Source: a virus. From it: a stretch of 39,891 nt of DNA. The stretch covers positions 1 to 39,891 of IMG/VR virus record IMGVR_UViG_3300018080_000318; one strand, 5' to 3'. How positions within the stretch are numbered: the stretch's first letter is position 1; the number at the start of each line of letters is the position of its first letter. Below, piece by piece: positions 1 to 39,891 of this stretch. Both the position numbers and the translations under genes were made by a program. A model generated the notes under the pieces. The model searched no databases. It worked only from the letters and a program-made list of their open reading frames with translations, and was not told the origin of the DNA.

Positions 1-1
1 G

Positions 2-847
2 CTCGACGGAAAGGAGTTATTTCGGGAGATATGGGACGCGGAGGAGGTTTTCGATCGGAGCGGATTACCTCAAGAGGTAGATCCAGGAGCTCCGAAAGGA
101 GAAAACTCTCGACGTAATCTTACGATCGCCGGAGATAACCGAGTCCAGGATTACCGCGAGAAAATGGACTCCGAGGAGGAGGACGGTCGAGAGGTCGTAA
201 ATATTCAACACGATTTCGCGGTAAAGGATCCGGTCGATCCGGACTCCGGAGATCTCGATCTCGATATGAGTAACGTCGTCCTCGTCGGTACTCGAGACCT
301 CCTCGAAAACGTACCGATCCAGGAGATCGACTCGATCGCTCCGGCTATAACCGACGTCAAGACCGGTCAAGCCTGGGGAAAAGAGTTTTTTCAACTTATG
401 TTTTATACTCTGACTCACCTATACGAAACCGGCGAGCTTATCGAGTACGTCGGTAACGTCTTTCTTTCTAAGAGTATGAATCCGAAAGAGCCGGTCGTCC
501 GGAGGTTTTATCCGATACCGGATAAAAAACAAAAGCTCGACGAGACTCTCCTCGTCGATACTTACCTCAACGTAAAAGACGTCGCTCGAGATATCCGCTC
601 CGGACGTTTCCGGAGAGAGCCGACGTCCTGTCATGAATGGGGAAAGACTTGTCAATATCACGCTCTCTGTTTTCCTCAGTATTACGAGGATCCCGACGCG
701 ACGGTCGCGGAGGATCTCTTTAACATTATCGACGAGAAAGGACTTAATCCCGATGAATATTACGAAAAACTCGCGATCCGCGTCCGAGAGACCGGATCCA
801 AAGAAAACGACGGAAACGACGAAAACGGAGAAAGCTCCGGATCGTAA
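2..847 (+). CDS. Cas4/RecB-like PD-(D/E)XK nuclease, C-terminal part (5' end off window)
   Basis: The frame is open from the first base, so the N-terminus lies outside this end. The 281 visible residues hold the nuclease core: a GTRD segment near 285-300, then ITDVKTG near 352-372 (the D and K of the PD-(D/E)XK site), followed by a QLMFY helix. Three cysteines (C-x6-C-x5-C, bases about 628-669) match the C-terminal iron-sulfur staple of Cas4/AddB-type nucleases. The fourth cysteine of such a staple would be N-terminal, and a matching one is encoded at 39751-39891. An acidic tail follows. In phages this family pairs with RecT-type annealases as a 5' end-resecting exonuclease, and RecT is the next gene. 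The family call is from motifs; pairing with RecT is inferred from context. Confidence 0.82.
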   Translation, partial: LDGKELFREIWDAEEVFDRSGLPQEVDPGAPKGENSRRNLTIAGDNRVQDYREKMDSEEEDGREVVNIQHDFAVKDPVDPDSGDLDLDMSNVVLVGTRDLLENVPIQEIDSIAPAITDVKTGQAWGKEFFQLMFYTLTHLYETGELIEYVGNVFLSKSMNPKEPVVRRFYPIPDKKQKLDETLLVDTYLNVKDVARDIRSGRFRREPTSCHEWGKTCQYHALCFPQYYEDPDATVAEDLFNIIDEKGLNPDEYYEKLAIRVRETGSKENDGNDENGESSGS

Positions 848-2132
848 ATCCGTCCCAGGTAAAAAAGCTCCGGCCGCTCTTATGAAACGCTCGAGAGCTC
901 AACAACTCCAGGAGGGACGATCTCAAGTCCCGGCGAAAGTAACCGATCGACTCGCGGACTCTTTCGGACTCCCGAGTAAATTTCTTTATAAGACGATTAC
1001 GTCCGTCGTCGGTATCGCGAAAAAGTCCGGAGACGTAACCGAGCTCGAGATTACCGGCTTTATGATCGTATGCGATCAATACGGACTTAATCCGTTTACG
1101 TCTCAGATATACGCTTTCGTCGACAAGGGAGGAAAGGTCCGGCCGCTAGTCGGCGTCGACGGTTGGCTTAATATCATGCACAGACAAAAAAATTTCGGAG
1201 GTATAAAGTTTCGTTTCGAGTTTCCGGACGACGACTCGAGTAAAGAGCCGATCTCATGTACGGCGATCATAAAGCGAAACGATCTCTCGGATCCGATCGA
1301 GATCGAGGAGTTTATGGAGGAGAATTACGTCCCTCCTCATAAGGGAAAATACGGACCGATTAACGGTCCCTGGCAAAAAATGCCGAGACGTATGTTACGA
1401 AACGCGGCTCTAAAGCAAGCCGTCCGGATCGCTTTCGGACTCGCCTCGATCTATGATCTGGAGGAGACTCAAGCGTCGGATCAAGAGGGTATGATCGTCG
1501 ACTTTTCCCAGGCTAAAGATACCGGCCGAGTCGGGATCGACTATAACGACGGAAAGGAGCTCCAGGACGTCGAGGTCGAGCCGGAGATCCTGGACGCCGA
1601 GTATCGGGAGAAAGACGATACCGGAGCCTCCCAGGAGGCCGCTCCCGTCGCTGAGAGCTCCCAGGAGACGCGAAAGGAGACCTCGGAGACCGATCAGTCG
1701 ACCGAAACCTCCCGAGGCTCTCAGAATCGATCTAACGGCTCCGGAGAGCTTTTCCCTCCTCCCGAGGACGGCGATTACGACGACGGATCCGAGCCGGTCG
1801 TTATACCGGAGGAGGAGGACTCCCAGGAGGCCGCTCCGGACGTCCAGGAGGACGCTCAAGACGTCCAGGACGACGCTCCCGACGATCCGGTCGAGGAGCC
1901 TCCGGCTCTCTCCCTGGAGGAGCTTATCGACAATATAAAGCGGACCGAGATCAGGATCCGCGATCGTAAGTCGGTATACTCCCTCCGCGATCGTCTCAAG
2001 GCCGCTCATAAAGGAGCGAAAATAAACTTTTCCTCGTTTAAAAAGATCTCTCGTCCGATCCTCCTCGAGTATTACCAGGGACTCCAGGAGATAACCGGAG
2101 ATCGAGTCGACTCGGACGGAGTTCCTTTCTAA
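753..2132 (+). CDS. recT: RecT-family single-strand annealing protein
   Basis: A 459-residue protein. The RecT core lies at about residues 60-240, with CDQYGLNPFTSQIYAF (107-122), PLVGVDGW (131-138) and a KMPRRMLRNAALKQAVRIAFGL-type helix near 209-230, all typical of RecT/Bet annealases. A long Asp/Glu/Pro/Ser-rich linker (about 260-400) leads to a helical C-terminal segment. It would coat nuclease-made single strands and anneal homologues during recombination-dependent replication. The start is uncertain: ATG 753 follows a GAAAGGA site but overlaps the nuclease gene by 95 bases; the next in-frame ATG (882) has no ribosome binding site. The acidic tail is long for the family. Confidence 0.88.
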   Translation: MNITKNSRSASERPDPKKTTETTKTEKAPDRKSVPGKKAPAALMKRSRAQQLQEGRSQVPAKVTDRLADSFGLPSKFLYKTITSVVGIAKKSGDVTELEITGFMIVCDQYGLNPFTSQIYAFVDKGGKVRPLVGVDGWLNIMHRQKNFGGIKFRFEFPDDDSSKEPISCTAIIKRNDLSDPIEIEEFMEENYVPPHKGKYGPINGPWQKMPRRMLRNAALKQAVRIAFGLASIYDLEETQASDQEGMIVDFSQAKDTGRVGIDYNDGKELQDVEVEPEILDAEYREKDDTGASQEAAPVAESSQETRKETSETDQSTETSRGSQNRSNGSGELFPPPEDGDYDDGSEPVVIPEEEDSQEAAPDVQEDAQDVQDDAPDDPVEEPPALSLEELIDNIKRTEIRIRDRKSVYSLRDRLKAAHKGAKINFSSFKKISRPILLEYYQGLQEITGDRVDSDGVPF

Positions 2133-2494
2133 TGGGTAAATTCAGTCTAACACTTGAGGAGCTTTACGACTGGCTTATCAACGTCAAATATGATCCGGCT
2201 CATACGACGGCTTTTATAAATAGCTATCCGATCGCTCGGGACTATATCGAGAGAGGACTTTTCGATAACGTCCCAGGGATCACGCGACTAAAGGCCGTCG
2301 AGGGAGCTTTCTCTTTTTATCACTCGCTAACGGGAGAGCTCGGGACGTCCCAAAAGACGGCGGCGTCCTCTCTCCTGGAGTTTTTTAACTTACTCCGTAA
2401 TAGAAAGCCGAGCGAATATCGCCGGATCCGTTTCCTGGTACTCGGTAATCGAGTCGTAATCATAGAAAGGAGGGCCGGTAATGAAAAAGTCTAA
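2132..2494 (+). CDS. Hypothetical protein, 120 aa
   Basis: Not recognised. The start overlaps the recT stop by one base (TAATG), so translation is probably coupled. The protein is mostly helical in appearance, with a region of aromatic and hydrophobic residues (LEELYDWLINVKYDP near the N-terminus) and a short C-terminal beta-like stretch (RFLVLGNRVVIIERR). No cysteine pairs, signal peptide or membrane segment. It sits between the annealase and the replication initiator, so a role in recombination or replication is possible but only by position. Confidence 0.7.
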   Translation: MGKFSLTLEELYDWLINVKYDPAHTTAFINSYPIARDYIERGLFDNVPGITRLKAVEGAFSFYHSLTGELGTSQKTAASSLLEFFNLLRNRKPSEYRRIRFLVLGNRVVIIERRAGNEKV

Positions 2495-3305
2495 CAAGAT
2501 CGACGGCCGTCCCTCCTGGCAATTTTACCCGAGCGACTGGCTCGGAGACGACGCTCTCCGAGGTTGCTCTCTCGGAGCTCGCGGATTATGGATCGATCTA
2601 CTTTGCTTAATGTGGACGAGTCCGATCCGAGGAGTATTACTCAAAGCAAATAATAAAAAGCATACGATCAAATCGTTATCAAAAAGACTCGGAGATACCG
2701 AGCAAAATATAAAGGAAAAACTCCAGGAGCTCGAGGAGGAGGCCGTCCTCTCAAAGCGAGACGACGACGCGATTTATAGTCGCCGAATGTTTAGAGAATG
2801 GGATATTAGACGTAAGAGATCCGAGGCCGGATCGACTAAAAAGACGATCAAAACTGATAACAAATCGCGATCAAAAGTCGATCAAAAAGGGGTATCTTCT
2901 TCTTTAACTTCTTCTTCTTCTTCTCCTCCCTCTACTACTACAAAGATTAAAGAGGAGGATTTTCTCTCACTGGTTAAAAAGGAGGATATAAAAGAGGAGG
3001 AGGTCGAGGAGATCTTTCTCCAGTATATTAAATCTTACCTGGGAGAGAGAGGGACGTATTATAGATCTCCAGAAAGAAAGATCGCGGTCGCTAAAGCGAT
3101 CGCTTTCGTCCGTCTCATATCCGAGAATCCGGTAAAAGCTCTAGTAAAAGCGATCCGTATTTATCGGACGGCTTACGACTGGCATTATAAAAGGAAAATG
3201 TACGATCTCGTCGAGTATATCCTAACCGACGAGGAAAAGATCGAGAAACTTATAAACGAGGCTCGTAAACACGACGCCGAATTACGGAGAGGACGGTTAA
3301 GTTAA
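2481..3305 (+). CDS. DnaD-like phage replication initiation protein
   Basis: A 274-residue protein. Residues 11-95 (PSWQFYPSDWLGDDALRGCSL, then GARGLWIDLLCLMW and a SLSKRLGDTEQNIKEKLQEL helix pair) form the winged-helix N-terminal domain found in phage replisome organisers and helicase loaders. A Lys/Ser/Thr-rich linker with a run of serines (about 139-151) separates it from a helical C-terminal domain rich in Lys and Glu. It probably binds the phage origin and recruits the host helicase, as no phage helicase or polymerase is visible. It overlaps the preceding gene by 14 bases and has a GAAAGGAGGG ribosome binding site. Family call from the N-terminal domain; the loader role is inference. Confidence 0.75.
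   Translation: MKKSNKIDGRPSWQFYPSDWLGDDALRGCSLGARGLWIDLLCLMWTSPIRGVLLKANNKKHTIKSLSKRLGDTEQNIKEKLQELEEEAVLSKRDDDAIYSRRMFREWDIRRKRSEAGSTKKTIKTDNKSRSKVDQKGVSSSLTSSSSSPPSTTTKIKEEDFLSLVKKEDIKEEEVEEIFLQYIKSYLGERGTYYRSPERKIAVAKAIAFVRLISENPVKALVKAIRIYRTAYDWHYKRKMYDLVEYILTDEEKIEKLINEARKHDAELRRGRLS
2895..2942 (+). repeat. In-frame TCT/CTT triplet microsatellite
   Basis: A near-pure pyrimidine triplet tract inside the replication initiator gene codes for the serine-rich linker between its two domains. Because the unit is three bases, slippage would change linker length without breaking the frame. Confidence 0.75.
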
Positions 3306-3306
3306 A

Positions 3307-3675
3307 ATGAGTATGATAATTTCTTTCGCCTGGACGACGGACGCGATCCTCGATCGCTCTAAAAAAGTTACTCGGCGAGACTGGAGCGACGATTACGCGG
3401 CTCGCTTTCACGCCGGAGACTTAATCCAGGGATACGATAAAAGTCCGCGTAATGGAGGAGTAAAGATCTCGACTTGTCGGATAACTGAGGATCCATATAA
3501 AGAGCTCCTCGGTAAAATGCCGGAGGAGGATTTCGAGCTCGAGGGAGGTCTCCGTTACTGGACCGATCTCGAGGACTTTATAAATAGTAACGGCGGTCCG
3601 GCCGCGAGTAAATGGGTAATACGTTTCGAGGTCGTCGAGACGTTTCCGGAGAATCTCAAGAAAGGAGATAAATAA
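3307..3675 (+). CDS. ASCH/PUA-like domain protein
   Basis: A 122-residue protein starting SMIISFAWTTDAILDRSKKVTRRDW, followed by a FHAGDLIQGYDKSPR segment and KISTCRITEDPY. This order (transport-like first strand, a KTVTRR basic motif, a HAGD turn) is the pattern of small ASCH proteins, a PUA-like fold proposed to bind RNA. The C-terminal half has the acidic MPEEDFELEGG stretch often found after it. ATG 3307 follows the previous stop directly; the ribosome binding site GAGAGGAC lies upstream. Its exact target is unknown. Confidence 0.6.
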   Translation: MSMIISFAWTTDAILDRSKKVTRRDWSDDYAARFHAGDLIQGYDKSPRNGGVKISTCRITEDPYKELLGKMPEEDFELEGGLRYWTDLEDFINSNGGPAASKWVIRFEVVETFPENLKKGDK

Positions 3676-3677
3676 TT

Positions 3678-5024
3678 ATGTCAAACGACGGGAAAGAAAA
3701 TACCGCTCCGAGTTATGAGGAGCTCGCGAGTAAAGTCGCGTCCCTGGAGAAAACGGTCCAGGATCAAAACCGGAGGATCCGAGAGCTCGAGACTATTAAC
3801 GAGGATAATATTTCGATCCTCTCTCGGCGTAATCAAAAGATCCAGGAGCTCGAGTCGGATATCGTCGTCGCTCGTAATAAAGAGAGCGAGGCTCTCAAAA
3901 AGTACGAGGGTCAACGGGATATCGCTAACGAGCTCCGGACGTCCCTCGAGTCGGCCGATAAAAACGTCGCGATCGCTCGAGACAATTCCGAAAAGTATAA
4001 AGCCTCTCTCGAGAAAGAGATCCTCGCGAAACGCGAGCTCGAAAAAGTCGCCGATACTCGAGGACTCTCAATGTCTCATTACGAGGACGAGATCGTCGAG
4101 CTCAAGAAAGAGATCGCCGAGCTTACCGAGCGAGCCGATAAAAAAGAGATATTCGATCCGGATCGGATCGCTTACCTGGAGGGAGAGCTCGAGAAAGGAA
4201 ACGAGGTACTCGGGAGGCTCCGTAAACAAGTCCGCGAGCTCAAAGCGGCGAGCGTATCTCAAGACGATATGATCGATAAATTCAAAGAGGAGAAAGGTAA
4301 ACTCCTCCGCGATCGGGAAAAACTTACCCAGGAGATCGAGCGTATTACTAAGATCCTGGAGAATAGAGACGGGCAAATAAAGGAGCTTAATAAAAGCGTC
4401 CATGATCTCGATCTCGAGCTCGACTCTACGAAAAAGGAGTTATGGTGTAGCGAGGAGGAGCAACGGAGAGACGCGAAAACTTTCGATCCTGGCGACTGTA
4501 ATAACTGTCGTTTCGCCGGTCAAGTTATAACGCTTACTCATGAGCTCACACAAAAAGACGAGCGGATCGAGGAGCTCGAGGCGACGGCGATCTTTACAAG
4601 TATGAGAGATCTAAAGAGTAAACTCGAGGCCGCGAAAAACGAAAACGACGCTCTCCGCGACGGTTTCCGAGCTCTCGAGGAGGAAAAGATCCGTCGTCGA
4701 GGTATCGAGGATCAAGTAAACCGGTTTATAAAAGAGCTCGAGGAAAAGATCGACTCTCTCGAGAAAGATAAGTCGTCTCTTACTTACGAGATCGAGTCTT
4801 TACATAAGATCCTCTCGGATCGTCAAGCTCTTATGGAGCGGCTCGTCGAGGAGCTCCGAGGAGTCGGACTCCGGATCCTTTCCAGGACGAAAAGTAAACA
4901 CTTTCGACACGACTCGAGCGTCGAGGACTTTATCCGTTACAAGGGAGAGTCGAAAGCCTCGGAGATCTACCTCCAGGATCTAAACGACGTACTCAATAAA
5001 TACGATAACGAAAGGAGATCTTAA
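3678..5024 (+). CDS. Long coiled-coil protein with central CxxC hook
   Basis: A 448-residue protein that is almost entirely charged heptad-like coiled coil. The coil is broken once, at residues 266-285, by DPGDCNNCRFAG, a Cys274-x-x-Cys277 pair set between two coil arms (about 10-262 and 285-395). That layout recalls the zinc hook of Rad50/SbcC, but there is no ATPase head here. The C-terminal 50 residues look globular. It is followed directly by the DUF5131 gene, and an SbcC-like ATPase without a hook lies 2.3 kb downstream. Not recognised as a known family; it could be a structural or DNA-tethering factor. The hook comparison is inference. Confidence 0.72.
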   Translation: MSNDGKENTAPSYEELASKVASLEKTVQDQNRRIRELETINEDNISILSRRNQKIQELESDIVVARNKESEALKKYEGQRDIANELRTSLESADKNVAIARDNSEKYKASLEKEILAKRELEKVADTRGLSMSHYEDEIVELKKEIAELTERADKKEIFDPDRIAYLEGELEKGNEVLGRLRKQVRELKAASVSQDDMIDKFKEEKGKLLRDREKLTQEIERITKILENRDGQIKELNKSVHDLDLELDSTKKELWCSEEEQRRDAKTFDPGDCNNCRFAGQVITLTHELTQKDERIEELEATAIFTSMRDLKSKLEAAKNENDALRDGFRALEEEKIRRRGIEDQVNRFIKELEEKIDSLEKDKSSLTYEIESLHKILSDRQALMERLVEELRGVGLRILSRTKSKHFRHDSSVEDFIRYKGESKASEIYLQDLNDVLNKYDNERRS

Positions 5025-5786
5025 ATGTCGACTCGTATACCCTGGGCTCAAGAAACTTGGAATCCGATAACCGGTTGTACTCAAATCTCGGACGCTTGCC
5101 TTAATTGTTACGCGAAAACTCTCGCCGAGACTCGTCTCCGAGGGAGAGCCGGTTACTCGAAAGCGACTCCTTTCAAACCGCGAAAACATAGAGGCCGATT
5201 ACATGATCCGTTTAACTGGAAAAGCGGAAAGGTAATTTTCCCGGTCTCTATGGGAGATCTTTATCATAAGGATATCGACGACGACTTTATCGTCGAGATC
5301 TTCGATACCATGAATCGCTCGCCTCAACATAAATACCTCGTACTTACGAAACGTCCGGAGCGAGCTCTCAAGATCTCGAAACTCTTACGGCGTATCGGTC
5401 GTCCCTCCGGTCCTCATATCTTACACGGTACGACGATCGAGCGTCAAAAGTACGTCAAGCGGAGACTCCGATACTTACTCCGGATCCCTGGGACTCGTTT
5501 TATCTCGGCCGAGCCGTTACTCGAGCCGATCAACGTCGAGGAGTTTCTCGGCGTCGGGATCGACTGGGTAATCGCCGGTTGCGAAAAGATCCGGAGATCT
5601 CCAGGACGTCCGATCTCGGACGCGGCTCTCCGGTCTCTCCGCGATCAATGTAAACGGACGGGAGTCCCGTTTTTCCTCAAGCAAAAAGTTATTAACGGTC
5701 AAGTCCGAGTAATGCCGGAGCTCGACGGCCGGATCCATAACGCGGCTCCCGAGATCCTCCGGTCCCTGGAGGGAGCGAATGTCTAA
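5025..5786 (+). CDS. DUF5131 (phage Gp37/Gp68) radical-SAM-like protein
   Basis: A 253-residue protein of the usual family length. It opens with WNPITGCTQISDACLNCYA, giving Cys18-x6-Cys25-x2-Cys28, the iron-sulfur-like cysteine set of the Gp37/Gp68 family. Other family blocks follow in order: PVSMGDLYHKD, YLVLTKRPERAL, FISAEPLLEPI, WVIAGCEK and VPFFLKQK, then LDGR near the end. The usual GGESG motif is replaced by AGCEK, a small deviation near the presumed active site. The biochemical role of the family is unproved; it is common in phage early regions beside recombination genes, as here. The ATG abuts the previous stop. Confidence 0.9.
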   Translation: MSTRIPWAQETWNPITGCTQISDACLNCYAKTLAETRLRGRAGYSKATPFKPRKHRGRLHDPFNWKSGKVIFPVSMGDLYHKDIDDDFIVEIFDTMNRSPQHKYLVLTKRPERALKISKLLRRIGRPSGPHILHGTTIERQKYVKRRLRYLLRIPGTRFISAEPLLEPINVEEFLGVGIDWVIAGCEKIRRSPGRPISDAALRSLRDQCKRTGVPFFLKQKVINGQVRVMPELDGRIHNAAPEILRSLEGANV

Positions 5787-6279
5787 GATAAATACTCATA
5801 AATCGCGTATTATGTTCGGTAAACATGGACCGTCTCCGGATAATCCTCGAGGGACTTTCCTTACTCGCGTCCCTCCAGGATATCTCTCCTGGGCCGTCAA
5901 TACGAATTGCGACGGACCGGTCAAGCTCGAGTCCGGAGACGTCGTACCGGCTTTCCTAGCGGCTAAAGCGGAGCTCCAGAGACGAGGCGAGAGACTTCAA
6001 ACGCTCGAGCTCTCCGCTCACGCCGTCGACCGTTTTTCTCTCCGTTACTGGAGACTTTTCCAGGACGAAAGAAAAAAAGACGAGGGACTCTTTTCCTTTA
6101 TGGAGAGGCTCCTCGATCAAGCTATCGGACTCGTCCAGGAGGACGATCGTAAAGGAGTCGTAAACGTCGACCTCCTCGGCGTCCGGTGGATAATCAATTT
6201 CGATATGGTTATACCTGTATTACTTTCGGTCAAACCGAGAAAGGAGAAAAAATGTCCGACGGAAAAGAAAGAGAATTAA
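5779..6279 (+). CDS. Protein with DUF3820-like N-terminal domain
   Basis: A 166-residue protein overlapping the DUF5131 gene by 8 bases. Residues 10-72 (MFGKHGP, TRVPPGYLSWAVNTNCDGPV, then AAKAELQRRGER) follow the pattern of DUF3820 proteins: an FGK start, a P-x-x-YLxW core and a terminal EL-x-R helix. The second half begins LSAHAVDRFSLRYW, resembling small domains with a conserved HA-x-x-R-F motif, and ends in beta-like strands. Function unknown. The last codons contain the ribosome binding site of the next gene. Confidence 0.6.
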   Translation: MSKINTHKSRIMFGKHGPSPDNPRGTFLTRVPPGYLSWAVNTNCDGPVKLESGDVVPAFLAAKAELQRRGERLQTLELSAHAVDRFSLRYWRLFQDERKKDEGLFSFMERLLDQAIGLVQEDDRKGVVNVDLLGVRWIINFDMVIPVLLSVKPRKEKKCPTEKKEN

Positions 6280-6743
6280 AACGACTAGCGATCCTCCAGT
6301 CTCTCGAGACCGGAGAGGCGACTCCCGAGGATCTACTCGAGAGCGACGATCCGGAGGTAAAGGAGCTCGCTTACGAGATCGTAAATATAACGATCGCCGG
6401 TATCGCGGACACGCTTCAAACAATGGCCGGAGGTCTCCGGCGACTCGCGATCGCGGTCGGTAAACTGGATCCGAGCTCGCTCATAACTGAGGATCCCGAT
6501 TTTCAGGTAAAGGAGGTCTCTATTTCGACCGAGGAGGCTCCAGGACGGCCGGAGGTCGCTCCTTTCGTCGACTCAAGGGTAAACGTCCAGGACGAGGATC
6601 CGGATCCCTCCGGTATCGTTTTCCGTAAGTCTCCGGTCCGGAAAGCTCCCAGGATAAAGCGGCCGGATCCGACGACTCCCGAGGAGCTCGCGGAGCTCGA
6701 GGCCGAGCTCGAGGATAATTACCTCGAGACGGAGGACGAGTAA
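6252..6743 (+). CDS. Hypothetical acidic protein, 163 aa
   Basis: Not recognised. ATG 6252 is chosen because AAAGGAG lies just before it; an upstream in-frame ATG at 6186 has none. It overlaps the previous gene by 28 bases. The first 80 residues look helical and amphipathic (AYEIVNITIAGIADTLQTMAGGLRRLAIAV). The rest is Pro/Asp/Glu-rich and probably disordered, ending in LAELEAELEDNYLETEDE. No catalytic motif is apparent. Confidence 0.68.
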   Translation: MSDGKERELKRLAILQSLETGEATPEDLLESDDPEVKELAYEIVNITIAGIADTLQTMAGGLRRLAIAVGKLDPSSLITEDPDFQVKEVSISTEEAPGRPEVAPFVDSRVNVQDEDPDPSGIVFRKSPVRKAPRIKRPDPTTPEELAELEAELEDNYLETEDE

Positions 6744-7174
6744 TGTCTCCAGGTAAAAGAGATCTCCGTAAAGAATTTCTAAAGCGTATCCCTGAGAAAG
6801 AGGTCGTCGACGAGATCTTACAATGCGCGAAAGCTCGACGCGGTCTCGATCTCTGGAAACAAGCGACCGGAGGAGCTCGTTTTAAAAAGAGTTTCGTAAC
6901 TTTCGGGATCCCTGGACAACCGGACTTAACGGGAGTCTATTATACTCCGATCGGAGCTCTTAGAATTGACGTCGAATGTAAACGGCCGATCGGCGGTAAA
7001 TGGTCCGACGATCAAAAGTCTTACGCTCGACGAGTCCGTAAAGTAAACGGTATCTATATCCTCGCGACGTCCTGGAAAGAAGTCGCGGACGTCCTGGATC
7101 AACTCGATAATCGGATCAAGTCTTTTATAGTCCCGACGGGAAAGGAGAAAAAATGTCGGAGGAGCTCCCAGTAA
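6743..7174 (+). CDS. VRR-NUC-type nuclease (candidate Holliday junction resolvase)
   Basis: A 143-residue protein, a typical length for stand-alone viral VRR-NUC enzymes. Visible motifs are FGIPGQPDLTG (GxPD, residues 54-64), the strand RIDVECKRP with Glu78-x-Lys80, and WSDDQKSYARRV with Gln91; together these form the PD-(D/E)XK-like catalytic set. A conserved LWKQATGG segment precedes them. In phages lacking RuvC or RusA this class is a likely resolver of recombination intermediates before packaging. It starts on the stop of the previous gene (TAATG). Confidence 0.8.
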   Translation: MSPGKRDLRKEFLKRIPEKEVVDEILQCAKARRGLDLWKQATGGARFKKSFVTFGIPGQPDLTGVYYTPIGALRIDVECKRPIGGKWSDDQKSYARRVRKVNGIYILATSWKEVADVLDQLDNRIKSFIVPTGKEKKCRRSSQ

Positions 7175-7470
7175 CGAGCGTCAAGGTTCAATATGCCGAG
7201 GTCCGGCTTATGGCTAATCAAGCTCTCGCCGTATGTAAAGACGCTCTCGAGAAAATACCGATCGGATATCTTTCCGAGAGGTTACTCAAAGAGATTAAAA
7301 CTCTCTCGACTAAACGATACGCCGAGCTCGAGAAAGCTCGGAAAAAAACTAAACCGACGAGGAGGAAAAATGTCAAAGATACTCAAGCTAGAAAGCGAAA
7401 ACGTAAAGAGGATCCGAGCGATCGAGATCTCTCCGGATCCGGAGGACGGCGTCGTCCTGGTAGGCGGTAA
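7153..7470 (+). CDS. Hypothetical basic protein, 105 aa
   Basis: Not recognised. Start supported by AAAGGAG six bases upstream. Residues 15-65 look helical (ANQALAVCKDALEKIPIGYL); the last 45 residues are very Lys/Arg-rich, a tail that could bind nucleic acid. That tail overlaps the next gene by 101 bases, so it may be a by-product of the rarity of stop codons in other frames rather than selected. The AL-x-KIPIG segment recurs in the late gene at 36827-37279. Confidence 0.6.
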   Translation: MSEELPVTSVKVQYAEVRLMANQALAVCKDALEKIPIGYLSERLLKEIKTLSTKRYAELEKARKKTKPTRRKNVKDTQARKRKRKEDPSDRDLSGSGGRRRPGRR

Positions 7471-8635
7471 AAACGCTCAAGGGAAAAGCTCAGTCCTCGA
7501 CTCTATTATGTACGCTCTCGCCGGAAACCGCTCGATCCCGAGCGAGCCGATCCGGAAAGGAGAGGACCGAGCGGAGGTAAAGGTTACGCTCGACGATATT
7601 ACGATTACTCGAGTAATCACTCATAAAACCGATCGACTCGAGGTCAAGGGATCCGACGGGAAAAAGTTTACGAAACCTCAAGCGATTTTAGACGAGCTCG
7701 TCTCGAGACTTACTTTCGATCCGCTCGCTTTCGCTCGCCTGGGCTCGACGGCCGTCGGGATCCGCGAACAAACCGCGATCGTAAAGGAGCTCGCCGAGAT
7801 CGACTTTACGGAGCTCGACGAGGAGCTCCAGGATCTCCAGGAGGAAAAGAGAGACGTCGGACGGGATCTCAAGAAAGCGAGAGCGATCCTCGAGGATACT
7901 CCCGAGCCGGAGGAGACTCCGGAGGGAGAGGTCGTCGTTTCGGATCTCCTGGCCGCGATCAAAGAGGGTAACGATATCAACTCGAGGTATCAAGATATCG
8001 TCGACTCGCTCGCCGAGAGGGAGAGAGCAATTATCGACTCTAAGGCCGAGATCGAGAGACTCGAGAAAGAGATCCTCGATTATAAGAAAGATATCGAGAT
8101 CCATAAGGCCGAGATCGAGGAGGAGAAAAAAGATCTCCAGGCTATCGAGCCGGTCGACGTCGAGGCTCTCGAGGAAAAGCTCCAGGACGCCGAGCGTATA
8201 AATAGGACTTTCGCTCAAGCTCAAGACTTTACGATCGCTCGCGATAATGTCGTTACTTGCGAGGACCGCGTAAAGAGTATCTCGAAAGAGATCCAGGAGA
8301 TCGAGTCGAAAAAGAAAGAGCTCGTCTCCTCCGCGAAAATGCCGATCGACGATCTCGGTATAAATGATCTCGGAGAGATTACTTTCGCCGGAGTCCCGTT
8401 TACTCAATGCTCGAGCGCGGAGCAACTTAAGATCTCGGTCGCGATCGGGATCTCTCTAAACCCGAAACTCCGGATAATGCTTATCCGAGACGGCTCCCTC
8501 CTGGACGACGATAACCTCGAGATCGTAAAAGCGATCGCTAAAGAGTACGACGCTCAAATCTGGATCGAGGTCGTCCGCGAGGACGAGACTTGTAACGTAA
8601 TAATCGAGGACGGCTCGATAAAGGAGGTCAACTAA
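7370..8635 (+). CDS. SbcC/Rad50-like ABC ATPase
   Basis: A 421-residue protein. Start ATG 7370 follows GAGGAGG. Walker A is GGKNAQGKSS (residues 32-41). A charged coiled coil spans about 175-330. The signature-like SSAEQL (348-353) and a Walker B-like LRIMLIRDG then DDD (367-381) follow. It is much shorter than SbcC and has no CxxC hook. Such small SbcC-like proteins occur beside phage RecT and exonucleases and are thought to help process DNA ends, usually with an SbcD nuclease; no SbcD is visible here. Walker B is degenerate, with Arg-Asp-Gly where SbcC has an Asp-Glu pair, so hydrolysis should not be assumed. Confidence 0.85.
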   Translation: MSKILKLESENVKRIRAIEISPDPEDGVVLVGGKNAQGKSSVLDSIMYALAGNRSIPSEPIRKGEDRAEVKVTLDDITITRVITHKTDRLEVKGSDGKKFTKPQAILDELVSRLTFDPLAFARLGSTAVGIREQTAIVKELAEIDFTELDEELQDLQEEKRDVGRDLKKARAILEDTPEPEETPEGEVVVSDLLAAIKEGNDINSRYQDIVDSLAERERAIIDSKAEIERLEKEILDYKKDIEIHKAEIEEEKKDLQAIEPVDVEALEEKLQDAERINRTFAQAQDFTIARDNVVTCEDRVKSISKEIQEIESKKKELVSSAKMPIDDLGINDLGEITFAGVPFTQCSSAEQLKISVAIGISLNPKLRIMLIRDGSLLDDDNLEIVKAIAKEYDAQIWIEVVREDETCNVIIEDGSIKEVN

Positions 8636-9090
8636 TGCCGGACGGGAAAAATAAAAATCCGGACGTACTTTACGCGGATCTCGTTTCGGATCTCCTGGAT
8701 TACGTCGGAGCCGATAAGGATCCTCGAGTCTCTTTCTCCCGTAACGGAGAGGGAGATATCGTCGGACTATTGACGATCTCTTATCCTGGAGAGGAGAGCG
8801 ACTCTCTTTTCCAGGGAGACGGACCGGACTCGCTTACGGTCGTAAAAAAGCTCGCGTATGATTACGGAGCGTATAATAATTCTATGACTGAGAAAAAGGA
8901 GGCGACTAATGTCGACGGAAAAGAAAGCGAAAGCGTTTCTCGCGGAAAAGAATCCGGTAACGGATCTCCTCAACAAAGTAATGAGGGACGTCCGGACCTG
9001 GGAGGAGGGAAAAGTCCCGATCGTCGAGACGAGGGATCTCCGGCCGGATCTCGAGTACGATCCGAGGATCCTCTCGATAATCAAGACTAA
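8635..9090 (+). CDS. Hypothetical protein, 151 aa
   Basis: Not recognised. Start overlaps the ATPase stop (TAATG). Residues 1-85 look like a small folded domain (VLYADLVSDLLDYVGADKDP, then GLLTISYPG). From about residue 92 the gene overlaps a well-supported second gene in another frame, and its composition turns to Gly/Ser/Asp-rich low complexity. The C-terminal part may therefore be run-on sequence. Function unknown. Confidence 0.55.
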   Translation: MPDGKNKNPDVLYADLVSDLLDYVGADKDPRVSFSRNGEGDIVGLLTISYPGEESDSLFQGDGPDSLTVVKKLAYDYGAYNNSMTEKKEATNVDGKESESVSRGKESGNGSPQQSNEGRPDLGGGKSPDRRDEGSPAGSRVRSEDPLDNQD

Positions 9091-9163
9091 ACTCCAGGAG
9101 GCGATTTTATTCTCGCTCCTCCTTTATCCGAATAAAGTCCAGGAGATCGAGGAGACCGTTTAG
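8909..9163 (+). CDS. Hypothetical small protein, 84 aa
   Basis: Not recognised. A strong AAAAAGGAGG site precedes ATG 8909, and the protein has the regular helix pattern of a folded gene product (VTDLLNKVMRDVRTW, KTKLQEAILFSLLLYP). It overlaps the 3' third of the preceding gene by 182 bases. It ends in TAG, one of only three TAG stops in the window. Confidence 0.65.
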   Translation: MSTEKKAKAFLAEKNPVTDLLNKVMRDVRTWEEGKVPIVETRDLRPDLEYDPRILSIIKTKLQEAILFSLLLYPNKVQEIEETV

Positions 9164-9165
9164 TA

Positions 9166-9720
9166 ATGACTTATAACTTTTACGATCAAAAGAAAAAAGC
9201 GAAACCGATCGAGCGAGCCGTAAAGAAGTTCCTCGAGAGTAATCCGGAGACGGTTTCGGTCGAGGACGTCCGAAAGGAAAAGCTATATCGACTCCTCGAG
9301 ATCGATTTCCTCTGGTATAAAAAAGATCCGTTTCCCTGGGGAGTCGAGGTCAAGGCCGATTTTACGATCTCCGGATCCGGTAACTTTTTTCTCGAGGTAT
9401 GGGAGGACGTCCCGAGTAAATACCCAGGAGGATTTAAACGCTCGCTCGCTCATTACTGGATCATAGTCGACGCCGTAAAAAAGATCCTTTATCTTTTCGA
9501 CGTAAATAACGTCCGCTCATATTGCAGAGATAAAGAAAGGAGGACCGGTAAAAAGTTTTTGACGAAAGATGTAAACTGGAAAATAGATCGGAAAAGAGGA
9601 GTCTCTCGAGGACTATTAGTCCCGGTCCGCGAGCTCCTCGGCGTCGGACTCGTCCGATCTTTCGAGAATTACGAGGAGTCCGGTTTCGTAACGACTGAAA
9701 CTCAAGGTAAATTATTCTAA
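9166..9720 (+). CDS. Putative PD-(D/E)XK-fold endonuclease
   Basis: A 184-residue protein. A restriction-like core is visible: EIDFLW with Asp47, GVEVKAD with Glu61-x-Lys63, and SGNFFLEVW with Glu77. Asp, Glu-x-Lys and a following GN-x-x-x-E strand are the usual layout in this fold. The C-terminal part (VNWKIDRKRGVSRGLLVPVREL) is basic. It would be the third nuclease in this early cluster. Substrate unknown; it could be an endonuclease for host DNA or a second structure-specific nuclease. Confidence 0.6.
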   Translation: MTYNFYDQKKKAKPIERAVKKFLESNPETVSVEDVRKEKLYRLLEIDFLWYKKDPFPWGVEVKADFTISGSGNFFLEVWEDVPSKYPGGFKRSLAHYWIIVDAVKKILYLFDVNNVRSYCRDKERRTGKKFLTKDVNWKIDRKRGVSRGLLVPVRELLGVGLVRSFENYEESGFVTTETQGKLF

Positions 9721-9737
9721 CGAAAGGAGCCTTTATA

Positions 9738-10265
9738 ATGGCTAAGAGTAAACCGACGAAAAAGAAGTCCGCGAAAAATGAGTTATGGGATCCTCCGAAA
9801 ACGGAGACCGAGAAAAAAGCCGAGTCGAAAGGTAAAAAGAAAGCCGGTAAAAAAGCTCCGGCGAAAAAGTCGACCGATAAGAAAAAGAAAAAGATCGGAA
9901 AGACTGTCAAGGTCGCGTCCGACGCGACTCTCCAGGAGCTCGACGTTACTCCTAAATCGGTCGGTATAAAATTCGACGGCTTTACTTTCTCTCCTCTCCA
10001 GATAACGGAGCTCTCTCGAGTCGTCCAGGGAGCCGAGGACGTATCCGTTACGATCAAAAAGAAAAAAGGAGGTTACAAGATCTCCAGTAATGCAAAGATC
10101 GCGGATCTCCGGATCCGTAAGAAAGGAGTCGATCTCGACTTTCGCGGTCTCGATTTCAAAGTTACGGAGATCTCCTCTCTCGTCCAGTATATCAAAAATC
10201 CGGACGGGAAAGGTCAAGAGGTCGTCCGAGTTACGGTCGAGACTATACAACCGACTTTATTTTAA
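9738..10265 (+). CDS. Basic protein with Lys-rich tail and duplicated domain
   Basis: A 175-residue protein, not recognised. Residues 1-57 are almost all Lys/Ala/Pro/Ser, like a histone H1 or nucleoid-protein tail. Residues 61-107 and 116-168 are two copies of one domain, sharing S-x-A, LD/LR-x-x-x-K-x-V-x-x-x-F-x-G-x-x-F, I-x-x-L-x-x-x-V and a final V-x-V-T strand. A DNA-binding or DNA-protecting role fits the composition but is inference. A GAAAGGAG site lies before the ATG. Confidence 0.68.
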   Translation: MAKSKPTKKKSAKNELWDPPKTETEKKAESKGKKKAGKKAPAKKSTDKKKKKIGKTVKVASDATLQELDVTPKSVGIKFDGFTFSPLQITELSRVVQGAEDVSVTIKKKKGGYKISSNAKIADLRIRKKGVDLDFRGLDFKVTEISSLVQYIKNPDGKGQEVVRVTVETIQPTLF

Positions 10266-10283
10266 TCGAGAGGGAGCTCTCTT

Positions 10284-10508
10284 ATGGGTAAAAAGCAACG
10301 TAAAAAACGAGAGGCGAGGGAGCTCCAGGATCTCCAGGATCTCCAGAACGTCGAGACTTTCAACGCTCGACTAAAAGCGGTCCGGAGAGAGTACGGAGCG
10401 AAAGCCTCTCCGACTTGCGGCTTTTGCGGAGGGACGGGGATCCGAGGACTTTATTATCCTCCAGGATCCGACGATCCTAAAGTTACCGTCTGTCGATGTA
10501 CTCAATAA
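10284..10508 (+). CDS. Small zinc-ribbon-like protein, 74 aa
   Basis: Residues 1-40 are a basic, Gln-rich helix. Residues 44-73 contain PTCGFCGGTG and a C-terminal VCRCTQ, giving two CxxC/CxC knuckles of DnaJ-like zinc-ribbon type. It is the last gene before the terminator at 10525, so it closes the early transcription unit. Function unknown; small zinc proteins at early-operon ends are often regulators or host-interaction factors. Confidence 0.68.
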   Translation: MGKKQRKKREARELQDLQDLQNVETFNARLKAVRREYGAKASPTCGFCGGTGIRGLYYPPGSDDPKVTVCRCTQ

Positions 10509-10524
10509 TTTTTACTTTACCTGG

Positions 10525-10561
10525 GAGCCGTTGGGAGTAATCTCGACGGCTCTTTTTTTTT
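10525..10561 (+). terminator. Intrinsic terminator of the early unit
   Basis: Stem GAGCCGT (10525-10531) pairs with ACGGCTC (10546-10552) across a 14-nt loop and is followed directly by nine T residues. It lies 17 bases past the last early stop codon. Confidence 0.88.
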
Positions 10562-10571
10562 ATTCGGGCTC

Positions 10572-10599
10572 TTGACTTTGCCTCGAGAGCTCCTATTAT
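10572..10599 (+). promoter_or_regulatory. Sigma70-type promoter upstream of short hairpin RNA
   Basis: -35 TTGACT (10572-10577) and -10 TATTAT (10594-10599) are separated by 16 bp. Transcription would start near 10606 and meet a terminator at 10639-10671, so its product is only about 65 nt. Confidence 0.72.
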
Positions 10600-10605
10600 G
10601 CGATT

Positions 10606-10671
10606 ATATCCTCGCGTCTAACCCCCCTCTCGGACGCGGCCGGAGCTCAGTAATGGACTCCGGCTTTTTTT
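10606..10671 (+). ncRNA. Candidate small structured RNA
   Basis: A short transcript is predicted between the promoter at 10572 and a terminator ending at 10671. It would fold into two adjacent hairpins. The first has stem CGCGTC (10613-10618) / GACGCG (10633-10638) and a 14-nt loop with six consecutive C residues. The second is the terminator itself. No ORF with a ribosome binding site fits inside. C-rich loops in bacterial regulatory RNAs often pair with G-rich ribosome binding sites; that role here is inference. Alternatively the segment is only a leader that limits upstream transcription. Confidence 0.5.
10639..10671 (+). terminator. Intrinsic terminator of the short RNA
   Basis: GCCGGAG (10639-10645) pairs with CTCCGGC (10658-10664), 12-nt loop, followed by seven T residues. 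It sits between two promoters and six bases before the second -35 box. Confidence 0.85.
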
Positions 10672-10676
10672 ATGCC

Positions 10677-10704
10677 TTGACATATTTTCGGAACGTCGTA
10701 TTAT
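10677..10704 (+). promoter_or_regulatory. Late-unit sigma70-type promoter
   Basis: -35 TTGACA is a perfect consensus (10677-10682), -10 is TATTAT (10699-10704), spacer 16 bp. It drives the late unit beginning at 10760. It shares the -10 box and spacer length of the promoter 105 bp upstream, so both may be read by the same holoenzyme; late expression may need no phage sigma factor. Confidence 0.78.
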
Positions 10705-10759
10705 TTACTCAAGGTCGGAGCCTTTATAATTTTACTATCACTAACGACGAGGAGGAGTT

Positions 10760-11419
10760 ATGTCAAACGCTCAAAAAGGGGATACTAGATCTCCGAAACC
10801 GAAAGCCGGTCCGTTACCGATCGCGAAAACGAAAAAGATCCCGAAAAAGAAAAAGAAGTCCGCGAAAAAGTCCGATCCCGTCCCTCGCTTCAAAGCTCAT
10901 TACACTAAGAAAAAACTCTCGCTCGGAGGTCCGCTTACCGAGAAAGAGGCCGTCGTCCTCCGTTTATTCGAGGTAAAGGACGCGAAAGAGTATACCGTCG
11001 CGGAGCTCGTCGATCGAGTAACTCGTTTCGATGCTATGGAGGTCGTCGTCGTTACTCTCGGGAGGATACCCAGGGAGACGGACGAGCTCGTCTCCAGGCT
11101 CGCTAAAGAGGGTCTCAAGGTTTACGCCGTAACGGACGGAAAGAATCCGTATAACTCGATCGGGAGGACTTTCCATAAGACGCTATACGTCGAGTCCCAG
11201 GATATAAACTCGATCCCGTATATCAGAGAGGCCGATCGCCTCGTCCTGGAGGATACCGGATCTCTCATAATAAAAAACCTCGTAACCTGGGAGATGCTCG
11301 TCAAAGCTAACGAGTATCGGATACTCCCAGGAGAAAAAAGTAACCTGGAGGATCTCGAGGATCTCGTCTCGGTTGCTAATGGTAAAGCCGGTCCCTCCTG
11401 GAGAATTGAGGAGGAGTAA
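10760..11419 (+). CDS. First late gene, hypothetical, 219 aa
   Basis: Not recognised. Start has a strong GGAGGAG site. Residues 1-45 are Lys/Pro-rich and probably disordered. Residues 60-190 look like an alpha/beta domain with alternating strands (AMEVVVVTLGR, GLKVYAVTDG, TLYVES, DRLVLEDTGSLIIKN). It lies just before the terminase small subunit and overlaps its start by one base, so a packaging-associated role is possible by position only. Confidence 0.68.
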   Translation: MSNAQKGDTRSPKPKAGPLPIAKTKKIPKKKKKSAKKSDPVPRFKAHYTKKKLSLGGPLTEKEAVVLRLFEVKDAKEYTVAELVDRVTRFDAMEVVVVTLGRIPRETDELVSRLAKEGLKVYAVTDGKNPYNSIGRTFHKTLYVESQDINSIPYIREADRLVLEDTGSLIIKNLVTWEMLVKANEYRILPGEKSNLEDLEDLVSVANGKAGPSWRIEEE

Positions 11420-11958
11420 TGTCGTCCGATAAGTTTCCCGAAAATGCACAAAATAAAAAAGAGGAGTCTATTACTCCGCTCCAGGCTCAAGCCGTCGAGC
11501 TAATCGCTCAAGGTAAACGAGCGTCGGAGGTTGCGGAGGAGCTCGAGATCTCGAGGAGGACCGTTTACAATTACTTAAAACGTCCGGACTGTGCAAAGTA
11601 TCTTATCAAGCTCGTTACGGCTCACGGAGACGCGGCGAAACGAGCGGCGTCTTTTCACTCGAGGACCGTCGTCGATCGTATGTTACGGATCCTGGAGGGA
11701 AAGCCGATCAAGACTCGAGACGGTAAACGTATTTATCCGTCTCATAAGGATATGATAAGAGCGGCTCAGGTAATTGTAAAGCTCGGAGGTCTCGCCGAGA
11801 CGAAACTCAATATCTCCGGAGAGGTCGCTCATACCGGAGAGATCGAGCTCGAGCTCAAAAATCTAACCGATGAACAATTACGAGAAAGAGCAAAGAGAGC
11901 CGGAGATCGAGTTAACCGGATCCGACGACTTATCGAGGGAGCTCCAGGAGGGAATTAA
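11419..11958 (+). CDS. terS: Terminase small subunit
   Basis: A 179-residue protein. Residues 19-55 form a helix-turn-helix (LQAQAVELIAQGKRASEVAE then ISRRTVYNYLKRPD) as in small terminases that bind pac or cos sites. A central helical region for oligomerisation and a C-terminal acidic/basic tail follow. It directly precedes the large subunit, the usual order. Identification rests on HTH plus position rather than on a conserved catalytic site. Confidence 0.8.
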   Translation: MSSDKFPENAQNKKEESITPLQAQAVELIAQGKRASEVAEELEISRRTVYNYLKRPDCAKYLIKLVTAHGDAAKRAASFHSRTVVDRMLRILEGKPIKTRDGKRIYPSHKDMIRAAQVIVKLGGLAETKLNISGEVAHTGEIELELKNLTDEQLRERAKRAGDRVNRIRRLIEGAPGGN

Positions 11959-13567
11959 CGAGCTCGATAAGATCGAGAGGGAGCTAGTCGCGAGGAGAGC
12001 TCGTCAAAGCAATTACGACGGGCTCCTCGCTTTCCTTTCGACTGTCAAGTTACCTCAGACTCAAGAGCCTTTAGAGTCTCTCTCCGATATGCAACTCGAT
12101 TATACGAGATACCTTTATCTCACCTGGAAAACGTCCGGCCGTCTTTCTATTCGGGCTCCCTGGGGATCCGGAAAAACTATTATCCTCCTCGGTTTCCTCG
12201 CCTGGGTAATCGGTCTAAACCCGTCGATCCGTATTAAGATGATATGCGCGTCGAAAGATCTCGCCGTCGAGAGAGTCGATACAATAAGATCCTGGATCGA
12301 AAACGACGAGGACTATCGCTTTATATTTCCGGAGGTCGTACCTCACCCGAGCGACTGGGGTAAGTCCGGATTTAAGGTCGCTAAAAAGGATCCGATTACT
12401 GGAGAGATTAAGGGACTCGTCGGAGCTACCGATAAAACTCTCTCCGCTTATGGAGTTACGAGCTCCGGTATCGGCGGTCGAGTCGATCTCCTGGTATTTG
12501 ACGATCTTTGCGATCGGAGGGACGTCGACTCTCCGGCTATACGAGCTCAGAGAAAATACCATGTCCGCTCGGTATGGCTCGGACGTCTCGACGTCGGAGG
12601 AGCCGTTATCTCGATCGCGACTCCCTGGCATACCGACGACGCGATCGCTCAGTTTACGAAACCGGAGGAGAAAGACGGCTCCGAGTTTCCGACGATCTCT
12701 TATCAAGTCTCCCAGGATCTCGATCGCTTTATAATCAATTACGAAAACTGGATCGACTCTTTACCGGACGGACCGGATACCCTGGATCTCCCTCCCTGGT
12801 TTATGGGAGTCCCAGGTATGAAAGCGAAAAAAAAGGATCTCGGCTCGAGGGAGTTTCAAAGAGGTTTCCAATTACAGCCGATCGATATAACCGACTGTAT
12901 ATTTTCGCCGGACTGGATCGTCAATTACGAGCTCGAGGATATACTCAAGACTCCAGGATATGTACTCGTCGGACTGGATCCGGCTTACGGTCGACGGGAG
13001 TCCGCGACTCAAAGAGCTAACCGAGGAAAGGAACCGGCTTACTCTGGTATTATTATTTGTCTTAAGACGGCTCTCGGGATTACTTACGTCCTGGATATGG
13101 TATTTACTCGAGCGAAACCGAGCGAGGTCCGAAAGATCGCTCTCAATAAGTGGCTATACTGGACGGACGCGAAACGCTTTCCTCACTGGACCGGCCGACA
13201 ATTTTCTTTCGAGGTCGTCGGAGGAGGTCAAGCGACTTTATACGACGAGCTCCTCGCCGATATGAGAGAGCTCGGGATATCGATCCCTCTCGTCGAATTT
13301 CACCCAGTAGGACCGAAAAACGAGCGGATCGCCGGTATGGTCCCAGAGGTCGAGGACGCTCGGATCCGTTTCCGAGTTTCGGAGGAGTCTCAAAAAAAAT
13401 TAGTCGATCAGTTGACAAGTTTTCCGTTTGGGACGTATATTGACGGAGCGGACGTATTACAGCAAGTCCAGACTTACGCTCGTAATTTGAGCGTCGTATC
13501 TAAAAAGAGGGAGATCGCCGGAGGTAAGAGGACTAAAGGCGGTCAACTAAGGTCGGAGAATTTCTAA
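11870..13567 (+). CDS. terL: Terminase large subunit
   Basis: A 565-residue packaging motor. ATPase domain: Walker A APWGSGKT (96-103), Walker B VDLLVFDD (205-212), coupling motif SIATPWHTDD (248-257). RNase H-like nuclease: LVGLDPAYG with Asp370, FEVVGGGQ with Glu448, and a third acidic site near GTYIDGADV (Asp525/Asp528). It translocates DNA into the prohead and cuts it. ATG 11870 overlaps the small subunit by 89 bases and lacks a clear ribosome binding site; GGAGGGAATT near 11947 is a possible alternative initiation region with a non-standard codon. All catalytic residues are present. Confidence 0.95.
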   Translation: MNNYEKEQREPEIELTGSDDLSRELQEGINELDKIERELVARRARQSNYDGLLAFLSTVKLPQTQEPLESLSDMQLDYTRYLYLTWKTSGRLSIRAPWGSGKTIILLGFLAWVIGLNPSIRIKMICASKDLAVERVDTIRSWIENDEDYRFIFPEVVPHPSDWGKSGFKVAKKDPITGEIKGLVGATDKTLSAYGVTSSGIGGRVDLLVFDDLCDRRDVDSPAIRAQRKYHVRSVWLGRLDVGGAVISIATPWHTDDAIAQFTKPEEKDGSEFPTISYQVSQDLDRFIINYENWIDSLPDGPDTLDLPPWFMGVPGMKAKKKDLGSREFQRGFQLQPIDITDCIFSPDWIVNYELEDILKTPGYVLVGLDPAYGRRESATQRANRGKEPAYSGIIICLKTALGITYVLDMVFTRAKPSEVRKIALNKWLYWTDAKRFPHWTGRQFSFEVVGGGQATLYDELLADMRELGISIPLVEFHPVGPKNERIAGMVPEVEDARIRFRVSEESQKKLVDQLTSFPFGTYIDGADVLQQVQTYARNLSVVSKKREIAGGKRTKGGQLRSENF

Positions 13568-13568
13568 A

Positions 13569-16196
13569 ATGCTTGAAAATAACGCTCTCCCAGTAGTCCA
13601 TAAACCGAGCGGCTCCGCGATCGGAGTCTCCGGTACTAGAATTTTCGACGGTCAACTCCAGGAGGAATACAATAATAAGCTCCGAGGTTTCGGTCGTAAG
13701 TTCGATATATTCGAGCAAATGGCTAACGATCCTCATATCGCCGAGCTCAAGTCCGGAGTAAAGCTCCCGGTAAAACGCGGCGACTGGCATATCGAGAGAG
13801 CGGCCGATACTCCTCTCGATTACGAGATGGAGGCTTTCTCTAACGATATGGTTTTCGGGAGACCGTTCGATCCCTGGAGCCAAAAGCTCGACGAGATAAT
13901 GGATTTCGTCTTTGACGGATACGGAGTTTTCGAGACGATAATCGGTCTCGAGGACTGGCCGAAAAAAGGTCCGAATCAGACTTTAAAATATGTATGGAAA
14001 GAGATCGCCTGGAGATCTCCGCGTACCGTTTATCGCTGGTACTTCGATCCGGATACTCGTAAATTTCTCGGGATCCAGCAATACGCGACTCGAGTCGAGG
14101 GTCAATACGAATATTTCGAGATCCCGGCCGAGTATCTCCTCGTCTTTACTAACGAGAGACGCGGTCAAAACTACGAGGGAAAGGGAGCGTACCGTTACCT
14201 CTATAAACCGTTTACTTATATCGATCTTTACGAAAAGCTCCAGGGAATATATTTCGATCGTATCGCCGGAGGAGTCGTCGTCGCTCACGTTCCTAAAGGT
14301 ACTCCAGACGATCGTAAAGAGGAGCTCGGAGAGGCTCTCGCCGATTTTAGATCGGGAGAAAAATCGTATCTCGTACTCGAGGAGGGAGAGACGGTCGACC
14401 TCGTCGCCGGATCGACGAAAGGTCAAAAGTCCGATATCCTGGCCGGTATCCGATACCATGAGCAAACATTAGCGAAAGCCGTCCTCGCTCCGTTTTTCAA
14501 TTTCGGGACGACCGAAACCGGAGCTCGAGCTCTCGGTCAAAGTCTTATCGACTTCTTTCTCCAGGCTTACCAAGCTATCGGAGATTACGTCGCGGAGACT
14601 TTCAATACTTACGCTTTACACCCTTTACTCGCTCGTAATTTCGATCTCAGTAAAGCCGATCCTCCGAGGCTCGTCGTAAAGGGTATCGATAAACAAGATC
14701 CCGAAAAGATCGCCGGAGCCGTCGAAAAGTTTACCGGCTCTGGAGTCCTGGATCTCTCCGGAGACCTGGACGCCGAAAACAGAGTCCGAAAAATGCTCGG
14801 CTTACCGGAGCTCTCCGAGGAGGAGGTAAAACTCGCCGGAGAATTTCGTCAACTCGAGATCAAACGTAAAAAACTCAGATTAAAGGAGGAGCGATCGGAC
14901 CTCAAGGCCGCGAAAGCCGGTCAAGATCCGACTCCGACTAAAGACGCGAGTCCTCGCAAAAATACCGCGTCTCCCTCCGGATCTCCGGTCGCTCCCTCGA
15001 AACCAAAAGAGGACGACGAGCAAGTCTCCGAAAATGCCGTCGATCCTAACTCCGATAAAACTCCTCCGAAAGAGGAGACTCCCGATCAGGTATCCGAGGA
15101 GAAAGCTCTCGAGGCGAGTAACGTCGCTCCCTGTAATTGTGGATCCTGTAATTACCAGGAGCTCGATCTCTCCGACGTATCCGACGAGCTCCTCGATCAC
15201 GCCGTCCAGGATCATATTTTCGCGACGATCGATACCGAGGCGAAAGTAAAACCTCGAGGACCGGCTCGTCCTCTCAAGGGATACGAGAAAGCGTCCGTCT
15301 CTTATCGGGATACCGATCGCCGAGTTTCGGATCTTCAAACGAGGATCGGTCGGAAAGCGACTAACTTTTTCTCAAGCTATATGGATCAAATAGTAAAAGC
15401 GATCGCGGCCGGTAAAAATCCTTACTCGGTCCGTCCTAAAGGTATGAGCTCCGGATCCGTAAAGTTTCCCTCCCTGGTTAAAGATATGACTCTCGAAGTC
15501 GACGAGGCTTTTAACCTGGGAGCTCGAGATTTCAAAACCGAGGCCGAGAGACTAAAGCAAGCGGAGAAAGCCGACGAGCTCCAGGAGGTAAAAGAAAAAG
15601 TCCTCGAGGCGTCGAGTACCTGGGGAGAGGATTTCGCTCAACGTAAACCGAAAAAGAAGTCGAAAAAGAAAGCGATCGAGGAGGTCCAGGACGAGCTAGA
15701 TCTCCGGCTTAACCTGGGGATCCGTAAGATCCAGGATCAAGCGGCTTTATCTTTGACTCGAGCGAAACAAACCGGACTAACTGGACGCGAGGCTCTCTCT
15801 TTCTTTACGAATAATATCGCGAAACTCTCCGAGAAAGTATTACGCTCCTCCGTAAGAGCGGCCGTAAATATTGCATACGGAGCCGGACGTACCTCGGAGG
15901 AGTATAAACTCTCTCCCGATCTCCTGGTAAGATCCGCGATCTTTGACGGCGATATCTGCGATATATGCGCGGAGAAAGACGGTCAAACCTTTAGAGCCGG
16001 AGATCCTAACTTTTCGACTATTCCGGATCCCGAATGTCTCGGAGATCCGAATTGTAGATGTATAAATATTCCGTTACCTGGAGGAGTCGGTTTCGATCCT
16101 GGGCTCCAGGAGATCCAGGAGATCCGAGATATCAAAGTCGCTCAAGTCGACGGCGAGAGAGCTCGGAAAGCTCAACTCCAGGAGGAGGAGGTATAA
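13569..16196 (+). CDS. Portal protein fused to MuF-type head morphogenesis domain
   Basis: An 875-residue protein. Residues 1-440 match the Mu gp29-like (DUF935) portal pattern: early GQLQEEYN, LKSGVKLPVKRGDWHIE, FDGYGVFETI, WRSPRTVYRW and a FNFGTTETGARALGQSL segment. A disordered linker rich in Pro, Lys and acidic residues (about 445-525) carries a CNCGSCN motif. The C-terminal third is helical and ends in FDGDICDICAEKDGQTF then DPECLGDPNCRCIN, the cysteine-rich block of Mu gpF/SPP1 gp7 proteins. Normally these are two adjacent genes; here they are one chain, so portal and MuF would be made one to one. Confidence 0.9.
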   Translation: MLENNALPVVHKPSGSAIGVSGTRIFDGQLQEEYNNKLRGFGRKFDIFEQMANDPHIAELKSGVKLPVKRGDWHIERAADTPLDYEMEAFSNDMVFGRPFDPWSQKLDEIMDFVFDGYGVFETIIGLEDWPKKGPNQTLKYVWKEIAWRSPRTVYRWYFDPDTRKFLGIQQYATRVEGQYEYFEIPAEYLLVFTNERRGQNYEGKGAYRYLYKPFTYIDLYEKLQGIYFDRIAGGVVVAHVPKGTPDDRKEELGEALADFRSGEKSYLVLEEGETVDLVAGSTKGQKSDILAGIRYHEQTLAKAVLAPFFNFGTTETGARALGQSLIDFFLQAYQAIGDYVAETFNTYALHPLLARNFDLSKADPPRLVVKGIDKQDPEKIAGAVEKFTGSGVLDLSGDLDAENRVRKMLGLPELSEEEVKLAGEFRQLEIKRKKLRLKEERSDLKAAKAGQDPTPTKDASPRKNTASPSGSPVAPSKPKEDDEQVSENAVDPNSDKTPPKEETPDQVSEEKALEASNVAPCNCGSCNYQELDLSDVSDELLDHAVQDHIFATIDTEAKVKPRGPARPLKGYEKASVSYRDTDRRVSDLQTRIGRKATNFFSSYMDQIVKAIAAGKNPYSVRPKGMSSGSVKFPSLVKDMTLEVDEAFNLGARDFKTEAERLKQAEKADELQEVKEKVLEASSTWGEDFAQRKPKKKSKKKAIEEVQDELDLRLNLGIRKIQDQAALSLTRAKQTGLTGREALSFFTNNIAKLSEKVLRSSVRAAVNIAYGAGRTSEEYKLSPDLLVRSAIFDGDICDICAEKDGQTFRAGDPNFSTIPDPECLGDPNCRCINIPLPGGVGFDPGLQEIQEIRDIKVAQVDGERARKAQLQEEEV

Positions 16197-16330
16197 TGTC
16201 GAGGATACTATGTTTTTTCGGGCTCCATAAATGGAAAAAGACTCGTCAAACCGTCGGGAAAATATATCTCGTTTGCTCCCGATGCAAAAAGAAAAAGACG
16301 GTCAAGCGTAAAGAGGGAGGTAAAAAGTAA
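16196..16330 (+). CDS. Small zinc-ribbon-like protein, 44 aa
   Basis: Too short for most gene finders but well placed: GGAGGAGGAGG precedes an ATG that overlaps the portal stop, and its own stop overlaps the protease start. The sequence has Cys-x4-His near the N-terminus (CFFGLHKW) and VCSRC near residue 27, followed by a Lys-rich tail. Tiny proteins of this type are common between phage head genes; function unknown. Confidence 0.65.
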   Translation: MSRILCFFGLHKWKKTRQTVGKIYLVCSRCKKKKTVKRKEGGKK

Positions 16331-17796
16331 TGATCGAATATCGCTTAAATATTCCGATCGACTTTAGCGATATCCGCGAGGACGGACTCGTCGAGATACA
16401 ACTTACTCCGGCCGGAAAGTTTTTCCATAGAGAGCTCGGCGAGGTAGATCTTTCGGACTCCCTCCTCGACTCCCTCGTCGCGACGTTTCGGAAAAATCCT
16501 AACTCGGAAGTCGTAACCGATTATAATCATGGATCCAGTAAACCGAAAGCGACGGCCGAGCAAGGTAAAGCCTCCGGCTGGATCAAGAAAGTATGGAAGA
16601 AAGTAACCGACGGAATTACGGAGGGAGTTTTCGCTCTCTGGAAACCGACGAAAAAAGCGATCGATTTCGTCCAGGAGGAGGAGTATAAATATTTCTCTCC
16701 GACTCTCCGATGGGGAGACGTCGATCAAGATACCGGGACTCAAGTCCCTCTAATGATAAAAGCGGCCGGTCTAACTAATCGACCGTTTTTCGATCGTATG
16801 AAACCGCTCGACTTTTCTAGCGTATCGGACGACGATCCGACGGGGATAACTCTTTACTCCCTGGCCGACGATCAGACTTTCGCGGAAAAGACGGACGGCG
16901 GTCTCAAGTATCCGATTTCCGCTTATGCTTATACTCCCGATCCCGAAAGTCCGAGTACCTGGAAACTCCGACTCTGGGAAACTCCGGAGAAAGGCATTAC
17001 GGCGAGACAAGTCGGAGCGGCGATCGCGGCTCTCGGGAAAGGTTTCCGAGGGAATAAGGTCGAGATCCCGAGCGAGGATCTCAAGAAAGTAAAAAGTAAA
17101 GTCCTCTCCGCGTGGAAAAAAGCTAATCCCGACAAGAGCGAAACGGACGCTCCGAGGGAGCTCCTCGCGGACGACCTGGAAAAAACGAAAGGCGTAAAAA
17201 TGAAAGATCTCATTAAGAGACTACTCAAGAGCGAAACCGTCGACTTTTCCGACGTACTTACCGAGGATATGACGGAGGAGGAGATCGTCGAGGCGATCGA
17301 AAACAATTTCTCCGACGTCCTGGGTAAAAAAGACGAGGCCGAAAAAGAGCTCGCGGCCGCGAAACGCAAAAGCAAATCGAAAGAGACCGAGCTCCAGAAA
17401 CTACGCGGAGACTTTGACGATCTGAGAAAGACCGTCGTCTCCGATAAAGTAAACGTCGCTCTCGACAAGTTCCAGAGAGCGGATAAATTCGAGCCGAAAG
17501 ACCGCGATTTCTGGAAAAGTCGCCTCGAGGCCGATTTCGACGATACGTCCGAGTATCTCGAGAAAGCTCCCGTCGTTATCAATACCGAGACGAAAGGTAC
17601 GGACGAGGACGTCCGCTCCTCCGACTCGAGCGGATCAAAGATCGAAAAGGATTTCTCCGACGCGATCGACGAGGTCCGTAAAGACGAGAATCTTTCTTAC
17701 TCCGACGCTTTCGCGATCGTCTCCAGGGATAAACCCGAGCTCGCCGAAAAGTATCGTCAAGCTCAGTATGAGAGGATCCATAAAGCCGATCGCTAG
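16330..17796 (+). CDS. Mu gpI-like prohead protease with C-terminal scaffold
   Basis: A 488-residue protein. Residues 1-160 resemble Mu gpI: VVTDYNHGS with the likely catalytic His, GKASGWIKKVW, GVFALWKPT, EEYKYFSPTLRWG, and AAGLTNRPF. Residues 195-275 form a second domain (ISAYAYTPDPESPSTWKLRLWE, then RQVGAAIAALGKGFRGNKV) seen in prohead proteases. Residues 290-488 are charged and helical, as expected of a scaffold. An internal in-frame ATG at 17200 could give the scaffold alone, as Mu gene Z is nested in I. Ends in TAG. Protease assignment is strong, the autocleavage role is family knowledge. Confidence 0.87.
   Translation: MIEYRLNIPIDFSDIREDGLVEIQLTPAGKFFHRELGEVDLSDSLLDSLVATFRKNPNSEVVTDYNHGSSKPKATAEQGKASGWIKKVWKKVTDGITEGVFALWKPTKKAIDFVQEEEYKYFSPTLRWGDVDQDTGTQVPLMIKAAGLTNRPFFDRMKPLDFSSVSDDDPTGITLYSLADDQTFAEKTDGGLKYPISAYAYTPDPESPSTWKLRLWETPEKGITARQVGAAIAALGKGFRGNKVEIPSEDLKKVKSKVLSAWKKANPDKSETDAPRELLADDLEKTKGVKMKDLIKRLLKSETVDFSDVLTEDMTEEEIVEAIENNFSDVLGKKDEAEKELAAAKRKSKSKETELQKLRGDFDDLRKTVVSDKVNVALDKFQRADKFEPKDRDFWKSRLEADFDDTSEYLEKAPVVINTETKGTDEDVRSSDSSGSKIEKDFSDAIDEVRKDENLSYSDAFAIVSRDKPELAEKYRQAQYERIHKADR
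17200..17796 (+). CDS. Possible nested scaffold protein (internal start)
   Basis: ATG 17200 is in frame with the protease gene (its residue 291) and has an AAAGG element about eight bases upstream. It begins MKDLIKRLLKSE exactly where the protease domain ends and would yield a 198-residue charged helical protein. The nested I/Z arrangement of phage Mu is the precedent; usage here is inference. Confidence 0.45.
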   Translation: MKDLIKRLLKSETVDFSDVLTEDMTEEEIVEAIENNFSDVLGKKDEAEKELAAAKRKSKSKETELQKLRGDFDDLRKTVVSDKVNVALDKFQRADKFEPKDRDFWKSRLEADFDDTSEYLEKAPVVINTETKGTDEDVRSSDSSGSKIEKDFSDAIDEVRKDENLSYSDAFAIVSRDKPELAEKYRQAQYERIHKADR

Positions 17797-17883
17797 TCGA
17801 TCGACTGAGAGGATCCGGATCGCGTAAAGAGAGGGAAACGAGGACGCGATTACTTTTACACTTTAGCAGAAAGGAGCTCTTAA

Positions 17884-18291
17884 ATGGGAGCTAATAAAGG
17901 TCAAGCTCTTTGGAGTTACGGGAATATCGTTACGCTCGAGTACGACGAGTCGACCGATCAGACGACCGAGTATCTCGTCGGAAAAATCGTTGACGGAAAA
18001 TGTAAACTCAACGCGGCGAGTACGACTTTCCCGGCCGGTATTATTGAAAACAAACCGAAAGCGGCCGGAGGAGCAAGCCTCCGACTCTTTAACGGTCCTG
18101 GAATCTTTCGCGTAAAGCTCTCCGGTACTGTTGCGATCGATACTTTCCTCACTGGCTCGGCGGCCGGTGAAGCGGAGGCGGCCGACGCGGACGCGGACGT
18201 CGTTTTCGGACGCTCGGTCGAAAGCGGAGTCGACGGCGACGTAATCGGTTTCGTACCGTACTCTCCGACTCTGAGATCCGCTCTCATATAA
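17884..18291 (+). CDS. DUF2190-type head decoration protein
   Basis: A 135-residue protein, short and beta-rich, with AGIIENKPKAAGGASLRLFN, a GPGIFRVKLSGTVAIDTFL strand pair and an Ala/Asp-rich loop before VVFGRSVESG. This matches the small capsid-decorating proteins that precede the major capsid gene in Mu-like and lambda-like clusters. An AGAAAGGAG site lies nine bases before ATG. The 87 bases before it contain no gene. Confidence 0.8.
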   Translation: MGANKGQALWSYGNIVTLEYDESTDQTTEYLVGKIVDGKCKLNAASTTFPAGIIENKPKAAGGASLRLFNGPGIFRVKLSGTVAIDTFLTGSAAGEAEAADADADVVFGRSVESGVDGDVIGFVPYSPTLRSALI

Positions 18292-18364
18292 CCTGGACGT
18301 CCAGGTAAAGGATCCTCGGATCCTCCAGGAGAGCTAAACTAAAACGCTTATCCTCATTATGAGG
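18291..18364 (+). repeat. Three inverted repeats before the major capsid gene
   Basis: A perfect 16-bp palindrome ACCTGGACGTCCAGGT (18291-18306) starts at the previous stop codon. AGGATCC-TC-GGATCCT (18309-18324) and CCTCAT-T-ATGAGG (18352-18364) follow. No T-run follows any of them, so they look like RNA-stabilising or processing hairpins or protein sites rather than terminators. Confidence 0.6.
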
Positions 18365-18377
18365 GAAAGGTTATAAA

Positions 18378-19298
18378 ATGCCCGATCAAACGGACGTCCA
18401 TGTCGACGTAATATTGACGAATCTCTCGCTTAAGTATAAAAATAAATCTTTCGTCGGAGATCGTCTCTTTCCTCCAGTCCCGGTAAAAAAACAGAGTAAT
18501 AAATACTTTGTATACGGGAAAGAAAATTTCTCAATTCCGAATACGCTTTACAGCAAGAAAGCCGGTTTTAACCGGATCGACTGGAGCGTATCGAACGACT
18601 CTTACTACGCGGACGAGCGCGGTCTCGAGGCTCAGATTACCGAGGCCGAAAGAGATAACGCGGACTCTCCGCTTATGCTCGATCAGGATACGACCGAGTA
18701 TCTTACCGATATGATCTTTCTCGAAAGAGAGTATCGCGTCGTCTCCCAGGTAACGAGTACCTCCGTAATTACTCAGAATAAAGATCTGAGCGCGGCCGGT
18801 AATCTCCAATGGGACGATCCTAACTCCGATCCTTTCGAGGATATCGACGCGGCGAAAGAAGTAATCGAGGCTAACGGTATTCCGGAGCCGGACGTACTTA
18901 CGATCCCGAAACAAGTTTTCCGGAAACTCAAAGAGCACCCGAAAGTAATAGCGAAACTCGCTTACACTGAGCGCGGTATCATAACGGCCGATATCCTGGC
19001 CGCTATGTTTGAAGTCTCCGAGGTACTCGTACCGGACTCTCTTTACAATACTAAGCCTCAAGGTCAAACGCCGGTCCTCGCTCGCGTATGGCCGAAAGCG
19101 GCTCTCCTCTCCTGGAGTCCTCGCCGTATGGGACTTAAGACGATCGGACTCGGAGCGACTTTCGAGTGGAAACGTCGTCAAGTCGAGAGATATCCGGAGC
19201 GGAAAACAAAGTCCGAGGTAATGCGTAATTACTACGCCGAGGATCAAAAAGTTATCGCGGCGAGCGCGGCTTACCTCTTTGATAACGCGATCGCCTAA
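18378..19298 (+). CDS. Major capsid protein (HK97-fold family)
   Basis: A 306-residue protein in the usual slot after the decoration gene. The N-terminus (LTNLSLKYKNKSFVGDRLFPPVPVKK) and the later blocks DRGLEAQI-like, ERDNADSPLMLDQDTTEYLTD, LQWDDPNSDPFEDIDAAKEVI and the final KTIGLGATFEWKRRQVERYP resemble the Mu/T5-type capsid subfamily. No long N-terminal delta domain is present, which agrees with a separate scaffold encoded at the end of the protease gene. A GGAAAGG site precedes the ATG. Confidence 0.87.
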   Translation: MPDQTDVHVDVILTNLSLKYKNKSFVGDRLFPPVPVKKQSNKYFVYGKENFSIPNTLYSKKAGFNRIDWSVSNDSYYADERGLEAQITEAERDNADSPLMLDQDTTEYLTDMIFLEREYRVVSQVTSTSVITQNKDLSAAGNLQWDDPNSDPFEDIDAAKEVIEANGIPEPDVLTIPKQVFRKLKEHPKVIAKLAYTERGIITADILAAMFEVSEVLVPDSLYNTKPQGQTPVLARVWPKAALLSWSPRRMGLKTIGLGATFEWKRRQVERYPERKTKSEVMRNYYAEDQKVIAASAAYLFDNAIA

Positions 19299-19319
19299 AC
19301 GGGACGATCTTAAACGCTA

Positions 19320-19348
19320 GAGGATCCCTGGATTTCCTGGGGATCCTC
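19320..19348 (+). repeat. Intercistronic hairpin after major capsid gene
   Basis: GAGGATCCC (19320-19328) and GGGATCCTC (19340-19348) form a perfect 9-bp stem with an 11-nt loop. There is no T-run, so mRNA stabilisation or processing is more likely than termination. Confidence 0.65.
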
Positions 19349-19379
19349 GATACCCAAAGAGCAAGAAAGGAGCTTTAAT

Positions 19380-19760
19380 ATGGGTAGAGGATCCGCGAGT
19401 CGTCCCGAGGGTCACGGGACGAAAGAAATAGTAATCGTTGACGATCAGGACGTAACCGGTCTCGAGGGAACCGTCGTCGACTATCCGGTCGACCTGGGAG
19501 AGTATATCGAGGGTAACATTATCCTCGACGTCTCCGGTACTTTCGCCGGTACGAGTCCGACGATCGACGCCGATATCGAGATGATGGAAAGCGGCGGCGG
19601 TCTCAAGGTAAATCATACCTCGTTTACTCAGGTAACGGCCGACGCTCGCGAGCACAAGGCTATTACTAATTTCGGTAAACACTGTAATATCGAGGTAACT
19701 TACGGAGCCGGAGCAATTACGGCCGGAGTCCTCCGTATCGTCGCGATAATGAAAAGCTAA
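19380..19760 (+). CDS. Head-associated hypothetical protein, 126 aa
   Basis: Not firmly recognised. The sequence is beta-rich (EIVIVDDQDVTG, EGNIILDVSGTF, TITAGVLRIVAIMK-like end) with no catalytic motif. Placed between the major capsid and connector genes with a strong AAAGGAG site, it may be a second decoration protein or a head-completion protein. High expression is likely because a terminator-like hairpin follows it. Confidence 0.68.
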   Translation: MGRGSASRPEGHGTKEIVIVDDQDVTGLEGTVVDYPVDLGEYIEGNIILDVSGTFAGTSPTIDADIEMMESGGGLKVNHTSFTQVTADAREHKAITNFGKHCNIEVTYGAGAITAGVLRIVAIMKS

Positions 19761-19794
19761 GAAAGAGATCTCCGATCGTAAGATCGGATCTTTC
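19761..19794 (+). repeat. Bulged hairpin after head genes
   Basis: TCCGATC (19771-19777) pairs with GATCGGA (19782-19788) over a GTAA loop; GAAAGA (19761-19766) pairs with TCTTTC (19789-19794) across a 4-nt bulge. It directly follows the stop codon and precedes the terminator-like stem at 19803. Confidence 0.55.
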
Positions 19795-19802
19795 TCGTCG
19801 GG

Positions 19803-19849
19803 ACGTCCTGGGAGACTGGTTTTATCGCCGGTCTCCCTGGGACGTTTTT
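19803..19849 (+). terminator. Mid-late-unit intrinsic terminator or attenuator
   Basis: A long stem: ACGTCC (19803-19808) with GGACGT (19840-19845), continuing as GGGAGACTGG (19810-19819) with CCGGTCTCCC (19828-19837, one G-T wobble), loop 8 nt, then a run of five T residues. It sits between the capsid and connector/tail genes with no visible promoter after it, so partial read-through would set head genes above tail genes. Confidence 0.65.
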
Positions 19850-19874
19850 CCAGTAAAGAAAGGAGGTCTCTTTT

Positions 19875-20342
19875 ATGGCCGATTTTTGTACGATCGACGA
19901 CGTAAAAGCCGAGAATCCTCATAGAGTTTACGACGCGACGAGTAATCCGACGTCGACTCAAGTTACCGGCTTTATAACTAAAATCGCGAGCGAGATCCGA
20001 GCCGTTATCCGTAAACACGGTCTCGACGAGTCCGCTCTAGTCGCCGTCCAGTATACGGCCGACTTACTCAATACGATCAACGCTAAAGGAGCGGCTTATA
20101 TGGCCGAGCGAGCCGGACTCTCCGGCCGATCTCCTCGTCTCTCCGATCACGCTCAACAACTCAAAGACGATTACGACTGGTGGATACAAAGTATTTTCGA
20201 GTCTCCAGGTATGCTCGAGGAGGCTAGCGGTAAAGGCGGTAAAGTTCACGCTCGCTGGACCGATACAACTCCGCGAGATAAATCGGGAGCCGTAAACGAC
20301 GAGCCTAACGAGCCTCGTATAACCTTAAGGGAAAAATTCTAA
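19875..20342 (+). CDS. Head-tail connector (gp36/DUF1320-like)
   Basis: A 155-residue protein. It starts MADFCTIDDVKAENP, the usual opening of head-completion adaptors (an N-terminal T-x-x-D-V-K helix). Next come a helical IASEIRAVIRKHG segment, AKGAAYMAERAG and a central DDYDWWIQSI helix, and the tail is loop-rich. The fold class fits the SPP1 gp15/Mu gp36-type ring between portal and tail. Position supports it. It has GAAAGGAGG before the ATG. Confidence 0.72.
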   Translation: MADFCTIDDVKAENPHRVYDATSNPTSTQVTGFITKIASEIRAVIRKHGLDESALVAVQYTADLLNTINAKGAAYMAERAGLSGRSPRLSDHAQQLKDDYDWWIQSIFESPGMLEEASGKGGKVHARWTDTTPRDKSGAVNDEPNEPRITLREKF

Positions 20343-20343
20343 A

Positions 20344-20655
20344 ATGCCTAGCAAAGATAAAACGACTAACGGTACTCTCCGGACTATTGTAACTCTCCTC
20401 GTAATATGCGGAGCCGTCGCGACGTCGACGATCTTTATACTGACTCGTACAAATGCCGCTCAAAACTGCGCGGATACTAATAAGGTCCGGATCGAGCAAG
20501 TCGAGGAAAAACTCGACGATAAATTTACGGGAGTCGAGGAGGATCTTAAAGCGATCGATTTCCGTCAACGTAAGATCGACGTCCGTCAAGAGCGTATGGA
20601 GACGAAAGTCGATCATATAAAAGAGGCTATCGATAAAATGGCCGGAGGTAAGTAA
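20344..20655 (+). CDS. Membrane-anchored coiled-coil protein, 103 aa
   Basis: One membrane helix near residues 12-34 (LRTIVTLLVICGAVATSTIF) followed by a coiled coil (VRIEQVEEKLDDKF to MAGGK). The layout, short inside end, one helix and an outside coil, is that of an inner-membrane spanin (Rz-like) or an XhlA-like hemolysin protein. It is unusual to find it between connector and tail genes. Its ATG follows the connector stop by one base. Confidence 0.6.
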   Translation: MPSKDKTTNGTLRTIVTLLVICGAVATSTIFILTRTNAAQNCADTNKVRIEQVEEKLDDKFTGVEEDLKAIDFRQRKIDVRQERMETKVDHIKEAIDKMAGGK

Positions 20656-21446
20656 TGCCTTTCGCTTTACCTTTCTTTAATTCGGATCCGTCCGAGGTCG
20701 AGCCGATCGAGATAACCGCGACGTCCGTAAAATTCAAAGTTACGAAAGTCGGTAATAACGCTCTCGGGATCGTAATCGCGTATCGGGATCGTAAATGTCG
20801 AAACGCGGTCGCTTTCTCTTATTCTAACGAGCTCCTCTCTCCGGCGATCGACGATACGATCGAGATTACCGGATTAACGGAGGGTAACTGGTACGAGATG
20901 ATCGCTTACTCTACCGACGGAGCCGGAAACCTCGACTCGGAGCCTGGGCCGTTTATGTTTATCATAGCGGCGACTCCGAAAACTAACGTCCGAGATCTCT
21001 CGGCCGCTCTCAAGACGATACTTATCTCCGATCTCAATACGGAGCTCCTGGCCGTCGGAGCCGAGCGAGGAGAGACTTATAAACCGTTTAGAGACGACGC
21101 TATTTTCGACGTCTCCGTACCGGTCGGGATAAAGGATCCTCTCGTCGAGATCGGACCTCAGTCCTCGACCGTCGAAAAGTACGGTAATCGTAAATACTGG
21201 GACGATATTATTTACGTCGCCGTATCGAAAGAGGGAGCCGAGGGAGACGCCGATCAACTTCAAAGAGACGTCGAGGCTTATATGGAGGCGATCGAAAATA
21301 TAATCGATCGTTACGATACAATGGGAGGGATTACCTGGGAGGCCGAGGTAATCGAAAAGTTATATCCTCCGCTCACTGAGGAGGGAGAGGATAATATGTT
21401 AACGGCGTCCGGTGTAATTATTATAAAGAATATTCAAACGAATTAG
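20655..21446 (+). CDS. FN3-like domain fused to tail terminator-like domain
   Basis: A 263-residue protein. Residues 1-110 look like a fibronectin type III or similar beta-sandwich (IEITATSVKFKVTK, ITGLTEGNWYEMIAYSTD, EPGPFMFIIA). From residue 112 the pattern of a tail terminator follows: LSAALKTILISDL, VPVGIKDPLVEIGP, then a beta-alpha end. A tail terminator caps the tube at the head side; the extra beta domain would sit on the virion surface at the neck. It ends in TAG nine bases before the next ATG, in the same frame. Confidence 0.62.
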   Translation: MPFALPFFNSDPSEVEPIEITATSVKFKVTKVGNNALGIVIAYRDRKCRNAVAFSYSNELLSPAIDDTIEITGLTEGNWYEMIAYSTDGAGNLDSEPGPFMFIIAATPKTNVRDLSAALKTILISDLNTELLAVGAERGETYKPFRDDAIFDVSVPVGIKDPLVEIGPQSSTVEKYGNRKYWDDIIYVAVSKEGAEGDADQLQRDVEAYMEAIENIIDRYDTMGGITWEAEVIEKLYPPLTEEGEDNMLTASGVIIIKNIQTN

Positions 21447-21455
21447 AGAGCTCGT

Positions 21456-22253
21456 ATGTCAAGCGTCCCAGTAGAAAGACAAATCGCGGACCTCGAGAAA
21501 GCGGCGGCGATGCTAAGATCTCCGACGCCGACGGTCCTTAAGCGTCTCCTGGGTAACGCGGCCGTTATCGCTCATAACATAATCCGACTTAACTTTATGA
21601 GGTCCAGGACGGGAGCCGGTAAACCCTGGAGAAAGCTCTCGCCTCTTACCATGTTACTAAAGAAAGGAGCCGGTCACGGTCGACGCCGAGGGAGAGCGAG
21701 CGGAGCTCTCGAGAAAGCTATCGGTCCTCCGATTACTGGAGAGGGATCGAGAGTTTCCTCGAGAGAGTTCGTAAAATGGAGGCTCTCCGGTTTTACTTTC
21801 GGCGAGAATCTTCCTAAATATGCGAGATACTTCTCGGCCGGTTGGAATCAAAAATTTACTCCAAAGCAAGCGGCGTATTTAACCTTTAAAGCTATGGAGG
21901 CTCAAGGGATCCGGACCGGAGGATCCAGGAGACGGAAAGGTCGGAAAGGAGTTACGAAAGCTCAAGCGATCGGCGAGCGTCTCCGGAAACGAAAAGATCG
22001 TAAAAGCGATCTCGGATCCAGGAGAAAGCGTCGAGTAAAGAGATCCGGTATAAACGAGTCTCTCAGTAACCGCGATCGACGAGCGAAAGTCGAGGAGGCC
22101 GGTTTCGATTACGCTCTCTGGAAAGGACTCCAGAAAAAGACGAGGAGATCTCCCAGTCGGGAGCTCCTCCATATAAATAATCAAACCGTCGACAAGATGA
22201 AAAACGCGACGCGGTCCTCAATGGTCGATATAATCTTACACCCGAATTTATAA
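21456..22253 (+). CDS. Mu gpG-like virion morphogenesis (tail completion) protein
   Basis: A 265-residue basic protein. The N-terminal part has AVIAHNIIRLNFMRSRTGAG, then PWRKLSPLTMLLKKG, the G-x-PW-x-x-LS-x-x-T signature of phage virion morphogenesis proteins. The C-terminal part is very Arg/Lys-rich. Position next to the tail terminator and before the tail tube fits a neck or tail-completion role. Longer than typical gpG (about 150 residues) because of the basic insertion. Ribosome binding site is weak, so coupling to the previous gene is likely. Confidence 0.75.
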   Translation: MSSVPVERQIADLEKAAAMLRSPTPTVLKRLLGNAAVIAHNIIRLNFMRSRTGAGKPWRKLSPLTMLLKKGAGHGRRRGRASGALEKAIGPPITGEGSRVSSREFVKWRLSGFTFGENLPKYARYFSAGWNQKFTPKQAAYLTFKAMEAQGIRTGGSRRRKGRKGVTKAQAIGERLRKRKDRKSDLGSRRKRRVKRSGINESLSNRDRRAKVEEAGFDYALWKGLQKKTRRSPSRELLHINNQTVDKMKNATRSSMVDIILHPNL

Positions 22254-22267
22254 AGGGAGAAAAAACA

Positions 22268-23515
22268 ATGTCTAAAGATCGTACTAATCCTCGGACGTAT
22301 TTTCGAGTCGCGGTCGGTAAAAAATTCCAGTCCGCGAAAGACGTCGCGGCGACTCCGACGCTCTTTCTTAAGGAGGCCGAATGGGAGCCGAATCCTCAAG
22401 TTATACAACTCGATCCTCAAGGGACTCACGGATCGCGATTTATGCTTAAAGACGGCGTCCGTAATATCTACGAGGAGCCGATATGTACGCTCCGTTACTG
22501 GGCGACTCGGTCGACTTTACATCAACTCCTCGAGGCTTTTATGGGAGGTTACGCGACGAGCTCCGGCTCTCAACTCTCGATCGCCGGTACGGAGATAACT
22601 AACGAGGAGCTCTCGGCTTTTCGTTTTCCCGACGACGTCGACGATCCGAGTACCTCGAGACTTACGGTCGAGATCTCAGGATCCGGACCGTATACGATCG
22701 CCGTTTATAAAGAGGCCGCTAAGACGACGAAACTTTCGGAGGCGACGGGAGTCGCGGCCGGAGGGAGTTTCGCGACGACTCCAGAGTCCGGCGAGATCCT
22801 GGTACTCGAGGGAGATCTCGACGCGACTCCAGTAACCGGCGATTATACTCTTACCGTCTCTCAAGCGAGTATGGTATGGGCCGATCGTCCGCTCTCGTAC
22901 TATACGCTCGCGATCGACGACGGCTATAAAAAAACTCACTTTGTAAACTGTTGGACTGGAGGCTTTACGCTTTCGGCCGACGGACGGACCGGGATCCGCG
23001 TCGAGGAGAATGTTTTCGCTATGACTTACGACGACGATCTCGCCTCGACTCTTACCGCGTCGATCCTGGATAACGAGACTCTCGCGGTCCGCGATCTCGA
23101 GATGATATACGACTCGGCCGGATCTAATTACTCCCTCCCAGTCGAGGGAGGTTTCTCTCTTATCGGAGAGGAGGAGATCGAGAGCTCTCCCGATAACGCG
23201 GCGAATCCGGAGGACTTCGATCGGGAGATGCCGACGTTTAAAGGTACGGTCAACGTCAAGCCGACGGACGAGACTCAAGTTATACTTAACCGAGCTCGGT
23301 CCGACTCGCTTATGTTTAAGACGCTCAAGCTCGAGCTCTCTTACGGCGATTACGGAGCGATTTTCGAGTTTCCGGCGGCTATGTTCGATCCGAATAGCGT
23401 ACCTCGAGGAGCCGGTAAAAAAATTGATCCGTTTACTCTTAATTTCGAGGGACGAGCGGACGGCTCCGCGTCTCCCGTCACAGTATGCGACGTTACTATG
23501 AAGTACGTCGCTTAA
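22268..23515 (+). CDS. Major tail tube protein
   Basis: A 415-residue beta-rich protein. It has FLKEAEWEPNPQVIQLDPQGTHGSR at the start, YYTLAIDDGYKKTHFVNCWTGGFTL and a late KTLKLELSYGDYG segment. These suit the siphoviral tube protein family with an inserted Ig-like domain (about 115-205). Between gpG-like and chaperone genes it occupies the tube slot. No sheath gene accompanies it, so the tail is non-contractile. Confidence 0.8.
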   Translation: MSKDRTNPRTYFRVAVGKKFQSAKDVAATPTLFLKEAEWEPNPQVIQLDPQGTHGSRFMLKDGVRNIYEEPICTLRYWATRSTLHQLLEAFMGGYATSSGSQLSIAGTEITNEELSAFRFPDDVDDPSTSRLTVEISGSGPYTIAVYKEAAKTTKLSEATGVAAGGSFATTPESGEILVLEGDLDATPVTGDYTLTVSQASMVWADRPLSYYTLAIDDGYKKTHFVNCWTGGFTLSADGRTGIRVEENVFAMTYDDDLASTLTASILDNETLAVRDLEMIYDSAGSNYSLPVEGGFSLIGEEEIESSPDNAANPEDFDREMPTFKGTVNVKPTDETQVILNRARSDSLMFKTLKLELSYGDYGAIFEFPAAMFDPNSVPRGAGKKIDPFTLNFEGRADGSASPVTVCDVTMKYVA

Positions 23516-23530
23516 AGGAGGCTCTTTACA

Positions 23531-25021
23531 ATGGCAACTCAAGCGGAATGGAATAAATTATTTACTGCGATCGGACTCGCTCTTAATGCTTTCCGTCAAA
23601 TGGCGGCTTTTAGTCAAAGTTTTTTCGGATACGAGGACGTCGTTTACGTTAACCTGGATCAAGCTAACGATATCCGGTTTATAAAACTCGACGGAATTAA
23701 AAAGGGAGAGAATACGGACTCCGAGGGCTTTCTTTATGTCGATAAAGATCTCAACGGATCCGATAAGAGACTCCGGATCTATAAAGACTCCGGACTTACC
23801 TCTCTCGTCGCGACGGCTCAAGGTACTCTAGCGGCCGACGAGCTCGTCGACGTTACCGAAAACAACTCCTCCGGAATTACTGGAAAGAGTTATTTCGCTC
23901 ATACGACGGACGACTCGGATATCTTTTTGACGATCCGATTTAACGTCCCGAGTCTCTCGGACGAGTTCGATCCGAAAGCCGGTACTCCGGATCTCTCGGA
24001 CGATTACTCCTCGTTTATGAACGCTCTCGGGACGACTGGCCGAGCGGTCGGAGCGGACCTCGTCGCGAAAGCCGGTCTCTTTCGGGATCTAATGTCGGAC
24101 GCTCTTTTCGTCGGAGCGGTCGCGGAGTTTATTCAAAGCGGATACCGGATCTCCGGTACGCTCCTCGACGCGACTCCGAATACCGTCGGAGGTCAATTAG
24201 CCTGGACGTATCGAGGGATCTTACCGGATCTTTATAAAGCTATGTCCGACGACTCTCAACTCTTGAAAAAGACGACCGCGTCGATCGGAGCGGCCGTCGC
24301 CGGATCTCTCAATACTGGAGCTCTAACTTTCCAGTCTAAGACGGCGAGAGAATACGCGGAGGACGGGGATACCGTCCGCGTCGAATGTCTTACGGAGCTC
24401 GGTACGACTGAGCTCGAAAAATTCGCGGTCTCGACTGTAAAGCGAGGTCAAGAGTCTTACCGAGCGACTCTCCGTCAAGGTTTCGACTCGAGAGCTCTCG
24501 GACTTTACCTCCTCCTCCGGCGATCTATGACTCTGAGCGGAGCCGGATCCTCGTATCTTACCGTCCCGACGATTACGGGAGAAAATACGACTAATATCGA
24601 CGCGACTAACGGCGTATTATACGGCGAGTTAATCAAGTCCGGATCTACCAGGAGAGTTAAACTCTATACCTCAACTAATCGCTTGACTAGCGAGCTCGTC
24701 TCCGACTCTGGAGACGTAACGGACTCCGAGCCGTTTACGATCGAAACTCTCGGCGTCGGTAACTCAACTCTCGCTATGACTTTCTTACTCAATACCGGAG
24801 CGGCCGGAGACGCGACTTACGATTTCGAGGTCGCTCTTAACTTACCAAAGAAAGGCGATTACTGGGAGCTCCCGGTAACGAGCGACGAGCGAGGGACTTT
24901 CTCGACCGTCCTCGGTCGCGTCTTTCAATATGAATTACCGACGGATCTCTCGAGTCCGACGATCGACGATCGGCTCGCTCATACCTGGAACGATCGCGAG
25001 AAAGGTATATTATCCGTCTAA
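23531..25021 (+). CDS. Tail-cluster protein of unknown fold, 496 aa
   Basis: Not recognised. It lies between the tail tube and the chaperones, where most phages have no gene or a short one. A helical N-terminus (LFTAIGLALNAFRQMAAFSQ) precedes beta-rich regions (VVYVNLDQANDIRFIKLDG, SYFAHTTDDSDIFLTIRF) and a long Thr/Ser/Gly/Asp-rich part with a YWELPVTSDERGTF end. It is probably structural, possibly a second tube or tail-associated protein. Start has an AAAGGAGG site. Confidence 0.75.
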   Translation: MATQAEWNKLFTAIGLALNAFRQMAAFSQSFFGYEDVVYVNLDQANDIRFIKLDGIKKGENTDSEGFLYVDKDLNGSDKRLRIYKDSGLTSLVATAQGTLAADELVDVTENNSSGITGKSYFAHTTDDSDIFLTIRFNVPSLSDEFDPKAGTPDLSDDYSSFMNALGTTGRAVGADLVAKAGLFRDLMSDALFVGAVAEFIQSGYRISGTLLDATPNTVGGQLAWTYRGILPDLYKAMSDDSQLLKKTTASIGAAVAGSLNTGALTFQSKTAREYAEDGDTVRVECLTELGTTELEKFAVSTVKRGQESYRATLRQGFDSRALGLYLLLRRSMTLSGAGSSYLTVPTITGENTTNIDATNGVLYGELIKSGSTRRVKLYTSTNRLTSELVSDSGDVTDSEPFTIETLGVGNSTLAMTFLLNTGAAGDATYDFEVALNLPKKGDYWELPVTSDERGTFSTVLGRVFQYELPTDLSSPTIDDRLAHTWNDREKGILSV

Positions 25022-25046
25022 CCTATAACCGACGAGAGGAGTTATT

Positions 25047-25637
25047 ATGTCTGACGTAAAAAACGATCTCACGACTGAGGAAAAAGCGGAGCTCCAGGAC
25101 GAAAAGAAAGTCCAGGATCAACGCGATTATATGAATAAGATCGCGGTCCCGTTGGATCCGGAGGAGCTCGATACCGGATCTAAAGGTCATACCATAATAA
25201 TAAATAGTCCGGTACGATCTACCTCCGGAGTCCCGACGGAGTTTAAGCAAGTCGCGGAGATAAAGTTTATCGAGCCGTCTCGAGCGGCTTTCGATAAATT
25301 CAGTCTCCAGGCTACCGCTAAAATGCTCGCCTGGGACAAGATCCAGACGATCGCTAAGTCGATCGAAAACGGAACCTTTAAAGACTACTCGAAAACTGGA
25401 GAGGCTCTCGAGGGTATGTTTACCTCCGCTTATAACCTCCATAAATCGCTCGCCGATATCTTTTACGATATCCTCAAAAAGTCCGAGGGACTCGTCGATA
25501 AGACTCCGATTACTCGAGAGCTTTTCGACGCCGTTTTCTCGACTATGACTATCGCCGGTCATGAGGTATTATTTTCGGCGGTAAACGCTTTCCTCGAGCG
25601 TATGGTAATAAACGAGGTCGAATTAAAAAACTTGTAA
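25047..25637 (+). CDS. Tail assembly chaperone, short form (gpG-like)
   Basis: A 196-residue mainly helical acidic protein preceding the tape measure, the position of lambda gpG. A KFIEPSRAAFDKFSLQATAKML segment and helical blocks follow a disordered N-terminus. Its last codons form an A AAA AAC slippery site, so most ribosomes should stop at TAA 25635 and a fraction shift into the next frame. The short form would bind the tape measure with the fused form. Confidence 0.82.
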   Translation: MSDVKNDLTTEEKAELQDEKKVQDQRDYMNKIAVPLDPEELDTGSKGHTIIINSPVRSTSGVPTEFKQVAEIKFIEPSRAAFDKFSLQATAKMLAWDKIQTIAKSIENGTFKDYSKTGEALEGMFTSAYNLHKSLADIFYDILKKSEGLVDKTPITRELFDAVFSTMTIAGHEVLFSAVNAFLERMVINEVELKNL

Positions 25638-26023
25638 AGGGACTCGGCTATCTGTTGAGTCCCGATAAAGCGAAAAAAGGATCCTGTAAATTATGTCGAA
25701 AGTACGTCGGAGAGGGAGCTCAACGTCGGGAGAGGTTTCCAAACGAGCAAGATCGACGCTCGCTCGGTTGCTCGACTTGCGAGCTCGACGGATCCGACGA
25801 TTTCGCTTTCTTTCCCAGGATAACCGAGCTCCTGGATCTTTATTATCAATGCTCGACTCCTGGGCTCGGTCGTACCATGTGGCCTTATGATCCGTCGCCT
25901 CGACGGAATCCGTTATTTATTCAATACGGTTTCCGGATCGTCGAAAAGACGGTCCATAATATCGAGGAGGAGAAAGAGGCCGCTATAACTCCGGAGGAGA
26001 CTCCGGACGAGGAGCTTAAATAA
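25047..26023 (+). CDS. Tail assembly chaperone, -1 frameshift fusion (gpGT-like)
   Basis: Product of a -1 shift at A AAA AAC (25625-25631). After Asn195 the reading continues with CTT at 25631 (LVKGLGYLLSPDKAKKGSCK) to the stop at 26021, giving about 325 residues. The T-like part has SCKLC, GCSTC and a later YQC cysteine set, then an acidic end. A TTG at 25655 also opens this frame but has no ribosome binding site, so fusion is the better reading. It overlaps the tape measure start by one base. Confidence 0.85.
25625..25663 (+). promoter_or_regulatory. Programmed -1 ribosomal frameshift signal
   Basis: Slippery heptamer A AAA AAC in the zero frame (25625-25631), then a 7-nt spacer with the zero-frame stop TAA at 25635, then stem GGGACTC (25639-25645) / GAGTCCC (25657-25663) with an 11-nt loop. 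TATC in the loop (25649-25652) can pair with GATA right after the stem (25664-25667), so an H-type pseudoknot is possible. Confidence 0.9.
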
Positions 26024-27357
26024 TGGCGAGTACAGCATATCGCGACGTCGTCTTTAATACTAAACTCGGAGGAGTCGGCTCGGCCGCTACCTCCGCTAAG
26101 TCTATGTCGACGACTTTCAAGTCCGCGAATACTTCTTTAAAAGCTATGTCGAAAAATGCCGGAGCTTTCGCCTCTCGTATGAGAGGAGCGGCTAACGGTC
26201 TCCTCTCGATCAAGGGTATTATACTCGGAGGCGCGGCTATGCGCGTCGTCGGTTTTTTCCGGTCTCTCGTCGAGGCTATGGACGAGCAAGAGAAAGCCGA
26301 GACTCGTCTCGCAACGGCTATGAGAGCGAGCGGTAATTTCCGTCGCGACGCTATGGAGGGACTTAAAGAATACGCGGCCGCTCTCCAGGAGACGACGACT
26401 TACAGCGACGAGCAAATACTAGCGGCTCAAGGTATGTTAGCAACTTTTAAAATGACTCCGGCTCAGATAAAAGAAGTTACTAAAGCTATGCTAGATATGT
26501 CGGCCGGTACTGGAGCGTCCCTCGAGTCGACGGCGATCCTCCTCGGGAAAGCCTTTACCGGTCAACTCGGAGCTCTCTCTCGTTACGGCGTAATGGTTGA
26601 TAAAAACGCTTTCAAGGTCGAGGGATTTTCGGCCGTAATAAAAGAGTTAAATAGCGAGTTCGGAGGTATGGCCGAGGCTATGGCTCAAACGCCGGTCGGT
26701 AAACTAAAACAACTCGGCAACGTATGGGGAGATATAAAAGAGGAAATGGGACTCGCGATCGTCGAGTCCGGAGCTTTCGACGCTCTCATGGTAACGATAA
26801 AAGAGGGTATGGCCGATCTTAAATCTTTCCTGGACGGGAATCCGGACTTTCTCGGCGACGTCTTTTCGACTGGAGTAACCGCTCTTAAAGGTTTCCTCTC
26901 CGCGATCCCTGGGATCCTGGAGGGACTCTCCTTTATGATCGATCACAGTAAAACGCTTTTAACTATATGGCTCGGTATTAAGGGAGCTATGGCCGGAGCT
27001 CAAGTCGGGAGTATATTCGGACCGATCGGGAAACTTATCGGAGGACTTCTCGGAGCCGGAGTCGGAGCTTACGCCGGAAACCGGATCGGAGCGGCTCTCG
27101 AGGGAGATCGCGAGGCTCTCGAGCGTCAACGGTACGAGGCCGCGTATCTCAAGGTAGGATCGGGAGCGACGGCGAATATCAATAACGAAAACACTATTAA
27201 CATTAACGTCGAGGGACCGGATATCTCGGACGCCGTTTACTCCGTTACTGAGATCGTAAAAGAGGAGGCCGTAAAACCTCTCGACGATCTCGGCGACGAG
27301 TATTATCAACTCGCGGAGGAGCTCCGGACTCGAGACCGTTATACGAGGACGGTTTAA
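26023..27357 (+). CDS. Tape measure protein (short)
   Basis: A 444-residue protein. Helical N-terminus with Ser/Ala/Lys repeats (STTFKSANTSLKAM), then EQEKAETRLATAMRASG and TYSDEQILAAQGMLATFKMT, typical of tape measures. A Gly/Ala-rich hydrophobic region (about 311-360, with LLTIWLGIKG and GLLGAGVGAYAG) may insert in the host membrane. The end has an NINNENTININVEG segment. Using the usual 1.5 angstrom per residue, the tail would be roughly 65-70 nm, a short siphovirus tail. Confidence 0.85.
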   Translation: MASTAYRDVVFNTKLGGVGSAATSAKSMSTTFKSANTSLKAMSKNAGAFASRMRGAANGLLSIKGIILGGAAMRVVGFFRSLVEAMDEQEKAETRLATAMRASGNFRRDAMEGLKEYAAALQETTTYSDEQILAAQGMLATFKMTPAQIKEVTKAMLDMSAGTGASLESTAILLGKAFTGQLGALSRYGVMVDKNAFKVEGFSAVIKELNSEFGGMAEAMAQTPVGKLKQLGNVWGDIKEEMGLAIVESGAFDALMVTIKEGMADLKSFLDGNPDFLGDVFSTGVTALKGFLSAIPGILEGLSFMIDHSKTLLTIWLGIKGAMAGAQVGSIFGPIGKLIGGLLGAGVGAYAGNRIGAALEGDREALERQRYEAAYLKVGSGATANINNENTININVEGPDISDAVYSVTEIVKEEAVKPLDDLGDEYYQLAEELRTRDRYTRTV

Positions 27358-27358
27358 T

Positions 27359-28510
27359 ATGTACTGGCTAAGAATAACGAAACCTAGCGACGAAAACGAT
27401 TACATAGAGTTTTCGTCTCTCGCCTCTTACCCGATGCCGCGTTTCGTCCTGGGACGCCGGTCAATTATCAAGGGATCCGGAGAGATCGACTCGAGCGAGT
27501 ATACTATGCGTTTCGAGTTATGGTATCCGGTCGACCTCGATACTTGCTGGACTAAATGGGACGAGCTCCTCGAGCGACTGGACGGCGTCCTCGCGGATAT
27601 CTACCTTTACGACGTACCGAGCGGAGGATCTCCCGGTCCTGGCAATTTAAAAGCCTCCTGGTTAACTAGTAACTCCGAGTATATTCGATCTCCAAAGTTA
27701 CGAGCTCTTAATCCGATACAACGTAAAGGACAATGGGCGACGGGGATCCGTTTCGACCTGGACGTCCTCGTCCGAGAGTCCGGAGAGTTTTCGGGATCCT
27801 GGGGAGTCGATCGAAAGATTACTCGTAAAGCCGACTCGAAAGGAGAAAAGTATACTTTCGATATTACGGCGTCCGGTCCGACGGCTTACGATCAACTTAC
27901 CGCGTTTAAAGAGCAATACCAGGGAATTACAGGGACTAACTTTACCGTCGAGACTGAGGTCCAGGAGATCGATAAAGATACCTGGAAAGGTAATTATACT
28001 ATCTCGGATCCGTCGGGATCCTCGGGAGGAGGGACCGGTACTCCGACTCGCATAACGGAAAGTATCCGCGTCGAGGGAGGAGGTCGAGCGGTCTCCTGGG
28101 GTCTCGTAACTGGAGATAAAGATCCGGTCGAGTTCAAGGGACCGCGTCGTCCCGTAAAGGTTATGATTACTGGAGAGGTAATAGCGGCTAAACCGGAGGG
28201 ACTTATTTATCCTAACCGGGACGCTTTACCGGGACACGTTAGAGACGACGCTTACGAGCCGGAGATCTCTCAAACGGCTCAAGGCGGTCAAGTCGTCGAG
28301 TATCGCGGACGTTATACTCAGATTTTCGAGTTACCGAATAAGGATAACCTCTCTCAACTCCTCAAGTTTAGAGATCTCCAGAATCTCGGATCCTCTAAGA
28401 GTATGACGTCGGGACAAGCCGATCAGAGCGTCGGAGACGCGGCGGCGGCGGCCGAGAATAAACAAGATAAACAAGATACCGCAAAAGAGCAAGCGAAAGC
28501 GAAACCGTAA
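27359..28510 (+). CDS. Tail tip/baseplate-like protein, 383 aa
   Basis: Not firmly recognised. Begins MYWLRITKPSDENDYIEF, followed by beta-rich segments with a KGSGEIDSSEYTMRFELWYP strand set, and ends in an Ala/Lys/Gln-rich disordered tail. Being directly after the tape measure and before the hub-like gene, it is the likely distal tail protein. Confidence in the role is from gene order. Confidence 0.7.
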   Translation: MYWLRITKPSDENDYIEFSSLASYPMPRFVLGRRSIIKGSGEIDSSEYTMRFELWYPVDLDTCWTKWDELLERLDGVLADIYLYDVPSGGSPGPGNLKASWLTSNSEYIRSPKLRALNPIQRKGQWATGIRFDLDVLVRESGEFSGSWGVDRKITRKADSKGEKYTFDITASGPTAYDQLTAFKEQYQGITGTNFTVETEVQEIDKDTWKGNYTISDPSGSSGGGTGTPTRITESIRVEGGGRAVSWGLVTGDKDPVEFKGPRRPVKVMITGEVIAAKPEGLIYPNRDALPGHVRDDAYEPEISQTAQGGQVVEYRGRYTQIFELPNKDNLSQLLKFRDLQNLGSSKSMTSGQADQSVGDAAAAAENKQDKQDTAKEQAKAKP

Positions 28511-30862
28511 ATGAAAGATATCGTAATCCAGTATCAAGGCGTAAATTGCTCGAGCGTAAATTTCTCTCGAGGTCTCGGACTTAATCCCGACGTCGGATCC
28601 GTCCGGATACCGGTCGGAGATTATACTAACTTTCGGATCGAGCCGGAGGAGGTCGACGGTATCGTCGAAAAACTCGCTCAACCGGAGGCCGGTCCCAGGA
28701 CGTCCCTCGAGGGAGACGATCGGGATCCTTTCCCTGGGAGACCTGGAGGAAACGAGCTAAAGCTAAAACAATTCGGAGACCTCCGGATCCTCCGACGTAC
28801 TACGGACGAGGCCGCTCTCCAGGATATAACTTTCTCTCATACATATATCAGTCGTAACGGTATAAAGGTCGTAAAAAAGTCCGAGGTAAAAGACGCTAAC
28901 GGAAAGATCGCTCGATACTTTGAAGTCGAGTTAACCGACGAGCGGAGACTCTGGCAAGATCGAGGGATCCTGGACGGCGATTATAATCGGATCGATAAAA
29001 ACGGAGTAAAGATCGGAAAAAATTATTTCGATCCGCGATCGCTTAACGAGGGTAAACTCTGGACGCTAAAGGAGCTCATAAGTAAAGCCGTCGGAAAGCT
29101 CCCGTCTCCCGTCGGGACTCCGTATACCGTCTTTCGTTATAACGTATCCGGTCAAAATAATTTCGATAAGATTACTCCGCTCGACTTCAATAACGGAGGA
29201 GGTCGACTCGCGGTCCAGGCTCTCGGGGATCTCCTGGATCATTACGGCTTATATCTTTCTCTCCTCCTCGTCCCTGGATCTTACGGACTCTCTGCCGTCC
29301 CTCCTCAAATCGCCGGAGCCGGAGCTAAGATCGTAATCGTCGAGCGAGGCCAAATAGATCAACTCGGTTGGGAGGACAAGCTCCTCTCGAAAGGATATCT
29401 CGAGTATAACCGTCAAAAAGAGCAACCGTATTTTAGACCTTACGGCGTCCGAGTAACGAGCTCCGCTCGAGTAATAAAAGAGTATAACGTCGAGGACTTC
29501 GTACCGGTCGTCCAGAATCCGGACTCCAATAATAAAGAATGGATTTCGCTCGAGGATAACCTCGATAAATTCGGGATAAACGTCGTCGATCTACGCGAGC
29601 AAGTCTTACGGCTTTACACTGAAAAAGAAAAAGCCTTTATGGAGGTTAAGGACGAGGACGCTCGCGGTATCCTCCAGGAGCAAGCGTACAAATGTTTTAA
29701 AATGACTCTCGAGGATCCGACGGTCCTCCCGATGTTACGAGAAAGATTTATCCTGGAGAAAGGAAAGATCGTCTCCGCTCCTCCTCTCGTAACTTGCGAT
29801 TATTTCATACCGGACGAAAATAAAGATCCGGCGGCGGCTCTCTGGAGTAACGTAACTCTCGCTCGACTCCCAGGAGATAAGGAGCCGTCTTTCGAGCTCG
29901 AGGCCGGAGTAATACGCTTTCCGGATCCGATCGGACAACTCGTAAACTCTCCCTCCGCTAAAGGAGCGAAAAAACTTTCTCAAGTCCCAGGAGATCCAAA
30001 AGATAAACGAGCTCAAGCGAAAATGGAGGCTCTCCGCGCATGGTTAAAAGCTCGAGGAGCGGTCGATCCGGAGACTGGAGAAAAAACGGGACTCGAGGGA
30101 TCGGAGGGTATACTCGACGCGGTAATCGCGGCTCTTTCGACTGGGACGGATCCTAACATACCGCTCGAGGGAGCGAAAGTCGATACCGGTAATCTTATCT
30201 CGGCCGTCCAGGACTTTTTATCCTCGGCATTTGGTACGGACGCGGAGGAAAACGCGAAAAAAGGTATCTCCCAGGAGCTCGGCGAGATCTTCAAAAATTC
30301 GAGTATGGCTCCGGCCGCGTTTAATAAATACGCGGAGTCCTGGAGAAACCTCGTACAACAAGGCAAAAATAAAGCGGCTCAGAAAGGAAACTCCGGACTC
30401 CTCTTTTCCCTGGACGAATGTACTTTTTCTCCTGGCCGGATCTCATGTAATTTTAATTACGAGAGCTCGGAGTATTGGTTTCATGAGGTCGGGAATAAAA
30501 ATAACGTCGGTCATTATACCGTAATAGAGGTCGACTGGACTCCGATCCAAGTCGCGGACTTTGACAATTACGACGAGCTCGACGCTCGAGCCGAGGAGAG
30601 AGCTCTCGAAAAGTTTAAGGGACCGGATAAGGTTACGGCTTACGAGATCTCGGCTTTCTCTTTTTGGCCGATCATAGCGGACGGCGATCGTCCTCGCGTC
30701 GTATGGACTGGAGACGCGGAGGGAGACTTTCGAGGTCGGACTCGGTATCTATGGGACGACTTTATTTCGGATCTCGGAGGACACCCAGGGATCGGAGAGA
30801 AAGAAAGAGCTCGGCGAGTCGGACCGGATACGCTCGCTCGTAAACCCGAGGGAGGCTCATAA
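28511..30862 (+). CDS. Baseplate hub/tail tip-like protein, 783 aa
   Basis: Not firmly recognised. Long beta-alpha protein starting MKDIVIQYQGVNCSSVNFS. The N-terminal half has LTDERRLWQDRGILDGDYN, then LWTLKELISKAVGKL and LAVQALGDLLDHYGLYLSL, the usual layout of tail hub proteins. A helical Lys/Ala-rich linker lies near 490-560 and the C-terminal domain has aromatic and acidic segments. No lysozyme or peptidase active site could be seen. Placement fits a tail-associated hub. Confidence 0.7.
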   Translation: MKDIVIQYQGVNCSSVNFSRGLGLNPDVGSVRIPVGDYTNFRIEPEEVDGIVEKLAQPEAGPRTSLEGDDRDPFPGRPGGNELKLKQFGDLRILRRTTDEAALQDITFSHTYISRNGIKVVKKSEVKDANGKIARYFEVELTDERRLWQDRGILDGDYNRIDKNGVKIGKNYFDPRSLNEGKLWTLKELISKAVGKLPSPVGTPYTVFRYNVSGQNNFDKITPLDFNNGGGRLAVQALGDLLDHYGLYLSLLLVPGSYGLSAVPPQIAGAGAKIVIVERGQIDQLGWEDKLLSKGYLEYNRQKEQPYFRPYGVRVTSSARVIKEYNVEDFVPVVQNPDSNNKEWISLEDNLDKFGINVVDLREQVLRLYTEKEKAFMEVKDEDARGILQEQAYKCFKMTLEDPTVLPMLRERFILEKGKIVSAPPLVTCDYFIPDENKDPAAALWSNVTLARLPGDKEPSFELEAGVIRFPDPIGQLVNSPSAKGAKKLSQVPGDPKDKRAQAKMEALRAWLKARGAVDPETGEKTGLEGSEGILDAVIAALSTGTDPNIPLEGAKVDTGNLISAVQDFLSSAFGTDAEENAKKGISQELGEIFKNSSMAPAAFNKYAESWRNLVQQGKNKAAQKGNSGLLFSLDECTFSPGRISCNFNYESSEYWFHEVGNKNNVGHYTVIEVDWTPIQVADFDNYDELDARAEERALEKFKGPDKVTAYEISAFSFWPIIADGDRPRVVWTGDAEGDFRGRTRYLWDDFISDLGGHPGIGEKERARRVGPDTLARKPEGGS

Positions 30863-32695
30863 TTGAAAGATCGTAATAAGACACAATATCAAAACCCGAC
30901 TCACGGCTCGCTTAACTATTTACATGATCCCTCCTGGTTAGACGATCACGCTCCGAAACGTCCTCAAGAGGTTAAGTCGGCCGGTTTCCAGGCTAACCGT
31001 TTCGCAAAGCTCGCCGGATACGATATCGAAAAACGTCAAGCGATAATCCAGAGAGACGAGGAGGAGGATCCGAATATCGGTATAATCGATCCTCTTTATT
31101 TTCGCTGGCGTCTCCATGAATGGAATACATTACCTAACGAGCTCGGAGTACCGGCCGGAGAGGGTATCGAAAATCAACTCGTCAACTTACCGGCCGAGGA
31201 GTACGACTCTCCGGATCCGGACGCTAACGACGATAAAAAGAAAGAGGACGCGGAGGAGGAGCCGACGGGACGAGTCCGTCCCTGGAGTAAATGTTTTCAC
31301 CTGGGAGCGATCGTCGACGGTAAACACTTAATCGGATCCAGGCTAAACCGCTCGAGTCCCTGGACTCGTTACGAGGACTATCGGACCGGTAAATTACATC
31401 AAGCCTTTAGAGTTTCCGAGACGCTCATACCGGAGGGACAATACTCGAAAGACGAGATCGAGGAGTATAGCAACGGTCTAACCGACGCGGCTCGGACTCC
31501 TGGAGTTATATCTCCTGGGACTAGCGTCGGAGGGATCGTATCTCCGGATCCTCCAGGAGAGGACGTAAAGATCGATCAATTTAATCCGGAGGACTGGCCT
31601 AACGATCGGATCCATATCCTCATTAACGATCGTATGAATCAAGAGGGAGGCTATGTCTGGAGCGGAGGTACTCCTCATTTAAACGTCGGAAAACATTACG
31701 ATACTAAATTAAACGTCGTCCCTGGGCTCTTTGCTCAATGGGGAGACGCTTTCGTACTTACTGAGGACGACGTTTATACCAGGACCGGCCGAGACTCCGA
31801 GGCGAGATCTCTCCTCAACTTATGGCACGACGTTCATTTTCACATGAGCGAGGCGAAAGACGGCCGGATATATTTTACGGTTAATCCTCCAGGAGCGGAG
31901 CCTTTCGGAAAACGGATCAAGGGAGAAATGATCGGCGATCCTGGAGTCGCTAATACTAATACTCAATGGGGTCAAGAGTCCGTAAACTGGAGACCTCAAA
32001 TAAAATTACCGATCGAGTACGGTTTACCCTGGACGGATCCAGGACCGGAGCCGATCCCGTTTCCGGACGACTGGCCGGACGGACTTCCTTTACCTGGACC
32101 GATCGGACCTCTCGGACCTGGACCGATCGCCGGACCGATCGGAGTCCCTGGGCCTTATGGTCCCTGGGTTAATGACTGGCCTCACGACGTCGATAAACAA
32201 GTCCAGAGACAAGGGATAATTTTACCTCACCCTGGGACGGACGAGACTATCTGCCCGATGCAATTTTATATCTCGGCTTTTACTCGCGTCCCTCCTGGAG
32301 AGATCGTCGCTCCGGCTAATGCCGTCTTTCGTTATATCGCTCATATTTACCACGACTCCGGATCCGGAGGAGACTATCTCCAGTTTCCTACTTTCGAGAT
32401 CTCCGGACGTTGGGATATTCCGGTAACGGCCGACGAAAATTATATTTTCCATACGGACTGGAGCGGAGCGATCGACGCTCGTCAATTAAAACCTGGAGAC
32501 AATATAATTTATTATTACTGGAGAGATCGGACGGATCCCGACGATACGGCCGATTACTCCGTTTACATTAAAGAGATGTTACCTTTAACCGGACCTCCCG
32601 TCGACGTCGGTTGTTTATGGTCTATATTTTCCGACGACGATACGGTATCATTTAACGGAGCCGAGGTTTATCTCGAGTCGGTCCCTCCGATATGA
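30863..32695 (+). CDS. Tail fibre-like protein with collagen-like segment (TTG start, UGA end)
   Basis: A 610-residue protein from a TTG codon after GAGGGAGG. The middle holds HLGAIVDGKHLIG and IHILINDRMN-type beta strands. Residues about 398-436 are a Gly/Pro-rich collagen-like segment (GPIGPLGPGPIAGPIGVPGP). The C-terminal part is a beta-sandwich-like domain. The gene stops at UGA 32693, but the frame stays open for 29 more codons to TAA 32783, 13 bases before the next ATG. Probably a fibre or tail-tip component. Confidence 0.7.
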   Translation: MKDRNKTQYQNPTHGSLNYLHDPSWLDDHAPKRPQEVKSAGFQANRFAKLAGYDIEKRQAIIQRDEEEDPNIGIIDPLYFRWRLHEWNTLPNELGVPAGEGIENQLVNLPAEEYDSPDPDANDDKKKEDAEEEPTGRVRPWSKCFHLGAIVDGKHLIGSRLNRSSPWTRYEDYRTGKLHQAFRVSETLIPEGQYSKDEIEEYSNGLTDAARTPGVISPGTSVGGIVSPDPPGEDVKIDQFNPEDWPNDRIHILINDRMNQEGGYVWSGGTPHLNVGKHYDTKLNVVPGLFAQWGDAFVLTEDDVYTRTGRDSEARSLLNLWHDVHFHMSEAKDGRIYFTVNPPGAEPFGKRIKGEMIGDPGVANTNTQWGQESVNWRPQIKLPIEYGLPWTDPGPEPIPFPDDWPDGLPLPGPIGPLGPGPIAGPIGVPGPYGPWVNDWPHDVDKQVQRQGIILPHPGTDETICPMQFYISAFTRVPPGEIVAPANAVFRYIAHIYHDSGSGGDYLQFPTFEISGRWDIPVTADENYIFHTDWSGAIDARQLKPGDNIIYYYWRDRTDPDDTADYSVYIKEMLPLTGPPVDVGCLWSIFSDDDTVSFNGAEVYLESVPPI

Positions 32696-32785
32696 TACGA
32701 GGGCTTTTTACCGTCCGTGACTATTGACGGTCAAGATTTCGTACCATGTACTAGCGGCGTATTTGTCGAAAACGGCTTAACATAA
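32693..32785 (+). other. In-frame UGA with open extension and downstream stem-loop
   Basis: TGA 32693-32695 is followed in frame by 29 sense codons (first residues YEGFLPSVTIDGQDF) up to TAA 32783. ACCGTC (32710-32715) and GACGGT (32726-32731) form a 6-bp stem that starts 14 nt after the UGA. The extension would end 13 bases before the next gene, the normal spacing in this phage. Read-through, reassignment or a simple stop are all possible. Confidence 0.4.
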
Positions 32786-32798
32786 GAGGAGCGAGTAA

Positions 32799-34628
32799 AT
32801 GGGTAATCAAGAGACTTTCTGGACTCCCGATCCTGGCGATCGGATATCAATAGAATATTGGGACCGCTCCGCTCGAGAGCTCCTTTCCGGTTGCGTCGTC
32901 GACGGGATCCTCCCTCTCTCGGCGGTCGGACTCGTCCTTACGATCCCGACGGGAAAGTTATACCTCGGCGGCGGTATGTTTACTTTTTCCGGAGGATCCG
33001 TAACTTTACCGGATAACGATACGATCGATCTTTATTTCGTATGGGACCGAGTCCTCGACGATAATCCGGCGAATACCGAGACGTATAATAAAGTAATCAA
33101 TTTTAACGCTCGGTTTAAAATGTACGATAACGGAGTTACTCCCTCGGAGGAGTATTACCTCAAGATCGCGGATCTTACGACGTCCGGAGGAGCGACGGTT
33201 ATATCGACGGTCGACGGGACCGAGCAAACGAAACTCTTAACTCCGAAAGGTCTCGATCTAAACTCTAATAATATCGTCAATATGGCCGATCCCGTAAACG
33301 CTCAAGACGCGGCGACTAAAAATTACGTCGACGGAGCGGCCGGATCGACTAACTTTCTCGCTCTTACCGATACTCCAGGATCTTACTCCTCTCAAAAGAT
33401 CGCTCCAGTAATGGTAAACTATGGAGAGACCGGTCTCGCTTTCTCGATCCCGTTTAATAATGTCCGTTTCGTCGGGAGTAACGGTCACGCGAGCAATACG
33501 ACCGGACGCTTTCCTCATTACGGTTACGCGACGATCTCCGACGCGATAACAAATATAAACGCGGTCGAAACTCCCTCGGAGTCTAATCGTTTCGCGATCG
33601 TCGTCCTGGACGGCGACGAGTATAGCGAGTCTTTTACTTTGCCTCAATGGGTAACGCTTCACGCTCCGAGCGCGGTCATAAATGGGACGGTTACTCTTTC
33701 CGACGACTCGGCCGTTTACGCTCGAGAGATAAAGAAGTCGAGCGGCGGCGACTGTGTATTAAAGTCCTCCGGTACTGGGACGTCCCAGGTTTACGCCGAT
33801 ATAATTCGAGCGACTGGTAACGCTCGAGGAGCTCGTAATACGGCGACGACCGGAGTCCTCATATTGAAAGCTCGTCAATTATACGTCGAAAACGGTTACG
33901 GGATCGGAGATAACGCGAGCGCGGACGGTCATATACATATCGACCTCGAGGATCTTTATATCACTGGGACCGGCGTCGGACTGAGACGTCAAGGATCCGG
34001 ACTTACGATCGGATCTATACATCATATCCTCGAGAGCGGAGCCGGTAACGGAGACGCGATCGAATGTAATACCGGAGAGATCGATATCCGGACTCTCGTA
34101 ATCGACGTCTCTAATAACGCGATCGAAACGGTCGACGCTCTCGCGACGGTCCGGATCGGAGGGATCTCGAAACTCGCCGGAGGAGTTACTCGTTTCGCGG
34201 CGTCGACGATTACCGTCTCTTATATCGACGGGGATCCTCAGAATAATGTTATTTTCGTAAATGGATCTCACGGCTCGGACGATAACGACGGACTTACCAG
34301 GACGAAACCGGTCGCGAGCTTTACTCAAGCTATGGCTCTCGTCGCGGCGACTCCTCCGAGCTCGTCGACTCGCTTTACAGTCGTCGAGGAGTCCGGTCTA
34401 AAATATACCGAGGACTTTACGATCCCGAATTATACGACGGTACTCGCTCAGGGAGCGACGATCGTCGGTAATATTCAAATCGGAGACCTCTCCGCTCTCC
34501 ATTTACGGAGACTCGAGGATACGGCCGGAGATCTCCTTTACCATAACGGGAGCGACTGGAGTTACTTTACGATCGACGAGATCGTCGCGACGTCAACGGC
34601 CGACGGGATCGCGGTCCCTGGCGGCTGA
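32799..34628 (+). CDS. Tail fibre, part before in-frame UGA
   Basis: A 609-residue protein from a GAGGAG ribosome binding site. The N-terminal part is a fibre attachment-like domain ending in NIVNMADPVNAQDAATKNYVDGA, a very common phage fibre motif. Then come beta-helix-like modules starting VRFVGSNG (about 33460) and VIFVNGSHG (about 34248), each with a V-x-x-x-Y-x-E-x-F-x-x-P strand and a turn-rich helix. The second module is cut by UGA 34626 and continues in the same frame. The gene is therefore best read as one fibre of about 1216 codons (32799-36449), with recoding or a nonsense change. Confidence 0.78.
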   Translation: MGNQETFWTPDPGDRISIEYWDRSARELLSGCVVDGILPLSAVGLVLTIPTGKLYLGGGMFTFSGGSVTLPDNDTIDLYFVWDRVLDDNPANTETYNKVINFNARFKMYDNGVTPSEEYYLKIADLTTSGGATVISTVDGTEQTKLLTPKGLDLNSNNIVNMADPVNAQDAATKNYVDGAAGSTNFLALTDTPGSYSSQKIAPVMVNYGETGLAFSIPFNNVRFVGSNGHASNTTGRFPHYGYATISDAITNINAVETPSESNRFAIVVLDGDEYSESFTLPQWVTLHAPSAVINGTVTLSDDSAVYAREIKKSSGGDCVLKSSGTGTSQVYADIIRATGNARGARNTATTGVLILKARQLYVENGYGIGDNASADGHIHIDLEDLYITGTGVGLRRQGSGLTIGSIHHILESGAGNGDAIECNTGEIDIRTLVIDVSNNAIETVDALATVRIGGISKLAGGVTRFAASTITVSYIDGDPQNNVIFVNGSHGSDDNDGLTRTKPVASFTQAMALVAATPPSSSTRFTVVEESGLKYTEDFTIPNYTTVLAQGATIVGNIQIGDLSALHLRRLEDTAGDLLYHNGSDWSYFTIDEIVATSTADGIAVPGG

Positions 34629-34665
34629 CTCTCTGGACGAGTTAACCGGTTGCTGGTAGCAACGG
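34626..34665 (+). other. In-frame UGA in fibre gene with downstream stem-loop
   Basis: TGA 34626-34628 interrupts a frame that otherwise continues to 36449. GTTGCT (34649-34654) and AGCAAC (34658-34663) form a 6-bp stem with a GGT loop, extended by CC/GG across a bulged G (34646-34665). It starts 17 nt after the UGA. The apical loop begins with G about 26 nt after the UGA, a geometry compatible with bacterial SECIS-type or read-through stem-loops; this is not proof. Confidence 0.42.
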
Positions 34666-36449
34666 GAAAAGGCGTCGTAACCTCGGCCGGAGGTTGTATT
34701 ACTTGCGAGATAGAAAGACTCGAGGTCTCAGGAGCCGGAACCGGTTTCGAGGCCGGAGGAGGTACGGTATGTCACCTGGACGCCGGTATACTTAACGCGA
34801 CGTCCGGTACTGGAATCGTCGTAACGTCGACGACGACTCTCTCCGCGATCGTCGGGACTCTTAACGCGACTGGATCGACGGCGTATAACGTCGCGGTCGG
34901 ATCAACGTTAAATATTTTCGTCGCGTCCCTGGCCGGTACGGAGACGAGCTCCGGTACGACTAATATCTCTAAAGCCGGTATCGTACCGGCTCACGGTACT
35001 AACCACGAAAGCGGAGGATCGGACGCGATCAAGCTCGACGATCTCGCGACTCCGGACGATAATACGGATCTCAACGCGAGTACGTCAAAACATGGATTAA
35101 TGCAAAAATACCCAGGAGGGACGACTAACTTTCTCCGAGCGGACGGATCTTTCGCGGCTCCTCCTGGCGGCGGCGGCGGCTGGACTGGGACTCAAGTATT
35201 ATACGTCGGTAAACATGGAAACGACTCAAACGCCGGAACCGATCCGGCGAGTCCGAAACTTACGATCTCCTCCGCGATAACGGCCGCGTCCGGAGCGTCC
35301 TCGAGTAATCCTTACGCGATCGTCGTTATGGACGCCGGTATTTACGCCGAGAATCTCGTTATTACGTCAACGTATGACTGGATCTTTATCGACGCTCGAT
35401 ACGCCGAGCTTAACGGTTATATTCGGCTCGAGGCTAATCATACGCATATCAGACTTAAGCGTCATGAATGTACGACCGGTTACGGGACTCCGACGGCCGC
35501 GATCTATACGACCGGCTCAAGTTACGACGACCGATCGATCGAGGTCCAGGAGGTATACTTAACCTCGGCCGTCCTCCATTACTGGAGAGATATGTCGAGC
35601 GGTAATAACGAAAACGCTAACGTAACTCTCCGAGCCGGTAATATCGAGATCGCGTCCGGTACGTCCGGATCCGTCTTTATGATCGACTCCCAGGGATCCG
35701 CTCATATCGAGGTCGATCGTCTCGATACGACTCGTCCAGTTTACGACTCGGATAATACTTTCCCGAGGAGTACGCTCAAGATAAAGAAGTTAATAACCGG
35801 AGCCGTTACCCTCGGAGCTTATCTTATCGACTGGGCTCACCCTCTCGACGTCGAGATCGGTTACGTCGATCTCGCGTCAAGGTGTTATTTATTCGCTCCG
35901 AGCAAGTCCCAGGAGCTAACCGGTCGAGTCGGTACGATCGAGGGATACTCGTCCTCGTATCCGATGGATATTAACCGCTGGAATTGGCAACTCGAAAATA
36001 TAAAACATCTTGACGTCACTTGTTACGGAGGAGATAACGACTCTCTCGTCACTCTCGGTAATGGTAAATTTTTCGAGTCGATTATTTATAATCAGTATTG
36101 CTATTATCAATTCCATTTACCGACTAACTGTTTAAGGGACTCCTGGGAGTTATACCTCGACGTTATTACCGATACCGGCGATACGACAATGTATATCTCC
36201 TGGAAAGGTAATTGGTCGGCTCACGGAGAGCCGTATAATACTCATAGCGGATCGAGTAACTCGGTCTCTTTCTCTGGAGCTCAGTCCGCTAATGATCGTA
36301 TGGTACTCGAGGAGATCTCGAGTATCTTTACGACGAAACCGCTCCCAGGAGACGCGGTAAATATCGGACTCGGAGTCGGGACCGGCTCCTCCGGTTGCGA
36401 TTATCACTTTGGGACTATGACTTTAAGGTACTGGGAAAACCCGACTTAA
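34629..36449 (+). CDS. Tail fibre, continuation after in-frame UGA
   Basis: 606 codons in the same frame as the preceding fibre part. A separate start would have to be TTG 34650, without a ribosome binding site. The sequence continues the interrupted module (VATGKGVVTSAGGCITCEIE), has a KHGLMQKYPGGTTNFLRADG fibre motif and a poly-Gly spacer, then a third module copy beginning QVLYVGKHGNDSNAG (about 35190). The end is a beta-sandwich-like receptor-binding-type domain (from about 35990). Without decoding of the UGA, the phage would lose the fibre tip. Confidence 0.72.
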   Translation, partial: LSGRVNRLLVATGKGVVTSAGGCITCEIERLEVSGAGTGFEAGGGTVCHLDAGILNATSGTGIVVTSTTTLSAIVGTLNATGSTAYNVAVGSTLNIFVASLAGTETSSGTTNISKAGIVPAHGTNHESGGSDAIKLDDLATPDDNTDLNASTSKHGLMQKYPGGTTNFLRADGSFAAPPGGGGGWTGTQVLYVGKHGNDSNAGTDPASPKLTISSAITAASGASSSNPYAIVVMDAGIYAENLVITSTYDWIFIDARYAELNGYIRLEANHTHIRLKRHECTTGYGTPTAAIYTTGSSYDDRSIEVQEVYLTSAVLHYWRDMSSGNNENANVTLRAGNIEIASGTSGSVFMIDSQGSAHIEVDRLDTTRPVYDSDNTFPRSTLKIKKLITGAVTLGAYLIDWAHPLDVEIGYVDLASRCYLFAPSKSQELTGRVGTIEGYSSSYPMDINRWNWQLENIKHLDVTCYGGDNDSLVTLGNGKFFESIIYNQYCYYQFHLPTNCLRDSWELYLDVITDTGDTTMYISWKGNWSAHGEPYNTHSGSSNSVSFSGAQSANDRMVLEEISSIFTTKPLPGDAVNIGLGVGTGSSGCDYHFGTMTLRYWENPT

Positions 36450-36473
36450 TACTTTTATAAAGGAGGCTATAAA

Positions 36474-36812
36474 ATGCCCGATTACTTTTCTTACGAATAC
36501 GATCGCCTCGTCGACGGCGTAATCCGTCTCGATAATCCGGATCGAGTTATCGAGACTCCAAACGAAAACGCGGCGGCGATCGCGGCCGTTACCGACGAAA
36601 ACGCTCGAGCTCTTTTCGAGAAACTCTTTCCTCCGACGACTCGCGGAGTAATATTACATGAGGAGATCAAAGAGGACGAGATACTCGGTCCGATCGCTTT
36701 CGACTTCTCGGCGAGCGGTCAAGTCGCGACGGTACGCTTTACTCGAGAGCTCACTCCCGAGGAGATAACGAGGCTCGACGCTATCGTCGAGGCTCATAAA
36801 CTTAACTCTTAA
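36474..36812 (+). CDS. Fibre-adjacent hypothetical protein, 112 aa
   Basis: Not recognised. A compact acidic protein with EYDRLVDGVIRLDNPDRVI at the start and VATVRFTRELTPEEITRLDAIVEAHK at the end. AAAGGAGG lies 8 bases before ATG 36474. Being just after the fibre it could be a fibre chaperone or accessory protein; this is by position. Confidence 0.65.
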   Translation: MPDYFSYEYDRLVDGVIRLDNPDRVIETPNENAAAIAAVTDENARALFEKLFPPTTRGVILHEEIKEDEILGPIAFDFSASGQVATVRFTRELTPEEITRLDAIVEAHKLNS

Positions 36813-36826
36813 AGAAAGGAGATCGA

Positions 36827-37279
36827 ATGTCCGACGAGAAAAAAGATCCAGTCCAGGAGAAACGAGATCCCGAGGTCGAGTATTATACTTTCGTCCTGGG
36901 ACTATTCGAGTCGGGAGTAAAGCAACTCCCGGCCGCTATGTTACCTAAGATCCGAGTCGAGAGAGAAAGTATCAAGAGAGGAGATCCCTCCTCTTACGGA
37001 CTCGACGTCGCTAAGAAAGCTCTCTCGAAAATACCGATCGGCTTTTTTACGATCGGTCAAGATGGATCCTGGAGAGACGCGGACGAGGAGGAGATTACTA
37101 ACTTTATAAAACGGCTCGAGAAAGAGCTCAACGAAAAGAAAGGCGGCGATAATGAGATCGGGATCGAGGCTAATACTTGCGCTAGTGGTATCCCTGTCGA
37201 TACTCGTATCGATAACGGGTTGCTCGACAATAACGAAACCTCCGGAAAAGATCCAGGGAGCGACGACGACGTTAAGTAA
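36827..37279 (+). CDS. Hypothetical protein, 150 aa
   Basis: Not recognised. Charged N-terminus, helical middle (VEYYTFVLGLFESGVKQLPAAM) and a KKALSKIPIGFFTIGQDGSW stretch also seen, shortened, in the early gene at 7153. Its last 43 codons overlap the lipoprotein gene in another frame. A GAAAGGAG site precedes the start. No lysozyme or amidase motif visible. Confidence 0.65.
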   Translation: MSDEKKDPVQEKRDPEVEYYTFVLGLFESGVKQLPAAMLPKIRVERESIKRGDPSSYGLDVAKKALSKIPIGFFTIGQDGSWRDADEEEITNFIKRLEKELNEKKGGDNEIGIEANTCASGIPVDTRIDNGLLDNNETSGKDPGSDDDVK

Positions 37280-37424
37280 ATACGTCCGCTCGTATGTCGA
37301 CTTTACTAAACCTCTAATCCAGGACGGCGAGGAGGCCGAAAAGTATCGGCTTATCGGAGATCGAATAATCGAGCTCTCCCTCAAGCTCTCGACCTGGGCT
37401 AACGACGACGGAAAGGATAAATAA
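37152..37424 (+). CDS. Small lipoprotein (candidate outer spanin or exclusion lipoprotein)
   Basis: A 90-residue protein with Arg-rich start, hydrophobic core (LILALVVSLSILVSITGC) and a lipobox Ile-Thr-Gly-Cys24; the mature part would be a 67-residue lipid-anchored peptide. It has an AAAGG ribosome binding site and overlaps the preceding gene by 128 bases. Small lipoproteins beside membrane proteins at the end of a late unit are usually Rz1-like outer spanins, or superinfection-exclusion lipoproteins. It suggests a diderm host, but lipoproteins also exist in monoderms. Confidence 0.68.
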   Translation: MRSGSRLILALVVSLSILVSITGCSTITKPPEKIQGATTTLSKYVRSYVDFTKPLIQDGEEAEKYRLIGDRIIELSLKLSTWANDDGKDK

Positions 37425-37428
37425 TAAA

Positions 37429-37719
37429 ATGAAAATTTCGGAAATGAAAAACCTCGTCGAGAAAGGGATCGGAGTTTACAAGGAAAACGAGGAAACCTTT
37501 AGACCGGTCCTCCGATCCGCTCGCCGGATCCTGGACGGGATAATCGAGGGAGAGGACTCGGCGGTCGATCATGAGCTCAGTAAATACGCGGAGATCGCGG
37601 AGCTCGACGAGGCGATCGCGGACGTCGACGACGAGATCCAAAAGCGGAGAGACCTCGTAACTTTTTTCTCTAATATCGGTCTCGTCGTTTCGATCATAGC
37701 GAAAGGAGCGATAAAGTAA
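37429..37719 (+). CDS. Hypothetical protein with C-terminal hydrophobic helix
   Basis: A 96-residue protein, acidic and helical (RILDGIIEGEDSAVDHELSKY, ELDEAIADVDDEIQKRRD), ending in VTFFSNIGLVVSIIAKGAIK, a possible membrane helix. Next to the membrane protein downstream. It could be part of the lysis system, for example an antiholin or pinholin partner; this is inference from topology and position only. Confidence 0.55.
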   Translation: MKISEMKNLVEKGIGVYKENEETFRPVLRSARRILDGIIEGEDSAVDHELSKYAEIAELDEAIADVDDEIQKRRDLVTFFSNIGLVVSIIAKGAIK

Positions 37720-38120
37720 TGGAGATAAATTTCGACGGCGAATTACTCAAGGTTATACTAATCGCGATCGCGTATCTAATCGTCCGAGGTCTCTCCTGGT
37801 ACTTTGCTCTCTTTCGTCCAGGAGAAAAACGAGCCGGATACCTGGAGCTCCTCGAGAAAGGTATCGCTCTCGTAAACGAGTATCGGATCCATTACGCGAA
37901 AAAGAATAAAGGCGAGGAGGCTCCGTATCCGAATATCCTCGAGAAAGTAAAAGAGGTATCGGAAAAACTCGGAGTCGTCGCCGAGGATATGGTCGCTCAT
38001 AGACGAAAGATAAAAGACGATCGCCTCGCCTGGGACTCTCTAAACGGAGTCGCGAGTCGGACGTCTAATACGACTATTATTACCGGAGATACTCAAGCGG
38101 AGGGAGACGCGGAGGGATAA
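37719..38120 (+). CDS. Membrane protein, holin-like
   Basis: A 133-residue protein with one N-terminal membrane helix (LKVILIAIAYLIVRGLSWYFALF, residues about 8-30), a basic inner segment (RPGEKRAGYLELLEKGIALV) and a soluble helical end. The plan, one helix followed by a soluble amphipathic helical domain, resembles the LLH-type holins of phages. It is the last late gene and overlaps the preceding stop (TAATG), consistent with a lysis role. Confidence 0.55.
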   Translation: MEINFDGELLKVILIAIAYLIVRGLSWYFALFRPGEKRAGYLELLEKGIALVNEYRIHYAKKNKGEEAPYPNILEKVKEVSEKLGVVAEDMVAHRRKIKDDRLAWDSLNGVASRTSNTTIITGDTQAEGDAEG

Positions 38121-38139
38121 TAAAATCCTCCCAGGTAAG

Positions 38140-38170
38140 AGCCGGATCGCGAGGGATCCGGCTTTTTTTT
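38140..38170 (+). terminator. Intrinsic terminator of the late unit
   Basis: AGCCGGATC (38140-38148) pairs with GATCCGGCT (38155-38163) over a 6-nt loop, followed by a run of eight T residues. It lies 20 bases after the last late stop codon. Confidence 0.9.
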
Positions 38171-38179
38171 ATGTTTTTT

Positions 38180-38208
38180 TTCTTACCGTTTTCATAAACC
38201 CTTATAAT
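38180..38208 (+). promoter_or_regulatory. Possible early promoter with consensus -10
   Basis: TATAAT at 38203-38208 is a perfect -10 box, with only a weak -35 (TTCTTA, 38180-38185, spacer 17). It lies in an AT-rich stretch (38161-38240) and could be a promoter or part of an AT-rich origin-like region. Confidence 0.5.
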
Positions 38209-38239
38209 ACATAGACTACAAAAAGCAAAAAAAGGCCGT

Positions 38240-38281
38240 TTTCGTGCTAAAGGCTCTTGACGGATCCCTCGTTTCGTGCTA
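38240..38281 (+). promoter_or_regulatory. Direct repeats flanking early promoter (operator-like)
   Basis: TTTCGTGCTA occurs at 38240-38249 and again at 38272-38281. The starts are 32 bp apart, close to three helical turns. The second copy overlaps the -10 region of the promoter below and the first lies upstream of its -35 box. Confidence 0.5.
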
Positions 38282-38285
38282 TTTT
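38257..38285 (+). promoter_or_regulatory. Early promoter
   Basis: -35 TTGACG (38257-38262), spacer 17 bp, -10 TATTTT (38280-38285). The transcript would start near 38292 and have a leader of about 178 nt before ATG 38470. It should drive the early unit, which passes through the window end to 10508. Confidence 0.6.
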
Positions 38286-38375
38286 ATTTATACATTTTAT
38301 ATTTATCCGAGCCACAACGGGACGCGAAAACTTGAAACCAAACGTAAAAAACGAAAACACTCCCTCTAAAATTAG

Positions 38376-38442
38376 AAAGCCGAGAGTCGCTCTCCTTTCG
38401 TTTCCTGGTGGCTCGGGATCCCTGGAGACGTCTCTCGGTTTT
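38376..38442 (+). terminator. Terminator-like hairpin in early leader (attenuator candidate)
   Basis: CCGAGAG (38380-38386) pairs with CTCTCGG (38432-38438), extendable by a G-T and A-T pairs to 11 bp, then TTTTATTATT. An alternative short hairpin GAGAG/CTCTC at 38382-38394 uses the same left arm, so the two folds exclude each other. The 45-nt interior includes GGGATCCC-like inner pairing. The placement, 30 nt before the first early gene, fits transcription attenuation. Confidence 0.5.
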
Positions 38443-38469
38443 ATTATTGGGAAAAAAAGGAGCCACAAA

Positions 38470-38826
38470 ATGCAGAGACTCGAGATTAACCCTTGTAATT
38501 GGGTAACGGAGAAAGTCTTTCTCAAAACTTATGCCGACGAAAAAAAGATCCGGATATCTTACGACGGTAAACACTGGGAGGAGTACCGGATCGAAAAGAG
38601 CTCGATCTCTTACGAGCTCGACGGCGAGAAAGTAACCGACGTATTTTATAAAGCGTATATGGAAAACGAGACCGAGTTTCCGATCGCCGTCGCGACGGAC
38701 TCGATCGACGGCGACGACTCCTCAATATGGGAGGCTTTCCATAACGAGATAAAAGAGGAGAGTCTCTCCAGGAGATCCGGTAATCCTTTCGTCGCTATCG
38801 CTCGCGTAATCTGTAACGTACTCTAA
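38470..38826 (+). CDS. First early gene, hypothetical, 118 aa
   Basis: Not recognised. ATG 38470 follows AAAAAGGAG; the frame is open further upstream but without a ribosome binding site and across the promoter. The sequence is charged and mixed alpha/beta (FLKTYADEKKIRISYDGKHWEEY, ISYELDGEKVTDVFYKAYMENE), with a C-terminal AIARVICNVL. As the first gene of the early unit it could be a host-takeover or regulatory protein. Confidence 0.65.
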   Translation: MQRLEINPCNWVTEKVFLKTYADEKKIRISYDGKHWEEYRIEKSSISYELDGEKVTDVFYKAYMENETEFPIAVATDSIDGDDSSIWEAFHNEIKEESLSRRSGNPFVAIARVICNVL

Positions 38827-38846
38827 AAAAGAGAGGAGCTTATACA

Positions 38847-39035
38847 ATGGCTAAAAGTCCTAAAGCTAATCAAGAGATCCGGCTCGATTATATCGACGAG
38901 AGGGATCGGATCGCGGCGGCTCAACTTATCGCGGAGCTCGTCCGTCAAGGCGTAACTTTTGAGTCGTTTACCGAAAACGTCTCCGAGAAAACTAAGAGCC
39001 TCGAGCTCGTAATCCAGTTTACAGGAGGTTACTAA
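38847..39035 (+). CDS. Hypothetical small protein, 62 aa
   Basis: Not recognised. An AAGAGAGGAG site lies 10 bases upstream. Mostly helical (ERDRIAAAQLIAELVRQGVTF) and ends with a strand (SLELVIQFTGGY). No zinc site or membrane helix. Confidence 0.6.
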   Translation: MAKSPKANQEIRLDYIDERDRIAAAQLIAELVRQGVTFESFTENVSEKTKSLELVIQFTGGY

Positions 39036-39416
39036 ATGAAAAAGACTTATCCTCATACGGAATTACACCCGATAAAAAAATGTACCGAATGTAATAAACC
39101 GATCAAGCGGAGACTCGTCGAGCAAAAGACGAAACCGGTCCGACTCTGTTACAAATGCTGGAGAAAGATCGAGAGAGCGAATCGGAGTAACGGCGAATAC
39201 TGTCAAATCTGCGGAGAGGAGATCAAGACTCGCGACGTCCCGATCGAGTCCGAGGCTAATAAAAAGATCGCTCGCTCTTTTCATACGGAGCGAGGTCGTA
39301 AGTATCAAGACGAGTACGGCGAGGGACCGGAGGACTTTTTCGATTACCGCGAGGAGAGGTACTGTCCGACTCACGACGCGGTCGACGATAAAGGTCTCCC
39401 GTTTTCCGAATACTAA
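39036..39416 (+). CDS. Zinc-finger-like protein, 126 aa
   Basis: Starts directly at the previous stop. It has several CxxC pairs: CTECNK (residues 16-19), CYKCWRK (about 38-41), CQICGEE (about 56-59), then a later Cys-His pair in RYCPTHD (near 109-112). The spacing of two CxxC pairs of about 20 residues suggests a zinc ribbon. The basic middle may bind nucleic acid. Candidate early regulator; function not known. Confidence 0.7.
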   Translation: MKKTYPHTELHPIKKCTECNKPIKRRLVEQKTKPVRLCYKCWRKIERANRSNGEYCQICGEEIKTRDVPIESEANKKIARSFHTERGRKYQDEYGEGPEDFFDYREERYCPTHDAVDDKGLPFSEY

Positions 39417-39443
39417 AACTCAACCGACGAGAAAGGATCTAAA

Positions 39444-39653
39444 ATGTCTAAACGTACTATCGAAACCCAGGAGCTCCCAGGAGGAAAGATCTTACTCAAA
39501 GAGGATACGCTTTCCGACGGGAGTAAAGTTTACTCGGTCGACCTCGTAACGGACGAGGGAGACGACGTTATCACGCTCGACGCCGAGACGGAGGATCACG
39601 CTCTCCGGATCTTTACGACGATCGTCGAGCTCGGGATCCTGGAGATATCATAA
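39444..39653 (+). CDS. Hypothetical small acidic protein, 69 aa
   Basis: Not recognised. It reads as a beta-rich domain (ETQELPGGKILLKEDTLSDG, KVYSVDLVTDEGDDVITL) with a terminal helix (HALRIFTTIVELGILEI). GAAAGGATC before ATG 39444 is a weak ribosome binding site. Its stop TAA at 39651-39653 leaves 97 bases before the nuclease gene. Confidence 0.6.
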   Translation: MSKRTIETQELPGGKILLKEDTLSDGSKVYSVDLVTDEGDDVITLDAETEDHALRIFTTIVELGILEIS

Positions 39654-39667
39654 ATCAACGTCTGAGA

Positions 39668-39724
39668 GGGAAAGGGCAAAGAGGGAGAGGGGATCCGGAG
39701 TCGCGGTCCCAGGATCGCGGCTCC
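39668..39724 (+). other. G-quadruplex motif followed by hairpin
   Basis: Four G-tracts: GGG at 39668, 39674 and 39683 and GGGG at 39689, with loops of 3, 6 and 3 nt, fit the standard intrastrand quadruplex pattern in a purine-rich run. It is followed by GGAGTCGCG (39697-39705) pairing with CGCGGCTCC (39716-39724), one wobble, loop 10. GGG runs are otherwise sparse in this phage. Possible roles are control of nuclease expression or replication pausing. Confidence 0.55.
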
Positions 39725-39750
39725 TAACTTTTACGACGAGAGGAGAAAAA

Positions 39751-39891
39751 ATGTCGGAGGATACTTTTTATTACGATTACGCTTTACGAGCGGTCGAGAG
39801 GTTGACGGACGCGGAGACTCCGTTATACCTCTCTCAAAGTCGAGTCCTAAGTTATCGATCCTGTCCGATGAAAGTCGCTTTTTCAATTTCC
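39751..39891 (+). CDS. Cas4/RecB-like nuclease, N-terminal part (3' end off window)
   Basis: Starts at ATG 39751 after GAGGAG. The 47 visible residues contain LSQSRVLSYRSCPMKVAF, the typical N-terminal helix and first iron-sulfur cysteine of Cas4/PD-(D/E)XK exonucleases. The catalytic core and remaining cysteines of such a protein appear at 2-847. Direct joining of the two window ends would put the halves one base out of frame, so some bases must be missing at the junction, or it is two separate copies. Confidence 0.72.
   Translation, partial: MSEDTFYYDYALRAVERLTDAETPLYLSQSRVLSYRSCPMKVAFSIS

Follow-up and report, generated by a model that had tools for sequence, protein, structure and literature searches.

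The tail-fibre gene of this phage (32799..36449, plus strand) has 1,216 codons and a final TAA with one TGA inside, and we consider this UGA to be probably a recent nonsense change in a fast-changing fibre gene, carried as a population variant, or else an error in the consensus. A change from a sense codon to UGA is the simplest of the readings and is consistent with all of the data; the weights that we give to this and to the other readings are judgements and not computed values. The gene lies in a phage record of 39,891 bp, analysed over its whole length (the window), that also holds terminase, portal, Mu-like protease, capsid-E-type capsid and tape-measure genes. It was identified by reading of the frame, by its position downstream of the tape-measure gene and by a match to PHROG 1640 ('tail protein') at residues 156-184 (E 1.6e-7).

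The interrupted reading frame

The fibre frame runs from the ATG at 32799 to the TAA at 36447-36449, and the in-frame TGA at 34626..34628 (plus strand), with C as the next base, is its codon 610. Read with table 11 the gene covers 32799-34628 and gives 609 aa, while with UGA as sense the frame continues to 36449 and gives 1,216 aa with a single TGA inside. This is the one internal stop in ~12,300 codons of the 41 genes in the whole window. The downstream half of the frame (34629..36446, plus strand) is intact for 606 codons, as judged from coding score, module alignment and TG/CA level. Its coding score between 34719 and 36446 is 0.38 bits/codon in frame compared to −0.42 and −0.56 off frame, and the 30 codons before the UGA also score 0.38 bits/codon; the exception is the 14 codons directly after the UGA, which score −0.36, slightly under the bottom 5% of coding stretches. 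Since avoidable TG/CA per codon is 0.063 after the UGA versus 0.049 before it, and the codon score is equal, there seems to be little or no decay downstream of the stop. A lone stop, an otherwise intact frame and homology on both sides were all found, as in a nonsense-interrupted gene, and the whole 1,216-codon frame is one gene. The original prediction of a UGA inside the fibre gene, followed by an open frame of 606 codons, is confirmed by both the frame and the coding score.

Reassignment of UGA in the host, where it would be a sense codon for Trp or Gly, had been one of the options put forward for this stop. The listed genes end with 37 TAA and 2 TAG, and UGA ends no other except at 32693, as would be expected if UGA were sense; TGA is, however, rare as a stop because TG is avoided genome-wide. 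In UGA-reassigned codes (tables 4 and 25) UGA is an ordinary sense codon across genes, whereas across the 41 genes here TGG occurs in frame 142 times and TGA only once in the interior, and tRNA genes are absent from the record. Reassignment is therefore not supported and appears extremely unlikely.

The C-terminal half could also be made from an internal start, with the two chains assembling into one fibre. Bacteria can re-initiate close after a stop, TTG 34650 opens a 599-aa frame, and other TTG starts occur in this genome. However, duplex energies revealed no usable ribosome-binding site at the starts near the UGA, which bears out the earlier claim that none follows it: TTG 34650 has an energy of −3.0, the same as the random median, compared to a median of −8.0 for annotated starts, and the best ATG, at 35592 (−6.4), is deep inside the C-terminal half. 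A break at this position would also sit within a solenoid rung, and a split gene is in our judgement very unlikely.

Position of the stop in the fibre modules

Alignment of the fibre to itself gives three modules on the plus strand: module 1 at residues 221-460 (33459..34178), its paralogue module 2 at residues 485-735 (34251..35003), which holds the TGA, and module 3 at residues 796-1050 (35184..35948). Modules 1 and 2 align with a score of 179 (200 shuffles gave a mean of 42, sd 7 and maximum of 67), modules 1 and 3 with 108 (shuffle maximum 63), and modules 2 and 3 with 82 (maximum 59). The UGA had been described as lying midway in one of three repeated modules, and these shuffle-tested alignments do place it inside module 2. 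The alignment of modules 1 and 2 is ungapped across residue 610, and the counterpart of the UGA residue in module 1 is Val. A residue with a similar GG-x context, Cys 633, is found one 23-aa rung past UGA 610. A single-rung alignment made by hand set the UGA opposite Cys, but it was not significant in single-rung windows and was rejected in favour of the whole-module alignment, which gives Val.

Module 2 was modelled from its single sequence with AlphaFold2, giving a beta-solenoid of moderate confidence (pLDDT 69, pTM 0.68). In the model the beta strands run on through the UGA region, with the UGA residue being the first of a strand. A fold search with the single-sequence model was uninformative: it returned only weak matches, with a best E of 0.89, and many of these were solenoids.

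These findings bear on leaky or programmed read-through, where a near-cognate host tRNA would decode the UGA sometimes and the phage would make mostly short and some full-length fibre. The frame is intact downstream of the UGA, the sequence there breaks locally from the k-mer bias of the genome, and the stop has a weak UGA-C context with a hairpin after it; UGA followed by C is said to have been found a weak terminator in E. coli by Poole, Brown and Tate in 1995. Against this, the hairpin is near chance level, and the stop falls inside module 2 and not at a domain border, leaving the short product with no natural domain end. Because it cuts the beta-solenoid mid-module, the stop would be a poor site for a programmed short form. 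For the programmed long and short fibres of the original prediction we found no positive evidence, and read-through of either kind seems unlikely.

In Qbeta the stop is placed where the coat domain naturally ends, and virions are known to contain the read-through product. Similar to the Qbeta coat/A1 gene, where UGA read-through was discovered (PMC8310308), the fibre gene is a phage structural gene with an in-frame stop followed by an open frame; unlike in Qbeta, the stop lies within a domain, and a read-through product is not known.

Hairpin and word bias after the UGA

A hairpin, GTTGCT-GGT-AGCAAC, is found at 34649..34663 (plus strand), with its 6-bp stem beginning 20 nt and its GGT loop 26 nt past the UGA. 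A stem-loop with a GGT loop had been expected here and is present, but the distance of 17 nt first given for it fits only if two extra outer pairs are included. Several stretches have the hairpin in their minimum-energy fold, though not all do (34629-34690 folds differently); the upper hairpin alone has an energy of −4.8 kcal/mol and the stretch from the UGA to 34666 has −14.7. When folding downstream of the UGA was compared to shuffles, a 62-nt stretch was barely more stable (z −0.69) and a 51-nt stretch was slightly more stable (z −1.32).

The published model for the bacterial SECIS has an energy limit of −7.5 kcal/mol and a small loop with G that lies 16-37 nt away, and the hairpin is within its geometric limits, having a GGU loop, a stem of 6 bp and a spacing of 26 nt (PMC13188914). 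The hairpin could thus be a bacterial SECIS, with UGA 610 read as selenocysteine in a Sec-decoding host, and the Cys one rung further on is in keeping with this. However, hairpins that are as good by the same rule occur at 874 of 13,271 positions (6.6%) when the window is sampled every 3 nt, so the geometry is weak evidence, and the energy of the upper hairpin is small. An Rfam search found neither a SECIS here nor any other credible RNA, the module 1 counterpart is Val and not Cys, and neither a redox motif nor a role for selenocysteine is evident in the fibre. Sec-like decoding had been listed as a weak option; the geometric rules of a SECIS are indeed followed but nothing more selective is, and we regard selenocysteine as highly improbable. 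Bacterial selenoprotein genes with a bSECIS (PMC13188914) are alike in having a UGA followed, within this spacing of 16-37 nt, by a small loop with G; the fibre differs from them in the lack of a Cys/Sec homologue pair between phages and in a hairpin not above chance, and a Sec function in a fibre is not known.

Across the whole window (1-39891) the odds of TG and CA are 0.32 and 0.34, and the avoidance is strongest across codon borders (0.17 and 0.22). GTG accounts for 2 of 744 Val codons, in line with the avoidance of TG. When protein and codon usage are kept constant, CATC is present at 0.03 of expectation, GAAC at 0.07, GCTG at 0.08, GCGC at 0.13, and GATG, GAAG and GTAG at 0.11 each, while GATC reaches 2.07. 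This extreme word bias acts at the DNA level, and candidate causes are restriction avoidance, base modification and mutation bias.

The 40 nt past the UGA at 34626 contain several avoided words and rank among the bottom 0.5% of codon starts and, against other TGA sites only, among the bottom 2%, though these percentages are not formal p-values because the tests were chosen after the site was seen. The hairpin is itself built from avoidable TG/CA codons (TTG, CTG, GCA), and clusters of three avoidable TG/CA in four codons occur at 9 places in the window. The k-mer break after the UGA could reflect selection at the nucleotide level. Of the 15 patches in the window that deviate most, several are in the fibre region (31.8-36.0 kb), and because deviant patches are common there, recent exchange or mutation explains this one as well as selection does. 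It is improbable, in our view, that UGA 610 has been retained for recoding, as selenocysteine or by efficient read-through, with a hairpin kept although it is built from codons that the genome otherwise strongly avoids. If it were, the full length of the phage fibre would depend on host recoding, and the receptor-binding fibre would hang on the UGA-decoding state of the host; a limited literature search found no case of a DNA-phage structural protein dependent on UGA decoding.

Just one more listed frame ends in TGA, at 32693..32695 (plus strand), in the gene at 30863-32695. Beyond this TGA the frame has a further 29 open codons (32693-32785), to just before the next gene, and a hairpin follows; the 60-80 nt past this TGA are in the lowest 0.1% or less in k-mer fit, unlike all other gaps checked. 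We considered it as a second recoding site, but the extension has a score of 0.02 bits/codon, which is intermediate between coding and non-coding sequence, a 65-nt fold is the same as shuffles (z 0.01) and a homologue was not found, and for these reasons it was left as an ordinary terminal stop. The most k-mer-deviant patch of 40-60 nt in the window is elsewhere, at 38445-38505, between the genes ending at 38120 and starting at 39036.

Predicted product and search for relatives

With a nonsense change or consensus error as the preferred reading, the gene would encode one long beta-solenoid tail fibre of ~1,216 residues, in which codon 610 became UGA recently, either in the genome that was sampled or in the consensus assembled from it. 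The change would be recent because the 606 downstream codons have no second stop and a near normal codon bias, and the clustering of compositional outliers in the fibre region is expected of a fast-changing gene. In a normally terminating host this copy would give only a 609-residue fragment ending mid-solenoid, which is probably not a working long fibre. In a host-range mutant of phage 812 that arose spontaneously, a premature stop created by a deletion splits the tail-fibre gene into two ORFs (PMC6445280). As in that mutant, Staphylococcus phage 812K1/420, the fibre gene here is in two open frames through a premature stop, but the stop in 812K1/420 was made by a 77-bp deletion, whereas the fibre gene here has a single in-frame UGA and keeps its frame.

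Fibre relatives were not found in INPHARED (DNA and protein, E up to 5), PLSDB, IMG/VR or GTDB, with both fibre halves, the UGA region, the portal, the capsid, the terminase and two tail genes used as IMG/VR queries. Close relatives of the rest of the phage were not found in the same IMG/VR and GTDB scans, and the capsid has at most ~34% identity to the best match seen; such pattern scans detect close relatives only and may omit near-identical records, and absence here is not absence in nature. We infer the recency of the change, the loss of function and the origin, be it a real variant or a sequence error; the databases searched returned no relative that has a sense codon at this site. If the UGA is ordinary, it calls for caution, as only reads or relatives can distinguish a lone stop in an orphan metagenomic fibre gene from a variant or an error.

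A linker motif of the fibre, GTNHESGGSDAIKLDDLA..., at 34989-35180 of the window, is present with 68-88% identity in three IMG/VR contigs (L002 3764-3979, L003 8001-8153 and L004 8001-8162). Apart from the motif, these contigs match neither the fibre nor its neighbours, and the motif is probably a mobile module of fibre proteins.
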